Shown: positions 1 to 40,082 of the stretch, piece after piece
Layout of the letters: every line of letters begins with the position of its first letter
Numbering within the stretch: the first letter of the stretch is position 1
Virus record (IMG/VR): IMGVR_UViG_3300009418_000040
Coordinates: 1-40,082 of that record
Length of the DNA: 40,082 nucleotides
Direction: 5' to 3' (one strand)
DNA from: a virus
Program-made: the position numbers and the translations under genes
Notes under the pieces: model-generated
Seen by the model: only the letters and a program-made list of their open reading frames with translations
Told to the model about the DNA's origin: nothing
Database searches by the model: none

Positions 1-98
1 ACATCACGCTCTAGCCTTAACGCCTCTATCTGCTTAGTAGCATCTGTTAGTTTTGCAGCCTGTTTAGCAAGCTTATCCAATAGTTGATCTTTATTCAT
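1..98 (-). CDS. Small coiled-coil-like protein, partial (N-terminus only)
   Basis: An ATG at 98-96 opens a frame that runs off the left edge after about 32 codons. The visible peptide begins MNKDQLLDKLAKQAAKL and is rich in Leu, Lys, Gln and Glu in a heptad-like pattern, suggesting a short coiled coil. It is the last visible member of the tiny-gene cluster downstream of TerS. No strong Shine-Dalgarno sequence is seen. Function unknown. Confidence 0.5.
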   Translation of the reverse strand, partial: MNKDQLLDKLAKQAAKLTDATKQIEALRLERD

Positions 99-123
99 AG
101 TCTTTTTTTACTGTTTGTTAAAA

Positions 124-198
124 TTATTCATCCCATAGCCCATCCCAGACACACGCTTGGTCACGCCACATAGCTTCCCACTCAAATACATCACTCAT
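124..198 (-). CDS. Tiny Trp-rich acidic protein (24 aa)
   Basis: The start ATG (198-196) overlaps the TGA stop (197-195) of the upstream 117-aa gene in an ATGA junction, the usual sign of translational coupling. The peptide MSDVFEWEAMWRDQACVWDG is acidic and has four Trp in 24 residues. It is too short to assign. The junction is the main support that it is translated. Confidence 0.4.
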   Translation of the reverse strand: MSDVFEWEAMWRDQACVWDGLWDE

Positions 199-548
199 AA
201 CCCTGGGCTAACCTTTAATGCTACCTCTAGCCAGCCTTGAATATCCCTTAGATCATATTTCTCTAAAACGACATATAACTGATCATCAGCAAAGCAACCA
301 TCCCTGCCCACAATATCATCTAAGCTAAAAGACTCGCCACTCTCAAGCTTAGTATCCCTCTCATCAGAGCACCCCAACTCTAACAACTCCCTCATATACC
401 AATCAATAGGCTTACTCTTATTATTATAAATATCCTTATAACATGTCTCATCCTTCACATTAATACCACCTACAACTTGAGGTTCATACTCACAATACCA
501 CACACCCTTAGGCATAGACATCAACTCTACTCTACTAACTATCTTCAT
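195..548 (-). CDS. Hypothetical phage protein (117 aa)
   Basis: Soluble acidic protein beginning MKIVSRVELMSMPKGVWYCE. I recognise no catalytic motif. The N-terminal pattern 'R-x-E-L-M-x-x-P-x-G' resembles small hypothetical proteins seen in other phages, but no function can be given. It sits in the minus-strand cluster downstream of TerS, two bases after the preceding 40-aa gene and overlapping the next by 4 nt, so it is probably cotranscribed with them. Confidence 0.65.
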   Translation of the reverse strand: MKIVSRVELMSMPKGVWYCEYEPQVVGGINVKDETCYKDIYNNKSKPIDWYMRELLELGCSDERDTKLESGESFSLDDIVGRDGCFADDQLYVVLEKYDLRDIQGWLEVALKVSPGL

Positions 549-550
549 AA

Positions 551-673
551 CTAACCCTTTTTTACTATATTTCTCAAAAAAACACCCATAACATCTGCAT
601 GCTCATGTTGCACACAATCAACTATTTCATACCACAACCCTATATACTCCATAACCTTACAACTAGTGCTCAT
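551..673 (-). CDS. Hypothetical small protein (40 aa)
   Basis: The ATG (673-671) overlaps the TGA stop (672-670) of the upstream 66-aa gene, giving an ATGA junction. The product begins MSTSCKVMEYIGLWYEIVDC and contains a His/Asp-containing stretch. No family is recognised. The coupled start supports both this gene and its upstream neighbour. Confidence 0.45.
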   Translation of the reverse strand: MSTSCKVMEYIGLWYEIVDCVQHEHADVMGVFLRNIVKKG

Positions 674-870
674 AAATATACTTGACACCCACTCACACTA
701 CAATTAACATCCGACTCAGCGCAGATGACAAAGGATGTAATACCGCATGCGATACTGTAACCTTTATCAGCAATAAAAAATCTAGGTAGTGTTAACGCTC
801 GGAGGTTTACCTGGCCTTGGACAGCGTAACCCCCGCCCCCCTTAACTGAATTAATTACTTTGTTACTCAT
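670..870 (-). CDS. Hypothetical small protein (66 aa), Cys-rich C-terminus
   Basis: Begins MSNKVINSVKGGGGYAVQGQ. A glycine run is followed by a hydrophobic middle and four Cys in the C-terminal half (around residues 42, 50, 57 and 62). It follows TerS on the same strand. The 4-nt overlap with the next gene argues it is real. The upstream region is AT-rich with no Shine-Dalgarno sequence, as for many minus-strand genes here. Confidence 0.5.
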   Translation of the reverse strand: MSNKVINSVKGGGGYAVQGQVNLRALTLPRFFIADKGYSIACGITSFVICAESDVNCSVSGCQVYL

Positions 871-976
871 TAGTTACTGATTAGTTATTACTTAGTATGT
901 ATTACTTATGTTTTAGTACGGTTATGTATGTATTATACGGTTACTAGTTATGTAGCTTATAATAAGTCTTACTAGT

Positions 977-1561
977 CTACTTGGTATTGTCATCAGTGGA
1001 CTTGGTTGGTGGGTCAATGGGGAGTTGTGCGTCAATGGCTTCGTTTGCCTGCTCAGTGCGTTTCACTGTAGATATGAAGTTATTCAGCATGTTGGCTATC
1101 TCTGAGCCTGAAGGAGCGTTAAGGGCTTTAGCTTCCCTCTCCTTGTCTTCTGGTTTGTCGTCGGGTGGTGGTGCATCGGACCAGAGTCGGCTATCATCGC
1201 CTTTCATCGCTTGTTGGCGGCTAATACTCTTCAATGCAAATATCTGTGACACTGGGTTAGGTCTTGTAATCCATTGGTTAGTATATTCACACCATACACC
1301 GAGAGCCTGATCCATTATAGCATCTTCTAGCGCATCTATCCTGGACTCTCTTGCTAGTGATAGGGCAACGTCAACTTTGGATTTATAGTCACTGTCAGCC
1401 TTACACCAATCATAGTGACTTGTTCTCCCAATGCCTACGGCTCGCACTGATTTGCTGATATTACCACTCTTAGCTAGTGACTCTATCATGCTTTCTTTCA
1501 GTTGTTCGGTTTGTTCACTACTAGTGCTTAGTTGATCACTGTCTGATTGTTCACTGTTCAT
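977..1561 (-). CDS. Terminase small subunit (TerS)-like DNA-binding protein
   Basis: A 194-aa protein with a predicted helix-turn-helix near residues 30-56 (SGNISKSVRAVGIGRTSHYD), typical of the DNA-recognition domain of phage small terminases. An acidic region follows, with 'DALEDAIMDQALG' near residues 75-88 and a low-complexity tail. TerS binds packaging sites and recruits the large subunit. TerL is the same-strand gene at the right edge; in a circular genome the order TerS, small genes, TerL, portal is conventional. A TTGACA promoter-like site lies just upstream. Assignment rests on the HTH and context, not on catalytic residues. Confidence 0.65.
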   Translation of the reverse strand: MNSEQSDSDQLSTSSEQTEQLKESMIESLAKSGNISKSVRAVGIGRTSHYDWCKADSDYKSKVDVALSLARESRIDALEDAIMDQALGVWCEYTNQWITRPNPVSQIFALKSISRQQAMKGDDSRLWSDAPPPDDKPEDKEREAKALNAPSGSEIANMLNNFISTVKRTEQANEAIDAQLPIDPPTKSTDDNTK

Positions 1562-1568
1562 GAGTTCA

Positions 1569-1598
1569 GTAATACAAAAATAAATAGGGGGGTGTCAA
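1569..1598 (-). promoter_or_regulatory. Putative promoter of the TerS operon
   Basis: On the minus strand TTGACA (1598-1593) is followed after 18 nt by TATTAC (1574-1569), a few bases before the TerS start codon. The spacer carries the sequence ACCCCCCTATTTA, which also occurs twice in the late region. If the -10 is right, the leader is very short. Confidence 0.4.
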
Positions 1599-1657
1599 AT
1601 GAATAGTGAAAGGGCGATATTAAGTCAATCACTGTAAAGGCTATTAAACGGCTCTAT

Positions 1658-1792
1658 ATGACGTTTAGGGGTGTTGGTGGTGCATTGATATGCAAGTCGT
1701 TTGAAAGGTGTCTTCAACGCAAATTCCATGATTATACCCTAGATGATTATATGCTATATTTTACTATATTTGTAGACTATTTCTCATTGTGA
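1658..1792 (+). CDS. Possible small ORF (44 aa), doubtful
   Basis: An ATG-initiated frame in the 1562-1957 gap encodes a hydrophobic/aromatic peptide ending in a Tyr-Phe-Ser-Leu tail. The frame stays open upstream of the ATG back to about 1610. No Shine-Dalgarno sequence or recognisable homology is seen, and it lies upstream of the early promoter. It could be a real small gene or chance. The rest of the gap holds AT-rich promoter DNA. Confidence 0.2.
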   Translation: MTFRGVGGALICKSFERCLQRKFHDYTLDDYMLYFTIFVDYFSL

Positions 1793-1891
1793 ATTCAATG
1801 GTATAGGCTTATTTTGATAAATGCTATATTTGGGGGTTATTCCCTATGATAATATATGTTAATAAATAGTTGAAATAAATGTGTAAACGAC

Positions 1892-1919
1892 TTGACATGC
1901 TCTATCAGTATGCTAGGTT
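1892..1919 (+). promoter_or_regulatory. Putative early promoter for the 1958-7021 operon
   Basis: TTGACA (1892-1897), a 16-nt spacer and TAGGTT (1914-1919) lie about 40 nt before the first early gene. The same layout, TTGACA-N16-TANNNT, occurs at two places in the portal-TerL insert, which strengthens it as a genuine promoter type used by this phage. Confidence 0.6.
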
Positions 1920-1957
1920 ATTAATATTAACTAAATTAAATTATTACATTATATATT

Positions 1958-2326
1958 ATGACATACTTATATGATCCATCTCACAAGAAGCCTTTCAACA
2001 CAAAAGGCTTTAGACAATATACCAAACCAAATAGTAAAAAGCTTTCTATCCCTATGGAGCATAAAACGAAAGACAAACTAATGGAAAAGACAAAATTAGA
2101 ATTTAATCCATTACTAGGGACACAACTAAGGGCTAAAAGAGAGTTAAAATTTAAAGGGCAAACAGCTATACAAGACCGCTACAACAGCTCAAAAACTTGG
2201 CTTATTAAGAAGAGTAAATGTAGACACTATAGCCTTAATCAATCTATAGACGGAAAGACATTCTACTCAGCATACACAAGGCAATCAATTAAACATATTA
2301 ACTCAATATGCTATTTAGACTTATAA
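1958..2326 (+). CDS. Hypothetical early protein (122 aa), strongly basic
   Basis: First gene after the early promoter. The product begins MTYLYDPSHKKPFNTKGFRQ and is very rich in Lys and Arg, suggesting nucleic-acid or membrane contact. No motif is recognised. There is no clear Shine-Dalgarno sequence before the ATG. First-position early genes often counter host functions, but that is inference only. Confidence 0.6.
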   Translation: MTYLYDPSHKKPFNTKGFRQYTKPNSKKLSIPMEHKTKDKLMEKTKLEFNPLLGTQLRAKRELKFKGQTAIQDRYNSSKTWLIKKSKCRHYSLNQSIDGKTFYSAYTRQSIKHINSICYLDL

Positions 2327-2375
2327 TCCCTACTCTCTACATATAAACTAAACCACAAAAACGAAAGACAAACCA

Positions 2376-3233
2376 ATGAAAAAGACAACCGACACAATGA
2401 ATATACTTGAAAGAAACAAAGCATTTAGAGCTTGGAGCAATACAGAAGAATGCAAAGAAAAAGCATTATCCATGGACATACTAAGCACTAATTCAAAGTT
2501 AGATAAAAGTAATACAAGTGATATTATATATGTAGGAATTGAATTTCCTAGCGCATATCAAAACTCATGCTTTCCTCAGGATTGTGAACCGACATGCATA
2601 TTTGCAAGCGGTGTAGGTAATATGCTTAATAATAAAAAGGCATCTTCATTTGTAACCGCAATGGATAAAACCAAGCTTGCCCGTTGGTACTTATACAAGA
2701 AACAAAGAGCTTATTTTGATATTAAACTTACGGCAGAATTGAAGCAGTTGGAAATTAAAGCCGAAATATTAAACAAAACGGTAGTTGTCAGGACTGGAGT
2801 ATTTAGTGAAATAGATGAATTATTTGACTGGGTAGCAATCAATTTCCCGTCATTCCAAATATCAGACTATGTAAAACAAATTAGTCGTATTACTAGAGCT
2901 TATGAAGAAAACCAACAAGTAATTTACTCATGGAATCCTCAAAGTACAGAGCAACAATTAATAGATTGCTTGGATTATCAAAGGCCGATAGCAACCGTTA
3001 TCCCTAAAAAGATGTTTAATAAGTTGTTTGGACTAAAGGAAAAAGCATTAGATTTTTATGAAGATAATAATGTTATATATGTTAATGGCGACAAATCAGA
3101 TCTAGAATGCTTCCAACATTTGGGGCAAGGTAAATTAGTAATATCATTGTTGAGCAAGAAACAAACAAGGAAAGGAGAAGAGACAAACAAATTTCTTGAA
3201 TCTTATAGCAGCCTATTGAATTTACTAGGATAA
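2376..3233 (+). CDS. Gene product 88 (GP88)-like phage protein
   Basis: A 285-aa protein. Near the N-terminus a Cys cluster (Cys65, Cys70, Cys74 within NSCFPQDCEPTC) is followed by an Ala/Gly turn. A basic segment 'KLARWYLYKKQRAYF' (about 100-114) comes next, then 'VVVRTGVFSEIDELFDWVAI' and 'ISDYVKQ'. This order (Cys-rich start, Arg/Tyr-rich helix, 'VR-x-SEI-D', then 'DY-K') resembles the GP88 family of unknown function found in actinophages and other phages. Family recall is from pattern only. It is the largest gene of the early operon. Confidence 0.45.
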   Translation: MKKTTDTMNILERNKAFRAWSNTEECKEKALSMDILSTNSKLDKSNTSDIIYVGIEFPSAYQNSCFPQDCEPTCIFASGVGNMLNNKKASSFVTAMDKTKLARWYLYKKQRAYFDIKLTAELKQLEIKAEILNKTVVVRTGVFSEIDELFDWVAINFPSFQISDYVKQISRITRAYEENQQVIYSWNPQSTEQQLIDCLDYQRPIATVIPKKMFNKLFGLKEKALDFYEDNNVIYVNGDKSDLECFQHLGQGKLVISLLSKKQTRKGEETNKFLESYSSLLNLLG

Positions 3234-3265
3234 TTCAAAACCAAACTAAAAGGAGGATTATAAAA

Positions 3266-3484
3266 ATGTCATATAATAAACAATACGCAACATTTACAGA
3301 GTATAAAGGAATTAAAATGGAATTAGTCGGGCAATGGATTGACTTGGCCGCATATTATAAGGGTAGCGATGGAAACTACTGGGCCTATCAGTCTAAATTT
3401 GTAAACCAGGGGCCAAGTATAGGTAATAAAAGAGGCAAGACAATTAAAGGTGAAGCAATAACGACACTACCAAAACTAAACTAA
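3266..3484 (+). CDS. Hypothetical small protein (72 aa)
   Basis: Preceded by a strong Shine-Dalgarno sequence (AAAGGAGG, about 8 nt before the ATG). The product is aromatic-rich with Tyr/Trp pairs and no recognisable motif. It is followed closely by another gene with a near-identical leader (AAAAGGAGATAATAAAA), indicating an early operon translated through canonical ribosome binding. Confidence 0.6.
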   Translation: MSYNKQYATFTEYKGIKMELVGQWIDLAAYYKGSDGNYWAYQSKFVNQGPSIGNKRGKTIKGEAITTLPKLN

Positions 3485-3499
3485 AAGGAGATAATAAAA

Positions 3500-3805
3500 A
3501 TGAAAAATCATACATTTTACCAGCAAATGCCCTTTGTTAATCAAATGATAAATGATCCGTTGCAATGGGTCAATATTGGTGACAGAAGGGTTGCCCCAAA
3601 AATCGGGGATAAATTAACCGTAACCGTTAACGTGTGGGCTAAACCAATGGAGCATTTTGAGTTTGAAATAGTAGAAGTAAAGGGTGTTCTAGTGAAGGCT
3701 ATAAAAGTATTATCCAATCAAGAGCTTATAAATTCATGGGAGGAGCAAACTATTGACGGTTTAAATCCTGACCAACAAAGGGATTTAGCAAGAGATTCAA
3801 TCTAA
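3500..3805 (+). CDS. Hypothetical protein (101 aa)
   Basis: Begins MKNHTFYQQMPFVNQMINDP after an AAAAGGAGA Shine-Dalgarno sequence. Beta-rich central segments (KIGDKLTVTVNVWAKP; FEFEIVEVKG) suggest a small barrel-like fold. Function unknown. It is one of a run of same-strand early genes with short spacing. Confidence 0.6.
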   Translation: MKNHTFYQQMPFVNQMINDPLQWVNIGDRRVAPKIGDKLTVTVNVWAKPMEHFEFEIVEVKGVLVKAIKVLSNQELINSWEEQTIDGLNPDQQRDLARDSI

Positions 3806-3832
3806 TAAACTAAATAAGTAGAATATAATATA

Positions 3833-4195
3833 ATGATAAAAGAAGAAATAAGAAACCTTCAAGATGTTTTAAAAAGTAAAGCTAATCGGCTAAATGAGGA
3901 TATTAAAAAAAGTGGCATAGACTATAATATACCTATTACTAAGCAGTTAAAAAAAGGAGATACATTTAAACACACAAGTAAATACGGATCGATTACAGAG
4001 TATATAGTGGAAGAAGAGGAAATCATATCGGCCACTTTCTTGAATGAAAATAAATATGTAGTTATGTGTGGGTATATTGCCTTCCCAGATGTTAAAGGAT
4101 TAAATCAGAGGATAAATTTAAAAGAGATATTAAGCGGAGCACAAAAACAACTATACAAGCCTAAAAGATTAACACTTATAAATAGAGTAGCCTAA
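3833..4195 (+). CDS. Hypothetical protein (120 aa)
   Basis: Has an N-terminal charged helix (KEEIRNLQDVLKSKANRLNE) and a C-terminal part rich in beta-forming residues. Its TAA overlaps the ATG of the next gene (TAATG), so the two are translationally coupled. No function recognised. Confidence 0.6.
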   Translation: MIKEEIRNLQDVLKSKANRLNEDIKKSGIDYNIPITKQLKKGDTFKHTSKYGSITEYIVEEEEIISATFLNENKYVVMCGYIAFPDVKGLNQRINLKEILSGAQKQLYKPKRLTLINRVA

Positions 4196-4491
4196 TGCAA
4201 AAGCAATACTGGAAAGATCAGAACGACAAATATCAAATACAATTCAACGACTATAACAATAAACTAAAACAAGGAAATATTATGAACTTATTTGAAGCAA
4301 ACAAGAAAAGACTATTAATTAAGTGGAATAATGCGCAAATTGAAGCAATAGATTGCGAGATATTATACCTGGAAGAAGTATTGAACACGACTACACACGG
4401 AAGGGATATTGATAATTTACACTCTTCAATTAAGAAACGTAAGGAGGAAATAGCCGACTTAGTAGAAATGCAAACAGAGCTAATTAAATGA
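4195..4491 (+). CDS. Hypothetical coiled-coil protein (98 aa)
   Basis: Starts within the stop codon of the preceding gene. The sequence is rich in Lys, Asn, Glu and Gln with long amphipathic helices (for example LHSSIKKRKEEIADLVEMQT near the C-terminus). An internal ATG at 4281 with a better Shine-Dalgarno sequence (AAGGAAATATT) would give a shorter product beginning MNLFEANKK; which start is used is uncertain. Confidence 0.55.
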   Translation: MQKQYWKDQNDKYQIQFNDYNNKLKQGNIMNLFEANKKRLLIKWNNAQIEAIDCEILYLEEVLNTTTHGRDIDNLHSSIKKRKEEIADLVEMQTELIK

Positions 4492-4619
4492 GTATAAATA
4501 TAGAGGAGAATTACACGCTAGAGCCAGACTTTACAGAAATATTTACAGAAATAATGTCAGCTATAACAATACACGAAACAATAAACTTTGAAGAATTAAA
4601 AGGAGAATCAGAAGAATGA
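4488..4619 (+). CDS. Tiny acidic protein (43 aa)
   Basis: ATG at 4488 overlaps the end of the preceding gene, and the TGA stop overlaps the next ATG (ATGA, 4616-4619). The peptide begins MSINIEENYTLEPDFTEIFT and is strongly acidic. Overlaps on both sides support translation. Function unknown. Confidence 0.5.
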   Translation: MSINIEENYTLEPDFTEIFTEIMSAITIHETINFEELKGESEE

Positions 4620-4837
4620 GAATAGAAAAACGGAAAGAAGGCGCACAGCCTGGTAACAGTAATGCAAAGAAGGAAAAGGAAAACAGAAAGAAAAACCAAG
4701 TCACTGTTTATATGACAGACAATCAGTTGGAAAAATTACAAAGGCAAACTAAGCTTAAGAAGTGGGTTGAAAAATATAAAAAACAGGAAATCACAATGTC
4801 TATGGTAATTAATGGACTATTAGATGAGAAAAGATAG
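4616..4837 (+). CDS. Small basic protein, possible DNA-binding (73 aa)
   Basis: The N-terminus 'KRKEGAQPGNSNAKKEKENR' is the Lys/Gly/Asn-rich stretch common before short DNA-binding domains in phage proteins. It is followed by 'QVTVYMTDNQLEKLQRQ', reminiscent of the strand and first helix of ribbon-helix-helix regulators. A regulatory role is inference. The start overlaps the previous stop and a Shine-Dalgarno sequence AAAAGGAGA lies 12 nt upstream. Confidence 0.55.
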   Translation: MRIEKRKEGAQPGNSNAKKEKENRKKNQVTVYMTDNQLEKLQRQTKLKKWVEKYKKQEITMSMVINGLLDEKR

Positions 4838-4845
4838 ACAGAATT

Positions 4846-5025
4846 ATGACTAATACAGAACACAAATTACAAAAAGCAGAAAATGATCTAATGGAAAGAG
4901 ATATGCAAATAATGAAATTGAAAGGCATAAATAACGAAATTCTAAAAGAGAAAACAGAATTAATGTTGCAGCTATCTGAAAGCATGATAAAGGAAAATGA
5001 AAATCTAATAAAGAAATTAGGGTAA
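4846..5025 (+). CDS. Small coiled-coil protein (59 aa)
   Basis: ATG at 4846, stop at 5023-5025. The product is almost wholly helical with Leu/Met/Ile heptads and alternating charge (begins MTNTEHKLQKAENDLMERDM). Several other tiny coiled-coil proteins lie downstream in the same operon. No function recognised. Confidence 0.5.
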   Translation: MTNTEHKLQKAENDLMERDMQIMKLKGINNEILKEKTELMLQLSESMIKENENLIKKLG

Positions 5026-5029
5026 TAAT

Positions 5030-5293
5030 ATGAGTAATAAGGAAATGCAGTTGGAAATAATGAAACTTAAAGAACAAAAAGAGGTATTAATGTGTTTTAC
5101 CAAGAATTGTTCCACTAGGAGGGTTGCTAGAAAGCCATATAGCCTGCCTACGATCGCCCTGAAGGCGTTATTAGAAGTAAGTGATATAGAGCTTGCTTAT
5201 GCCCATAAAAGAGCAGAGGAGGGCATTTATTCAATAGCTAACTACTTGGAAAGTGAAAATAAGGAAACCCTCAAAGAAATGGGCAAATATTAA
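5030..5293 (+). CDS. Hypothetical protein (87 aa)
   Basis: Has an N-terminal helical segment (MSNKEMQLEIMKLKEQKEVL), then 'FTKNCSTRRVARKPYSLPTI' and a C-terminal helical region. Its TAA overlaps the next ATG (TAATG). The family is not recognised. Confidence 0.55.
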   Translation: MSNKEMQLEIMKLKEQKEVLMCFTKNCSTRRVARKPYSLPTIALKALLEVSDIELAYAHKRAEEGIYSIANYLESENKETLKEMGKY

Positions 5294-5568
5294 TGGAGGA
5301 ACTAACGAAATTAATAGAAGATTTGCGGAAACATTGCAGAGTATCCAGGACTAAAGGAAGATTAAAACAAATGAGTATTGCAATAAGTATCCCATCTAAT
5401 ACGATTGGAAATTATATTACAGGAAAAACAGAACCTTCTTATAGCAAAGGGCATAGAATACGTAATTATTTAGACAATTATACAGAAGAAATAACAGAAA
5501 AAACAGAAACTTATTACCAGATGTTAAAGAGAACTAACCAATTAAAGACTAATGAAAAACAGAATTAA
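5293..5568 (+). CDS. Cro/C1-type helix-turn-helix regulator (91 aa)
   Basis: Residues about 24-60 fit an XRE-type HTH: 'LKQMSIAISIPSNTIGNYIT' gives helix 2, the turn and the recognition helix, followed by a typical 'GKTEPS' loop and a closing helix. Such proteins bind operators to time early and late transcription. The upstream helix is charged. Operator candidates in the window include the inverted repeat at 11010-11026, but no direct link can be shown. Start coupled to the previous gene. Confidence 0.65.
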   Translation: MEELTKLIEDLRKHCRVSRTKGRLKQMSIAISIPSNTIGNYITGKTEPSYSKGHRIRNYLDNYTEEITEKTETYYQMLKRTNQLKTNEKQN

Positions 5569-5710
5569 GGCTAGTGGAGGAATAGAAAACGATGTATTTA
5601 GCAGTTGGAAAAAATACCTAGCTTATCTAACTAAACCTAAGATTAAGAAGTGGGCTAAACGGAAATATAATAAAAGACTAAGAAAAAAACTAAAGGAGGC
5701 ACAGAAATGA
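5552..5710 (+). CDS. Small highly basic protein (52 aa)
   Basis: ATG at 5552 overlaps the previous gene by 17 nt; TGA at 5708-5710 overlaps the next ATG (5707). The C-terminal half (KIKKWAKRKYNKRLRKKLKE) is extremely basic, suggesting nucleic-acid binding. Its last codons (EAQK) also carry the GGAGG Shine-Dalgarno sequence of the next gene. Confidence 0.5.
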   Translation: MKNRIKASGGIENDVFSSWKKYLAYLTKPKIKKWAKRKYNKRLRKKLKEAQK

Positions 5711-6033
5711 GTGAAAACTTAAGGAGAGAATTTGCATCAGAAGAACGCACGAATAGTTATACAGGATGGCTAGAAGAAAAGGTGATAATGTTTAGGAGGA
5801 CACTACAAGGCCGTGATGACTATAATATCCTACAAGCCAAGCTCAAAACCCTTGAGGCTGACCTAAGAAAGAGGGAAGCTGACAGGAAATACTTAATTCA
5901 GCTAATTATAGATACCGATGAAATGTATTGCGAGGGTTGTGTTTGTCCATCTGAGAACAGAGCGATGCTTGAAAGTGAACTATTAGATAACCTTAAAGCA
6001 TTAAGACTAGAGGAGGCACAGGACGATGAGTGA
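5707..6033 (+). CDS. Coiled-coil protein with Cys pair (108 aa)
   Basis: Begins MSENLRREFASEERTNSYTG. It has a coiled-coil core around 'LKTLEADLRKREADRKYLIQ' and a later CEGCVC motif that could bind a metal. The coding sequence holds a 26-bp block repeated exactly in a gene about 440 nt downstream. It ends in EEAQDDE, encoded by the GGAGGCACAG that also serves as the next gene's Shine-Dalgarno sequence. Confidence 0.6.
   Translation: MSENLRREFASEERTNSYTGWLEEKVIMFRRTLQGRDDYNILQAKLKTLEADLRKREADRKYLIQLIIDTDEMYCEGCVCPSENRAMLESELLDNLKALRLEEAQDDE
5836..5861 (+). repeat. 26-bp exact direct repeat, copy 1
   Basis: Identical over 26 nt to 6274-6299. It encodes the heptad segment AKLKTLEAD/E in two neighbouring coiled-coil genes. 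A diverged third version lies near 6090 in the gene between them (RIKTLEAEK). Confidence 0.85.
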
Positions 6034-6214
6034 ATTAAGCAAAGACGAGATTAACTGCGACTTATTCAATGAGGTTAAGGAGTTAAAAGCCAGAATCAAG
6101 ACCCTTGAGGCGGAGAAGGGAGCGTTATATAAAATCATCTACCACCAATTAAACTGGACTGATGAAGATATTGACTTGTCAATAGAAGAAGAACTAACGG
6201 AGGCACAGGAATGA
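6026..6214 (+). CDS. Small coiled-coil protein (62 aa)
   Basis: Begins MSELSKDEINCDLFNEVKEL and contains 'RIKTLEAEKGALYKIIYHQL', matching the heptad block of its two neighbours. The start overlaps the previous gene by 8 nt, and the ATG of the next gene overlaps its TGA. Likely a member of a locally duplicated family. Function unknown. Confidence 0.6.
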   Translation: MSELSKDEINCDLFNEVKELKARIKTLEAEKGALYKIIYHQLNWTDEDIDLSIEEELTEAQE

Positions 6215-6378
6215 ATCACAATAGAATAGTCCATAAATCAGAGATACTACAGCACGAACTTGATGAAGCTAATGCCAAGCTCAAAACCCTTGAGGCTGAG
6301 AACAAACAACTAAAAGAGTTCATTGGCGAGGACATAAAGAAATTTGTCAGTGGAGCATTTAAAAAGGAGGAGAAATGA
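6211..6378 (+). CDS. Small coiled-coil protein (55 aa)
   Basis: ATG at 6211 (ATGA overlap with the previous stop) after the Shine-Dalgarno sequence GGAGGCACAGGA; TGA at 6376-6378 overlaps the next ATG. It contains 'AKLKTLEAENKQLKEFIG', encoded partly by the second copy of the 26-bp repeat. Paralogue of the two upstream genes by this motif. Confidence 0.55.
   Translation: MNHNRIVHKSEILQHELDEANAKLKTLEAENKQLKEFIGEDIKKFVSGAFKKEEK
6274..6299 (+). repeat. 26-bp exact direct repeat, copy 2
   Basis: Identical to 5836-5861. Exact identity at the DNA level, where only the heptad residues need to be conserved, suggests recent duplication or recombination. Confidence 0.85.
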
Positions 6379-6689
6379 CTAGAGAAGAACTAATAAAACT
6401 ACATGAAGATACTTGCAACGCTGCAAGGAAAACAATGATTGCTAAATCAAAGGATTACGCTTGTAATGCTTCAGACCCATTTAGTAATTTCAATGGTAGC
6501 ATTGTATTTGAAATAGAGCCACCAGTAGGTATTATATTGAGGATACAAGACAAATTAAAACGTATATTCACATTTGTTAAGACAGGTAAGCTTAATGTGG
6601 AAAATGAGGGTGTAGAGGATGCAATCCAGGACGCTATAAACTACTTAATTCTTATTAAGGGTTTGATAAGGGATAAGGCAGAAAAATGA
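6375..6689 (+). CDS. DUF1599-like nucleotide-modification-associated protein
   Basis: A 104-aa protein with the family layout: N-terminal helix, 'AKSKDYACNASDPFSNFNG' (about 25-43, cf. K-x-x-D-Y-x-x-x-x-DPF-x-NF), 'GIILRIQDKLKRI' (cf. R-x-x-D-K-x-x-R) and a terminal 'EDAIQDAINYLILI' (cf. D-x-x-x-D-x-x-NY). The family is a MazG-like all-alpha fold linked to phage nucleotide or base metabolism; substrate unknown. Strong Shine-Dalgarno sequence AAAAGGAGG. Coupled to the next gene by ATGA. Confidence 0.65.
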   Translation: MTREELIKLHEDTCNAARKTMIAKSKDYACNASDPFSNFNGSIVFEIEPPVGIILRIQDKLKRIFTFVKTGKLNVENEGVEDAIQDAINYLILIKGLIRDKAEK

Positions 6690-7021
6690 CCCACAAAGAC
6701 ATCAGGATTCTCCTTGAAGAATGGCAGGTAAAACTACGCTTGCAGGATTGGCGTATCAGATTAAGGTTTGTGGACCTTGATAATGATTACGGTAGCTGTG
6801 AATGTAATGTAGAAGATAAAACTGCTATTATCAAAATCCTTAACTTTAAAGATAAGCTATGGAAGGAGAGTCCTGAAGTTACCCACGAGAGAGTATTGGT
6901 CCATGAAATACTCCATATACACTTCTGGGAGCTACATGAAGGCGATACAAGCCATCCTAATATGGTTAAGGTAGAGCAGGTGATAAACTTCCTCTCAGAT
7001 GCCCTTGTACCGCTTAACTAA
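6686..7021 (+). CDS. HExxH zinc metallopeptidase-like protein
   Basis: A 111-aa protein with HEILH at residues 73-77, preceded by a hydrophobic strand and followed by further acidic residues. An upstream beta-rich part (WRIRLRFVDLDNDYGSCECN) resembles the short minigluzincin / SprT-like metallopeptidases often carried by phages. Zinc would be bound by the two His and a downstream acidic residue. Substrate unknown. Last gene of the early operon. Confidence 0.6.
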   Translation: MTHKDIRILLEEWQVKLRLQDWRIRLRFVDLDNDYGSCECNVEDKTAIIKILNFKDKLWKESPEVTHERVLVHEILHIHFWELHEGDTSHPNMVKVEQVINFLSDALVPLN

Positions 7022-7120
7022 ACCCAAAAACAAACTGAGTTACCAACATAGAAACTTTCCACATTACTAGTGTAAAAACTATCAGTGTAGAAAATACGAC
7101 TAATCCTAGCATCGGCTCAT

Positions 7121-8173
7121 TCATACTAGTTGACCGTCTTCTATATCGTAATTCTCTACCCTTGCCCCACTCTTACCTCTCTTAATGATCAGGAAGCCAT
7201 GATTCCAAGCATTTAAAGGGCTGTAATCGGGCGTTAAATCACAAAGGCAACCTGAGCTATAGGAACGCTTTGTAACCCCGTTAACATCCTTCTCGCTGTA
7301 ATAACTAGACCTGTGCAAATGAGCACTAATTGTGTTAACTTTAGTCTTCATGAAGTATCCCTTTGCAGGAAATGCCCCACCTGACCCATAGAACTCATGT
7401 CCATGCAAGATAGTGTAATCTTGGAATACAATAGGACGCTTGCCGTCAACCATTTCAATGCCGTATTCATCTAAGCAGAATAGGTTCTCAAACTCAAATG
7501 CTGTAACGCCTAATAATTCTACCGCTTTCTGGGTCATATAACGAATATATCTATCTTCATGGTTGCCCATTTTAAATATAATAGGAATATCAGGGAACAT
7601 ATAGCGCAGATACTCAAAACCCTCAATTACGGTGTCTATCTCAGCTTGAAAATCTACCTGTCGAGGATCTTTCTGCCAGAAACTCACAGCAAAGCAGTCG
7701 ATGAAATCACCATTAAGTATGACAGCCTCTACACCCTGCTCTACACCTATCTCACAAGCCAGCTCTAAGGCTTCAGGGTCATGGTAAGGCATATGGACAT
7801 CAGACAGTATTAAGGCATTCTGGATACCTTTATCGACTTTGTAGTGTTGCCAATCTTTAAAATGCTTTTTAGATTTGGGCATACTTCCATAAGGGGCATT
7901 ATCTCTAGGGTTATCTTTCTTGTATTTTGCAACGTCTGCTTTATGCACATCTAAAACCTTACCCTGGCTGCCTCGTAGCTTCCTTAATGTAGTTCTAACA
8001 GCGTCAAAGCTAGCAAATAGCTCTATATGTTCATCATAGATGATTCTCGCTAGCTGGTGTGTTGGTAGTTTGCAATATTTCTTCTTATCTAAATAGGTTC
8101 GGCATAGGTTTAATTTAACACCTGAGCCTGCTTTGGGGCCTCTTTTCATAGTCAGTTTTGTAGTATTAGTCAA
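7121..8173 (-). CDS. Calcineurin-like metallophosphoesterase
   Basis: A 350-aa protein with the full metal-binding signature: D-x-H (125-127, SDVHMPYHD), GD (155-156, NGDFID), GNHED (203-207), a histidine pair in HGHE (257-260) and AHLH (284-287). These ligate two metals for phosphoester hydrolysis. The first 100 residues look like a separate DNA-associated region (basic, with helices 'LPTHQLARIIYDEHIELFAS'), as in phage phosphoesterases that may process DNA ends or nucleotides. It stands alone on the minus strand between two plus-strand operons. The substrate cannot be read from sequence. Confidence 0.85.
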   Translation of the reverse strand: MTNTTKLTMKRGPKAGSGVKLNLCRTYLDKKKYCKLPTHQLARIIYDEHIELFASFDAVRTTLRKLRGSQGKVLDVHKADVAKYKKDNPRDNAPYGSMPKSKKHFKDWQHYKVDKGIQNALILSDVHMPYHDPEALELACEIGVEQGVEAVILNGDFIDCFAVSFWQKDPRQVDFQAEIDTVIEGFEYLRYMFPDIPIIFKMGNHEDRYIRYMTQKAVELLGVTAFEFENLFCLDEYGIEMVDGKRPIVFQDYTILHGHEFYGSGGAFPAKGYFMKTKVNTISAHLHRSSYYSEKDVNGVTKRSYSSGCLCDLTPDYSPLNAWNHGFLIIKRGKSGARVENYDIEDGQLV

Positions 8174-8279
8174 TAGGGAGAATCCCCTTAATCCTTGTAA
8201 TATAATGGATTGGTATAAAAATACAAGAAATTAATAATTTAAGCTTGCAATCGGTATTTATATATGCATTTTGGTTTGT

Positions 8280-8368
8280 GTTTTCGGGTAGGAGAACAGA
8301 ATTTAGTGGTGTTAGTTCACCTTGAAGCCTAGCAAATAGCTCCTACCCGAGTTGCTAGGCTTTTTTTT
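8280..8368 (+). ncRNA. Leader RNA with competing helix and rho-independent terminator (attenuator-like)
   Basis: Terminator hairpin: AAGCCTAGCAA (8325-8335) pairs with TTGCTAGGCTT (8352-8362), with a run of eight T (8361-8368). Its loop contains CTCCTACCCG (8340-8349), a perfect 10-bp complement of CGGGTAGGAG (8285-8294). Only two bases separate that strand from the terminator's 3' arm, so both helices can hardly form fully at once. The upstream helix therefore looks like an antiterminator. A small extra hairpin (GGTG...CACC) lies near 8308-8321. The replication genes start 37 nt after the T-run with no promoter seen between, so this probably controls them. A second locus (38731) has the same architecture with different stem sequences. 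Confidence 0.75.
8361..8368 (+). terminator. T-run of the attenuator terminator
   Basis: Eight T follow an 11-bp stem (8325-8335 with 8352-8362), a canonical intrinsic terminator on the plus strand just before the replication operon. Confidence 0.75.
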
Positions 8369-8404
8369 ACACAGAAACATAGATTAACATAAACAAAGGG
8401 TAGG

Positions 8405-8683
8405 ATGAGAGTAGTATATAAATATAAATTAGCAAGTAGTCAGCAGGTATTAGAGCTAAGAAGGGGCTTTAAGGTTGTTCATACTGGATCGCAAGGGATA
8501 CGTAATAGTGTAGGTGAGGAAAACTTCATATGGATTGAGCTAGACCTTGAAAATGCAATTGAAAATGTTGTGTTTCATACATTTGGAACAGGTCATAATA
8601 TAATGAATCCATCTTATAAGCATATTGGATCTATATTTAATGGTGCTTATGTTTGGCACATATACCAAGGGGGAGCAATATAA
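8405..8683 (+). CDS. DUF7352-like small phage protein (92 aa)
   Basis: Begins MRVVYKYKLASSQQVLELRR and contains 'HTFGTGHNI' and a terminal 'GAYVWHIYQGG'. This matches a widespread small phage protein pattern (VYKY at the start, VGTGH in the middle, VWH-x-(Y/F) at the end) labelled DUF7352. The role is unknown but it often lies near replication genes, as here. Shine-Dalgarno sequence GGGTAGG. The stop overlaps the initiator gene (TAATG). It lies just downstream of the attenuator RNA. Confidence 0.6.
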   Translation: MRVVYKYKLASSQQVLELRRGFKVVHTGSQGIRNSVGEENFIWIELDLENAIENVVFHTFGTGHNIMNPSYKHIGSIFNGAYVWHIYQGGAI

Positions 8684-9387
8684 TGCCAGACAGAATAATA
8701 AGGATGGGGATTTTGACCTCCGATAAAGTCAATTCACTTACTCCACAAGGGGAAGTTTTCTACAGAAGATTAATGTCCATTTTGGATGATTATGGTAGGT
8801 ATGATGGTCGTGAAGCTATACTTTTAGCCCAATTATACCCCTTGCAGATGCATAAGGTAAAAACTAAGGATATTTCTCGATGGATGAAGGAATGTGTTAA
8901 GGCTAAATTACTGTATTTGTATGTTCATGGTGGTAAGCCATATATAGAAGTCGCCAACTTCCGCCAGCGTCTGCGGGCAAAGGTCAGCAAGTGGCCAGCA
9001 TATGACGGTCAAGTGCAGGACTATACGGAGGCGGAGACGTATTCGGAAACGGAGACGCATTCGGTGAGTGATTTGGAAACTGTTGAAGAAATCTACAATG
9101 CATATCCAAAGCGAGTCGGTAAGGCTAACGCAATTAAATCAATCAGCAAGGCATTGGAGAAAGTGGATGCTAAGAAACTGTTGGAGGTTGTTAAGATTTA
9201 TGCCAAGTCTAGGGAGAACCAAGATATGCAATACACCAAACATCCTGCGACTTGGTTTAATCAGCAATGTTGGGAAGATGACCAATCAACTTGGTTCAAA
9301 GGTGGAGCTAAACCCGTAGAGGATGAATGGGCAGGAGTATCACGAGGCTTAAAGATAGAAGGAGACACAGCAATGTGTGACATGTAA
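8683..9387 (+). CDS. Phage replication initiator / replisome organiser-like protein
   Basis: The ATG at 8683 is preferred over an in-frame ATG 30 nt upstream because it follows GGGGGAG and couples to the previous stop (TAATG). The 234-aa product begins MPDRIIRMGILTSDKVNSL. It has an N-terminal winged-helix-like region ('FYRRLMSILDDYGRYDGR', 'LLYLYVHGGKPYIEV'), a Glu/Thr/Ser-rich linker with a short tandem repeat, and a C-terminal 'EEIYNAYPKRVGKANAIKSI' block as in lambda O / DnaD-type initiators. It would load the helicase encoded next. Origin not located. Confidence 0.65.
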   Translation: MPDRIIRMGILTSDKVNSLTPQGEVFYRRLMSILDDYGRYDGREAILLAQLYPLQMHKVKTKDISRWMKECVKAKLLYLYVHGGKPYIEVANFRQRLRAKVSKWPAYDGQVQDYTEAETYSETETHSVSDLETVEEIYNAYPKRVGKANAIKSISKALEKVDAKKLLEVVKIYAKSRENQDMQYTKHPATWFNQQCWEDDQSTWFKGGAKPVEDEWAGVSRGLKIEGDTAMCDM

Positions 9388-10721
9388 TGAAACCTGATAT
9401 TTTAGCCAGAGCAATACTTGGTGCAATAATCATCGACACACAAAGATGTCTAAACATAGCCATTGAAGCTAATGTCCAATCAGACCTCTTTTTCAATCTC
9501 AACCATCAGATTATCTTTGACGAGATATACACATATTACTCACAAAATGGTGTAGCACCTGACGAGATACAGACAATGGAGCTACTCTCTGCAAAGGATG
9601 AGTGGCACAATGGATTATCCAATGAATTCACATTAGCTACTTCAGCAGTTGATACCACAGCAGGCTTCAATGATTGGATTGCTCAGTTTGTAGGCATCAG
9701 GCAGAAGGATTTAGAGGTTAAGGCTTATGAGTCGTATAAGGCTCTCAGAGGCGATACACCCCCTGAAGAGATAAAGGTTATGCATGAGAACTGCAAAGCC
9801 CTCCTCGACCGTATAGAGACGCTTCAGCAAGCTTCTGAGGATGAGGTTAAGGAAGGATTCACTGAAATCTATGATGAGATGCAAAAACTCATAGATGGTG
9901 AGAAGCCAAAGGTGTATTTCTCAATGAATCATTTAGCTGAGTTTCTATCTTCTTTTGGACCCATCAGAAAGCAGGAATTAGTCATACTGGCTGCTCGTCC
10001 AGGTATCGGTAAATCTAGCCTACTCAACCAAGCTATTAAGGAGAACATTAAACAAGGGCAAAATGGTGTGCTATTTAACTTTGAGATGTCTAGCTCTGAG
10101 ATCATTGAGCAGTTTGCATGTATCGAGGGCCAACATGACTCTAGGATGATGCGGTATAACAAGAGACAGATACAAGACTTCATTGAGACATCAAGGCAGT
10201 TAGAGCCTATCGTAAACAATCGCCTTAAGATATTCACTAAATCAGAGAACATTAAACGGATGAATAGTCAATTAGACTTACACGTTCAGAAGTATGGTAA
10301 CCCTGATTTTATTGCAGTAGATTACTTACAGCTTATACAGTCCACAGGTAGTAAAGATAATAGAGCTACACAGGTTGGTGAGGTGTCTAGGACGCTTAAG
10401 AAGTGGACACAGACATATAATTGCCCTGTCATAGCACTATCACAGCTAAACAGAGCAGGAGAGGCAGATAATAGGCAGCCAAGGCTATCAGACTTGAGAG
10501 AGTCAGGTTCTATTGAGCAGGATGCAAATAGGGTTATACTTATTCATTGCCCTATGAGTAATAGTAGTGGACTAGATCAAATGGACCTACCAGTTCAGGA
10601 GATACTACTCATACAGGCTAAGTGTAGAAAAGGACCAAGGGGGAAGATCAGTATTGCTTTTAAGAAATGCACTACTAGCTTTTTCGGTGTAGCAGCAGAA
10701 CAACAAGAGGAGATTATTTAA
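9387..10721 (+). CDS. DnaB-like replicative helicase
   Basis: A 444-aa protein with an N-terminal helical domain of the DnaB type (residues 1-100) and a RecA-like C-terminal domain. Walker A is AARPGIGKSS (about 202-211) and Walker B is FIAVDYLQL (about 308-316). A downstream 'SDLRESGSIEQDANRVILI' matches helicase motif H4. It unwinds DNA 5'-3' as a hexamer ahead of a host polymerase, since the phage shows none. The start overlaps the initiator stop (TAATG). Length is close to the family norm. Confidence 0.9.
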   Translation: MKPDILARAILGAIIIDTQRCLNIAIEANVQSDLFFNLNHQIIFDEIYTYYSQNGVAPDEIQTMELLSAKDEWHNGLSNEFTLATSAVDTTAGFNDWIAQFVGIRQKDLEVKAYESYKALRGDTPPEEIKVMHENCKALLDRIETLQQASEDEVKEGFTEIYDEMQKLIDGEKPKVYFSMNHLAEFLSSFGPIRKQELVILAARPGIGKSSLLNQAIKENIKQGQNGVLFNFEMSSSEIIEQFACIEGQHDSRMMRYNKRQIQDFIETSRQLEPIVNNRLKIFTKSENIKRMNSQLDLHVQKYGNPDFIAVDYLQLIQSTGSKDNRATQVGEVSRTLKKWTQTYNCPVIALSQLNRAGEADNRQPRLSDLRESGSIEQDANRVILIHCPMSNSSGLDQMDLPVQEILLIQAKCRKGPRGKISIAFKKCTTSFFGVAAEQQEEII

Positions 10722-10800
10722 CCTGCTAACTACCCTTATGTTGCCATTTAAGCCCGTTTTAACCCATTAAGTAGTAATATAAGGGTAGTTATATGGCAGG
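10722..10800. repeat. Long inverted repeat between the helicase and tRNA-Gln
   Basis: AACTACCCTTAT (10728-10739) is perfectly complementary to ATAAGGGTAGTT (10779-10790); CCTGC (10722-10726) and GCAGG (10796-10800) extend the pairing. The right arm merges with the 3' end of the tRNA-Gln gene (minus strand). There is no T-run. Possible roles are 3'-end processing or stabilisation of helicase or tRNA transcripts. Confidence 0.7.
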
Positions 10801-10867
10801 TCCACAGGAACTTGAATCCCGACAAATAGAATCAAAATCTACTATGCTACCATTACATCATGGACCT
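10794..10867 (-). tRNA. tRNA-Gln (anticodon UUG), CCA encoded
   Basis: Read on the minus strand, acceptor AGGTCCA (10867-10861) pairs perfectly with TGGACCT, followed by discriminator G and encoded CCA (10796-10794). D-arm ATGT...GCAT; anticodon arm GTAGA-TTTTGAT-TCTAT with anticodon TTG; T-arm CGGGA-TTCAAGT-TCCTG. All four stems form. It is oriented against the flanking plus-strand operon, so it needs its own minus-strand transcript. It would read CAA codons; phage tRNAs often supplement host supply. Confidence 0.92.
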
Positions 10868-10904
10868 AAAAAAAGGGGCTGGAGGAGACAAACCCTACCA
10901 GCCC
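10868..10904 (-). terminator. Hairpin plus T-run immediately upstream of tRNA-Gln
   Basis: On the minus strand GGGCTGG (10904-10898) pairs with CCAGCCC (10882-10876), followed by C and seven T (10874-10868), and the tRNA begins at the next base. As an intrinsic terminator this would block expression of the tRNA unless relieved. The loop strand CTCCT next to the 3' arm can pair with AGGAG (10942-10938), a weaker copy of the architecture at 8280 and 38731. Confidence 0.55.
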
Positions 10905-11000
10905 AAACTAAACCAATCAGACTAAAACATCTGAATACTCCTATAAATTAAGGGGATAAAATATATAAAGCAATAAAATAAAAATAAATTAAAAATAAAT

Positions 11001-11055
11001 TTGACAATTGAATAGAAAGGCTATTCATTGGCTTCCATCAGCCTTGTAAAAGGCT
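11001..11055 (+). promoter_or_regulatory. Putative promoter with overlapping operator, plus hairpin
   Basis: TTGACA (11001-11006) is followed by a weak -10 (TATTCA at 11022, spacing 15, or ATTCAT, spacing 16). A perfect inverted repeat GAATAG-AAAGG-CTATTC (11010-11026) overlaps this spacer and would suit a repressor such as the HTH protein at 5293. A second palindrome AGCCTT-GTAA-AAGGCT (11040-11055) lies in the leader before the gene at 11078. Confidence 0.5.
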
Positions 11056-11077
11056 TTAACACTAAACCAAAGACACA

Positions 11078-11413
11078 ATGAAAAAGACATATATATTCCT
11101 AGAACAAGGAGATGAAATCAAATCAGGAGATGAAAGATACTCTGATTTATCAGGCTGGAGTTCAGTAAGTGAAGTAACTGGATTCAAGGCAGACTCTATT
11201 GACCTTATACGCAGAGAGACAACTGTGGGCGATACAGAGCCTATCAATAGCCCAGAGGTAGATCAAGAGTCTACAGCGCAACTCACACTAAAACAATGGG
11301 AAGTAGTGATAGCAGTTATAGAAAACGCAGCCTTTAACTCTCTCTCAGATAATAATGCTCAGTTCTACCACAATATACTTTTAAGATTAGATGATAGAAA
11401 GGCAGTATTATGA
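11078..11413 (+). CDS. Hypothetical protein (111 aa)
   Basis: Begins MKKTYIFLEQGDEIKSGDER. The first half is beta-rich with a 'DLSGWSSVSEV' segment, and the second half is helical (TLKQWEVVIAVIENAAFNSL). No family recognised. First gene of the recombination operon. Its leader CAAAGACACAATGAAAAAGACA closely resembles that before the gene at 2376. Stop and next start overlap (ATGA). Confidence 0.6.
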   Translation: MKKTYIFLEQGDEIKSGDERYSDLSGWSSVSEVTGFKADSIDLIRRETTVGDTEPINSPEVDQESTAQLTLKQWEVVIAVIENAAFNSLSDNNAQFYHNILLRLDDRKAVL

Positions 11414-11607
11414 GTGAAGATACAAAAACAATAACAACACGAATTAATCTACCTGAGCAATACTGGCATAAGTGGGATGCTCTGTGTGGACATTATAAAG
11501 GCAGAGATAAATTGATGCAGATTATTGATAAGGCTGAGATGGCAGGAGAGATACCAGGCTATCCAGGCCGTCAAAAATCTGATGAAAAGACAATCTTTGA
11601 TAACTAA
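11410..11607 (+). CDS. Small protein, possible ribbon-helix-helix type (65 aa)
   Basis: 'TKTITTRINLPEQYWHKWDA' near the N-terminus has the strand-then-helix layout of RHH DNA-binding proteins. The C-terminal part is not recognised. Coupled to the previous gene by ATGA and followed closely by the ssDNA-binding gene. Confidence 0.5.
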   Translation: MSEDTKTITTRINLPEQYWHKWDALCGHYKGRDKLMQIIDKAEMAGEIPGYPGRQKSDEKTIFDN

Positions 11608-11622
11608 TAACAAATAAATAAT

Positions 11623-11967
11623 ATGAGTAAAGATACACTAAAAGTAGAAGGAAAGATAACTAAGATACTATCTGTAGAAACAGGTAAATCTAAACTAGGT
11701 AAGGAATGGTCCAGGCAATCATTTGTAATTGATACAGGTGAGAAGTATAACCCAGAGGTTTGTTTTGGATTATTCGGTAGTGATAAGATTGAGATGTTGG
11801 CTAACTATGAAGTAGGCAAGCATGTGCAGGTTCTTTTCAATGTCTCATCAAGAGAGTTCAATGGGAAGTATTATCATAACCTCGACTGTTGGAAGATCCA
11901 ATCTAACAATGTTTCAACAAATGAGATTGCTGCTCCTGTAGAAGAAGACTCAGACGTGCCATTCTAA
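11623..11967 (+). CDS. Single-stranded DNA-binding protein, DUF3127-like
   Basis: A 114-aa OB-fold-like protein. 'KVEGKITKILSVETGKSKLG' opens the barrel, 'WSRQSFVIDTG' follows, then 'YEVGKHVQVLFNVSSREFNG' and 'KYYHNLDCWKI', matching the DUF3127 pattern known mainly from Bacteroidota and their phages. It ends in an acidic tip with a terminal aromatic (EEDSDVPF), the protein-docking signature of SSBs. It would coat ssDNA and work with the ERF protein just downstream. Confidence 0.75.
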   Translation: MSKDTLKVEGKITKILSVETGKSKLGKEWSRQSFVIDTGEKYNPEVCFGLFGSDKIEMLANYEVGKHVQVLFNVSSREFNGKYYHNLDCWKIQSNNVSTNEIAAPVEEDSDVPF

Positions 11968-11991
11968 ATTAATCCTAAACCAATCAGACAA

Positions 11992-12576
11992 ATGTCATTA
12001 ACACAAATACAAAACGAGCTACACGCTCCAAAGAATCAACGCAACGACTTCGGTAAATATAACTACAGAAGCTGTGAAGACATACTTGAGGCTGTAAAGC
12101 CTATATTACTTAAACATGATGCCACACTAACTATCTCAGATGAGGTTAAGGAGGCTAATGGATGGGCTTATATAGAGTCTATATGTGAGCTAGATGCAAG
12201 TGGCGTTAAATACACCACTAAAGCGCAGGCAGGCATCGAGAAGGCTGGCGGTATGGCGTTACCCCAAGCATTCGGTTCAGCCTCCTCATATGCCCGTAAA
12301 TACGCTCTAAACGCTATGTTCCTCATAGATGATACTAAGGATGCTGATGCTACTAACAAGCACGAGAAGGTAGCTGCAAAGCCATCAGTGGACTATGTAG
12401 CAGGCATCAGGAAGCTGTGTAAGGAAAGTGACCTTGAGTTCAGTGATGTAGCTAAGTGGGCATTAGCTGAGAAAAAGAAGGATATAAATATATCTGCTAA
12501 CGCTAAAGCACTTAGTAATAATTGGTCTAAGGTATTCCCAGAGATCAACGCTTGGCTAATTAAGGAGGGTAAATAA
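11992..12576 (+). CDS. ERF-family single-strand annealing protein
   Basis: A 194-aa protein with ERF hallmarks: 'FGKYNYRSCEDILEAVKPIL' (about 20-39) and the signature 'AFGSASSYARKYALNAMFLI' (93-112) followed by DDTKDAD. ERF proteins anneal complementary single strands in phage recombination. The partner exonuclease lies at 12874 and the SSB just upstream, a classic module. The C-terminal 70 residues are a variable helical tail. Confidence 0.88.
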   Translation: MSLTQIQNELHAPKNQRNDFGKYNYRSCEDILEAVKPILLKHDATLTISDEVKEANGWAYIESICELDASGVKYTTKAQAGIEKAGGMALPQAFGSASSYARKYALNAMFLIDDTKDADATNKHEKVAAKPSVDYVAGIRKLCKESDLEFSDVAKWALAEKKKDINISANAKALSNNWSKVFPEINAWLIKEGK

Positions 12577-12577
12577 T

Positions 12578-12667
12578 ATGAGCAAAACTAAAACTAATCA
12601 ACCATCGCCACATGACTTAGGTCTAGGCGGTGGCTACGAGGAACCAATCAACCCAAGCGACAAATAA
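12578..12667 (+). CDS. Tiny Gly/Pro-rich protein (29 aa)
   Basis: ATG at 12578 after a strong Shine-Dalgarno sequence (GGAGGGTAAATAAT) within the end of the ERF gene; TAA at 12665-12667, two nt before the next ATG. The peptide MSKTKTNQPSPHDLGLGGGY is disordered. The ribosome binding site and spacing are the support; no function. Confidence 0.4.
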   Translation: MSKTKTNQPSPHDLGLGGGYEEPINPSDK

Positions 12668-12668
12668 C

Positions 12669-12872
12669 ATGAAGACAATAGTGATACTAATGATACTAGC
12701 CATGCTTACAGGCTGTGGCACTCCTAATAACCACTATAACTTAGGAAGGGCTATGCAAGAGTTCAATGTAAGGTGGCAGGAGAATAGACGCAGATCAGAG
12801 GATAGAAGGTTACAGAGAGCACAGACTACCTATTATGAAACACAAAACATGAACGCTTGGAGGAACTACTAA
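12669..12872 (+). CDS. Small lipoprotein (67 aa)
   Basis: The ATG at 12669 is chosen over an in-frame ATG 39 nt upstream because it gives a textbook lipoprotein signal: MKTIVILMILAMLTGCGTPN, with lipobox LTGC and lipidated Cys16. The mature part is about 50 residues, rich in Arg, Glu and Gln. Small phage lipoproteins act as outer-membrane spanins (lysis) or superinfection-exclusion factors; the sequence does not decide. No neighbouring inner-membrane spanin is visible. Implies a diderm host. Confidence 0.65.
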   Translation: MKTIVILMILAMLTGCGTPNNHYNLGRAMQEFNVRWQENRRRSEDRRLQRAQTTYYETQNMNAWRNY

Positions 12873-12873
12873 T

Positions 12874-13683
12874 ATGAATACACCAACACAAGATGAAGGC
12901 ATCTTTGATGTCCCTGAAAAAGAATACCACTCCTCGCCTGGAGTAAGTAAATCAATACTAGATAAATTCCAGAAATCACCAAAGCATTATCAACATGCAC
13001 TAGGCACTCCTACAGAGGAAACACCAGCTATGAAGTTTGGCAGCCTAGCGCACTGTGTATTACTTGAGCCTAACAGACTCAGTGAAGAATACGCTGTAGC
13101 ACCCAAGGTAGATAGACGTACAAAGGCAGGTAAGGCTGAGTATGCTGAGTTCTTAGCGCACTCAGAGGGCAAGGTAGTAGTATCAGAAGATGATATGTTT
13201 AAAGCTAACCACATGGCTAATGCTGTCCGTAATAATGAACTAGCTAATAGTCTTATGGAGCAGAATGGGGTAAATGAGAAAAGCATCTACTCTATCTGTA
13301 AAGAGACTAACATTATGAAGCGTGGTAGGTTGGACCGTATCTGTGAAGATGCTAATATGATTATTGATTATAAGACTACCACTGATGGTTCTGCTAAAGG
13401 TTTTCAATCATCTATCTTTAAATTCAATTACCATAAGCAAGCTGCTTACTACATAGACTTAGCAAGAGAACAAGGGTTAGATATTAACCGTTTTGTATTT
13501 GTCGTCTGTGAGAAAGAAGCACCTTACGCTGTGAGTGTGTTTGAGCTAGATGAGGAATGTATAGAGCTAGGTAGAGCACAATACCAGAAGGATCTGCGTA
13601 AGCTAGATGAGTGTATTAATACTGATGAGTGGCCTAGTTACTCTACAGATGTAATTAAGGTAACACTACCAAGCTGGATGTAA
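12874..13683 (+). CDS. PD-(D/E)XK exonuclease (RecE-like, DUF3799 type)
   Basis: A 269-aa nuclease. The N-terminal 'SSPGVSKSILDKFQKSPKHY' helix and 'MKFGSLAHCVLLEP' are family features. Catalytic core: GRLDR (151-155), IIDYKTT (163-169, the D-x-K) and 'FNYHKQAAYYIDL' (184-196). It resects dsDNA ends to supply single strands for the ERF protein encoded 300 nt upstream, so the pair works as a two-component recombinase. Length fits the family. Confidence 0.85.
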   Translation: MNTPTQDEGIFDVPEKEYHSSPGVSKSILDKFQKSPKHYQHALGTPTEETPAMKFGSLAHCVLLEPNRLSEEYAVAPKVDRRTKAGKAEYAEFLAHSEGKVVVSEDDMFKANHMANAVRNNELANSLMEQNGVNEKSIYSICKETNIMKRGRLDRICEDANMIIDYKTTTDGSAKGFQSSIFKFNYHKQAAYYIDLAREQGLDINRFVFVVCEKEAPYAVSVFELDEECIELGRAQYQKDLRKLDECINTDEWPSYSTDVIKVTLPSWM

Positions 13684-13685
13684 AT

Positions 13686-13847
13686 ATGGCTAATTATAAA
13701 AAGACTACTGACGAATACCATAAGGAGGCTTACTGCGATTTAAGCTTATCCTTTTACCTAGCTTGTGAAAGGGGAGACTACATTGGTGAGATGTTATCCC
13801 TTACAAACCTGATGAACAATATTAATAAGCAAAAGAAAGAGAAGTAG
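13686..13847 (+). CDS. Small hypothetical protein (53 aa)
   Basis: ATG at 13686, 3 nt after the exonuclease stop; TAG at 13845-13847. Begins MANYKKTTDEYHKEAYCDLS; helical and charged, with one hydrophobic segment. No family recognised. Tight packing in the operon supports it. Confidence 0.45.
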   Translation: MANYKKTTDEYHKEAYCDLSLSFYLACERGDYIGEMLSLTNLMNNINKQKKEK

Positions 13848-13848
13848 T

Positions 13849-13944
13849 ATGGGTAAGGGTTCTAAACGTAGAAATGAGGATGCAGACAGGGTGAGGTCTA
13901 ACTGGCCTTTCCCTGAGAAACCTAAACCTAAAAAGGATAAATGA
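13849..13944 (+). CDS. Tiny basic protein (31 aa)
   Basis: ATG at 13849, TGA at 13942-13944 overlapping the next ATG (ATGA). The peptide MGKGSKRRNEDADRVRSNWP is followed by a Lys/Pro tail. This start and composition are common in tiny phage proteins, possibly nucleic-acid binding. Function unknown. Confidence 0.45.
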   Translation: MGKGSKRRNEDADRVRSNWPFPEKPKPKKDK

Positions 13945-14165
13945 AGAATACTGTAGAAAGTTTTAAAGAATCCTTGACTAATGCAGGACTACATGGTTTT
14001 ACATTACATGAGACTAAGCTACCTACAGATTTACTAATGACTACTGATCAAGAAAACGAGTTCCTTAGGGCTGAGAACAAACACCTTAAGGCTAGGCTCG
14101 ACAAAGCGATTATTGAGTTCAAAAAACTCAGAGCGAGATACAAACAACAAGGGAGCAGTCAGTGA
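13941..14165 (+). CDS. Coiled-coil protein (74 aa)
   Basis: Begins MKNTVESFKESLTNAGLHGF. The C-terminal half is a clear coiled coil (ENEFLRAENKHLKARLDKAI) ending in a basic tail, echoing the small coiled-coil proteins of the early operon. Overlaps the previous gene by 4 nt and the RuvC gene's GTG start by 4 nt. Confidence 0.55.
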   Translation: MKNTVESFKESLTNAGLHGFTLHETKLPTDLLMTTDQENEFLRAENKHLKARLDKAIIEFKKLRARYKQQGSSQ

Positions 14166-14695
14166 CTATGAATACTATTATTGCATTAGACATCGGATAC
14201 CGTTTTACGGGTGTTGTAGTATATGACTTAGATAGTAAACAAATCGTAGCCACTGACTGTATCAGGGTGATGAAAACACCTAAAGCTTCAAAGGCATTAG
14301 AGCATTTTGATGATTGCCAGACCTTAGCAGAACACCTTGATTTCGTTATCAACAAATGGAACCCTGAACATATATACGCTGAGTCACCAACAGGCGGTGG
14401 GAAATCATCCAATGCAGTAAAGAGCATGGCATCCTCAGTGGCTATATTAGCCTCTGTAACCTACTCTCTAGGCATCCCTGTTACCTTGGTTACCCCACTA
14501 CAGTTAAAACGCCTTGTAAGGGCTAAGGGGGCTGTTGATAAGTATGAGATTATGGAGCTAGTTGAGCGCAAACTGACAACTATAGGATTCAAATACCCGT
14601 ATCAATATAAGTGGGCTAAGGACCACACAGCAGATGCAGCCGCTATCCTACTATTTTTACATGAACAGAAGATAATAAAACTAAGCATAAAATAA
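14162..14695 (+). CDS. RuvC-like Holliday junction resolvase
   Basis: RNase H-fold nuclease. 'IIALDIGYRFTGVVVYDL' carries catalytic Asp10 with the D-x-G pattern. 'HIYAESPTGGGKSS' gives Glu74, and 'KDHTADAAAILLFL' gives the terminal acidic pair (Asp154/Asp158). The GTG start overlaps the previous stop (GTGA); an ATG two codons later is an alternative. It would resolve branched DNA before packaging, in the same operon as the ERF, exonuclease and SSB. Confidence 0.8.
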   Translation: MTMNTIIALDIGYRFTGVVVYDLDSKQIVATDCIRVMKTPKASKALEHFDDCQTLAEHLDFVINKWNPEHIYAESPTGGGKSSNAVKSMASSVAILASVTYSLGIPVTLVTPLQLKRLVRAKGAVDKYEIMELVERKLTTIGFKYPYQYKWAKDHTADAAAILLFLHEQKIIKLSIK

Positions 14696-14706
14696 ATAAT
14701 AACGAT

Positions 14707-15003
14707 ATGAACATAAAATTAGCAGAAGCATTACTAAGAAGGAAAGAACTACAGGGTAAAGTAGATACCCTTAAATCAATTAAACAGGCAGACTTATATG
14801 AAGTTAAGGTAAGGCGACAGCAGGTCACTGACTCAGTAGATGATATTACTGCACAAGTGCCTAAACTTACAGCAAGTCAAGTAACTAGAGAATTTGATTG
14901 GCATTGTCGTCAACTTCGTTTAGTAGATTCAGCTATACAACAAGCAAACTGGACAACTATACTAGAGGTTCAGGAATCAGTAATGGCAGACTTCACAGAA
15001 TAA
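14707..15003 (+). CDS. DIP1984 / septicolysin-family protein
   Basis: A 98-aa helical protein beginning MNIKLAEALLRRKELQGKVD. The opening 'KLAEAL-x-x-R-x-x-LQ' and the later 'LTASQVTREFDWHCRQLRLV' follow the DIP1984 pattern, where T-L-T-x-x-L-x-x-R-D is usual. The family is widespread and its function unclear. Its stop codon lies 7 nt before the closing arm of the permuted tRNA element. Confidence 0.6.
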   Translation: MNIKLAEALLRRKELQGKVDTLKSIKQADLYEVKVRRQQVTDSVDDITAQVPKLTASQVTREFDWHCRQLRLVDSAIQQANWTTILEVQESVMADFTE

Positions 15004-15009
15004 TAACTA

Positions 15010-15386
15010 TGATTTGGGTGGAACAATTGAGGCGAGTGGTGCGTGTAGGGCAAGGTTGCTCGGTACCTTTAAACCGTAGAGAAATCGGTTTCTCGTTGCA
15101 AGCTGACGTTGACAGTTAATTCAACATACATTTTGGATATGTAAATAATAGCGTAATTGGTCGGGGGTTCAAATCCCTCATCTCCCTTAGAGCTTATTTA
15201 AGTAGGCTCTATGGGGGATTAGCTCAGTGGTTAGAGCACTTACTAAAAAACAAAGGAACTCCGAATAGAAGAACCATTGATATAAATACATCCAAATGAC
15301 CGAATAGCAGAACAACAGATTAACGACTAATATAACTCCTAATAACCAATCCTTGGCTAGTCGCTTCAGTTGTTCCACCCAAATCA
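15010..15386 (+). ncRNA. Structured RNA element carrying a circularly permuted tRNA
   Basis: The whole stretch between two genes is one element. The outer 26 nt (15010-15035) pair along their full length with 15361-15386 (24 Watson-Crick pairs and two G-U). Inside, the left segment (15036-15152) has hairpins AAACCG/CGGTTT (around 15070-15090) and ACATA/TATGT (15124-15142). The right segment (15245-15360) holds a near-repeat CCGAATAGNAGAAC (15261 and 15300) and a 6-bp pair CGACTA (15324)/TAGTCG (15358). If the closing helix is joined, the flanks would form an intron-like insert in the anticodon loop, resembling a permuted intron-exon arrangement. I cannot show a full group I core. Confidence 0.7.
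15153..15244 (+). tRNA. Circularly permuted tRNA: 3' half before 5' half
   Basis: 3' half (15153-15187): GTAAT (anticodon stem 3' strand), TGGTC (variable loop), T-arm GGGGG-TTCAAAT-CCCTC, acceptor ATCTCCC, then T73. Linker 15188-15212 is a 6-bp hairpin TAGAGC/GCTCTA. 5' half (15213-15244): acceptor GGGGGAT, TA, D-arm GCTC-AGTGGTTA-GAGC, A26, CTTAC, T. Acceptor strands pair 7/7 (one G-U) and the anticodon stem pairs 4/5. Residues T8, A14, G18G19, A21 and the T-loop are canonical. CCA is not encoded. The anticodon cannot be read because the junction falls in the loop and a T33 is not evident, so identity is unassigned. All canonical parts are present but in permuted order. Confidence 0.8.
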
Positions 15387-15405
15387 AAACTAAACATAGA
15401 CTAAA

Positions 15406-15714
15406 ATGAATACACAAGATAAAGTAATAAAAGCACTAGAAGATAACCCACGCACAAGGGACAATGATAACGCTCTATTTAGGGCTGTAATCAGTATGAC
15501 ACATGATACTAATGGCTACTCCTATGAGGCTATATCAAAGCTACAAGAGGAGAAGGTATTACCTAGCCATGAGTCTATGAGTCGCTGTAGACGTAAGATA
15601 CAAGAACATAACCCTTTCCTGCGTGGTAAAGCGCATCAGGCAAGACAAGAGCTAGCAGAGGAAGTAAGACCTTTGATTAACACAGATTTTGAACAAGCAA
15701 CAATGATATATTAA
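15406..15714 (+). CDS. Hypothetical phage protein, HTH-like (102 aa)
   Basis: Begins MNTQDKVIKALEDNPRTRDN. A mid 'SRCRRKIQEHNPFLRGKAHQ' is a recurrent motif in phage and prophage proteins with the pattern 'R-x-D-D-x-L ... P-x-x-(S/T)-x-x-R-x-R-R-x-I-Q'. A DNA-binding role is plausible from the helical layout, but no function is established by sequence alone. It follows the permuted tRNA element directly. Confidence 0.55.
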   Translation: MNTQDKVIKALEDNPRTRDNDNALFRAVISMTHDTNGYSYEAISKLQEEKVLPSHESMSRCRRKIQEHNPFLRGKAHQARQELAEEVRPLINTDFEQATMIY

Positions 15715-15716
15715 TT

Positions 15717-16238
15717 ATGAAAATAGACTTTAATTATAGATTAATACAGCTTGCTAATAATAAGGGCACAGCACTTGTGGATGCAGATGACTTTGAGGAG
15801 TTATCTAAGTATAAATGGTATCGCCAGAATGGAGCAGGGTATGCTTGTCGTGGTGCATCGGTAAAGGAGAAAAAAAATGGATCTACCTCAAATATATTTA
15901 TGCATAGGCATATCATGAATGCTAAAAAAGGAACATGTGTTGACCATAAAGATGGTGCTAAATTAGATAATAGAAGGGTAAATTTAAGATTCCTTAGCAA
16001 TATGGAGAACGCTAGAAATTCGGGTCCATGTAAGACTAATAATAGCGGACATCGGGGTATAGTGTGGAATGATTTATGCAATAAATGGCAAGCTAGAATT
16101 ATGCATAAAAGAAAGAGCTACCATCTTGGTTTATTTGATAATATTAACGATGCTATACAGTGCAGGAAAGAGGGTGAAAAAAGATTTGGTTGGGAACCTG
16201 CAATTAATACTAAAGGAAAAAAACAATATGACATTTAA
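15717..16238 (+). CDS. HNH homing endonuclease with AP2-like domain
   Basis: A 173-aa protein. The HNH core spans about 62-95: 'MHRHIMNAKKGTCVDHKDGA' supplies the paired His and the DH, and 'LDNRRVNLRFL' the Asn. Residues 110-155 (NSGHRGIVWNDLCNKWQARI and on) form the small AP2/ERF-type DNA-binding domain typical of phage homing nucleases. It cleaves intron- or gene-less target DNA to spread. The location shortly after the permuted tRNA element is suggestive. Its end overlaps the next gene by 11 nt. Confidence 0.85.
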   Translation: MKIDFNYRLIQLANNKGTALVDADDFEELSKYKWYRQNGAGYACRGASVKEKKNGSTSNIFMHRHIMNAKKGTCVDHKDGAKLDNRRVNLRFLSNMENARNSGPCKTNNSGHRGIVWNDLCNKWQARIMHKRKSYHLGLFDNINDAIQCRKEGEKRFGWEPAINTKGKKQYDI

Positions 16239-16587
16239 TACAGCAGTAATAGTAGTCCTTGCTCAGGTGACGTGGTATGGCGATGATCACGCAGGAAACT
16301 TGACAGCTAGTGGTGAACCTTTTGACCCTCACGCCTTCACATGCGCTTCGTGGCTTTATCCCTTAGGGACTGAGCTAACTGTTAGATGGGGTGGCGAGGA
16401 AGTGGTTGTCGTTAATACGGACAGATCAGACCATAAGACTGACCTTGACCTATCAATGAGGGCATTTGAGCATATAGCACCCTTAGATGTGGGTAGGATA
16501 CAGGCAGAGGTTGTCTTTGATTTAGACTCACAGACACAAGCATTTAAGGACAAGTACGGAGAAAGTGTTGACATGCTAGAAATGTAG
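16228..16587 (+). CDS. RlpA-like double-psi beta-barrel protein, possible cell-wall lytic enzyme
   Basis: The ATG at 16228 is chosen because the upstream extension lies in another frame of the HNH gene and carries no domain. The 119-aa product shows the RlpA pattern: TWYGDDHAGNLTASGEPFDP (15-34), YPLGTEL (44-50), VVNTDRSDHK (61-70, in place of NDRGP) and DLDLSMRAFEHI (72-83). RlpA proteins are lytic transglycosylases acting on peptidoglycan. A short hydrophobic N-terminus could be a weak signal peptide. This is the only candidate lysin seen, but the altered NDR motif leaves activity uncertain. Confidence 0.65.
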   Translation: MTFNTAVIVVLAQVTWYGDDHAGNLTASGEPFDPHAFTCASWLYPLGTELTVRWGGEEVVVVNTDRSDHKTDLDLSMRAFEHIAPLDVGRIQAEVVFDLDSQTQAFKDKYGESVDMLEM

Positions 16588-16685
16588 ATTATCTTTATAT
16601 GTGGCTAGGGTAGCTCCTGAAAAGCGGAAACTTTCACCGCCTGCCATATAATATTAATGAAAGTAATTTAACAGAGAGATTAAAT
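16588..16685 (+). other. Intergenic stretch with possible hairpin
   Basis: Contains TGAAA-AGCGGAAAC-TTTCA and an alternative GCGG/CCGC pairing near 16617-16640, flanked by TGGC and GCCA. CCTGCCATATAA (16640-16651) is the exact reverse complement of 10789-10800, which overlaps the 3' end of tRNA-Gln and its downstream bases. No promoter or gene is seen. Confidence 0.3.
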
Positions 16686-17231
16686 ATGAAGGAAGTATGG
16701 AAAAATGTGGTTGACTGGGAGGGCTTATACCAAGTAAGTAATCTAGGCAGGGTAAAGAGTCTAAAGCGGATTGTTGATGGAAAAAATAACACTCCACGTG
16801 TCTTGCCAGAAAAAATAATAAGGCAATCACCCATAACTAAACATACCCTTAGGGTTAAGTTTACCATGACTTATCAAGGAGTCAGTAAGACGCTCTATAC
16901 CCATAGGGCGGTATTAGAAGCATTTAAAGGAATTTGCCCAAAAGGATTTGAGGGTTCTCATATAGATGGAAACCCTAATAATAATAGTTTAGATAATTTA
17001 ATATGGGAGTCTCATAAGGATAATATAGGCAGACAGATAGAGCATGGGACTAGAAATTTCGGGGAAACAAATGGATCTTCAAAGCTCAAAGGGCATGATG
17101 TCATAAACATAAGAAAACTACATAAGTCTAGTGATTATAGTTACGCAGATATTGGCAGGATATATAATACTACAGGAACTAACATAAGCTTAATTGTTAG
17201 GAGAAAAAGGTGGGATCACATTAAGCAGTAA
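16686..17231 (+). CDS. NUMOD4-HNH homing endonuclease
   Basis: A 181-aa protein. An N-terminal NUMOD4 motif (EVWKNVVDWEGLYQVSNLGR, residues 3-22, with 'VKSLKR') is followed by an HNH nuclease (YTHRAVLEAFKG; GSHIDGNPNNNSLDNLIW) and a C-terminal helix-turn-helix (YSYADIGRIYNTTGTNISLI). This is the classic free-standing phage homing endonuclease layout. It is the last plus-strand gene before the convergent late cluster. Confidence 0.9.
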   Translation: MKEVWKNVVDWEGLYQVSNLGRVKSLKRIVDGKNNTPRVLPEKIIRQSPITKHTLRVKFTMTYQGVSKTLYTHRAVLEAFKGICPKGFEGSHIDGNPNNNSLDNLIWESHKDNIGRQIEHGTRNFGETNGSSKLKGHDVINIRKLHKSSDYSYADIGRIYNTTGTNISLIVRRKRWDHIKQ

Positions 17232-17291
17232 TGGAAAGATGAGCATGGTGAAGCTACAGAAGTTCCACTGTTTACTGAGTGTGTGTTTCAA
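17232..17291 (+). pseudogene. Possible C-terminal remnant of an interrupted gene
   Basis: In frame after the HNH stop codon, WKDEHGEATEVPLFTECVFQ plus Leu and a TAA stop can be read. The composition is protein-like, and it could be the tail of a gene split by the homing endonuclease insertion. No matching N-terminal part is recognised upstream, so this is tentative. Confidence 0.2.
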
Positions 17292-17293
17292 CT

Positions 17294-20200
17294 TTAAAAA
17301 GGATCAGGTAGAGGTATGACATTAACCATATTGTGAAAGTCGATAGCTTTAAAAACTTCACTTCCACTTCTAGTCCTAATGTCTGCCTCTCTGCTCTTTT
17401 CTGTGCCTAGCTCTTTTCTAGGTTCAGTAATATTTAAAGAGTCATCATCTCTCATAGCCTTAACTACTATATTATTCTCAAAGTCCACTGACTTAAGTAT
17501 TGATTCTGCATTACCACCTTTCTTGTAGAATGCATCAACCTGAATCATAGCTTGCTTTACATCAGCTAGTGATGCCCCATGCATAGCTGCCATTACATTA
17601 GTATCAATTAAGTGTGTTGTAACCCTAGTCTTAGTGTTCTTGCCAGCAGGCACATTAAAGTTAAATACATAGTAAGTGCTACTGATTGGGGCTATCTCAG
17701 CACCCTTCTCTGCGCCTGTAGTTACCGCATCAATACGGACAGGTGTAAGGTCATCAACAGACTCTTGTAGCTTGTATGCATGGTCATTAGCGTGTGCATC
17801 AATAACAGCACCTTCTACTTTGCCTAGTTGCCTTCCATCGACAGACTGCCAATTACCATTAGGCATCTTAACAATACGAGCCTTATTAATTCCTTTGTTC
17901 TGTTTAGCAGCTGTCTGAAATCTGACCTTATCCCTCTCTTTACGTCCAGTATCCTTATTAGGGACACTCCTTTGCTCCTCAATGATACGTCTTCTAATAG
18001 ATTCTAAATCACCCTGTAATTGATCTAAGTCAGCTTCAGCTTGTAACCTATGGACCTCATCTTCAGCCCTAGCCTTCTCCTTAGCCCTATTCTCCTCTTG
18101 GATTCTGAGTTCTTCATTCTTAACCTTTTGTATGGCTATATCCTGATTAACTTCATCTATTAACCTATGTAACTCATCATTGAATGCTTGTTCAGCTTCA
18201 GCTTGCTCTAACTCCTTCTCAAGCTTCTTAGTAGCTTTCTTCTCCTCTTTAGCCTTAGCTATATCTTGCTTGATCCTATCCTTCTTTAAGCGCAATTCTT
18301 GATCTTCAATAAACTTTCTATTAGCCCTAGATTGGTTATCTTCCTCAATCTTAAACTTGTTAGCTATTTTATTAGCAGTTACTTTATCAAGCCTATCAAT
18401 TTTCCCTTGTGCTGTCTCATTCCTGATCTTTTCAGCATTATCAAATATCATCTGCTTCCTAGATATATTAGCCTTAGCAATATCATCCTTACGCTTAATA
18501 TCATCCTTAGCACGTTGGTCTTTCTCAGCCTTACGTTGCTTAAGTTGAGCAGCCCTCTCCTTAGCCTTAAGCGTTCTATTTGCTTCTGCCGCTTGTTGTT
18601 TAAGTGTTAATACCTGCTCGCCTTGTAATGATTTATTAAGGTTATCTAAATTCTTTATACCCTGCTTAATCTCATTATTCTTAGCCATACCTTTCAGTGC
18701 AACAGGTACATCTTTACCGACATACCCATTACCAGATGAATCAACTAATCCAATCTTACCTAGTGCTGAATGTGATACATCACGTAACACTTGTTGCATT
18801 TCAACAGGTAAAGTCTTAATGAATTTAGGGTTATTTCTATTGAACAATGAAGTGGTTTGGATCTCTAAGTATTTCTGCACCGCTTGCTGTGTAGTTGTTA
18901 TCTGAGCACCATCAGGCTGCTGGCTGTTGTAGTGCTCTATCTCCCTGCCGAAGTCTCCACCAACCTTAACCTCATCGCCATTAGCATGTGTTAAAGCTAT
19001 GCCATCATCATCGAGGAATGAATTAACCACTGAATCCATTGCATCAGGGTTAGCATCAAGGTAATCCTCACCAACACGGTCAGTCATTGTTTTAATAATC
19101 TCAGGACTACTGTTTTTATGGTCTGAGTTTACCCATATTACGCCATCATCATCAATGATAGTAGCAGTATTATCTTTGTTCACACCACCCTTTTCAGACT
19201 CATAGAACATGTTAAAGCTATCTGCATCCATTAAGCGTATATCCATATTGTTTACGCCTGATGCTAATGCTGTAATCATAGTCTTATCCTGTGCAGACAT
19301 GTTACCTAAATTCTCTACTTGTTGCTTCTCAGCCCAATTCTCAATGCGCTTACGGGCTACACCATTTAATTGCTCTGGAGTCAACCTACTTTGGACTGGT
19401 CCTACGGGAATAGCAGCACCAAATAATCCACCAGCACCTACAGCTTCACCTATCATTCCAGGGTCATCTGTAGCCATCTTAGTTAAAATACCTTGTAGTG
19501 TGGCTGTAGTCACCCCATTAGCTATAGAATTAAACGCTAGGTCTAAGGCTCTACCTCCACCAAGTCCTGCAAGCTTTACGCCTTTTTTGACTGACTTTGA
19601 TATTGTAGGGTCCAATAATACCTCATCTATAAATCTTGCCTGCCTACTGCGGTCACCTAATATATGCAATACCTTTTCAGCTTGTAAACCTAATTTACTT
19701 GACTTAGCAGCTACGCCACCTAATGCCTCAGCCGCTATTAAGCTAGCACCTGTTGGACCTGTAGCAATACCACCTAATTTAGTTAAACCACCTAATGACC
19801 TAGAACCTCCAGCTACACCTAATGATTTACTTATTACAGCAGCCACTGTACGCCTTGGTATTCCTGCAATGAACTCTGTGCCCTTACCAGCACCCGAAAG
19901 TATCTTCAGGGGAATCCTAGACGCTTTAAAGCCTATCTCAGCACCCTTAGCACCCAACTTAACTCCACCCTTTAAGCCAGACCTTACAACTCTAGATGGT
20001 ACATCAAGGATTGCACCTGTCTTCTCTGCTACAGCACCTAACTTAGATACCTTACCTAATTTACCAGCTACACCTAAACCTATAAGATTAGTAGGGTCGC
20101 CAAATATCGCTGCTGTCTCTGTTAAATTATGTAGAGTCTCTTCTGGTGTATATACAAACCCTCTCTGCCTCTTTTGGGCATCTAATTGGTCTTGTTGGAA

Positions 20201-20668
20201 TCTAGCAAACTGTCGCTGCAATGCTTCTTCATCACCTACAAACTGATCACCTATACGGCCACCAATAGCCTCACCCATCTCACCTATGTCAAATACAGCC
20301 TTAGCTACACCTTCAGGTAAGCTTTTAGCAATCTTACCCCATTCACCTTCTTGGGCCGCAGTAAATGTTTCACCTACAGCATTAGCACCCATACGAGCCA
20401 TCTGCAATATACCTCTACCAACACCAGCACCAAACTCTAATGACTGTTCACCTAATGACTTCTCAGAATCAATCTTAGCCTGATTCTTGAATTGCTCAAA
20501 GGTCTGTTTAGCATATCCTGATGCTTCAGTTTTCTTGGGTTGACGTTGGACCTTATCACTAACGCCCATTGATTGAAATATAGATTCAGCTTCCTGCTCA
20601 CTAGGTGCGCTCTCGCCTGTAACTATAACACTTCTTCCGTCTGGTGATGTTAATTGATATTGTGGCAT
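17294..20668 (-). CDS. Large internal virion / DNA-ejection protein (1124 aa)
   Basis: Starts MPQYQLTSPDGRSVIVTGES. Residues about 170-420 are Gly/Ala/Lys-rich with amphipathic hydrophobic stretches, suited to membrane insertion. About 640-900 is a very long, highly charged coiled coil rich in Lys, Glu, Asp and Ala. The C-terminal 200 residues look globular. Large size, membrane-active segments and position next to two other Gln/Gly-rich proteins match podovirus ejection proteins that form a conduit for DNA entry. No lytic transglycosylase motif was recognised. The start is AT-rich without Shine-Dalgarno sequence. Confidence 0.6.
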   Translation of the reverse strand: MPQYQLTSPDGRSVIVTGESAPSEQEAESIFQSMGVSDKVQRQPKKTEASGYAKQTFEQFKNQAKIDSEKSLGEQSLEFGAGVGRGILQMARMGANAVGETFTAAQEGEWGKIAKSLPEGVAKAVFDIGEMGEAIGGRIGDQFVGDEEALQRQFARFQQDQLDAQKRQRGFVYTPEETLHNLTETAAIFGDPTNLIGLGVAGKLGKVSKLGAVAEKTGAILDVPSRVVRSGLKGGVKLGAKGAEIGFKASRIPLKILSGAGKGTEFIAGIPRRTVAAVISKSLGVAGGSRSLGGLTKLGGIATGPTGASLIAAEALGGVAAKSSKLGLQAEKVLHILGDRSRQARFIDEVLLDPTISKSVKKGVKLAGLGGGRALDLAFNSIANGVTTATLQGILTKMATDDPGMIGEAVGAGGLFGAAIPVGPVQSRLTPEQLNGVARKRIENWAEKQQVENLGNMSAQDKTMITALASGVNNMDIRLMDADSFNMFYESEKGGVNKDNTATIIDDDGVIWVNSDHKNSSPEIIKTMTDRVGEDYLDANPDAMDSVVNSFLDDDGIALTHANGDEVKVGGDFGREIEHYNSQQPDGAQITTTQQAVQKYLEIQTTSLFNRNNPKFIKTLPVEMQQVLRDVSHSALGKIGLVDSSGNGYVGKDVPVALKGMAKNNEIKQGIKNLDNLNKSLQGEQVLTLKQQAAEANRTLKAKERAAQLKQRKAEKDQRAKDDIKRKDDIAKANISRKQMIFDNAEKIRNETAQGKIDRLDKVTANKIANKFKIEEDNQSRANRKFIEDQELRLKKDRIKQDIAKAKEEKKATKKLEKELEQAEAEQAFNDELHRLIDEVNQDIAIQKVKNEELRIQEENRAKEKARAEDEVHRLQAEADLDQLQGDLESIRRRIIEEQRSVPNKDTGRKERDKVRFQTAAKQNKGINKARIVKMPNGNWQSVDGRQLGKVEGAVIDAHANDHAYKLQESVDDLTPVRIDAVTTGAEKGAEIAPISSTYYVFNFNVPAGKNTKTRVTTHLIDTNVMAAMHGASLADVKQAMIQVDAFYKKGGNAESILKSVDFENNIVVKAMRDDDSLNITEPRKELGTEKSREADIRTRSGSEVFKAIDFHNMVNVIPLPDPF

Positions 20669-20669
20669 A

Positions 20670-22394
20670 TTATTTTATTTCTTTAACTGTGAATCGACCA
20701 ACTTGTGTTTCACCTGTAGGTGCATCTGTCATACTGCCTAATAGTGTGCCATTATCAAAGCTTTTCAATAAAGCCCTATCCTCTACTGGTACAACTGTAC
20801 CACTACGCCAGCCTTGCTCATCTTCAAAGTCTGTGTATTGCCTAATACCCTTTACTGCTGTGGTAACTTGTCCTTTAAATACACCGACAGCCTCCTTGAC
20901 CATATTGTCCCTACTGCTATCAAGTAATAATCGCCCTGTCTGAACACGCTCAAGCTGTTGTTTGATGATCGGCAACATTCCTATTTCTCTATCTGTAAGC
21001 TCACCATTCTCAATTAGCTTACCGAAATACTCTTGAGCATTTTCAGCTAACTTAAACTCTGATTCACGAACAACGGAATTAGGATCTAAGATACGCATAT
21101 ATGCAAAGATTAATGATAGATCGCTTTGTGCTGTTGGTGTCCTTTTAGGGTCGCCTGAGAACCTAATCTTCTCAAATGCAGCCTGAACAGTATTGTAATC
21201 TCTAATAGTATTTAAACCATGATATTGTGAGCGCAACTTATGTGCATCCTCTTCAGGTGCTCCACCTCTCATGCGCATCCTATTCATCTCAGCTTCACTA
21301 GCCGCTAACTTCATCTCCTTAGTAGCTATATCTGCCTTTGTATTGCCTACAGTAGCCTCATGCATCTCTCTAGCCCTACGCTCATCTCTAGCCATAAAAG
21401 CAGCATCTCTAATACCCTTCTGTGTAGCTTGTGGTAATTCTAGGAATCCATCAATATTTAATAAGCCTTGCTCAACCTCTTGTGCAATCTCATCATCTGT
21501 TTTAAATACAGCAACTACAGCATCTTGGCCCCTCTCAGTTACAAATGACACATCCTCTTGTGCTTTTAATTCAGGGACACCTTCTAATCCACCTTTAGAC
21601 ATTTGATCTAGTGACAACCCTTGATCTATTGGTTCTGGTGTAGGTTCAGGTTTTTCCTTTTTCTTACCATTGCCTTCTTCCTTTAATCTCTCTGCCTTAT
21701 ACTCCTTCTCAAGCTTTTTAGTAGCCTTAACAAACTCACTATCAGATAAACCTAATAAACCTTCAACTTTATCAACAACTATACCACCTGCTTCAAATAG
21801 TGTAGGGAAGAAATTAAGTCCATGAAACTTAGCTCGTTGCAATAAGTCTTTCTTCTTGGATTCTCTAACAGTGTTTAATGCAAAATCTATTGCTGACTTT
21901 CTTTCAGGTTTGGCTATCTCTGGCAGTGTGCCAAATGTTTGTGTAACTCCCTCTGGCACATCTCCTAGAGATAATGTTGGTGTTGCTTCAGAGTCCTTAA
22001 CCATATCAGATATAAAGCTATCAGCCCTAGATACACCTTTAGCACCAAACTCTAACCCTTGGCCTTGTTTTAATGGAGCAACTTCAGGGGTAGAAATCTT
22101 CATTGACTGAATATCCATTGTTTCATCAGGTATAAATGGAACGGCTTCTGATTTCTTAGCCTCCATATTCCTTATAAACTCCTGAGATCCCCGTATAGCA
22201 CCCTTAAGTCTATCAACTTCTGCTTGTTTAGCAGTTTGCAGCAGCATCTCCTGATCAAACATATCCTGCCTGAGCTGAAGTTGATCCTTCTGTAGCTTCT
22301 GTGCCTCCTTCTGTAAAGCCAAGTTAGCCTGTGCTTGTTTACCAGCAGCGTAATTCCTACCAAATGATGCTAATCCTTCTCCTATTGTTGCCAT
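20670..22394 (-). CDS. Internal virion / ejection protein (574 aa)
   Basis: Starts MATIGEGLASFGRNYAAGKQ. An N-terminal Gln-rich helical region (residues 20-75) is followed by charged, partly disordered and helical segments. It lies one base upstream of the 1124-aa protein and just after the 300-aa protein, the usual podovirus trio of ejection proteins. Functional assignment is by size, composition and order only. A modest Shine-Dalgarno sequence (AAAGG) precedes it. Confidence 0.5.
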   Translation of the reverse strand: MATIGEGLASFGRNYAAGKQAQANLALQKEAQKLQKDQLQLRQDMFDQEMLLQTAKQAEVDRLKGAIRGSQEFIRNMEAKKSEAVPFIPDETMDIQSMKISTPEVAPLKQGQGLEFGAKGVSRADSFISDMVKDSEATPTLSLGDVPEGVTQTFGTLPEIAKPERKSAIDFALNTVRESKKKDLLQRAKFHGLNFFPTLFEAGGIVVDKVEGLLGLSDSEFVKATKKLEKEYKAERLKEEGNGKKKEKPEPTPEPIDQGLSLDQMSKGGLEGVPELKAQEDVSFVTERGQDAVVAVFKTDDEIAQEVEQGLLNIDGFLELPQATQKGIRDAAFMARDERRAREMHEATVGNTKADIATKEMKLAASEAEMNRMRMRGGAPEEDAHKLRSQYHGLNTIRDYNTVQAAFEKIRFSGDPKRTPTAQSDLSLIFAYMRILDPNSVVRESEFKLAENAQEYFGKLIENGELTDREIGMLPIIKQQLERVQTGRLLLDSSRDNMVKEAVGVFKGQVTTAVKGIRQYTDFEDEQGWRSGTVVPVEDRALLKSFDNGTLLGSMTDAPTGETQVGRFTVKEIK

Positions 22395-22409
22395 AATAAA
22401 ACCTTTCTA

Positions 22410-23312
22410 TTAATCTAATCTACCGAATCTTGTAACGCCTGGTGCTGTCTGTGTAACAGGACCTTGAGGGAATGCACCTCCGCCTCCACCGCCAAATATC
22501 TTACTAGCAAGCATACCTCCTGCTGGTCCACCAAAGATAGATCCTGCCATACTTAGCCCACCACCTATTAAATCAGGTAGGAAGCTTCTATCAGCTTGGT
22601 ATTGTGCTTGGTCAGCCGCAAACTGTGCTTGTGCCGCATTAGCTACATTCTGGTTAATAGGGTCAAAGTTTACTGTATTTTGGTCTGCAAACTGTAAAGT
22701 CTGCCCTAACCTCTGCGGTAAACTCCCTGCTGCTGCTGTGTTCTGTTGCATTATCCTTTGTAACGGATTAGATACCGCTAGCCCACTACCAATTGTCTGT
22801 CCAGCAAACTGCCTACGTTGAGCTTTACGGGCATCTACTGCTCCTTGCCTACCGAGGGCTAGCTGGCCTACGTTAAACGCTCCTGCACCCCTTCCCTGCC
22901 TTTGTGTGGCTTGCTGTGTGAGTTGATCTACATTCCTCATCTCCTCATTAGACAATTGACCGCCTAAAGCTAGCTCATCCTCTGCTTGTTGCTGTAATAA
23001 AGCCTGTAACCTTTCAGCACCAGTAAACCCTTGTGACTGCTGCCTAAGCATGTCCATATCACCTCGGTTTAATATACCCCGATCTCTGGATATATCTTGT
23101 GCTTGGCCTGCTGCTATACCGCTTAAGCCACTCCTTGCTGTTCCAGCACGACCTAATGCGCCTTGCATTATTTGGCTACCATACTGCTCACGTAAACGCT
23201 CACGCTCAGGCAAGAATACTTCTTGCGCTCCAACGGTTTCCCTTGCCATCTCTGCGCCACTCATCATTTCTGGCTCTTCTGCGCCACCACTAAAAAAGTC
23301 TAATAATCCCAT
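22410..23312 (-). CDS. Gly/Gln-rich internal virion protein (300 aa)
   Basis: Begins MGLLDFFSGGAEEPEMMSGA. It is a helical Gln/Arg/Ala-rich protein with a C-terminal membrane-like segment (PDLIGGGLSMAGSIFGGPAG) and a Gly-rich tail. This layout is common in the smallest of the podoviral ejection proteins. No enzymatic motif. Confidence 0.5.
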   Translation of the reverse strand: MGLLDFFSGGAEEPEMMSGAEMARETVGAQEVFLPERERLREQYGSQIMQGALGRAGTARSGLSGIAAGQAQDISRDRGILNRGDMDMLRQQSQGFTGAERLQALLQQQAEDELALGGQLSNEEMRNVDQLTQQATQRQGRGAGAFNVGQLALGRQGAVDARKAQRRQFAGQTIGSGLAVSNPLQRIMQQNTAAAGSLPQRLGQTLQFADQNTVNFDPINQNVANAAQAQFAADQAQYQADRSFLPDLIGGGLSMAGSIFGGPAGGMLASKIFGGGGGGAFPQGPVTQTAPGVTRFGRLD

Positions 23313-23352
23313 GATATTTTATATGTTATATTGTTTAAAATTAATTACAAGG

Positions 23353-23907
23353 TTACACTGGAACTCCAATGACTAATATTCTTGGAGTGATCGGTGTGCC
23401 TGCTCCAAGTGATCCGTCAGACTGAGAAAAGACTGTTGCTGATGCAGATGTAAAACTACAAAGCTGAAACCAGCTATTAGAACTGCTATTACAATTAGGA
23501 TAATCAGTAGAAACCAAAACAGTGTCTACACTAGAAAAAATACCTCCAAAGCTAATTACCTGTGATGTCTCTGTTGTAGCAGACGTTCCAGTAAACCACG
23601 CTTGGCGTTTACTACCAACATCTATATAATTACTACCTGATGCTGCTGTCAAATCATTATTAATAGTAATATCAGTAGCACTCTCAGATAGGGTTATATT
23701 AGTTCCCCCTACAATCCCCTTAAACTCAAGGTCATTAGTTGCCTTCTGTTTAAATATATCTGAACCACCACTAGATACGCTAGATCCCGTATCAATGTCA
23801 TTGACCAATGTTTGCGCCCCTGTCTGTGAGGTATTTAATTTTGCTGCGGTTACAGACTCACCTGTTACCCACGTTTTGCCTGCTTGTAGTGTTACATTTG
23901 TTGCCAT
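23353..23907 (-). CDS. Virion-associated beta-rich protein, tail fibre-like (184 aa)
   Basis: Begins MATNVTLQAGKTWVTGESVT. The first part 'VTAAKLNTSQTGAQTL' is a tail-fibre N-terminal motif seen widely in phages. A repetitive Thr/Ser-rich beta region follows, including 'LEFKGIVGGTNITLSESATD', typical of trimeric fibre shafts. Likely a tail appendage. The AATATT leader lies directly before the ATG. Confidence 0.5.
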   Translation of the reverse strand: MATNVTLQAGKTWVTGESVTAAKLNTSQTGAQTLVNDIDTGSSVSSGGSDIFKQKATNDLEFKGIVGGTNITLSESATDITINNDLTAASGSNYIDVGSKRQAWFTGTSATTETSQVISFGGIFSSVDTVLVSTDYPNCNSSSNSWFQLCSFTSASATVFSQSDGSLGAGTPITPRILVIGVPV

Positions 23908-23915
23908 AATATTAT

Positions 23916-26438
23916 TTATTCAAAAGATTTATTTGCTCTTTGTGTTTCTGTAGACTCTGCTGAGATACTACGTATAGTAGGTCTGCCAACAGTTGTGTTG
24001 ACTTCTAACTCGACACCAGTGCCACGTTTATTGATGCGGAATCTCTTATGTTTATCCTCATCTGCTGTAGCCACCTCAGTTAGCCCCGTTACTGATGTCT
24101 CAGGGTTCTCTGTTGTAGCTGTTACTGTAAAGGCATCTGAAGTTCCTACCTCAAAGTTTACTGTGCCTCTATTAAATTTCTTAACTGTGTTATTTGATCC
24201 ACCTACGTATCTACGTGTAGTCAACTTGCCTGCAATCTCAGTGTTTACAAATGGACCTGCCTCAATTATAGGGATCTCATCAAGCTCTAACTCTTCATAT
24301 AACTGCAATGCACCCTCAACTGATGAAGCAAACAATCTATCTTGTCCGTCCTTCTGGCATATAACCCAATTATCAATATAGTTAGATGAGCCTACAAATG
24401 TATCTTTAGACTCCCACTTCTTATTAAGGAAGTTATAAATATAAACTACATCATTACGCTCACTACCTGATGATGGAACTGCAATGTAATAACGGTTATT
24501 AAAGTATATTCCTACAGACTTATCAATGAAGTCATAATTTAAACCTCTAAATTCATCTTGTATGTCAAATGATAACGGAACATCTACACCTCTAAGGTTT
24601 AACTCAGGTGTGATCTCTAACATATAAACACCATGCTCACTTAAGAAGATCATTTTGTTACCAACAATAGTAGCTGTCTTTCTAGCGATACAACCTACCT
24701 CAGATGTTACCTGACGCACTTGGCTATCATTTAACTCTGCTGTGTTTAATCCAGAGATGATATGTATAGACCTCTGATATAATGCTACTAAGTTATCCTC
24801 TTGGAATACTAAGAAGCTTATTAATTGGTCAGCAGCACCACGATTAATCCTAAATAGGTTATTAACAGGGTCGTATGTTCTGTGGTCATATATATCAGAT
24901 ATGATAAACTGATCTCTTACATCTATCTCACATGTAATACTAGCACCAGTATCGGGTGATGTAGGTGTGCCTGTAATAGCGTAAGTATATGTCTTATCAC
25001 CCGTAGTTAATATCTCTTTAATGCCATTATACTCAGGGTTAGCTGCACCTGTCATAGTAATCCTGTCACCAACCTGTAGACCGTGATTATAAGTAGTTGT
25101 AGCTGTCGCTGTAGTGCCTACTGATGTAAGTGATGTATCAATGTCTAACTCAAGAACACGCAACGGAACAATCAACCTAGCAAAAGGATGGTATGTGCTG
25201 AAGTCTGCTTTTGGCATACTCAAGAAACCTGTTACGTTAGTATCAGCCACCTCTTCAAATGTAGCTACCTTAGATACTAATATAGTCCCCGTCGCTGTCT
25301 GGTCACCTAAAGTTAATGCATACGTAAATGTAGTGCTCGTAATAGCAGTTATAGGGAAAGTTCCATTAAAGTCTGATGGTGTAGCACCACTTACAAGCAT
25401 ATTATCACCTACATGAAAGTCATGTGTCGCACCTAGTGTTACAGTTACCACATTACTAGCTACAGTAACATCTGCTGCACGATGATCTGCCACTGAAGAA
25501 ACATTACCATCCCACTCAATAGCCTTTTTAAGCTTACCCATATTTATCAGTAAGCCATTATTTACTTGGACTATATCTGATGCATCTGATGGCTCTAAAA
25601 TTAAATCTGTTCCGTATGCTATATTAATAGGGTTTCCTGTATCGTCAGGATTAACAAGAATACACTTTGTAGATGTAGCCATAGCCACATACTCTTTATT
25701 AGTCTCTACATCTGAAAATAAACATGTAGCAAATACACCATCTGTAACTAAACCAAGTAATCCAGATGCAGTAAGTGTTGTCCTAGTTAATACCGATGCT
25801 CCTGTCCAGTTAGTAGGTTCTGCATCGCTTGTAGCTGTAAATACCTCATTCACCTGATTTGCACTAGCACCGATATTAGTGAAGTCATCAGGGGAGTTAT
25901 AAGTGGTTATCTTATACTCAACACCAGGCTTTAATGCCTCTACAGGTGATGCTAATGGAAAGTCTGGACTGGTTTGTGAACCTAACACAGCAGGGTCACT
26001 AGCAGGAGTGCCATCTAAAATATAAAGGTAGTTTAATCCACCAACACTAAACCATGAAGAATGACTATTATATTCTGCATCAGATGCTCCTGTAACCTCT
26101 AATGTGTCATTATTAGTTATGGCTGGACTAGGTGCATTAGTTAATGTTGCAATACCTATAGAATCATAAGCATCAATTGTAGATAAAGGAATACTACTAC
26201 CTAAAGCAAATGGAAGCGTAAGCGCATTACCCTCTGTAATTACATCATTGCTAATACGGTCTATACCTTTACGCACAGTGGCATTAAGGTTATCTAAGCG
26301 CATGTTCTCTGATACCTGTACAACGCCAGCAGGCAACAAGGTAGGGTGTAACCTAGTGTCAAAACCCATGAAGTGATTATCGCCATTCTCGACGTAAACA
26401 TCATCCATACTCTGCTGCTTGTTTTTATATCTACTCAT
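23916..26438 (-). CDS. Large tail / stabilisation (nozzle-like) protein (840 aa)
   Basis: The start 'DNHFMGFDTRLHPTLLPAGV' and 'VSENMRLDNLNATVRKGIDR' are typical of podoviral tail nozzle or stabilisation proteins. The C-terminal half has a propeller-like core (IFLSEHGVYML; YYIAVPSSGSERNDVVYIYN). Two related beta inserts occur near residues 325-395 and 435-505 (pattern H-x-x-x-x-GD-x-x-x-x-(S/T)GA-x-x-x-x-(F/Y)NG, then a Y/T-rich strand). A third copy is in the 280-aa protein at 32227. A different insert (VEYKITTYNSPDDFTNIGAS) lies near residue 170. Its start overlaps the end of the next upstream gene. Confidence 0.6.
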   Translation of the reverse strand: MSRYKNKQQSMDDVYVENGDNHFMGFDTRLHPTLLPAGVVQVSENMRLDNLNATVRKGIDRISNDVITEGNALTLPFALGSSIPLSTIDAYDSIGIATLTNAPSPAITNNDTLEVTGASDAEYNSHSSWFSVGGLNYLYILDGTPASDPAVLGSQTSPDFPLASPVEALKPGVEYKITTYNSPDDFTNIGASANQVNEVFTATSDAEPTNWTGASVLTRTTLTASGLLGLVTDGVFATCLFSDVETNKEYVAMATSTKCILVNPDDTGNPINIAYGTDLILEPSDASDIVQVNNGLLINMGKLKKAIEWDGNVSSVADHRAADVTVASNVVTVTLGATHDFHVGDNMLVSGATPSDFNGTFPITAITSTTFTYALTLGDQTATGTILVSKVATFEEVADTNVTGFLSMPKADFSTYHPFARLIVPLRVLELDIDTSLTSVGTTATATTTYNHGLQVGDRITMTGAANPEYNGIKEILTTGDKTYTYAITGTPTSPDTGASITCEIDVRDQFIISDIYDHRTYDPVNNLFRINRGAADQLISFLVFQEDNLVALYQRSIHIISGLNTAELNDSQVRQVTSEVGCIARKTATIVGNKMIFLSEHGVYMLEITPELNLRGVDVPLSFDIQDEFRGLNYDFIDKSVGIYFNNRYYIAVPSSGSERNDVVYIYNFLNKKWESKDTFVGSSNYIDNWVICQKDGQDRLFASSVEGALQLYEELELDEIPIIEAGPFVNTEIAGKLTTRRYVGGSNNTVKKFNRGTVNFEVGTSDAFTVTATTENPETSVTGLTEVATADEDKHKRFRINKRGTGVELEVNTTVGRPTIRSISAESTETQRANKSFE

Positions 26439-26758
26439 GCTAACTTATCTAATAAATTTAACTCTTTCAGAAGATAAACGCCTACTGCGCCACCAATCAA
26501 TATCCTCTGAGTATATACCCACATCTTATTGTGTTGTTTTACTAATCCAGCTACACCGATCTTCTCATCACCATACAAAACTCTATGGGCATCTGCTACC
26601 CACTTCTCCATCACATTAGATGAATTATTAATAGCCTCTATCATCTTTGAGTTGTTACCCATAATGATCTCAATAGCAGCTATCCTCTCAGTGTGATTGT
26701 CTGTCTTTTTAAACAGATCAGTTAGCTGATTCTTTATACTCTGCTCATCAATACCCAT
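26435..26758 (-). CDS. Small membrane protein with coiled coil, holin-accessory-like (107 aa)
   Basis: Residues 1-50 form a coiled coil (QLTDLFKKTDNHTERIAAIE), and a C-terminal hydrophobic helix (YTQRILIGGAVGVYLLKELN) is a likely membrane anchor. The layout resembles XhlA-type proteins that work with holins. It overlaps the membrane protein gene upstream and the 840-aa tail gene downstream. A lysis role is inference. Confidence 0.45.
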   Translation of the reverse strand: MGIDEQSIKNQLTDLFKKTDNHTERIAAIEIIMGNNSKMIEAINNSSNVMEKWVADAHRVLYGDEKIGVAGLVKQHNKMWVYTQRILIGGAVGVYLLKELNLLDKLA

Positions 26759-27231
26759 TACTTCCTACCTCCAAAATAAAAGCCTAATACCATCTGTAGT
26801 GATCCTAAATTCATTAGTGCAAGATGCCCAAGCGTAAGCTGTATCGGTGCATTACTTCTCGGTATCGTGATAAGACCGAGGATTGACCAACTTCCTCCTT
26901 CGGAGCTACTGGCAACGGACGGCAATGTGATGAAGGGATCGTAGGAGAAGAGGACACAGTGGATTGTGACGACTGCGAGTGTACACACCCCGATAATAGC
27001 CAGAATCCTGCGAGTATGGACAGCAAAAATGCCCACTTCACTATTGCCAAAGACAGCCTCTTGAAAAGCCAATAACGCCTCCTTGTCGGTTGATTCTCTA
27101 AGTATTTCTTTATGGACATTTAGTTCCTTCCTGTGTGCTCCTGATGCTACTACGCCTGTTGCTGCTTTTAAGATACCGCCTAATGCAACTCCTCCTCCGC
27201 TTGCAAATAGACTAAGTAACAATGTAATCAT
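26758..27231 (-). CDS. Multi-spanning membrane protein, candidate holin (157 aa)
   Basis: The ATG at 27231 is preferred (MITLLLSLFASGGGVALGGI) because it overlaps the stop of the upstream gene (TAATG). A longer reading lacks any leader and is antisense-like. Three hydrophobic segments: residues about 1-25, 75-95 (ILAIIGVCTLAVVTIHCVLF) and a C-terminal one (LGHLALMNLGSLQMVLGFYF). Size and topology suit a holin, but tail-associated membrane proteins can look alike. Confidence 0.5.
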   Translation of the reverse strand: MITLLLSLFASGGGVALGGILKAATGVVASGAHRKELNVHKEILRESTDKEALLAFQEAVFGNSEVGIFAVHTRRILAIIGVCTLAVVTIHCVLFSYDPFITLPSVASSSEGGSWSILGLITIPRSNAPIQLTLGHLALMNLGSLQMVLGFYFGGRK

Positions 27232-27722
27232 TAGTTTACAAATCCTTCTTTCTTCAATAAATTGTATAGTGCTACATGAAGAACCACCTTGCCGTGTGTG
27301 GATGCCAATACATGCCACCTCTTATCAAGCATCTTAGGTTCTACCTGTGCTACTGCTTTATTATTTGTGTCCTTGCAATTCTCTGGGTCACTAACTACTA
27401 ACATTCTTGAACAGGTGATAGGGCGATTGTCATACACTGAGCATTTGCCTTTTTTAAGAAATGAACACCACTTATCTTTTGATTCCTTGCTGCCTTTGAC
27501 TCGATTCTCAAGCTTCTTAATATCAATCTCTACCTCTTCATTAATAACCATCTCAGCAAGCTTCTTAGCCTCTTCTGGGAAGCACTTAACATCAAGCGCA
27601 CAACAAGAGTAGCAATTACCGCAAGTAACAGGGTTAGATGTGTCCTTAAAACTATCAATTACCTTATTAGAGAAATCCCTACTAAGCTTTTGCTCTTGAT
27701 CTATATCTAAAGTTAAGTTCAT
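27231..27722 (-). CDS. YkgJ-family cysteine-cluster protein (163 aa)
   Basis: CGNCYSCC (Cys34, 37, 40, 41), Cys47, Cys86, Cys94 (GKCSVYDNRPITC) and Cys104 match the YkgJ / UPF0153 signature 'C-x-x-C-x-x-CC ... C-x-(I/V)-Y-x-x-RP-x-x-C', thought to bind Zn or an Fe-S cluster. Such proteins are rare inside a virion gene cluster. It is coupled to the downstream membrane protein and follows the fibre gene. Function in the phage unknown. Confidence 0.75.
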   Translation of the reverse strand: MNLTLDIDQEQKLSRDFSNKVIDSFKDTSNPVTCGNCYSCCALDVKCFPEEAKKLAEMVINEEVEIDIKKLENRVKGSKESKDKWCSFLKKGKCSVYDNRPITCSRMLVVSDPENCKDTNNKAVAQVEPKMLDKRWHVLASTHGKVVLHVALYNLLKKEGFVN

Positions 27723-28822
27723 TAATCTAAGTCTGTGGTGTAGCCTCTTGCTAAAGCAGTAAAGCTTATTAGTCCTGTTAAATTATCACTAATAGTAATT
27801 GACAGGCTATCTCTACTTCTAGGGTCTAAGGGAACAGGTACGCTGAAATCTATATCAAATGATATTACTGTATTTGTTCCATCTCCGTAGTTATCCCTAA
27901 TAGTTGCACCACCCCTGGTTAAGTCTCCTATGCAAGTTATTATTGCTCCAAACTTAATGCTTTCAGATTGTATCCTGAGAAGCTGAATGCCTGTTGTAAG
28001 CTTAGTCTCACCTAGAATCTTATCATAACTTATACTAGGAGTAGTCCCTGATGCTAAGGTATTGTTTAGTGCATCAATAAATGTAAGTGTCATTCTTTCA
28101 ACATTAAATATCTCATTAAAGTCAGGCTCTACCTTAAATATTGCTGGTGTTCCTGTCTCCTCAACTTGGAAGTCATCAATATAAAACTTAGGTGACTTGC
28201 CACCACCCTTAGCGGTATGTGCCATGCGGAAAGCGTCAAAATCAGTATCACTTAATCCTAAGTCTGAAAATGGGACTGTAACGCTCTGCCAAATATCAAA
28301 AGAGAACTCATTTATATAATCCTCTATAGCTATAGAGTTACCTACTGTTGTTGCAGAACCTGTGTCATACGCATATAACTCTATAGAATCTCCTGCGGAC
28401 CAATCCTTGTCTACATTAACAAACATTGTCACAGCAACATGATTAGAAGCAGTTATATCAGAACCTTTATCAAACTCAATAATATCATTAAGGGCCATAT
28501 TATCCCACTTAACACTAACTGTTCCACTATTAGCTCTATCTCCACTATCAAAGTTACCTTTACCACCTACTATATTGCTACCTGTCCAATTAACTCCATC
28601 ACTTATACCCACATGCACTACATCAGGTGTTCCACCAAACTGACCATCTACAGCCATCTCAAATCCAAAATCTGAGTTGATTGCAAATCCTGATTTCTGC
28701 GTCTTAGCCCTTAAATCCTCTGCAAAGACGACAAGACCTGTATCACCATTTCTACGGTGAAGGTCTGCCTCTCTAAGCTCGCCACCTTTTATAGTGCCAG
28801 CTATCTTTACGGGGACTGCCAT
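27722..28822 (-). CDS. Tail fibre / adhesin-like protein with jelly-roll domain (366 aa)
   Basis: Residues about 60-225 resemble a galactose-binding-like carbohydrate-binding fold: beta strands, 'WQSVTVPFSDLGLSDTDFDA' and 'SPKFYIDDFQVEET', the usual final strand. The C-terminal 140 residues are beta-rich and not recognised. Within the tail cluster this suggests a host-surface binding role. Confidence 0.5.
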   Translation of the reverse strand: MAVPVKIAGTIKGGELREADLHRRNGDTGLVVFAEDLRAKTQKSGFAINSDFGFEMAVDGQFGGTPDVVHVGISDGVNWTGSNIVGGKGNFDSGDRANSGTVSVKWDNMALNDIIEFDKGSDITASNHVAVTMFVNVDKDWSAGDSIELYAYDTGSATTVGNSIAIEDYINEFSFDIWQSVTVPFSDLGLSDTDFDAFRMAHTAKGGGKSPKFYIDDFQVEETGTPAIFKVEPDFNEIFNVERMTLTFIDALNNTLASGTTPSISYDKILGETKLTTGIQLLRIQSESIKFGAIITCIGDLTRGGATIRDNYGDGTNTVISFDIDFSVPVPLDPRSRDSLSITISDNLTGLISFTALARGYTTDLD

Positions 28823-28824
28823 CT

Positions 28825-29388
28825 TTATTCGTAAAAGCCAAAGATAACACCACTGAAATCACCAGTAGTACCTTCGTCATACTCAATAGCAATAGCATCA
28901 TTCTGACCTAATCTAATTCTATCTGATAGACGGAACTCTTCATGGCCTGTAGCTGTACAATATGCAAAGTCAATTAACGCTTCTCCTGTTAGACCTGTGA
29001 TACCTGTAGCCGCACTACCGCCTTCCATCGCTGTAGCTGTAGCCGCATTAGATGAGTGACGATTAAGGTTAGTAGGAACTAATGTTGTTCCACCTGCTGC
29101 TGTTCCTGATACAAACCAAAGTTTAATCCTAGAAGCTTCTACGGAATTAATACCAACGGATGAGATAACTAAATCTTTTCCGCTAGAATTTGTATTCTTC
29201 CAGTAAACTCCAAACTCACCTGCTGCTGCACTTTGAAAGTCAAAAGCTACTGTATAGCATTGTTCTTCATCTCGTGAGTTATAATAAGGTCTTCCGTCTG
29301 ATCTTGATGATACATTTAACCGTCCATCAGAACCTTCAGCTTCTTCTACTGCCCGTGTTACGTCATTTTTATAATCTATTCTCGCCAT
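28825..29388 (-). CDS. Tail appendage beta-sandwich protein (187 aa)
   Basis: Entirely beta-rich. The C-terminal 'RIRLGQNDAIAIEYDEGTTG' leading to a final 'GFYE' is a pattern repeatedly seen in phage fibre-tip proteins. The N-terminus begins MARIDYKNDVTRAVEEAEGS. Likely part of the receptor-binding apparatus; no enzymatic motif. Confidence 0.45.
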   Translation of the reverse strand: MARIDYKNDVTRAVEEAEGSDGRLNVSSRSDGRPYYNSRDEEQCYTVAFDFQSAAAGEFGVYWKNTNSSGKDLVISSVGINSVEASRIKLWFVSGTAAGGTTLVPTNLNRHSSNAATATAMEGGSAATGITGLTGEALIDFAYCTATGHEEFRLSDRIRLGQNDAIAIEYDEGTTGDFSGVIFGFYE

Positions 29389-29399
29389 AATCTTTAATG

Positions 29400-29630
29400 T
29401 TAAAATTCACCCCCTCTAAGGGCTTTAATTTGTTCTAAAATCTGTCTTGATACCTCTAGTAAGTCCTCTTGTAATGATACTAAATGTATTATTAAATCCT
29501 TCTGGTCTAATTGTGTTACGCCTGTAGTTTGACTTGTTAGCTTACTATCTATGGAGTCTAAGGTTAGCCCTTGCTCGACTATCTCATTCTTTTGCTCCCG
29601 TAGGATAGGTATGGTATTATCATACGCCAT
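29400..29630 (-). CDS. Small coiled-coil virion-region protein (76 aa)
   Basis: Begins MAYDNTIPILREQKNEIVEQ and continues as a coiled coil (DLIIHLVSLQEDLLEVSRQI). Position between fibre genes suggests a connector or chaperone-like role, but nothing in the sequence proves it. Confidence 0.5.
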   Translation of the reverse strand: MAYDNTIPILREQKNEIVEQGLTLDSIDSKLTSQTTGVTQLDQKDLIIHLVSLQEDLLEVSRQILEQIKALRGGEF

Positions 29631-29631
29631 G

Positions 29632-30492
29632 TTATGCTGTTATTAAACCAAGGTTAACTAGGGCTGCGTGGATGCCTGCTGCACTTACAGCGACACCTGT
29701 TTGCTGTGCTACGGGTGTGGTATTATAAAAACCTACATTACCCTCAACCTCTAAGTTGCCACCTAGAGTTAAATTACCAGATGGGTCAAATTCCCTGTCA
29801 ATTATACTTAACCCTGTTTCAGTTACAGATGCTCCATAATCTAACACCACATCTACTCCAGCAGTATTAGTTATAGTTCCTTCTCCTGTGTAATCTCCAT
29901 CACGCACTAATAATATATCACCAGAGGTAGCTGCTGTCATAGCCGATTGCACAGTCGCATAAGGGACATGGTGGCTATATATCTCACCACTAGACTTAGT
30001 ATCAGTAGCATGTTGACCACCAACATATATAATATTACTTGTCTCTCTGTCAGCCGCTATCATACGGAAGAATAATTCCGTTGTGCCTAATACAAGACCT
30101 TTACCGATATTAGCTAAATGCCAAATTGAATCACCATTAACTGTTCCTGCATCAACATGCACTACTGCACCTTGCCTGAAGTCTGCACTCTCATTTGCAT
30201 TATGAGATCGTGTGATCGCATTGCCTGTGCCATTCCACGTGTAAATGCCATTCTCAGTTGAATCCGTTTGGTGTTTAACTAATATATAGTCTAGCCCTGC
30301 ATCTGCATTAGATACTAAACTAACACCATCAATAGTATTAGCTACGGTCCATGTGGAGGGGTCTGAGAGGCTAATATTCTCTGTTGTAGCAACAACGCAG
30401 TTGCCTTTATCTGTAGCTACCTCAATAGCTGTAGAAGCCGCTGAACCACCGCTATCTGTTCCTAAAATTCCTCCTCCTAGCATTCCACCCAT
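29632..30492 (-). CDS. Tail fibre protein with beta-helix segment (286 aa)
   Basis: N-terminal 'VVATTENISLSDPSTWTVAN ... IDGVSL' with 'ILVKHQTDSTENGIYTWNGT' is a widespread phage fibre domain. A stretch of repeats (YATVQSAMTAATSGDILLVR) resembles a pectin-lyase-like beta-helix. The C-terminal 'FYNTTPVAQQTGVAVSAAGI' is a common trimerisation / fibre-end motif. Probably a host-recognition fibre. Confidence 0.65.
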   Translation of the reverse strand: MGGMLGGGILGTDSGGSAASTAIEVATDKGNCVVATTENISLSDPSTWTVANTIDGVSLVSNADAGLDYILVKHQTDSTENGIYTWNGTGNAITRSHNANESADFRQGAVVHVDAGTVNGDSIWHLANIGKGLVLGTTELFFRMIAADRETSNIIYVGGQHATDTKSSGEIYSHHVPYATVQSAMTAATSGDILLVRDGDYTGEGTITNTAGVDVVLDYGASVTETGLSIIDREFDPSGNLTLGGNLEVEGNVGFYNTTPVAQQTGVAVSAAGIHAALVNLGLITA

Positions 30493-30496
30493 AATA

Positions 30497-30640
30497 TTAC
30501 TCGCTATCTGTTTTAATTAATGCTTCTTCTAAGCCTTCTAATCCATCTACACCATCTCTGACCTCGCTATGTGGACGTGTGCCTAAATATTTAAGCAACC
30601 CAAGAACTAAGGATTCATCTATAATGTATTTCTTGCTCAT
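30497..30640 (-). CDS. Small hypothetical protein (47 aa)
   Basis: ATG at 30640-30638 overlaps the stop of the 97-aa gene (TAATG), and the stop is 30497-30499. Begins MSKKYIIDESLVLGLLKYLG; partly similar in style to the C-terminus of its upstream neighbour (IDYLGLYPHV). Function unknown. Confidence 0.45.
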   Translation of the reverse strand: MSKKYIIDESLVLGLLKYLGTRPHSEVRDGVDGLEGLEEALIKTDSE

Positions 30641-30933
30641 TATAATACGTCTACTGCGTCTGTGAAATCAGGGTCGTTAGCCTTCACATGAGGATATAAA
30701 CCGAGATAGTCTATAATGTGTGCCATCTGCTCGCCTGTGACTCCCATATTATAGCTCTTAACGCTAAGGTGACCGAGGTTAGCAGTTCTTGTAGCCTCAT
30801 CCACAAAGCCTATTAAGTTAAAATTACATGAGTATGTTCCATCTGATAAGTCTTTGGACCCTGAGATAGATGGTATCATGTGATATGTTACGTCAGCGTT
30901 TCCACGCCCTTTTAATGTTTTGTTTAATGCCAT
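30640..30933 (-). CDS. Hypothetical virion-region protein (97 aa)
   Basis: Begins MALNKTLKGRGNADVTYHMI; beta-rich, with an AATATT leader before the ATG. It lies between two fibre genes and is coupled to the 47-aa gene. No family recognised. Confidence 0.5.
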   Translation of the reverse strand: MALNKTLKGRGNADVTYHMIPSISGSKDLSDGTYSCNFNLIGFVDEATRTANLGHLSVKSYNMGVTGEQMAHIIDYLGLYPHVKANDPDFTDAVDVL

Positions 30934-30950
30934 AATATTGTTTATTTAAA

Positions 30951-31883
30951 TTAAGATAGAGGGCCGACTGTTGATCCGTTTACACGAACATATAAGCCTG
31001 CCGTAGTAGTCCATATATCACCATCTACGGGTGTTGTAGGTGCTGTTCCATGTGGAGAGTTAATACCTGCTCTAGTAGTTGTAGTCGCTGGAACAACCAA
31101 CTTCATTGCATTTAATTGAAATGTGTTTGCTGTAGAGTTTGTTCCTATACCAACGCTTACGCAATCTGCTGCCGTAGCAACTGCACCTGAACCTATTGCC
31201 ATTGCCCTATCTCCAGTGTTTGCGATTGCTGCTGCGGTAGCACCAATAGCTCCACCAATAGCAATAGCTCCATCTGACATTGCTTGTGCGCCCGTAGCTA
31301 GACCGCCACCCAAAGAGACAGAACCCTCTCCATTGCAATCTGCTAATCCTCCGATTGCTACTGCGCCATCTGATATTGTTGTAGTCTCAGTGAACCAACC
31401 AAGTGCAATAGATTTATCGCCTTTAGCATTTGCACTTCTACCAACACTTACTGCCTCTACTCCTACTGTAGCACCACATAAATATCCTATTGAGGTAGCC
31501 CTGATTCCTAGCGAGACTGATGTTCCTGCGCCAGCTTTGTATCCAACGCTAGTACAACCAGTATTATCGGCTTCAGCCCCACTACCGATTGATACTGCGT
31601 AATCACCTAAAGCCCTGACATCATGCCCTATCGCTATTGTCTCAAGACCAGAAGCAACCATCGTAGCTGCATTAGCACCATTTAAAACACTAATTGAATT
31701 AATACCGCCAGCATCTAAAGCAGCCGATGCATCAGTTAATTTCTGTCCACCAAGTAGTGCGGTTGACCCTGCACCTGTGTCAGTGACAAATTCTAATTCT
31801 TCTCCATTAAGGCCAGCACCACCACCTCCTCCGCCACCACCTGTGCCGTTAGAGCCTAATACGCCTTCTCCTAGTAAACCCAT
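30951..31883 (-). CDS. Tail fibre with YadA-head-like repeats (310 aa)
   Basis: Residues about 80-260 hold many imperfect 14-residue repeats of the type A-x-x-(I/V)-G-x-x-A-x-A-x-G-x-x-(S/A) (for example DYAVSIGSGAEADNTGCTSV), the left-handed beta-roll of YadA / trimeric autotransporter heads. The N-terminus is Gly-rich (MGLLGEGVLGSNGTGGGGGG). Such trimeric structures mediate adhesion, here probably as a host-binding fibre. Confidence 0.7.
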   Translation of the reverse strand: MGLLGEGVLGSNGTGGGGGGGGAGLNGEELEFVTDTGAGSTALLGGQKLTDASAALDAGGINSISVLNGANAATMVASGLETIAIGHDVRALGDYAVSIGSGAEADNTGCTSVGYKAGAGTSVSLGIRATSIGYLCGATVGVEAVSVGRSANAKGDKSIALGWFTETTTISDGAVAIGGLADCNGEGSVSLGGGLATGAQAMSDGAIAIGGAIGATAAAIANTGDRAMAIGSGAVATAADCVSVGIGTNSTANTFQLNAMKLVVPATTTTRAGINSPHGTAPTTPVDGDIWTTTAGLYVRVNGSTVGPLS

Positions 31884-31886
31884 GTC

Positions 31887-32222
31887 TTAGCGAGTTTGAA
31901 ATTCACTAAACTGAACACGAGCATCTGTCGCATCATCACGTATCGCTAATGCTGCTGCTGCTGTAGCCTTAGACCACTCACCGCTTGTGCCTGATGCTAT
32001 CAAATGACCATTAGATGAGCTAGCTGCTGTGCCGTCAAATGTTACATAGATACCTGCATCCATCACTGTCCATGCAACCATGTCAGTCGCATTATTTAGT
32101 GGTGTTGCTATTAGGGCTACAGATGAGCTAGATACAGCCTTAGACTGACTTGGTATACTTGTGCCTGCGTTATCCTTAGTCGGAACTAAGCTGTTACTTA
32201 AATTGTTTATATTGCTATTCAT
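31887..32222 (-). CDS. Hypothetical tail-associated protein (111 aa)
   Basis: Begins MNSNINNLSNSLVPTKDNAG. The central 'MDAGIYVTFDGTAASSSNGH' is a small beta domain seen in phage structural proteins. Ends in a helical tail. Lies between the head-tail gene and the YadA-like fibre. Confidence 0.5.
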   Translation of the reverse strand: MNSNINNLSNSLVPTKDNAGTSIPSQSKAVSSSSVALIATPLNNATDMVAWTVMDAGIYVTFDGTAASSSNGHLIASGTSGEWSKATAAAALAIRDDATDARVQFSEFQTR

Positions 32223-32226
32223 ATTA

Positions 32227-33069
32227 TTATACTCTTCCTGATACTCTCACCCCAACACGTTGAGATGGTTGTTGACTCATTTGACGCTCAAGGCGTTCTT
32301 TTTCGTTTAAAATTGTGTTCTCAGCTAAGCCTGTCATTTGGTTAGCCTTATCAAATTGGCCCTCACCTAAATACCATGTAGCTGCTGTCTTATAAGCTAG
32401 GTAGTTTTCTAACCTCCTTGGTGGAGTATCAGTAACCAATGTATATACTGGTGTTGCTATCCTATGCTCTAAAAATACTGTCGCCTTAGTTGACGTTATT
32501 GTGCCTGTGGCTGTATCTACAGGATCGGCAGCCATCGTGTATGTAAACACCGTAGTGCTAGTAACTGTAACCACCTCAAATGTGCCGTTATAGTCGCTCT
32601 CGCCTGCTCCAGCTATGATTACGGACTGACCTGCCTCTAAGCCATGTACGGCTGTTGTAGTGCATGTAGCGGTCGTTCCTGAGCTTGTCAGGGTTGTTAC
32701 TGCTACTGCTGTTGCTGCTCCTGCATCGGGAACATATAAACCATCGGTATCAGCATCCTCAACTCTACGGAAATCGCTGTATTCTATTACTGAACCTAAG
32801 ACTGCATTATAAGGATGCACATCATAGACTCTTACGACCTCGCTGATACCAGTGTTAGATGATAGGTCTACGAATGCCTTTGCATTTGTCTGCTCTGCGA
32901 TAATACGCATAACAAAGGGCCACTCAGCCTGTAGCCAGACTTCATCTATTGCTAAATTAAGAAATTCCAGAAACGCTGCTGCATCATCTGTAATTATATT
33001 GTCTTTATCCAGGCCACATAAGCCTGCAAATTTATCTCTAATCTTCTGAACTGTGGTTGTTAATGCCAT
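32227..33069 (-). CDS. Head-tail adaptor / tail tube-like protein with beta insert (280 aa)
   Basis: The helical N-terminus 'VQKIRDKFAGLCGLDKDNII ... FLNLAIDEVWLQAEWPF' and the C-terminus ('LENYLAYKTAATWYLGEGQF', a helical adaptor core) fit podoviral adaptor (gp11 / gp4-type) proteins. A beta insert near residues 125-190 ('VHGLEAGQSVIIAGAGESDY' then NG) is related to two inserts in the 840-aa tail protein. It would sit under the portal. Confidence 0.55.
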   Translation of the reverse strand: MALTTTVQKIRDKFAGLCGLDKDNIITDDAAAFLEFLNLAIDEVWLQAEWPFVMRIIAEQTNAKAFVDLSSNTGISEVVRVYDVHPYNAVLGSVIEYSDFRRVEDADTDGLYVPDAGAATAVAVTTLTSSGTTATCTTTAVHGLEAGQSVIIAGAGESDYNGTFEVVTVTSTTVFTYTMAADPVDTATGTITSTKATVFLEHRIATPVYTLVTDTPPRRLENYLAYKTAATWYLGEGQFDKANQMTGLAENTILNEKERLERQMSQQPSQRVGVRVSGRV

Positions 33070-33389
33070 TAAACTTTCATTCCTTCATTCAGATATTTAG
33101 AATTGTCTTTAAAGAACTTCTTATGATTACTTGGATCTTTCCAGAAATCAGGGTCGTTCTGCATTTGACGATGATACATACGAGAATCCATCTCTGCGTA
33201 ACACTCGCCTAAGCCATCTATGGCCTTCCTGTGGTGGCCCTGTTCTTTGCTATTGCCTTTAACAAGCTCAAGATACGAGTTAGACTTAACTTTATCAGCC
33301 ATCTGCTCATCTTGAGTCCAGCGGTAAAACTGATCCCACGCCTTCTGTGTAACATTCTTCGGAAACTTTGGTATTATTATATTAGCCAT
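33069..33389 (-). CDS. Hypothetical head-region protein (106 aa)
   Basis: Begins MANIIIPKFPKNVTQKAWDQ; helical, with many charged and His/Met-containing segments. It lies between a decoration-like protein and the head-tail adaptor. No recognised family. Confidence 0.5.
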   Translation of the reverse strand: MANIIIPKFPKNVTQKAWDQFYRWTQDEQMADKVKSNSYLELVKGNSKEQGHHRKAIDGLGECYAEMDSRMYHRQMQNDPDFWKDPSNHKKFFKDNSKYLNEGMKV

Positions 33390-33392
33390 GTA

Positions 33393-33436
33393 AAAAGGTA
33401 AGAGAGGCAGGGAATAAACCCCACCCCTCTTGAATA
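33393..33436 (-). terminator. Possible terminator between the decoration and 106-aa genes
   Basis: On the minus strand an interrupted hairpin (AAGAGGGGTGGGG with CCCTGCCTCTCTT) is followed by ACCTTTTT just before the next start codon. It could lower downstream transcription relative to capsid genes. The stem contains mismatches. Confidence 0.35.
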
Positions 33437-33446
33437 ACGATACGAA

Positions 33447-33911
33447 CTAAACTGATAAACTTAAATCAGTAATCTGTGCCATGATACGGATCTCACCTGC
33501 TGTGAAATCAGTCAATGAATCACCTGTAGGGTTGAATGTAGCTGTCAATGTAGTATCAGATGCACCATCCCAAACTTTACCATTTACGGTATTGTCTGTA
33601 GTTCCATCATTGAAATATGCACCACTATTGATCGCACTAGATACTTCAGTAGCATCTTCGTGGATAATTGTAGCTGCGATATAACCATTGTCATCTGCTG
33701 AATCGCCTACTTCAATAGTAAGGTCAGTAGAAGATGCACCGTCAAAGTTAGTTACTAGGAAGTAAGCTACTTTTTCAACGATTGAATCTTTAGGTACTGT
33801 GAAACAAGAGATAACTTCCTCTGTTCCTGATACTGTTTCAGTGAAATCGTCAAACTTGATAGTTTTAACGTGTGTCCACCCGTTTTGTGCTGCTTGTGTT
33901 AATACACCCAT
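33447..33911 (-). CDS. Head decoration / capsid-stabilising protein-like (154 aa)
   Basis: A beta-rich 154-aa protein (TIKFDDFTETVSGTEEVISC; VAYFLVTNFDGASSTDLTIE), immediately downstream of the major capsid gene. Similar small beta-sandwich proteins in this position in marine podoviruses are decoration proteins. Assignment by order and fold impression. Confidence 0.5.
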   Translation of the reverse strand: MGVLTQAAQNGWTHVKTIKFDDFTETVSGTEEVISCFTVPKDSIVEKVAYFLVTNFDGASSTDLTIEVGDSADDNGYIAATIIHEDATEVSSAINSGAYFNDGTTDNTVNGKVWDGASDTTLTATFNPTGDSLTDFTAGEIRIMAQITDLSLSV

Positions 33912-33947
33912 GATATTTTCTTTCTATTTTAGATATTAAACTTCAGA

Positions 33948-34919
33948 CTAAGCAAACTTACCGAGTGCAAGAGGATTCTTAACACAAAGTGTGCCACGAC
34001 TCTTAGCAAAGCCACGAGGACCGCCACCGTTGTCTGTTTGTTCTTGAATTTGAGGCTCCTGCCAGATTGATACACTTACGTGCTCGTCTGTAAGAAGGTA
34101 TCCACGTGCTTTAGACTGAGTAGTCTGTCCACCACCTGTAACACGACCTAAGAACTGATCACTGATGATCTGAACATTAGCAAAGTCACCACGATAGAAC
34201 TGAACTGAGAATACGATCTCACGGTCTGTCTGATCACTATTAACAGTGAATGGCTGACGAGTAGCTACTGCATCTGCACGAGTGAAGTTACTGATCTTGC
34301 GTTGTAGCTCTGATCCAGCAAATAAGCTCATGTTCTGAACAACACCACTTGAATCAAATACGCTCTGAAGAACATCATTGAATCCGCTTTCAGTCAAAGA
34401 ACTAGTAGTTCCGATTGAAGCCGATGGTGTGCGTACTGCACTAGGAATAGTAGATGTTGAGTTATTAACCCAAGCACCAAGACCACGCATAAGTGAAGGT
34501 ACTAATCCAGATCCAACTTGAAGATCGTTATCAGATCCAATAGCTGCTTCCATAGACTGTTTCAACTCAGCAATAGACTTTGCTTTTGCTTTAGCTTCTT
34601 CTGATCCAACGCCAGCAGTATCTACCGCTTCTTGGATGTCAGTAACCGCATAATCCTTACGGAAGATTTGGTAACGATTACCAATAGCTTCACGATTAGC
34701 TGTCTTATCGCTGTGTGTTGTTTGGTCTTCACCTTCTTTAATCCCAGGGAATTCTACGTTATCGTAATCATCAGTAAACCACTCTGCAAGAGTTGCTGAC
34801 TGCGCCCGTGTTTTAGGCATTCCTGATAGTATAGGAGTCTTTTCAGGTGATACAATAGTAAGAAGATCCATACGGTCTTCCTTGTTGTTCACCACATTAA
34901 ATGATTCTGCTTGTGCCAT
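33948..34919 (-). CDS. Major capsid protein (DUF5309 / SU10-like)
   Basis: A 323-aa HK97-fold candidate. Features of the SU10/DUF5309 family: 'TPILSGMPKTRAQSATLAEW' near the N-terminus, 'AIGNRYQIFRKDYAVTDIQE', an alpha-helical 'KSIAELKQSMEAAIGSDNDL' spine, and the P-domain region 'FYRGDFANVQIISDQFLG'. It lies between scaffold and decoration genes, as expected. Makes the icosahedral shell. Confidence 0.8.
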   Translation of the reverse strand: MAQAESFNVVNNKEDRMDLLTIVSPEKTPILSGMPKTRAQSATLAEWFTDDYDNVEFPGIKEGEDQTTHSDKTANREAIGNRYQIFRKDYAVTDIQEAVDTAGVGSEEAKAKAKSIAELKQSMEAAIGSDNDLQVGSGLVPSLMRGLGAWVNNSTSTIPSAVRTPSASIGTTSSLTESGFNDVLQSVFDSSGVVQNMSLFAGSELQRKISNFTRADAVATRQPFTVNSDQTDREIVFSVQFYRGDFANVQIISDQFLGRVTGGGQTTQSKARGYLLTDEHVSVSIWQEPQIQEQTDNGGGPRGFAKSRGTLCVKNPLALGKFA

Positions 34920-34940
34920 AATATTTTATGTATTGCGCTG

Positions 34941-36032
34941 TTACATGAACAGCTTTGTTAATTCTCTAGTCCCAATGGACTTTCGGTTCATAATTTCTCT
35001 TTTTACTTGATTTGTCTTCTCGCTTGATGTCTTCCTAGTGCCTGCTACGTTAGACCTAACAAAAGGTACGCTTGGAGCTTTCTGAGTTGATACTGGCTTC
35101 TTAACCGTATCCTTGGTTTTATCCATCCCAGATTGAGACTGTTGAGTTTGTCGTGCATTACGTGATAATAAGCCTTCACCGAGTAGACCGTAGATATATG
35201 ATTGTTCAGCTAACCCATCAAACGCATTTGAAATGGCACTGTTCTGCATCACAGTCTCTACTTGTTTATAACCATCACTCTCTGGATCTCCTAAGAATGG
35301 GAACTCTTTCAACGCATATTCATCATACTGTTGACGTTGTTCTAGCATCTTAGCTCTAGCAGGTATGTCTTTCTTTAAAGCCTGTTTAATTTCCTTATGG
35401 AATGACTTTATTTCCTGACGAGAGTATTCACGTTCATTAACTACCAAGCTATCCTCTCCTGAGTCTCTTAACTGGTCTAATGCATCCTCGATCCACTCTT
35501 CTGCTTGCTCTGCTTTGTCATAAACGGCTTGTAGGTCGCTTATGCTGTCAGCTTCACTTGTAATATCCTTGAATGATTGCTCGCCTGAAGACTTAGCCTC
35601 ACCTTTGCTTGAAAGTTGCTCTTTTAGTGACTCAATCTCTTTTTCTTTAGATTGGATCGCCTCCTCAGCAGTCTTAAATCGCTTAGTAGCCTTGTCGATA
35701 CGTTTCCGCATCTTCTTCAAACTCTTATCTTGTTTAGAAAGAACATCCCCTTCTTCTGCTTCCTCTTCCTTAGTCTCAGCCTCTTCTTCTCTGAAATCCG
35801 CATGCATATCCTCATCCGTTTCAGCGACTAATTCTTCAGTTGGTTCTTCAACTTCAGGTTCTTCAAATGCTTCCTGCTCAACTTCGTTATTTACTTCAGA
35901 TTCCTCCTGCGTATCCGCTTCGGGCTCTGCCATAAACATCTTGGCTAAACTGTGTTCATTTAGTACAGGGTTTGACACCTGATCCTCTACTGCGTTTTCG
36001 GTCACAGAATCACCTTCAATTTCATTTATCAT
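34941..36032 (-). CDS. Scaffolding-like protein (363 aa)
   Basis: Extremely acidic N-terminal region with long Glu runs, a central coiled coil (KKMRKRIDKATKRFKTAEEA onwards), a helical middle and a basic C-terminus ('SEKTNQVKREIMNRKSIGTR'). Composition and position between portal and major capsid are the signature of scaffolding proteins that guide shell assembly and then leave. No protease motif seen. Confidence 0.7.
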   Translation of the reverse strand: MINEIEGDSVTENAVEDQVSNPVLNEHSLAKMFMAEPEADTQEESEVNNEVEQEAFEEPEVEEPTEELVAETDEDMHADFREEEAETKEEEAEEGDVLSKQDKSLKKMRKRIDKATKRFKTAEEAIQSKEKEIESLKEQLSSKGEAKSSGEQSFKDITSEADSISDLQAVYDKAEQAEEWIEDALDQLRDSGEDSLVVNEREYSRQEIKSFHKEIKQALKKDIPARAKMLEQRQQYDEYALKEFPFLGDPESDGYKQVETVMQNSAISNAFDGLAEQSYIYGLLGEGLLSRNARQTQQSQSGMDKTKDTVKKPVSTQKAPSVPFVRSNVAGTRKTSSEKTNQVKREIMNRKSIGTRELTKLFM

Positions 36033-36095
36033 ATACCAGTATTTTTAAGTGTACAGAACTTTAGAAGGTGGTATTATATCATAGAGTGGTTTATT

Positions 36096-36111
36096 TACCC
36101 CCCTATTTACT
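36096..36111. repeat. 16-bp repeat TACCCCCCTATTTACT, copy 1
   Basis: Lies in the gap between the scaffold and 78-aa genes. Identical to 38542-38557; the inner 13 nt also occur in the TerS promoter at 1581-1593 (opposite strand). Here it can form part of a short hairpin with the following GAGGGGT. Confidence 0.8.
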
Positions 36112-36117
36112 GAGGGG

Positions 36118-36354
36118 TTAATTCTCTAATGAATTAGCGATAACAGTGAGGATGTTATCATATGCCAATTCTTCACCAGATACAGAGGTAAGGGCTTGGG
36201 GGCTTGCAATAGTCTCAGGGTCATACCTGCGATATTTGCAGTCATCACGTAACTCCGTAATAAAGTCATTTAAGACTTTTAAGTCTCCACAATTATGCAT
36301 GCGGTCAACTAAGCTACGGAACTCGTCTTCAGGGGATTCTTTACGTTTTGCCAT
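36118..36354 (-). CDS. Small head-region protein (78 aa)
   Basis: Begins MAKRKESPEDEFRSLVDRMH; helical, acidic C-terminal half. One base overlaps the portal stop, so it is coupled to the portal gene. No family recognised. Confidence 0.5.
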   Translation of the reverse strand: MAKRKESPEDEFRSLVDRMHNCGDLKVLNDFITELRDDCKYRRYDPETIASPQALTSVSGEELAYDNILTVIANSLEN

Positions 36355-38495
36355 TATGCGCTAGGGACGGAATTACCAGGTGTTGTGCCTAGTTTGCCTA
36401 TGAGGGCATTTTGGCGTTGTGTGTCTTGAAACTGTAATTGCTCGATATACTTCTGGATACGGGCTTGTGCCTGTGGAGAGTTCTGTAGCATTTGTTGCAC
36501 ATCTTCAGCAGGTATATCCTCTGTTCCTTGCATCCATTGCTCTATAACTTGCATACGTAGCTGAGTATTAGCATTCTCAGGGGCATTAACCACCTGACCT
36601 GATACCATCTTACTTATATCTTCCTGTGTCTTTCGTGCTTCTTCCTCAGTCGCCTGTTGCGTAGAACGTACAAATCTATCTGCATATGAAGAATCCATTG
36701 CTCCAGCCATAGCCTTAAGCCACTCGTCAAAATCAAATGTGCCACCTTTATCATATTTAGCTGCTGTATCACCTAACATGGCGAGGTTTTCTATAAGTTT
36801 AGCCGTATCAGCATTCAATAGACTATAATCAAAGTAGAAATCGACACGTTCTACGCCTGCATTACGTATGAATTGCATGGCTTGGGCATCTCTGGACCCT
36901 ATAACACGGAAGAACTTCTCGTCATCACCGAATTGTTGGTCTAAATCCCATATCTGGTTGATAACTTCTACCCAATTCTGCATCCACTGATTAACTTGGT
37001 CTTGTAGTATATCAACTGCATGCTGTGGGTCTTCACCATCAACAGGTCTGCCAAATGTGCGGTTAAGATTGTCTCTAACAGCTTGTTCTATCTCTATGGA
37101 TTCATTAATATTACCGCCTGGAGTCTCTACAAAACCGTATTCTCCCCTGCGCCTAACACCAATAGAGTCACCTGGACCCCAATTTAAAGGTTTACGGCCT
37201 AATGGATGCTCTTTAGGTGGGCAAGTGACCATCGCTGTGCGGTCTACTCGTGAATCCTGTTGGACCTTAATCTCATCCTGAGCACCTTTGCCCAGTTCTG
37301 GAACGCCTCGTGTATCCATTAGCCTGTTACTTCTGTATTCTCTAGGGAAGGCTACAAAAGGATAGCGTGAGGGCTTATAATCCAAAAGCTTTGACATACC
37401 CCATCCCTGAACTTCGGAATGGAATGATGTGATAAATACACCGATAACACCGTCTTCTGTCAATGCTTTTTCATATCCGTGTGTAATTCTTACAAATCCT
37501 GCTGCTTCATCAACTGAGCCTTCACCTGCACCAAGGTTATTATGGACAGCATTAAGGGTCTGCCTACGTGTGGTGTCTTCTGTTGATTGCCCTACAGTAG
37601 TCTTAATGACTTCATCCACCCATTCTTCGTCCCAATCTTCTTCAACTACTTTAGATCGTAATTGCTCAGGGGTCATATACTCGCTGTGGAATATATAAGG
37701 GGAATCTTGTAGGTTAATTATATTAGGTGGGAAAACAATGTCTTCACCGACCTCTAAAGCTTTAATTGCTGGTCTATTATGTATAATAGTAGGGACAGCT
37801 ACTTGAGCTTCTCCCTTTTCACGTAGATCATGGACTATCTTACGTGCTTTACGCCTCTTTATATTAGGGTAAAACGTCATTATGACATCAGAGGCTTCTT
37901 TAACTTGCTCTTTGTCAGTTATTAGTGCTACCACCTTTAAGCCAAACTCAGGGTCTTCTGGATCTTGGTATTGCGCTATCTCTTCTATAGTAAGAGTATT
38001 AAGCTGATCTTCTTCCTTTGTATCCCATGCGACACCTAGTATTCCTATAGCCTTTTCCTCTTGGTAATTAGCTAGTATCTTGGCTTGTCTTGGTAGATCA
38101 GGTATAGAGTTCATCAGATATTTCATATACTCAGTGATCATACGAGCACGTTCTATATCATTAGCTTCTGATGGTATGGCAGTCAAATTGCCCCGTAACA
38201 AGGCTTTGCAGAACATCGACACATTCTCATCTATGATGGAATTAGTGGTGAAGGGTCTGATGTCGCTTGCGTCTTCCCAAGGATAGGCAGGCTTATTAGG
38301 CGTTCCATGCTTGCGTCCAGTCCGTAGGTTCTGTCCAGGCCAGATGCAGTTACGAGTATTATAATTTAGTTCAACTTGGGTATCATAAGATCCCATGTCA
38401 GCTTTAGATTCACGAAATGCGTCCTTTAGTCGCTCAATTTCTGGATCTTCGTCCGTATTTCTCTTGATTTCGTCTCGATTATTCAAATTGGCCAT
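36354..38495 (-). CDS. Portal protein (713 aa)
   Basis: Large podoviral portal. 'IERLKDAFRESKADMGSYDT' begins the wing; 'LNYNTRNCIWPGQ' is typical of this subgroup, and 'PAYPWEDASDIRPFTTNSII' follows. 'PRYRSNR'-like and 'VPELGKGAQDEIKVQQDSRV' lie in the stem, and a Gln-rich C-terminal helix forms the barrel. The dodecamer is the DNA entry vertex and TerL docking site. Length (713) is within the podovirus range. Start codon directly preceded by AAATATT without Shine-Dalgarno sequence. Neighbour order supports the call. Confidence 0.8.
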   Translation of the reverse strand: MANLNNRDEIKRNTDEDPEIERLKDAFRESKADMGSYDTQVELNYNTRNCIWPGQNLRTGRKHGTPNKPAYPWEDASDIRPFTTNSIIDENVSMFCKALLRGNLTAIPSEANDIERARMITEYMKYLMNSIPDLPRQAKILANYQEEKAIGILGVAWDTKEEDQLNTLTIEEIAQYQDPEDPEFGLKVVALITDKEQVKEASDVIMTFYPNIKRRKARKIVHDLREKGEAQVAVPTIIHNRPAIKALEVGEDIVFPPNIINLQDSPYIFHSEYMTPEQLRSKVVEEDWDEEWVDEVIKTTVGQSTEDTTRRQTLNAVHNNLGAGEGSVDEAAGFVRITHGYEKALTEDGVIGVFITSFHSEVQGWGMSKLLDYKPSRYPFVAFPREYRSNRLMDTRGVPELGKGAQDEIKVQQDSRVDRTAMVTCPPKEHPLGRKPLNWGPGDSIGVRRRGEYGFVETPGGNINESIEIEQAVRDNLNRTFGRPVDGEDPQHAVDILQDQVNQWMQNWVEVINQIWDLDQQFGDDEKFFRVIGSRDAQAMQFIRNAGVERVDFYFDYSLLNADTAKLIENLAMLGDTAAKYDKGGTFDFDEWLKAMAGAMDSSYADRFVRSTQQATEEEARKTQEDISKMVSGQVVNAPENANTQLRMQVIEQWMQGTEDIPAEDVQQMLQNSPQAQARIQKYIEQLQFQDTQRQNALIGKLGTTPGNSVPSA

Positions 38496-38582
38496 AATAT
38501 TTTATAAAATAAGGGGCAATTTTATCATACTTTGTCCGAAATACCCCCCTATTTACTAATTTAATGTCTGTTTTTGTTTTTA
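38496..38582. other. Start of the portal-TerL insert, upstream region
   Basis: AT-rich spacer between the portal start (minus) and the first plus-strand small-RNA promoter. It holds the second copy of the 16-bp repeat (38542-38557) and a pyrimidine-rich stretch. No gene is seen. Confidence 0.4.
38542..38557. repeat. 16-bp repeat TACCCCCCTATTTACT, copy 2
   Basis: Identical to 36096-36111. Located between the divergent portal gene and small-RNA promoters. A shared regulatory-protein site is one possible reason for conservation. Confidence 0.8.
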
Positions 38583-38610
38583 TTGACATCTATCTGTGGG
38601 TATATACGTT
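38583..38610 (+). promoter_or_regulatory. Putative promoter of small RNA 1
   Basis: TTGACA (38583-38588), 16-nt spacer, TACGTT (38605-38610). Same layout as the early promoter at 1892. Confidence 0.5.
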
Positions 38611-38616
38611 ATTACA

Positions 38617-38687
38617 TAAGAATACCCCTCACGCCTCTATCGGCCTTGGGTCTACATAAGCGCAAAACAGAGGGGTTACTTTTTTTA
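38617..38687 (+). ncRNA. Putative small RNA 1 with terminator
   Basis: A transcript from the 38583 promoter would contain ACCCCTC (38624-38630) paired with GAGGGGT (38670-38676), followed shortly by seven T (38680-38686), an intrinsic-terminator-like end. The 39-nt loop contains a further short pairing (ACGC with GCGC). No open reading frame with a ribosome binding site is seen. Function unknown. Confidence 0.45.
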
Positions 38688-38696
38688 AAGAAATAG

Positions 38697-38724
38697 TTGA
38701 CACCTGTCTGTAATTGTCTATTGT
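38697..38724 (+). promoter_or_regulatory. Putative promoter of small RNA 2
   Basis: TTGACA (38697-38702), 16-nt spacer, TATTGT (38719-38724), only 10 nt after the terminator of small RNA 1. The spacer resembles that of the 38583 promoter (NCTNTCTGT). Confidence 0.6.
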
Positions 38725-38730
38725 TTGCAT

Positions 38731-38807
38731 TATTCCTTGGACGGACAGAGAATTTATTTTAAGGCTCTAGTGAAAGACCCGTCCAAGGTTCACTAGGGCT
38801 TTTTTTT
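38731..38807 (+). ncRNA. Small RNA 2: attenuator-like RNA, second copy of the 8280 architecture
   Basis: CCTTGGACGG (38735-38744) pairs perfectly with CCGTCCAAGG (38779-38788). The latter sits in the loop of a 14-bp terminator hairpin formed by 38761-38774 and 38789-38802 (two or three G-U), followed by eight T (38800-38807). Zero bases separate the 10-bp helix's 3' strand from the terminator's 3' arm; four bases separate terminator 5' arm and helix strand, as at 8336-8339. Both copies share ACAG(AG)AATTTA after the first strand, while stem sequences differ but stay complementary. Downstream lie a permuted tRNA locus and a GIY-YIG gene. Confidence 0.75.
38800..38807 (+). terminator. T-run of small RNA 2 terminator
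   Basis: Eight T overlap the end of a 14-bp stem (38761-38774 with 38789-38802); an intrinsic terminator on the plus strand. Confidence 0.75.
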
Positions 38808-38818
38808 ATGCCTACCAA

Positions 38819-39116
38819 GTAAGCGGTAATCCTCGATGCAGGTATAATCCGATAAAAGTAATATCTGTAGAGGCTCGGTAGCCCAGATCTATTCGTAAAA
38901 CAATGGATTGATAGTAATATATAAATAAGGTTAGTTAGAGCTTCTACAGATATTACTACAGTGGGGAGTAATGATTTAGAATGCCGACTCCCTGATGCAA
39001 CAATTTGATAGCACATGGGTTCAAATCCCACCCGTTCTTAGTAATGGAGGCGATAAGGATTAGCACTATCATTAGGGTTTGGGCAGCCAAATAACCAAGA
39101 GAGGACTTAAGCTTAC
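38819..39116 (+). ncRNA. Structured RNA element around the second permuted tRNA
   Basis: Outer pairing: GTAAGC (38819-38824) with GCTTAC (39111-39116) and TCCTC (38830-38834) with GAGGA (39101-39105), separated by a symmetric 5-by-5 internal loop. A 20-bp stem (38857-38876 with 38938-38957, one G-U) encloses a 61-nt loop. GGGGAGT (38963) can pair with ACTCCCT (38987). CATTAGGG (39070-39077), running out of the tRNA 5' half, pairs 8/8 with CCCTGATG (38990-38997) just before the 3' half. TTTGG/CCAAA forms a hairpin near 39079-39092. No coding potential is convincing. Layout parallels the element at 15010-15386. Confidence 0.55.
39006..39073 (+). tRNA. Second candidate permuted tRNA, degenerate
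   Basis: 3' half: TGATAG (39006-39011), short variable loop, T-arm ATGGG-TTCAAAT-CCCAC (one mismatch), acceptor CCGTTCT (39032-39038). After two bases the 5' half begins: GTAATGG (39041-39047, pairing 6/7 with two G-U), AG, D-arm GCGA-TAAGGAT-TAGC (3/4), A, CTATC then ATT. CTATCA (39066-39071) pairs perfectly with TGATAG across the permutation. The 5' half has exact canonical spacing. Position 8 is A, not U, and the anticodon is not readable, so it may be a decaying copy or a specialised RNA. Confidence 0.5.
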
Positions 39117-39147
39117 CTCCGCCCAATCAATTTAACAGAAAGATATT

Positions 39148-39489
39148 ATGAGTTTATTATATGTAATTAAATGCAATGAGTTTATTAAAATAGGAATATC
39201 AAGACATCCCAAAGAGAGACTAAAAGCTTTGCAGACTTCAAGTCCTTATAAGCTTAAAATAATTAAAACCTATAAAGTTAAACAAGCTCGTATATTTGAG
39301 CTAGTAATACATACGTTATTGAAACCCCATCATGTGAGACTTGAATGGTTCAATTGTAGTCCTTATATGGCTGATAAATGGATAAACAGATTAAATGAGT
39401 TTCATACTGACGATATAAAGAGCCTCAAGAAGATTATGCATAAGAGGGATTTAATAATTGAGAAGTGTAAGTCTTTTGAAATCAGGTGA
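39148..39489 (+). CDS. GIY-YIG endonuclease (T5orf172-like)
   Basis: A 113-aa protein. 'LLYVIKCNEFIKIGISRHPK' gives the Y-V-I ... K-I-G-I pattern in place of GIY ... YIG, with the conserved Arg in 'SRHPKERLKALQTSS'. The catalytic Glu is likely in 'QARIFELVIHTLLKPHHV', followed by 'EWFNCS'. This is the short single-domain form common in phages. It lies 31 nt after the second permuted tRNA element on the same strand, as a homing nuclease would beside its intron. Confidence 0.8.
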   Translation: MSLLYVIKCNEFIKIGISRHPKERLKALQTSSPYKLKIIKTYKVKQARIFELVIHTLLKPHHVRLEWFNCSPYMADKWINRLNEFHTDDIKSLKKIMHKRDLIIEKCKSFEIR

Positions 39490-39549
39490 GGTGTGTCTGC
39501 TCCTCTACAATTTATATACAAATACTATACTACTCTGTACTTGGTATAA

Positions 39550-39570
39550 ATATTCTAGAATTTAGAATAT
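39550..39570. terminator. Palindrome between convergent genes
   Basis: ATATTCTA-GAATT-TAGAATAT is a perfect 8-bp inverted repeat between the ends of the GIY-YIG gene (plus) and TerL (minus). An AT-rich bidirectional terminator or RNA stabiliser is possible; there is no strong T-run. Confidence 0.35.
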
Positions 39571-39572
39571 CC

Positions 39573-40082
39573 TTAATGTCTGCTAGTCCTTATATGGTGT
39601 GCTTCAGTCTCATTGATATAAACAATACCAGCAGTAGCAGCGTATCTTACACAGTCAACAGGGTCTTTTGTAGGTTCATCTTTACCTAGTAAGCCTGTAT
39701 ATTCTGTCATAGCGTATATAGTCTGTTGGCATCTATCTGAGAAGAACAATTTAGGTTTATTACCCATATCCATAGGTCTTGTGTCATCCCATGCTAATAA
39801 TGTGTTGATAGCTTGTAATCCTGTGTCTTCGTCATATCCAGGTGCAGGTATAACGTCTATACCCACATTAATAAGCTCATCCATGATAGATGTCTGCATA
39901 TCTTCCTTTTGGTAACGAGCAGCACCGAGCCGAGGGTCAATTAAGCGTTCAAATATCTTAACGCCTTCTTCTACCTCTTCTATGCGATCACGATAATCTA
40001 GGAAACCGTAACCATTAGGTTTAGCTGCATCACCAGGTCTTCCTTTAGTGCCTTTTGACATATCAGCCCAATCTCCATAGGC
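39573..40082 (-). CDS. Terminase large subunit, C-terminal nuclease domain, partial
   Basis: The frame is open to the right edge (AYGDWAD precedes an internal Met), so the ATPase half lies outside. The visible 169 residues hold the end of the RNase H-like nuclease: 'GYGFLDYRDRIEEVEEGVKI', 'LIDPRLGAARYQKED' (a family motif after the second catalytic Asp) and the terminal 'KDPVDCVRYAATAGIVYI', whose Asp is the last metal ligand. TerL cuts concatemers and pumps DNA through the portal. The portal gene lies 1.1 kb downstream, separated by the plus-strand insert. Confidence 0.85.
   Translation of the reverse strand, partial: AYGDWADMSKGTKGRPGDAAKPNGYGFLDYRDRIEEVEEGVKIFERLIDPRLGAARYQKEDMQTSIMDELINVGIDVIPAPGYDEDTGLQAINTLLAWDDTRPMDMGNKPKLFFSDRCQQTIYAMTEYTGLLGKDEPTKDPVDCVRYAATAGIVYINETEAHHIRTSRH

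Follow-up and report, generated by a model that had tools for sequence, protein, structure and literature searches.

Two phage elements in which an upstream strand pairs with the loop of an intrinsic terminator are candidates for short pseudoknotted RNAs

Results

An upstream strand pairs with a terminator loop ahead of the replication genes

The window analyzed here comprises the 40,082 nucleotides of the viral record IMGVR_UViG_3300009418_000040. Its plus strand carries a replication operon (8405–10721) that encodes a DUF7352 protein, a replication initiation protein (RepO), and a DnaB helicase, and to the left lies a divergent metallophosphatase gene on the minus strand (7121–8173). A tRNA-Gln(TTG) gene with an adjoining intrinsic terminator is located at 10794–10904 on the minus strand, opposite to the replication genes. 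Between the metallophosphatase gene and the operon, the plus strand contains a structured element, here named copy A, which consists of two helices, S1 and S2.

A preliminary description of this region had reported a perfect 10-bp helix between positions 8285–8294 (CGGGTAGGAG) and 8340–8349 (CTCCTACCCG). These coordinates proved exact, and the helix is longer: the core is extended by a Watson–Crick pair (U8284–A8350) and a G–U pair (U8283–G8351), and the complete S1 joins 8283–8294 (UUCGGGUAGGAG) to 8340–8351 through 11 Watson–Crick pairs and one G–U pair. The 11-bp terminator that was described together with it was likewise recovered. Its stem, S2, is formed by 8325–8335 (AAGCCTAGCAA) and 8352–8362 (TTGCTAGGCTT), with a tract of eight T at 8361–8368, and it encloses a 16-nt loop. 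The 3′ strand of S1 lies wholly inside this loop, where it fills 12 of the 16 bases and directly abuts the 3′ arm of the terminator, leaving no third connecting loop (L3 of 0 nt, or 1 nt if the G–U pair is not counted). The first connecting segment, L1 (8295–8324), begins with AACAGAAUUUA, of which AGAAUUUA is common to the second copy described below, and contains a small GGUG/CACC hairpin; the second, L2, has the four nucleotides AUAG (8336–8339). The S2 3′ arm and U8 tract together (8352–8368) mark the predicted 3′ end of the RNA.

The terminator of copy A is separated from the DUF7352–RepO–DnaB operon by 36 nt. No promoter-like site was recognized in this gap, so expression from upstream would need readthrough (unless an unrecognized promoter is located there), and readthrough at this position would be regulatory. 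For copy A itself, no clear sigma-70 promoter was found. The arrangement resembles the leaders of phages lambda (tR1) and HK022 (put), in that a terminator lies ahead of a replication operon; lambda tR1 precedes the cII-O-P replication operon. No boxA-, nut-, or put-like element was recognized at copy A, nor was an antiterminator gene.

A second unit of the same plan lies in an insert between terL and portal

The preliminary description had also pointed to a further copy at 38731, and this is a true second unit (copy B, 38735–38807) built on the same plan. Its 10-bp S1 joins 38735–38744 (CCUUGGACGG) to 38779–38788 (CCGUCCAAGG), and its terminator stem (AAGGCUCUAGUGAA/UUCACUAGGGCUUU, followed by eight T) has its 5′ arm at 38761–38774 and its 3′ arm, including the U8 tract (38800–38807), at 38789–38807. 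L1 is ACAGAGAAUUUAUUUU (38745–38760), L2 consists of the four nucleotides AGAC (38775–38778), and the 3′ strand of S1, lying within the terminator loop, again abuts the S2 3′ arm (L3 of 0 nt). Copy B has its own terminator and a consensus-like predicted promoter, TTGACA-16-TATTGT (38697–38724), with a repeat, TTGACAYCTRTCTGT, that is shared with the neighboring unit. Transcription is predicted to start at about 38729–38731, which would yield an RNA of ~79 nt with S1 ~4–6 nt from its 5′ end. There is no open reading frame within copy B.

Copy B is located on the plus strand, opposite in direction to the late genes, within the ~1 kb that separates terL and portal. There is no operon directly behind it, and the next plus-strand gene lies 340 nt downstream. 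In the nearest relatives, terL and portal are separated by no more than a short spacer, so this ~1-kb segment (38495–39573), which is not present in the relatives L003–L011, represents an insert in the late-gene region. It contains two RNA units and an open reading frame of the GIY-YIG type (T5orf172/MUG113), whose orientation is opposite to that of the late genes. A long inverted repeat (AGTAATATCTGTAGA...TCTACAGATATTACT; 38858–38956 and 38970–39035) is followed by a tRNA T-arm-like sequence, GGGTTCAAATCCCAC, which was not called by ARAGORN.

The GIY-YIG gene (39148–39489) is one of three plus-strand genes of homing-endonuclease type in this 40-kb phage, the others being HNH_3 (15717–16238) and NUMOD4+HNH_3 (16686–17231), and two of the three lie near structured RNAs. 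An int-alpA RNA (RF02996; 51.6 bits, above the gathering score) is found at 16598–16664 on the plus strand, flanked by a DPBB-fold (lytic-transglycosylase-like) gene and the NUMOD4/HNH homing endonuclease gene, and no int or alpA gene was noticed nearby.

A solitary abiF-like RNA directly precedes copy B

The other RNA unit of the insert (38583–38690, plus strand) consists of a promoter-like sequence, TTGACATCTATCTGT (38583–38597), a core that resembles the abiF RNA family (RF03085; 38625–38676), and a U tract. The core scored 29.5 bits (E-value 4.8e-5, for this genome), which is under the RF03085 gathering score of 37 bits, and none of 14 control genomes gave a match. In an alignment with 19 bacterial abiF RNAs, the conserved CACGCCUCU...AAGCGCA core inside the terminator stem is present, and the 3′ end, GGGGUUACUUUUUU, is nearly identical to that of three of these examples; the apical loop of the phage RNA is ~13–14 nt longer than in most of them. 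A pseudoknot was seen in one bacterial abiF RNA (L156) and not in others, and it was set aside. No Abi_2 toxin gene was found in the phage, as opposed to six of the ten bacterial genomes tested, where an Abi_2 gene scoring over the cut-off follows the abiF RNA just downstream. Previous work showed that abiF RNA neutralizes the AbiF RNase both in cis and in trans (PMC12373285). The toxin-less phage unit is a candidate RNA antitoxin mimic and appears to be an orphaned antidote from a bacterial system that acts against phages.

The abiF unit lies directly upstream of the copy B promoter, and TTGACAYCTRTCTGT heads both units and occurs nowhere else in the window when up to one mismatch is allowed. 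Copy B and the abiF RNA thus resemble each other as adjacent short phage RNAs, each with its own terminator and a near-identical promoter-like sequence. They differ in structure, because abiF RNAs are a family of simple hairpins whose conserved motifs are missing from copies A and B. The position of copy B directly after a toxin-less abiF RNA, under a near-identical promoter, makes an RNA counter-defense cassette possible. In such a scenario, the pseudoknot RNAs would act as decoys, for instance by imitating an RNA antitoxin and keeping a host RNase engaged. A precedent exists in phage phiTE, which carries a non-coding pseudoknot RNA, pseudo-ToxI, that mimics a type III antitoxin (PMC3475682), and the absence of the insert from relatives is in keeping with this reading. 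Pseudo-ToxI, however, is a tandem repeat of ~36 nt that is not based on a terminator. Type III antitoxins are usually repeats, whereas copies A and B are single units without a match to ToxI or any other known antitoxin family, and no toxin gene was recognized among the open reading frames scanned. Copy A, moreover, lies outside the cassette. We regard a decoy function as rather unlikely.

The loop pairing is not a product of chance

Short upstream complements can turn up for any one long terminator loop, and helices of 7 bp do occur. We compared both copies with shuffled sequences and with terminators at other loci. When the 90 nt upstream were shuffled, an 11-bp Watson–Crick match to the loop of copy A arose once in 20,000 trials (5e-5), and a match of at least 10 bp to the loop of copy B arose in 8 of 20,000 (4e-4). 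Dinucleotide shuffles of the whole window (n = 30) produced no element of comparable quality. In a comparison set of 1.34 Mb from other loci, 131 strong terminators were found, 21 of them with loops of at least 12 nt; the longest helix between an upstream segment and a loop among the 131 was 7 bp, and one such 7-bp case is the small RNA RydC. Within the window, two of the three strong terminators carry a loop-pairing helix. A chance origin of the helix is excluded on these grounds, and an explanation in terms of ordinary terminators with fortuitous loop complementarity, which would have to produce 10–11 Watson–Crick pairs twice at the same spacing, is extremely improbable.

Both copies share an S1 of 10–12 bp, an S2 of 11–14 bp, an L2 of 4 nt, and an L3 of 0 nt, and AGAAUUUA occupies the same place in each, just 3′ of the S1 5′ strand. 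Their overall alignment is weak (p ~0.013 against shuffles). In eight of the ten S1 pairs, neither base is the same in the two copies, yet all ten remain paired. If the copies are paralogous, these differences represent compensatory change; otherwise, the same design was reached twice, and in either case the S1 pairing looks selected.

Both helices can form in the same molecule

In neither copy do S1 and the terminator have a base position in common, which by topology makes the element an H-type pseudoknot. For the same reason, S1, which the preliminary description had called antiterminator-like, does not qualify as a conventional antiterminator: the antiterminator of an attenuator with mutually exclusive helices would overlap bases of the terminator. 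That description had further considered full formation of both helices sterically unlikely. We examined this with A-form RNA coordinates in which the S1 3′ strand runs straight into the terminator 3′ arm. In this arrangement, L2 has to cross the deep groove of S1 over 20.7 Å for 10 bp or 25.0 Å for 11 bp, and the reach of a 4-nt L2 is ~24–28 Å, which makes both stems sterically feasible together and speaks against the supposed clash. A 12-bp S1 would need 28.6 Å, slightly over this limit, so the terminal G–U pair of copy A is probably open. The other coaxial arrangement is excluded, because 0–1 nt would have to span more than 40 Å. In the pseudoknot of phage T2 gene 32, a 1-nt loop crosses 7 bp, and the same calculation reproduces this crossing (10 Å).

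A rough energy sum, made up of stacks and a pseudoknot penalty of 9.6–16 kcal/mol, gave −40.3 to −33.9 kcal/mol for the pseudoknot of copy A versus −34.2 for the best nested fold, with the highest penalty tried amounting to a tie. For copy B, the pseudoknot was lower throughout (−35.1 to −28.7 versus −22.8). Stepwise nested folding showed that S1 is the minimum-energy structure until the terminator 3′ arm is transcribed, in agreement with the earlier proposal that this helix forms first. Nested folds constrained to S1 or to S2 lie only ~1–2.5 kcal/mol apart. In this model, S1 formed first need not be undone when the terminator arm emerges, and coexistence of S1 and S2, as opposed to switching between them, is the most likely outcome.

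These results bear on the possibility that copy A acts mainly as an attenuator in cis, where S1 would delay or weaken folding of the terminator and a ligand, protein, or RNA bound to the S1 5′ strand or to L1 would set the level of readthrough. One part of the earlier switching-leader proposal that stands is the placement: the terminator lies just before the replication operon with no recognized promoter between, and readthrough there would matter. The early dominance of S1 and the closeness of the nested folds are also compatible with it. The exclusive switching itself was not supported, since the helices share no bases and can coexist, and at copy B the design recurs where no operon follows directly. 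The more specific suggestion of a riboswitch or put-like RNA gained no particular support, as neither copy matched any Rfam family at the gathering score, including riboswitch, leader, and antitoxin families. An attenuator acting mainly in cis is possible, but we consider it unlikely.

The architecture resembles RydC, and homologues were not found

The closest known likeness is RydC (RF00505) of E. coli and Salmonella, an H-type pseudoknot in which stem 2 is the intrinsic terminator and stem 1 joins an upstream segment to the terminator loop. In the RydC–Hfq crystal structure, the pseudoknot includes the terminator stem, and the stability of the RNA depends on the pseudoknot (PMC4337610). Both architectural features, a terminator stem with U8 and an S1 formed between the S2 loop and a segment farther upstream, are present in copies A and B, and the same scanner recovers RydC at its annotated site in K-12. 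The phage elements differ in their dimensions (S1 of 10–12 bp versus 7 in RydC, L2 of 4 nt versus 1, L3 of 0 nt versus 7), and their loop lengths imply a coaxial stack opposite to that of RydC, which, unlike the phage copies, is moreover encoded on a bacterial chromosome and has its seed at the 5′ end. The RydC covariance model did not match either copy at E ≤ 10. Because of the missing family match and the opposite stack, we classify the elements as a variant of a known architecture and not as RydC. Terminators of Hfq-binding sRNAs are reported to carry seven or more U (PMC5558911), a length that the tracts of eight in both copies reach.

Searches of viral, genome, phage, and plasmid collections yielded no homologue of the pseudoknot RNA, which limits alignment-based covariation to the two copies. 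No such element was found among relatives of the portal (80 loci) or of the metallophosphatase. The source contig is metagenomic, each element comes from a single record, and one near-identical contig (27 kb) spans neither copy. Several candidates were rejected. Sub-threshold matches of IhtA and atoC to copy A were judged to be terminator look-alikes; a pattern combining a T tract with ACAGAGAATTTA, the L1 motif common to both copies, gave 30 viral matches, none with the pseudoknot; and a combined L1/CTAG/terminator pattern gave 6 viral and 20 genome matches, of which two weakly pseudoknot-like ones were discarded, their spacing being different and one lying in AT-rich, repetitive-looking sequence. 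With respect to possible mRNA targets of L1 in the phage, complements of AGAATTTA were found at no gene start.

Discussion

Both helices are present in both copies at a common spacing, they are not explained by chance, and they are sterically compatible. The reading that we favor, and consider probable, is that both loci make short pseudoknotted phage RNAs in which the terminator stem serves as the second stem. The transcripts, of ~79 nt for copy B and ~80–100 nt for copy A, would end at the intrinsic terminator and adopt an H-type pseudoknot in solution, with the 10–11 bp of S1 pairing with the terminator loop and stacking on S2 with no L3, and with L2 crossing the deep groove of S1. S1 would form first, and the terminator arm would then pair without breaking it. 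Polymerase would be released at the U8 tract, leaving an RNA with both ends sealed in helices and hence presumably stable, in which single-stranded L1 with AGAAUUUA may be exposed as a contact site for an mRNA, Hfq, or a protein. The terminator of copy A would in addition cap the leader of the replication operon, which would be expressed by readthrough unless an unrecognized promoter is located in the 36-nt gap.

A more speculative extension, which we hold to be distinctly unlikely, would unite the features of the insert: the solitary abiF mimic and a new class of pseudoknotted-terminator RNA, as a second decoy against a host defense RNase, would form one cassette, and a paralogue would have relocated to a site ahead of the replication operon.

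Pseudoknots that use an intrinsic terminator as one stem appear to be rare, with RydC the sole case identified here. Two independent-looking copies with a stem 1 of 10–11 bp and no L3 would provide a clean system for studying how a terminator folds when its loop is already tied up, and they bear on whether phages use sealed RNAs as stable regulators. The toxin-less abiF RNA beside copy B, in turn, offers a directly testable case of RNA-based counter-defense.

Follow-up and report, generated by a model that had tools for sequence, protein, structure and literature searches.

Positions 38735-38807 of an IMG/VR virus record (40,082 bases, analysed over its whole length and referred to below as the window) carry an apparent terminator whose loop can also pair with the start of the same RNA, and a second element, at 8284-8368, appears to be built in the same way. 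The locus raises the question of whether such an arrangement could have arisen by chance, whether the two elements are related to each other or to known RNAs, and what they might do for the phage.

Architecture of the two elements

When the sequence was read directly, the first element (RNA1, 38735-38807, + strand) was found to consist of a 10-bp helix A:A' and an 11-bp terminator stem B:B', interlocked so that the strands run A-B-A'-B', and then a T8 tract. The second (RNA2, 8284-8368, + strand) follows the same plan and order, with an 11-bp A:A', a B:B' of 9-12 bp and T8. Their parts are as follows.

38735-38744, +: RNA1 strand A, CCTTGGACGG, the 5' strand of A:A', forming 10 Watson-Crick pairs with 38779-38788
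38745-38763, +: RNA1 linker L1, with ACAGAGAATTTA, weakly similar to the RNA2 linker
38764-38774, +: RNA1 terminator 5' arm B, GCTCTAGTGAA, 11 bp with 38789-38799, including one G-U
38775-38778, +: RNA1 B-A' spacer AGAC, 4 nt
38779-38788, +: RNA1 strand A', CCGTCCAAGG, inside the terminator loop
38789-38799, +: RNA1 terminator 3' arm B', TTCACTAGGGC, with an A'-B' spacer of 0
38800-38807, +: RNA1 T8 tract, directly after B'
8284-8294, +: RNA2 strand A, TCGGGTAGGAG, 11 bp with 8340-8350
8295-8326, +: RNA2 linker L1, with ACAGAATTTA, containing a small hairpin GGTG-TTAGTT-CACC at 8308-8321
8327-8335, +: RNA2 terminator 5' arm B, GCCTAGCAA, 9 bp with 8352-8360
8336-8339, +: RNA2 B-A' spacer ATAG, 4 nt
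8340-8350, +: RNA2 strand A', CTCCTACCCGA, inside the terminator loop
8352-8360, +: RNA2 terminator 3' arm B', TTGCTAGGC, with 1 nt separating A' and B'
8361-8368, +: RNA2 T8 tract

Minus its hairpin, the RNA2 linker is 18 nt long, and B:B' of RNA2 extends from 9 to 12 bp if flanking A-T and G-T pairs are counted, reaching into the T tract. The original prediction was correct in giving both elements a four-base spacer between the terminator 5' arm and the helix strand (AGAC in RNA1, ATAG in RNA2), a near-zero spacer before the 3' arm (0 and 1 nt, respectively) and an eight-T tail (38800-38807 and 8361-8368).

Both RNAs have the stem directly before a U tract that characterises intrinsic terminators (11 bp in RNA1, 9-12 bp in RNA2, T8 each). 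With intrinsic (Rho-independent) terminators and leader attenuators they share this stem running directly into T8 and a site ahead of genes; they differ in that the loop, and not an arm, pairs upstream, giving the order A-B-A'-B' with no competing hairpin. That order of two helices, with a short linker across the deep groove, is also that of H-type pseudoknots, the steric room being given by a rough A-form estimate only; in RNA1 and RNA2, however, A' and B' are contiguous, a long linker joins the outer ends, and the second stem is a terminator. Skipping-rope RNA (Rfam RF02924, an 80-position model) is likewise pseudoknotted and is named as a pseudoknot in the literature (PMC7779021, Figure 3), but as an identity for RNA1 and RNA2 it was rejected, with 0 covariance-model matches in the window at E<=10.

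Predicted pseudoknot geometry and energetics

The whole window was scanned for T tracts preceded by a stem in which the end of the loop can pair with upstream sequence. RNA1 and RNA2 scored 57 each, compared with a best score of 44 when the window was dinucleotide-shuffled 400 times and both strands were scanned. Other loci, viral and bacterial (2.57 Mb), contained 108 long-loop terminators, in which loop-to-upstream pairing had a median of 10 and a maximum of 21, against 27 and 29.5 in RNA1 and RNA2, which are also two of the three strong intrinsic terminators recognised in the 40-kb window by a simple criterion. The structure of the two elements is far beyond chance, and both are confirmed as real, non-random sequence features, structurally unusual putative terminators in one phage; the pseudoknot that would tie each terminator loop to the 5' end of its own RNA is a prediction.

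Either helix is strong taken singly: in the two RNAs, duplex A:A' alone was estimated at -17.9 and -20.2 kcal/mol, and the terminator hairpin alone at -17.9 and -19.7 kcal/mol. When folding was restricted to nested pairs, A:A' was preferred over the terminator stem as the minimum-energy fold in both cases. The terminator loop is large (14-16 nt), and strand A lies 34-45 nt ahead of A'. We infer that both helices can coexist, because A' lies between the arms, overlaps neither and is contiguous with B', and because the 4-nt spacer can span the deep groove: an ideal A-form estimate, which is rough, puts the distance to be crossed at ~25-29 A for a helix of 10-11 bp. The distance was calculated in both directions, and the strands were assigned on the model of H-type pseudoknots, with the spacer taken as the counterpart of loop 1.

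The third strong intrinsic terminator (10904-10876, - strand) lies 8 nt upstream of a tRNA-Gln gene on the same strand. It was rejected as a further pseudoknot, having only 5 loop-upstream pairs (AGGAG), which is chance level.

Relationship between RNA1 and RNA2, and search for relatives

The two RNAs have their geometry in common and hardly share sequence. Their alignment over the A-to-A' region was equalled by 236 of 5000 mononucleotide and 526 of 5000 dinucleotide shuffles, and, once the RNA2 loop hairpin had been removed post hoc, by 2 and 20 of 5000, respectively; the regions upstream show no similarity, 1781 of 2000 shuffles aligning as well. The ACAG-AATTTA block that had been proposed as common is present in both linkers, but it is weak, requires a 2-nt gap and lies in an alignment marginally above shuffles. 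The stems do differ in sequence while remaining complementary in each RNA, yet the reading of this as covariation is unsupported, because the stems are without a homologous alignment and two unrelated pseudoknots would look alike.

Relatives were sought in IMG/VR with gapped patterns combining the common block and GGCTTTTTT. Two complete scans returned 44 and 3 stretches, none of which had the fold, and a looser scan returned at least 119, with the fold in none among the matches listed. Searching 50,697 phage records by blastn with both leaders (E<=10) gave no match over RNA1 or RNA2, blastn of the RNA1 region against plasmids gave none over RNA1, and Rfam 15 covariance models, at gathering thresholds and at E<=10, gave nothing credible over either RNA. 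When 4.14 Mb of other DNA, viral and bacterial, was scanned for the geometry, with complete or partial records of related phages among it, no equal element was revealed. The same was true of the loci fetched for relatives of the DnaB, replication-initiator, phosphoesterase and GIY-YIG genes, and no pseudoknotted terminator of this kind was seen near Abi_2 genes in 35 loci scanned. DUF7352 relatives gave no phage match, and no portal relatives were found in bacterial genomes. A near-identical 27-kb contig ends inside the portal and DnaB-like genes, short of both RNAs, which leaves the locus without another copy for comparison.

The proposal of an undescribed phage RNA family thus found no relatives in the IMG/VR patterns, blastn or Rfam; nor did the IMG/VR patterns, the 50,697 phage records, Rfam or the 4.1 Mb scan yield any further phage match with compensatory changes, a result that largely speaks against it. 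The nearest match of the geometry scans, at 12309-12370 (+) of locus L376 (virus record G025, 113 kb), was a terminator with a loop that both contains a hairpin and pairs with a strand upstream; it was not counted, because of that hairpin and because no spacer separates B from A'. Two weak candidates in another locus (L077) were AT-rich, at chance level, and were discarded.

Genomic context

RNA2 stands between a - strand phosphoesterase gene and the first gene of a long + strand run that includes a DnaB-like helicase gene:

8405-8683, +: DUF7352 gene, first gene after RNA2 (Pfam PF24043, 62.8 bits)

The DUF7352 start codon lies 36 nt past the T tract of RNA2, and a likely ribosome site falls within those 36 nt. 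Since this gap is too short for an ordinary promoter plus a ribosome site, and since the gene on the far side of RNA2 is on the - strand, transcripts entering the replication operon very probably cross RNA2, judging from its position. No RNA2 promoter was recognisable.

RNA1 lies in a different setting, with the following neighbours:

38583-38597, +: box TTGACATCTATCTGT, in front of an abiF-like RNA; same box as 38697-38711
38621-38687, +: putative orphan abiF-family RNA with a T7 tail, 60 nt upstream of RNA1 and separate from it
38697-38711, +: box TTGACACCTGTCTGT, preceding RNA1
38697-38724, +: promoter-like TTGACA-16-TATTGT, 10/12 consensus matches, ending 10 nt before RNA1 strand A
38857-38876 / 38938-38957: 20-nt inverted repeat
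39148-39489, +: GIY-YIG type gene (T5orf172/MUG113) downstream of RNA1, with Pfam PF13455 (57.1 bits) and PF10544 (45.2 bits), domains which we take to belong to GIY-YIG

The promoter-like element, with a predicted start at ~38731, adjoining strand A, is suggestive only; 5 such sites were observed in the RNA1 region against 3.1 expected. The gap from RNA1 to the next gene is 340 nt.

In portal relatives of 56-81% identity the terminase gene is directly upstream of the portal gene, ~60-70 nt apart, whereas the window has 1,077 nt of + strand material in this position (38496-39572). The insert containing RNA1 is absent in related phages wherever the upstream region is present; by this comparison, it is a cassette of ~1 kb gained in this phage or lost in its relatives. 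It holds the abiF-like RNA, RNA1, the inverted repeat, a tRNA T-arm-like stretch and the GIY-YIG type gene.

Possible roles

We tentatively favour the view, held at somewhat short of even confidence, that RNA1 and RNA2 are pseudoknot-clamped intrinsic terminators acting as leader attenuators in cis, the short RNA that they release being protected at its 5' and 3' ends alike; attenuation in cis is the likeliest role for both elements. The terminator stem and the A:A' helix would form together as an A-B-A'-B' pseudoknot. A:A' would pair as A' leaves the polymerase, bringing B beside B' so that the large-loop hairpin closes more easily. A helix of 10-11 bp has a deep groove that the 4-nt spacer would bridge if A' and B' were stacked into a single strand. 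RNA2 would thereby limit transcription into the replication operon and RNA1 into the GIY-YIG cassette, both in cis, and the short RNA released would have its 5' part clamped into the 3' terminator. The main support for attenuation is the leader position of RNA2, an argument from location. The strength of each helix, the scores above those of shuffles and of other long-loop terminators, and the promoter-like element before RNA1 also favour this view; the nested-fold preference for A:A', the unrecognisable RNA2 promoter and a search for relatives that gave none with compensatory changes weigh against it. The original designation as attenuators accordingly fits RNA2, placed before the replication operon, and is doubtful for RNA1, whose gene is 340 nt away. 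Should the pairing be real in the cell, it would show that terminators can be built or tuned by way of the loop, and the small RNA produced would have neither end exposed.

Alternatively, and with a lower but still appreciable probability, both could be stand-alone small RNAs working in trans, with both ends hidden by a stable pseudoknot scaffold; a target mRNA or protein would be presented with either the single-stranded linker (ACAG..AATTTA) or the fold as such. This possibility is favoured by the promoter-like element immediately ahead of RNA1, by the confinement of RNA1-RNA2 similarity outside the stems to the linker, and by the location of RNA1 after a putative RNA of the abiF family, a trans-acting class (PMC12373285), with the same upstream box. 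However, the linker similarity is marginal, ACAGAATTTA has no exact complement in the window, and RNA2 sits in a leader position.

It is unlikely that A:A' and B:B' exclude each other. Were they exclusive, A:A' would be an antiterminator, with read-through as the default and termination turned on by a factor binding strand A; this reading is favoured by the nested fold, in which A:A' is the minimum-energy result in both RNAs. In classical attenuators the antiterminator takes a terminator arm; here A' overlaps neither arm, and the spacers suit coexistence of the two helices.

Plain terminators that insulate + strand units within - strand gene blocks, with a loop-upstream pairing of no role, would agree with both elements lying at the starts of + strand units among - strand genes and with T8 tracts typical of terminators, but are improbable given 10 and 11 perfect extra pairs in RNA1 and RNA2 and pairing scores of 27 and 29.5 where the best of 108 other long-loop terminators reached 21.

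A probable orphan abiF-type RNA upstream of RNA1

RNA1 and RNA2 themselves do not match abiF RNA (Rfam RF03085); the member-like RNA is the separate element 60 nt upstream of RNA1. Against RF03085, 38621-38687 scored 29.5 bits, below the gathering threshold of 37 (E 4.8e-5 for that family in the window). Our own model, R1, for which 15 bacterial abiF RNAs were used, scored it at 34.7 bits (E 5.3e-8), compared with a maximum of 20.2 bits on 1.54 Mb of other viral DNA; 25 matches in loci that carry Abi_2 genes, the sources of the model among them, span 18.6-74.8 bits, a range that includes this value. Long-loop bacterial abiF RNAs have AATACCC, GCCTCT and GGGTTACT in common with it, and where the Fermentibacteria copies carry GGCCTTtGGTC in the variable loop, the RNA of the window has GGCCTTgGGTC. 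It does not stand in front of an Abi_2 gene, none being detected in the window at E<=1, although part of the genome may be missing from the contig. The window matches TTGACAYCTRTCTGT exactly at two places only, 38583 and 38697, and this box before both the abiF-like RNA and RNA1 may loosely tie the two.

The Clostridioides difficile abiF RNA RCd22 is an antitoxin of AbiF, active in cis and in trans, and Cas13 has been traced back to relatives of AbiF (PMC12373285). In phage PhiTE, an antitoxin-like pseudo-ToxI RNA allows evasion of a type III system (PMC3475682). Given these precedents, the orphan abiF-type copy in this phage is a candidate mimic of the AbiF antitoxin. By the same analogy, the portal-terminase insert might as a whole be an RNA counter-defence cassette, resembling PhiTE pseudo-ToxI (PMC3475682), in which the abiF-type RNA would neutralise a host AbiF toxin and RNA1 would serve as another structured decoy, of a kind not recognised so far, and RNA2 would be a paralogue of RNA1; we consider this extension improbable. 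The orphan RNA may matter more than RNA1 and RNA2; it would extend phage RNA mimicry of antitoxins to AbiF.

Two minor observations concern other RNA-like sequences. The tRNA T-arm-like stretch of the cassette (GGGTTCAAATCCC, 39005-39056, +) resembles phage tRNA genes by blastn (E 0.6); a tRNA or tmRNA at ~38960-39040 was rejected, as ARAGORN called it only with much relaxed thresholds. Elsewhere in the window, the leader that precedes a gene for a NUMOD4-HNH endonuclease (16686-17231) contains an int-alpA RNA (RF02996, 51.6 bits; 16598-16664, +).
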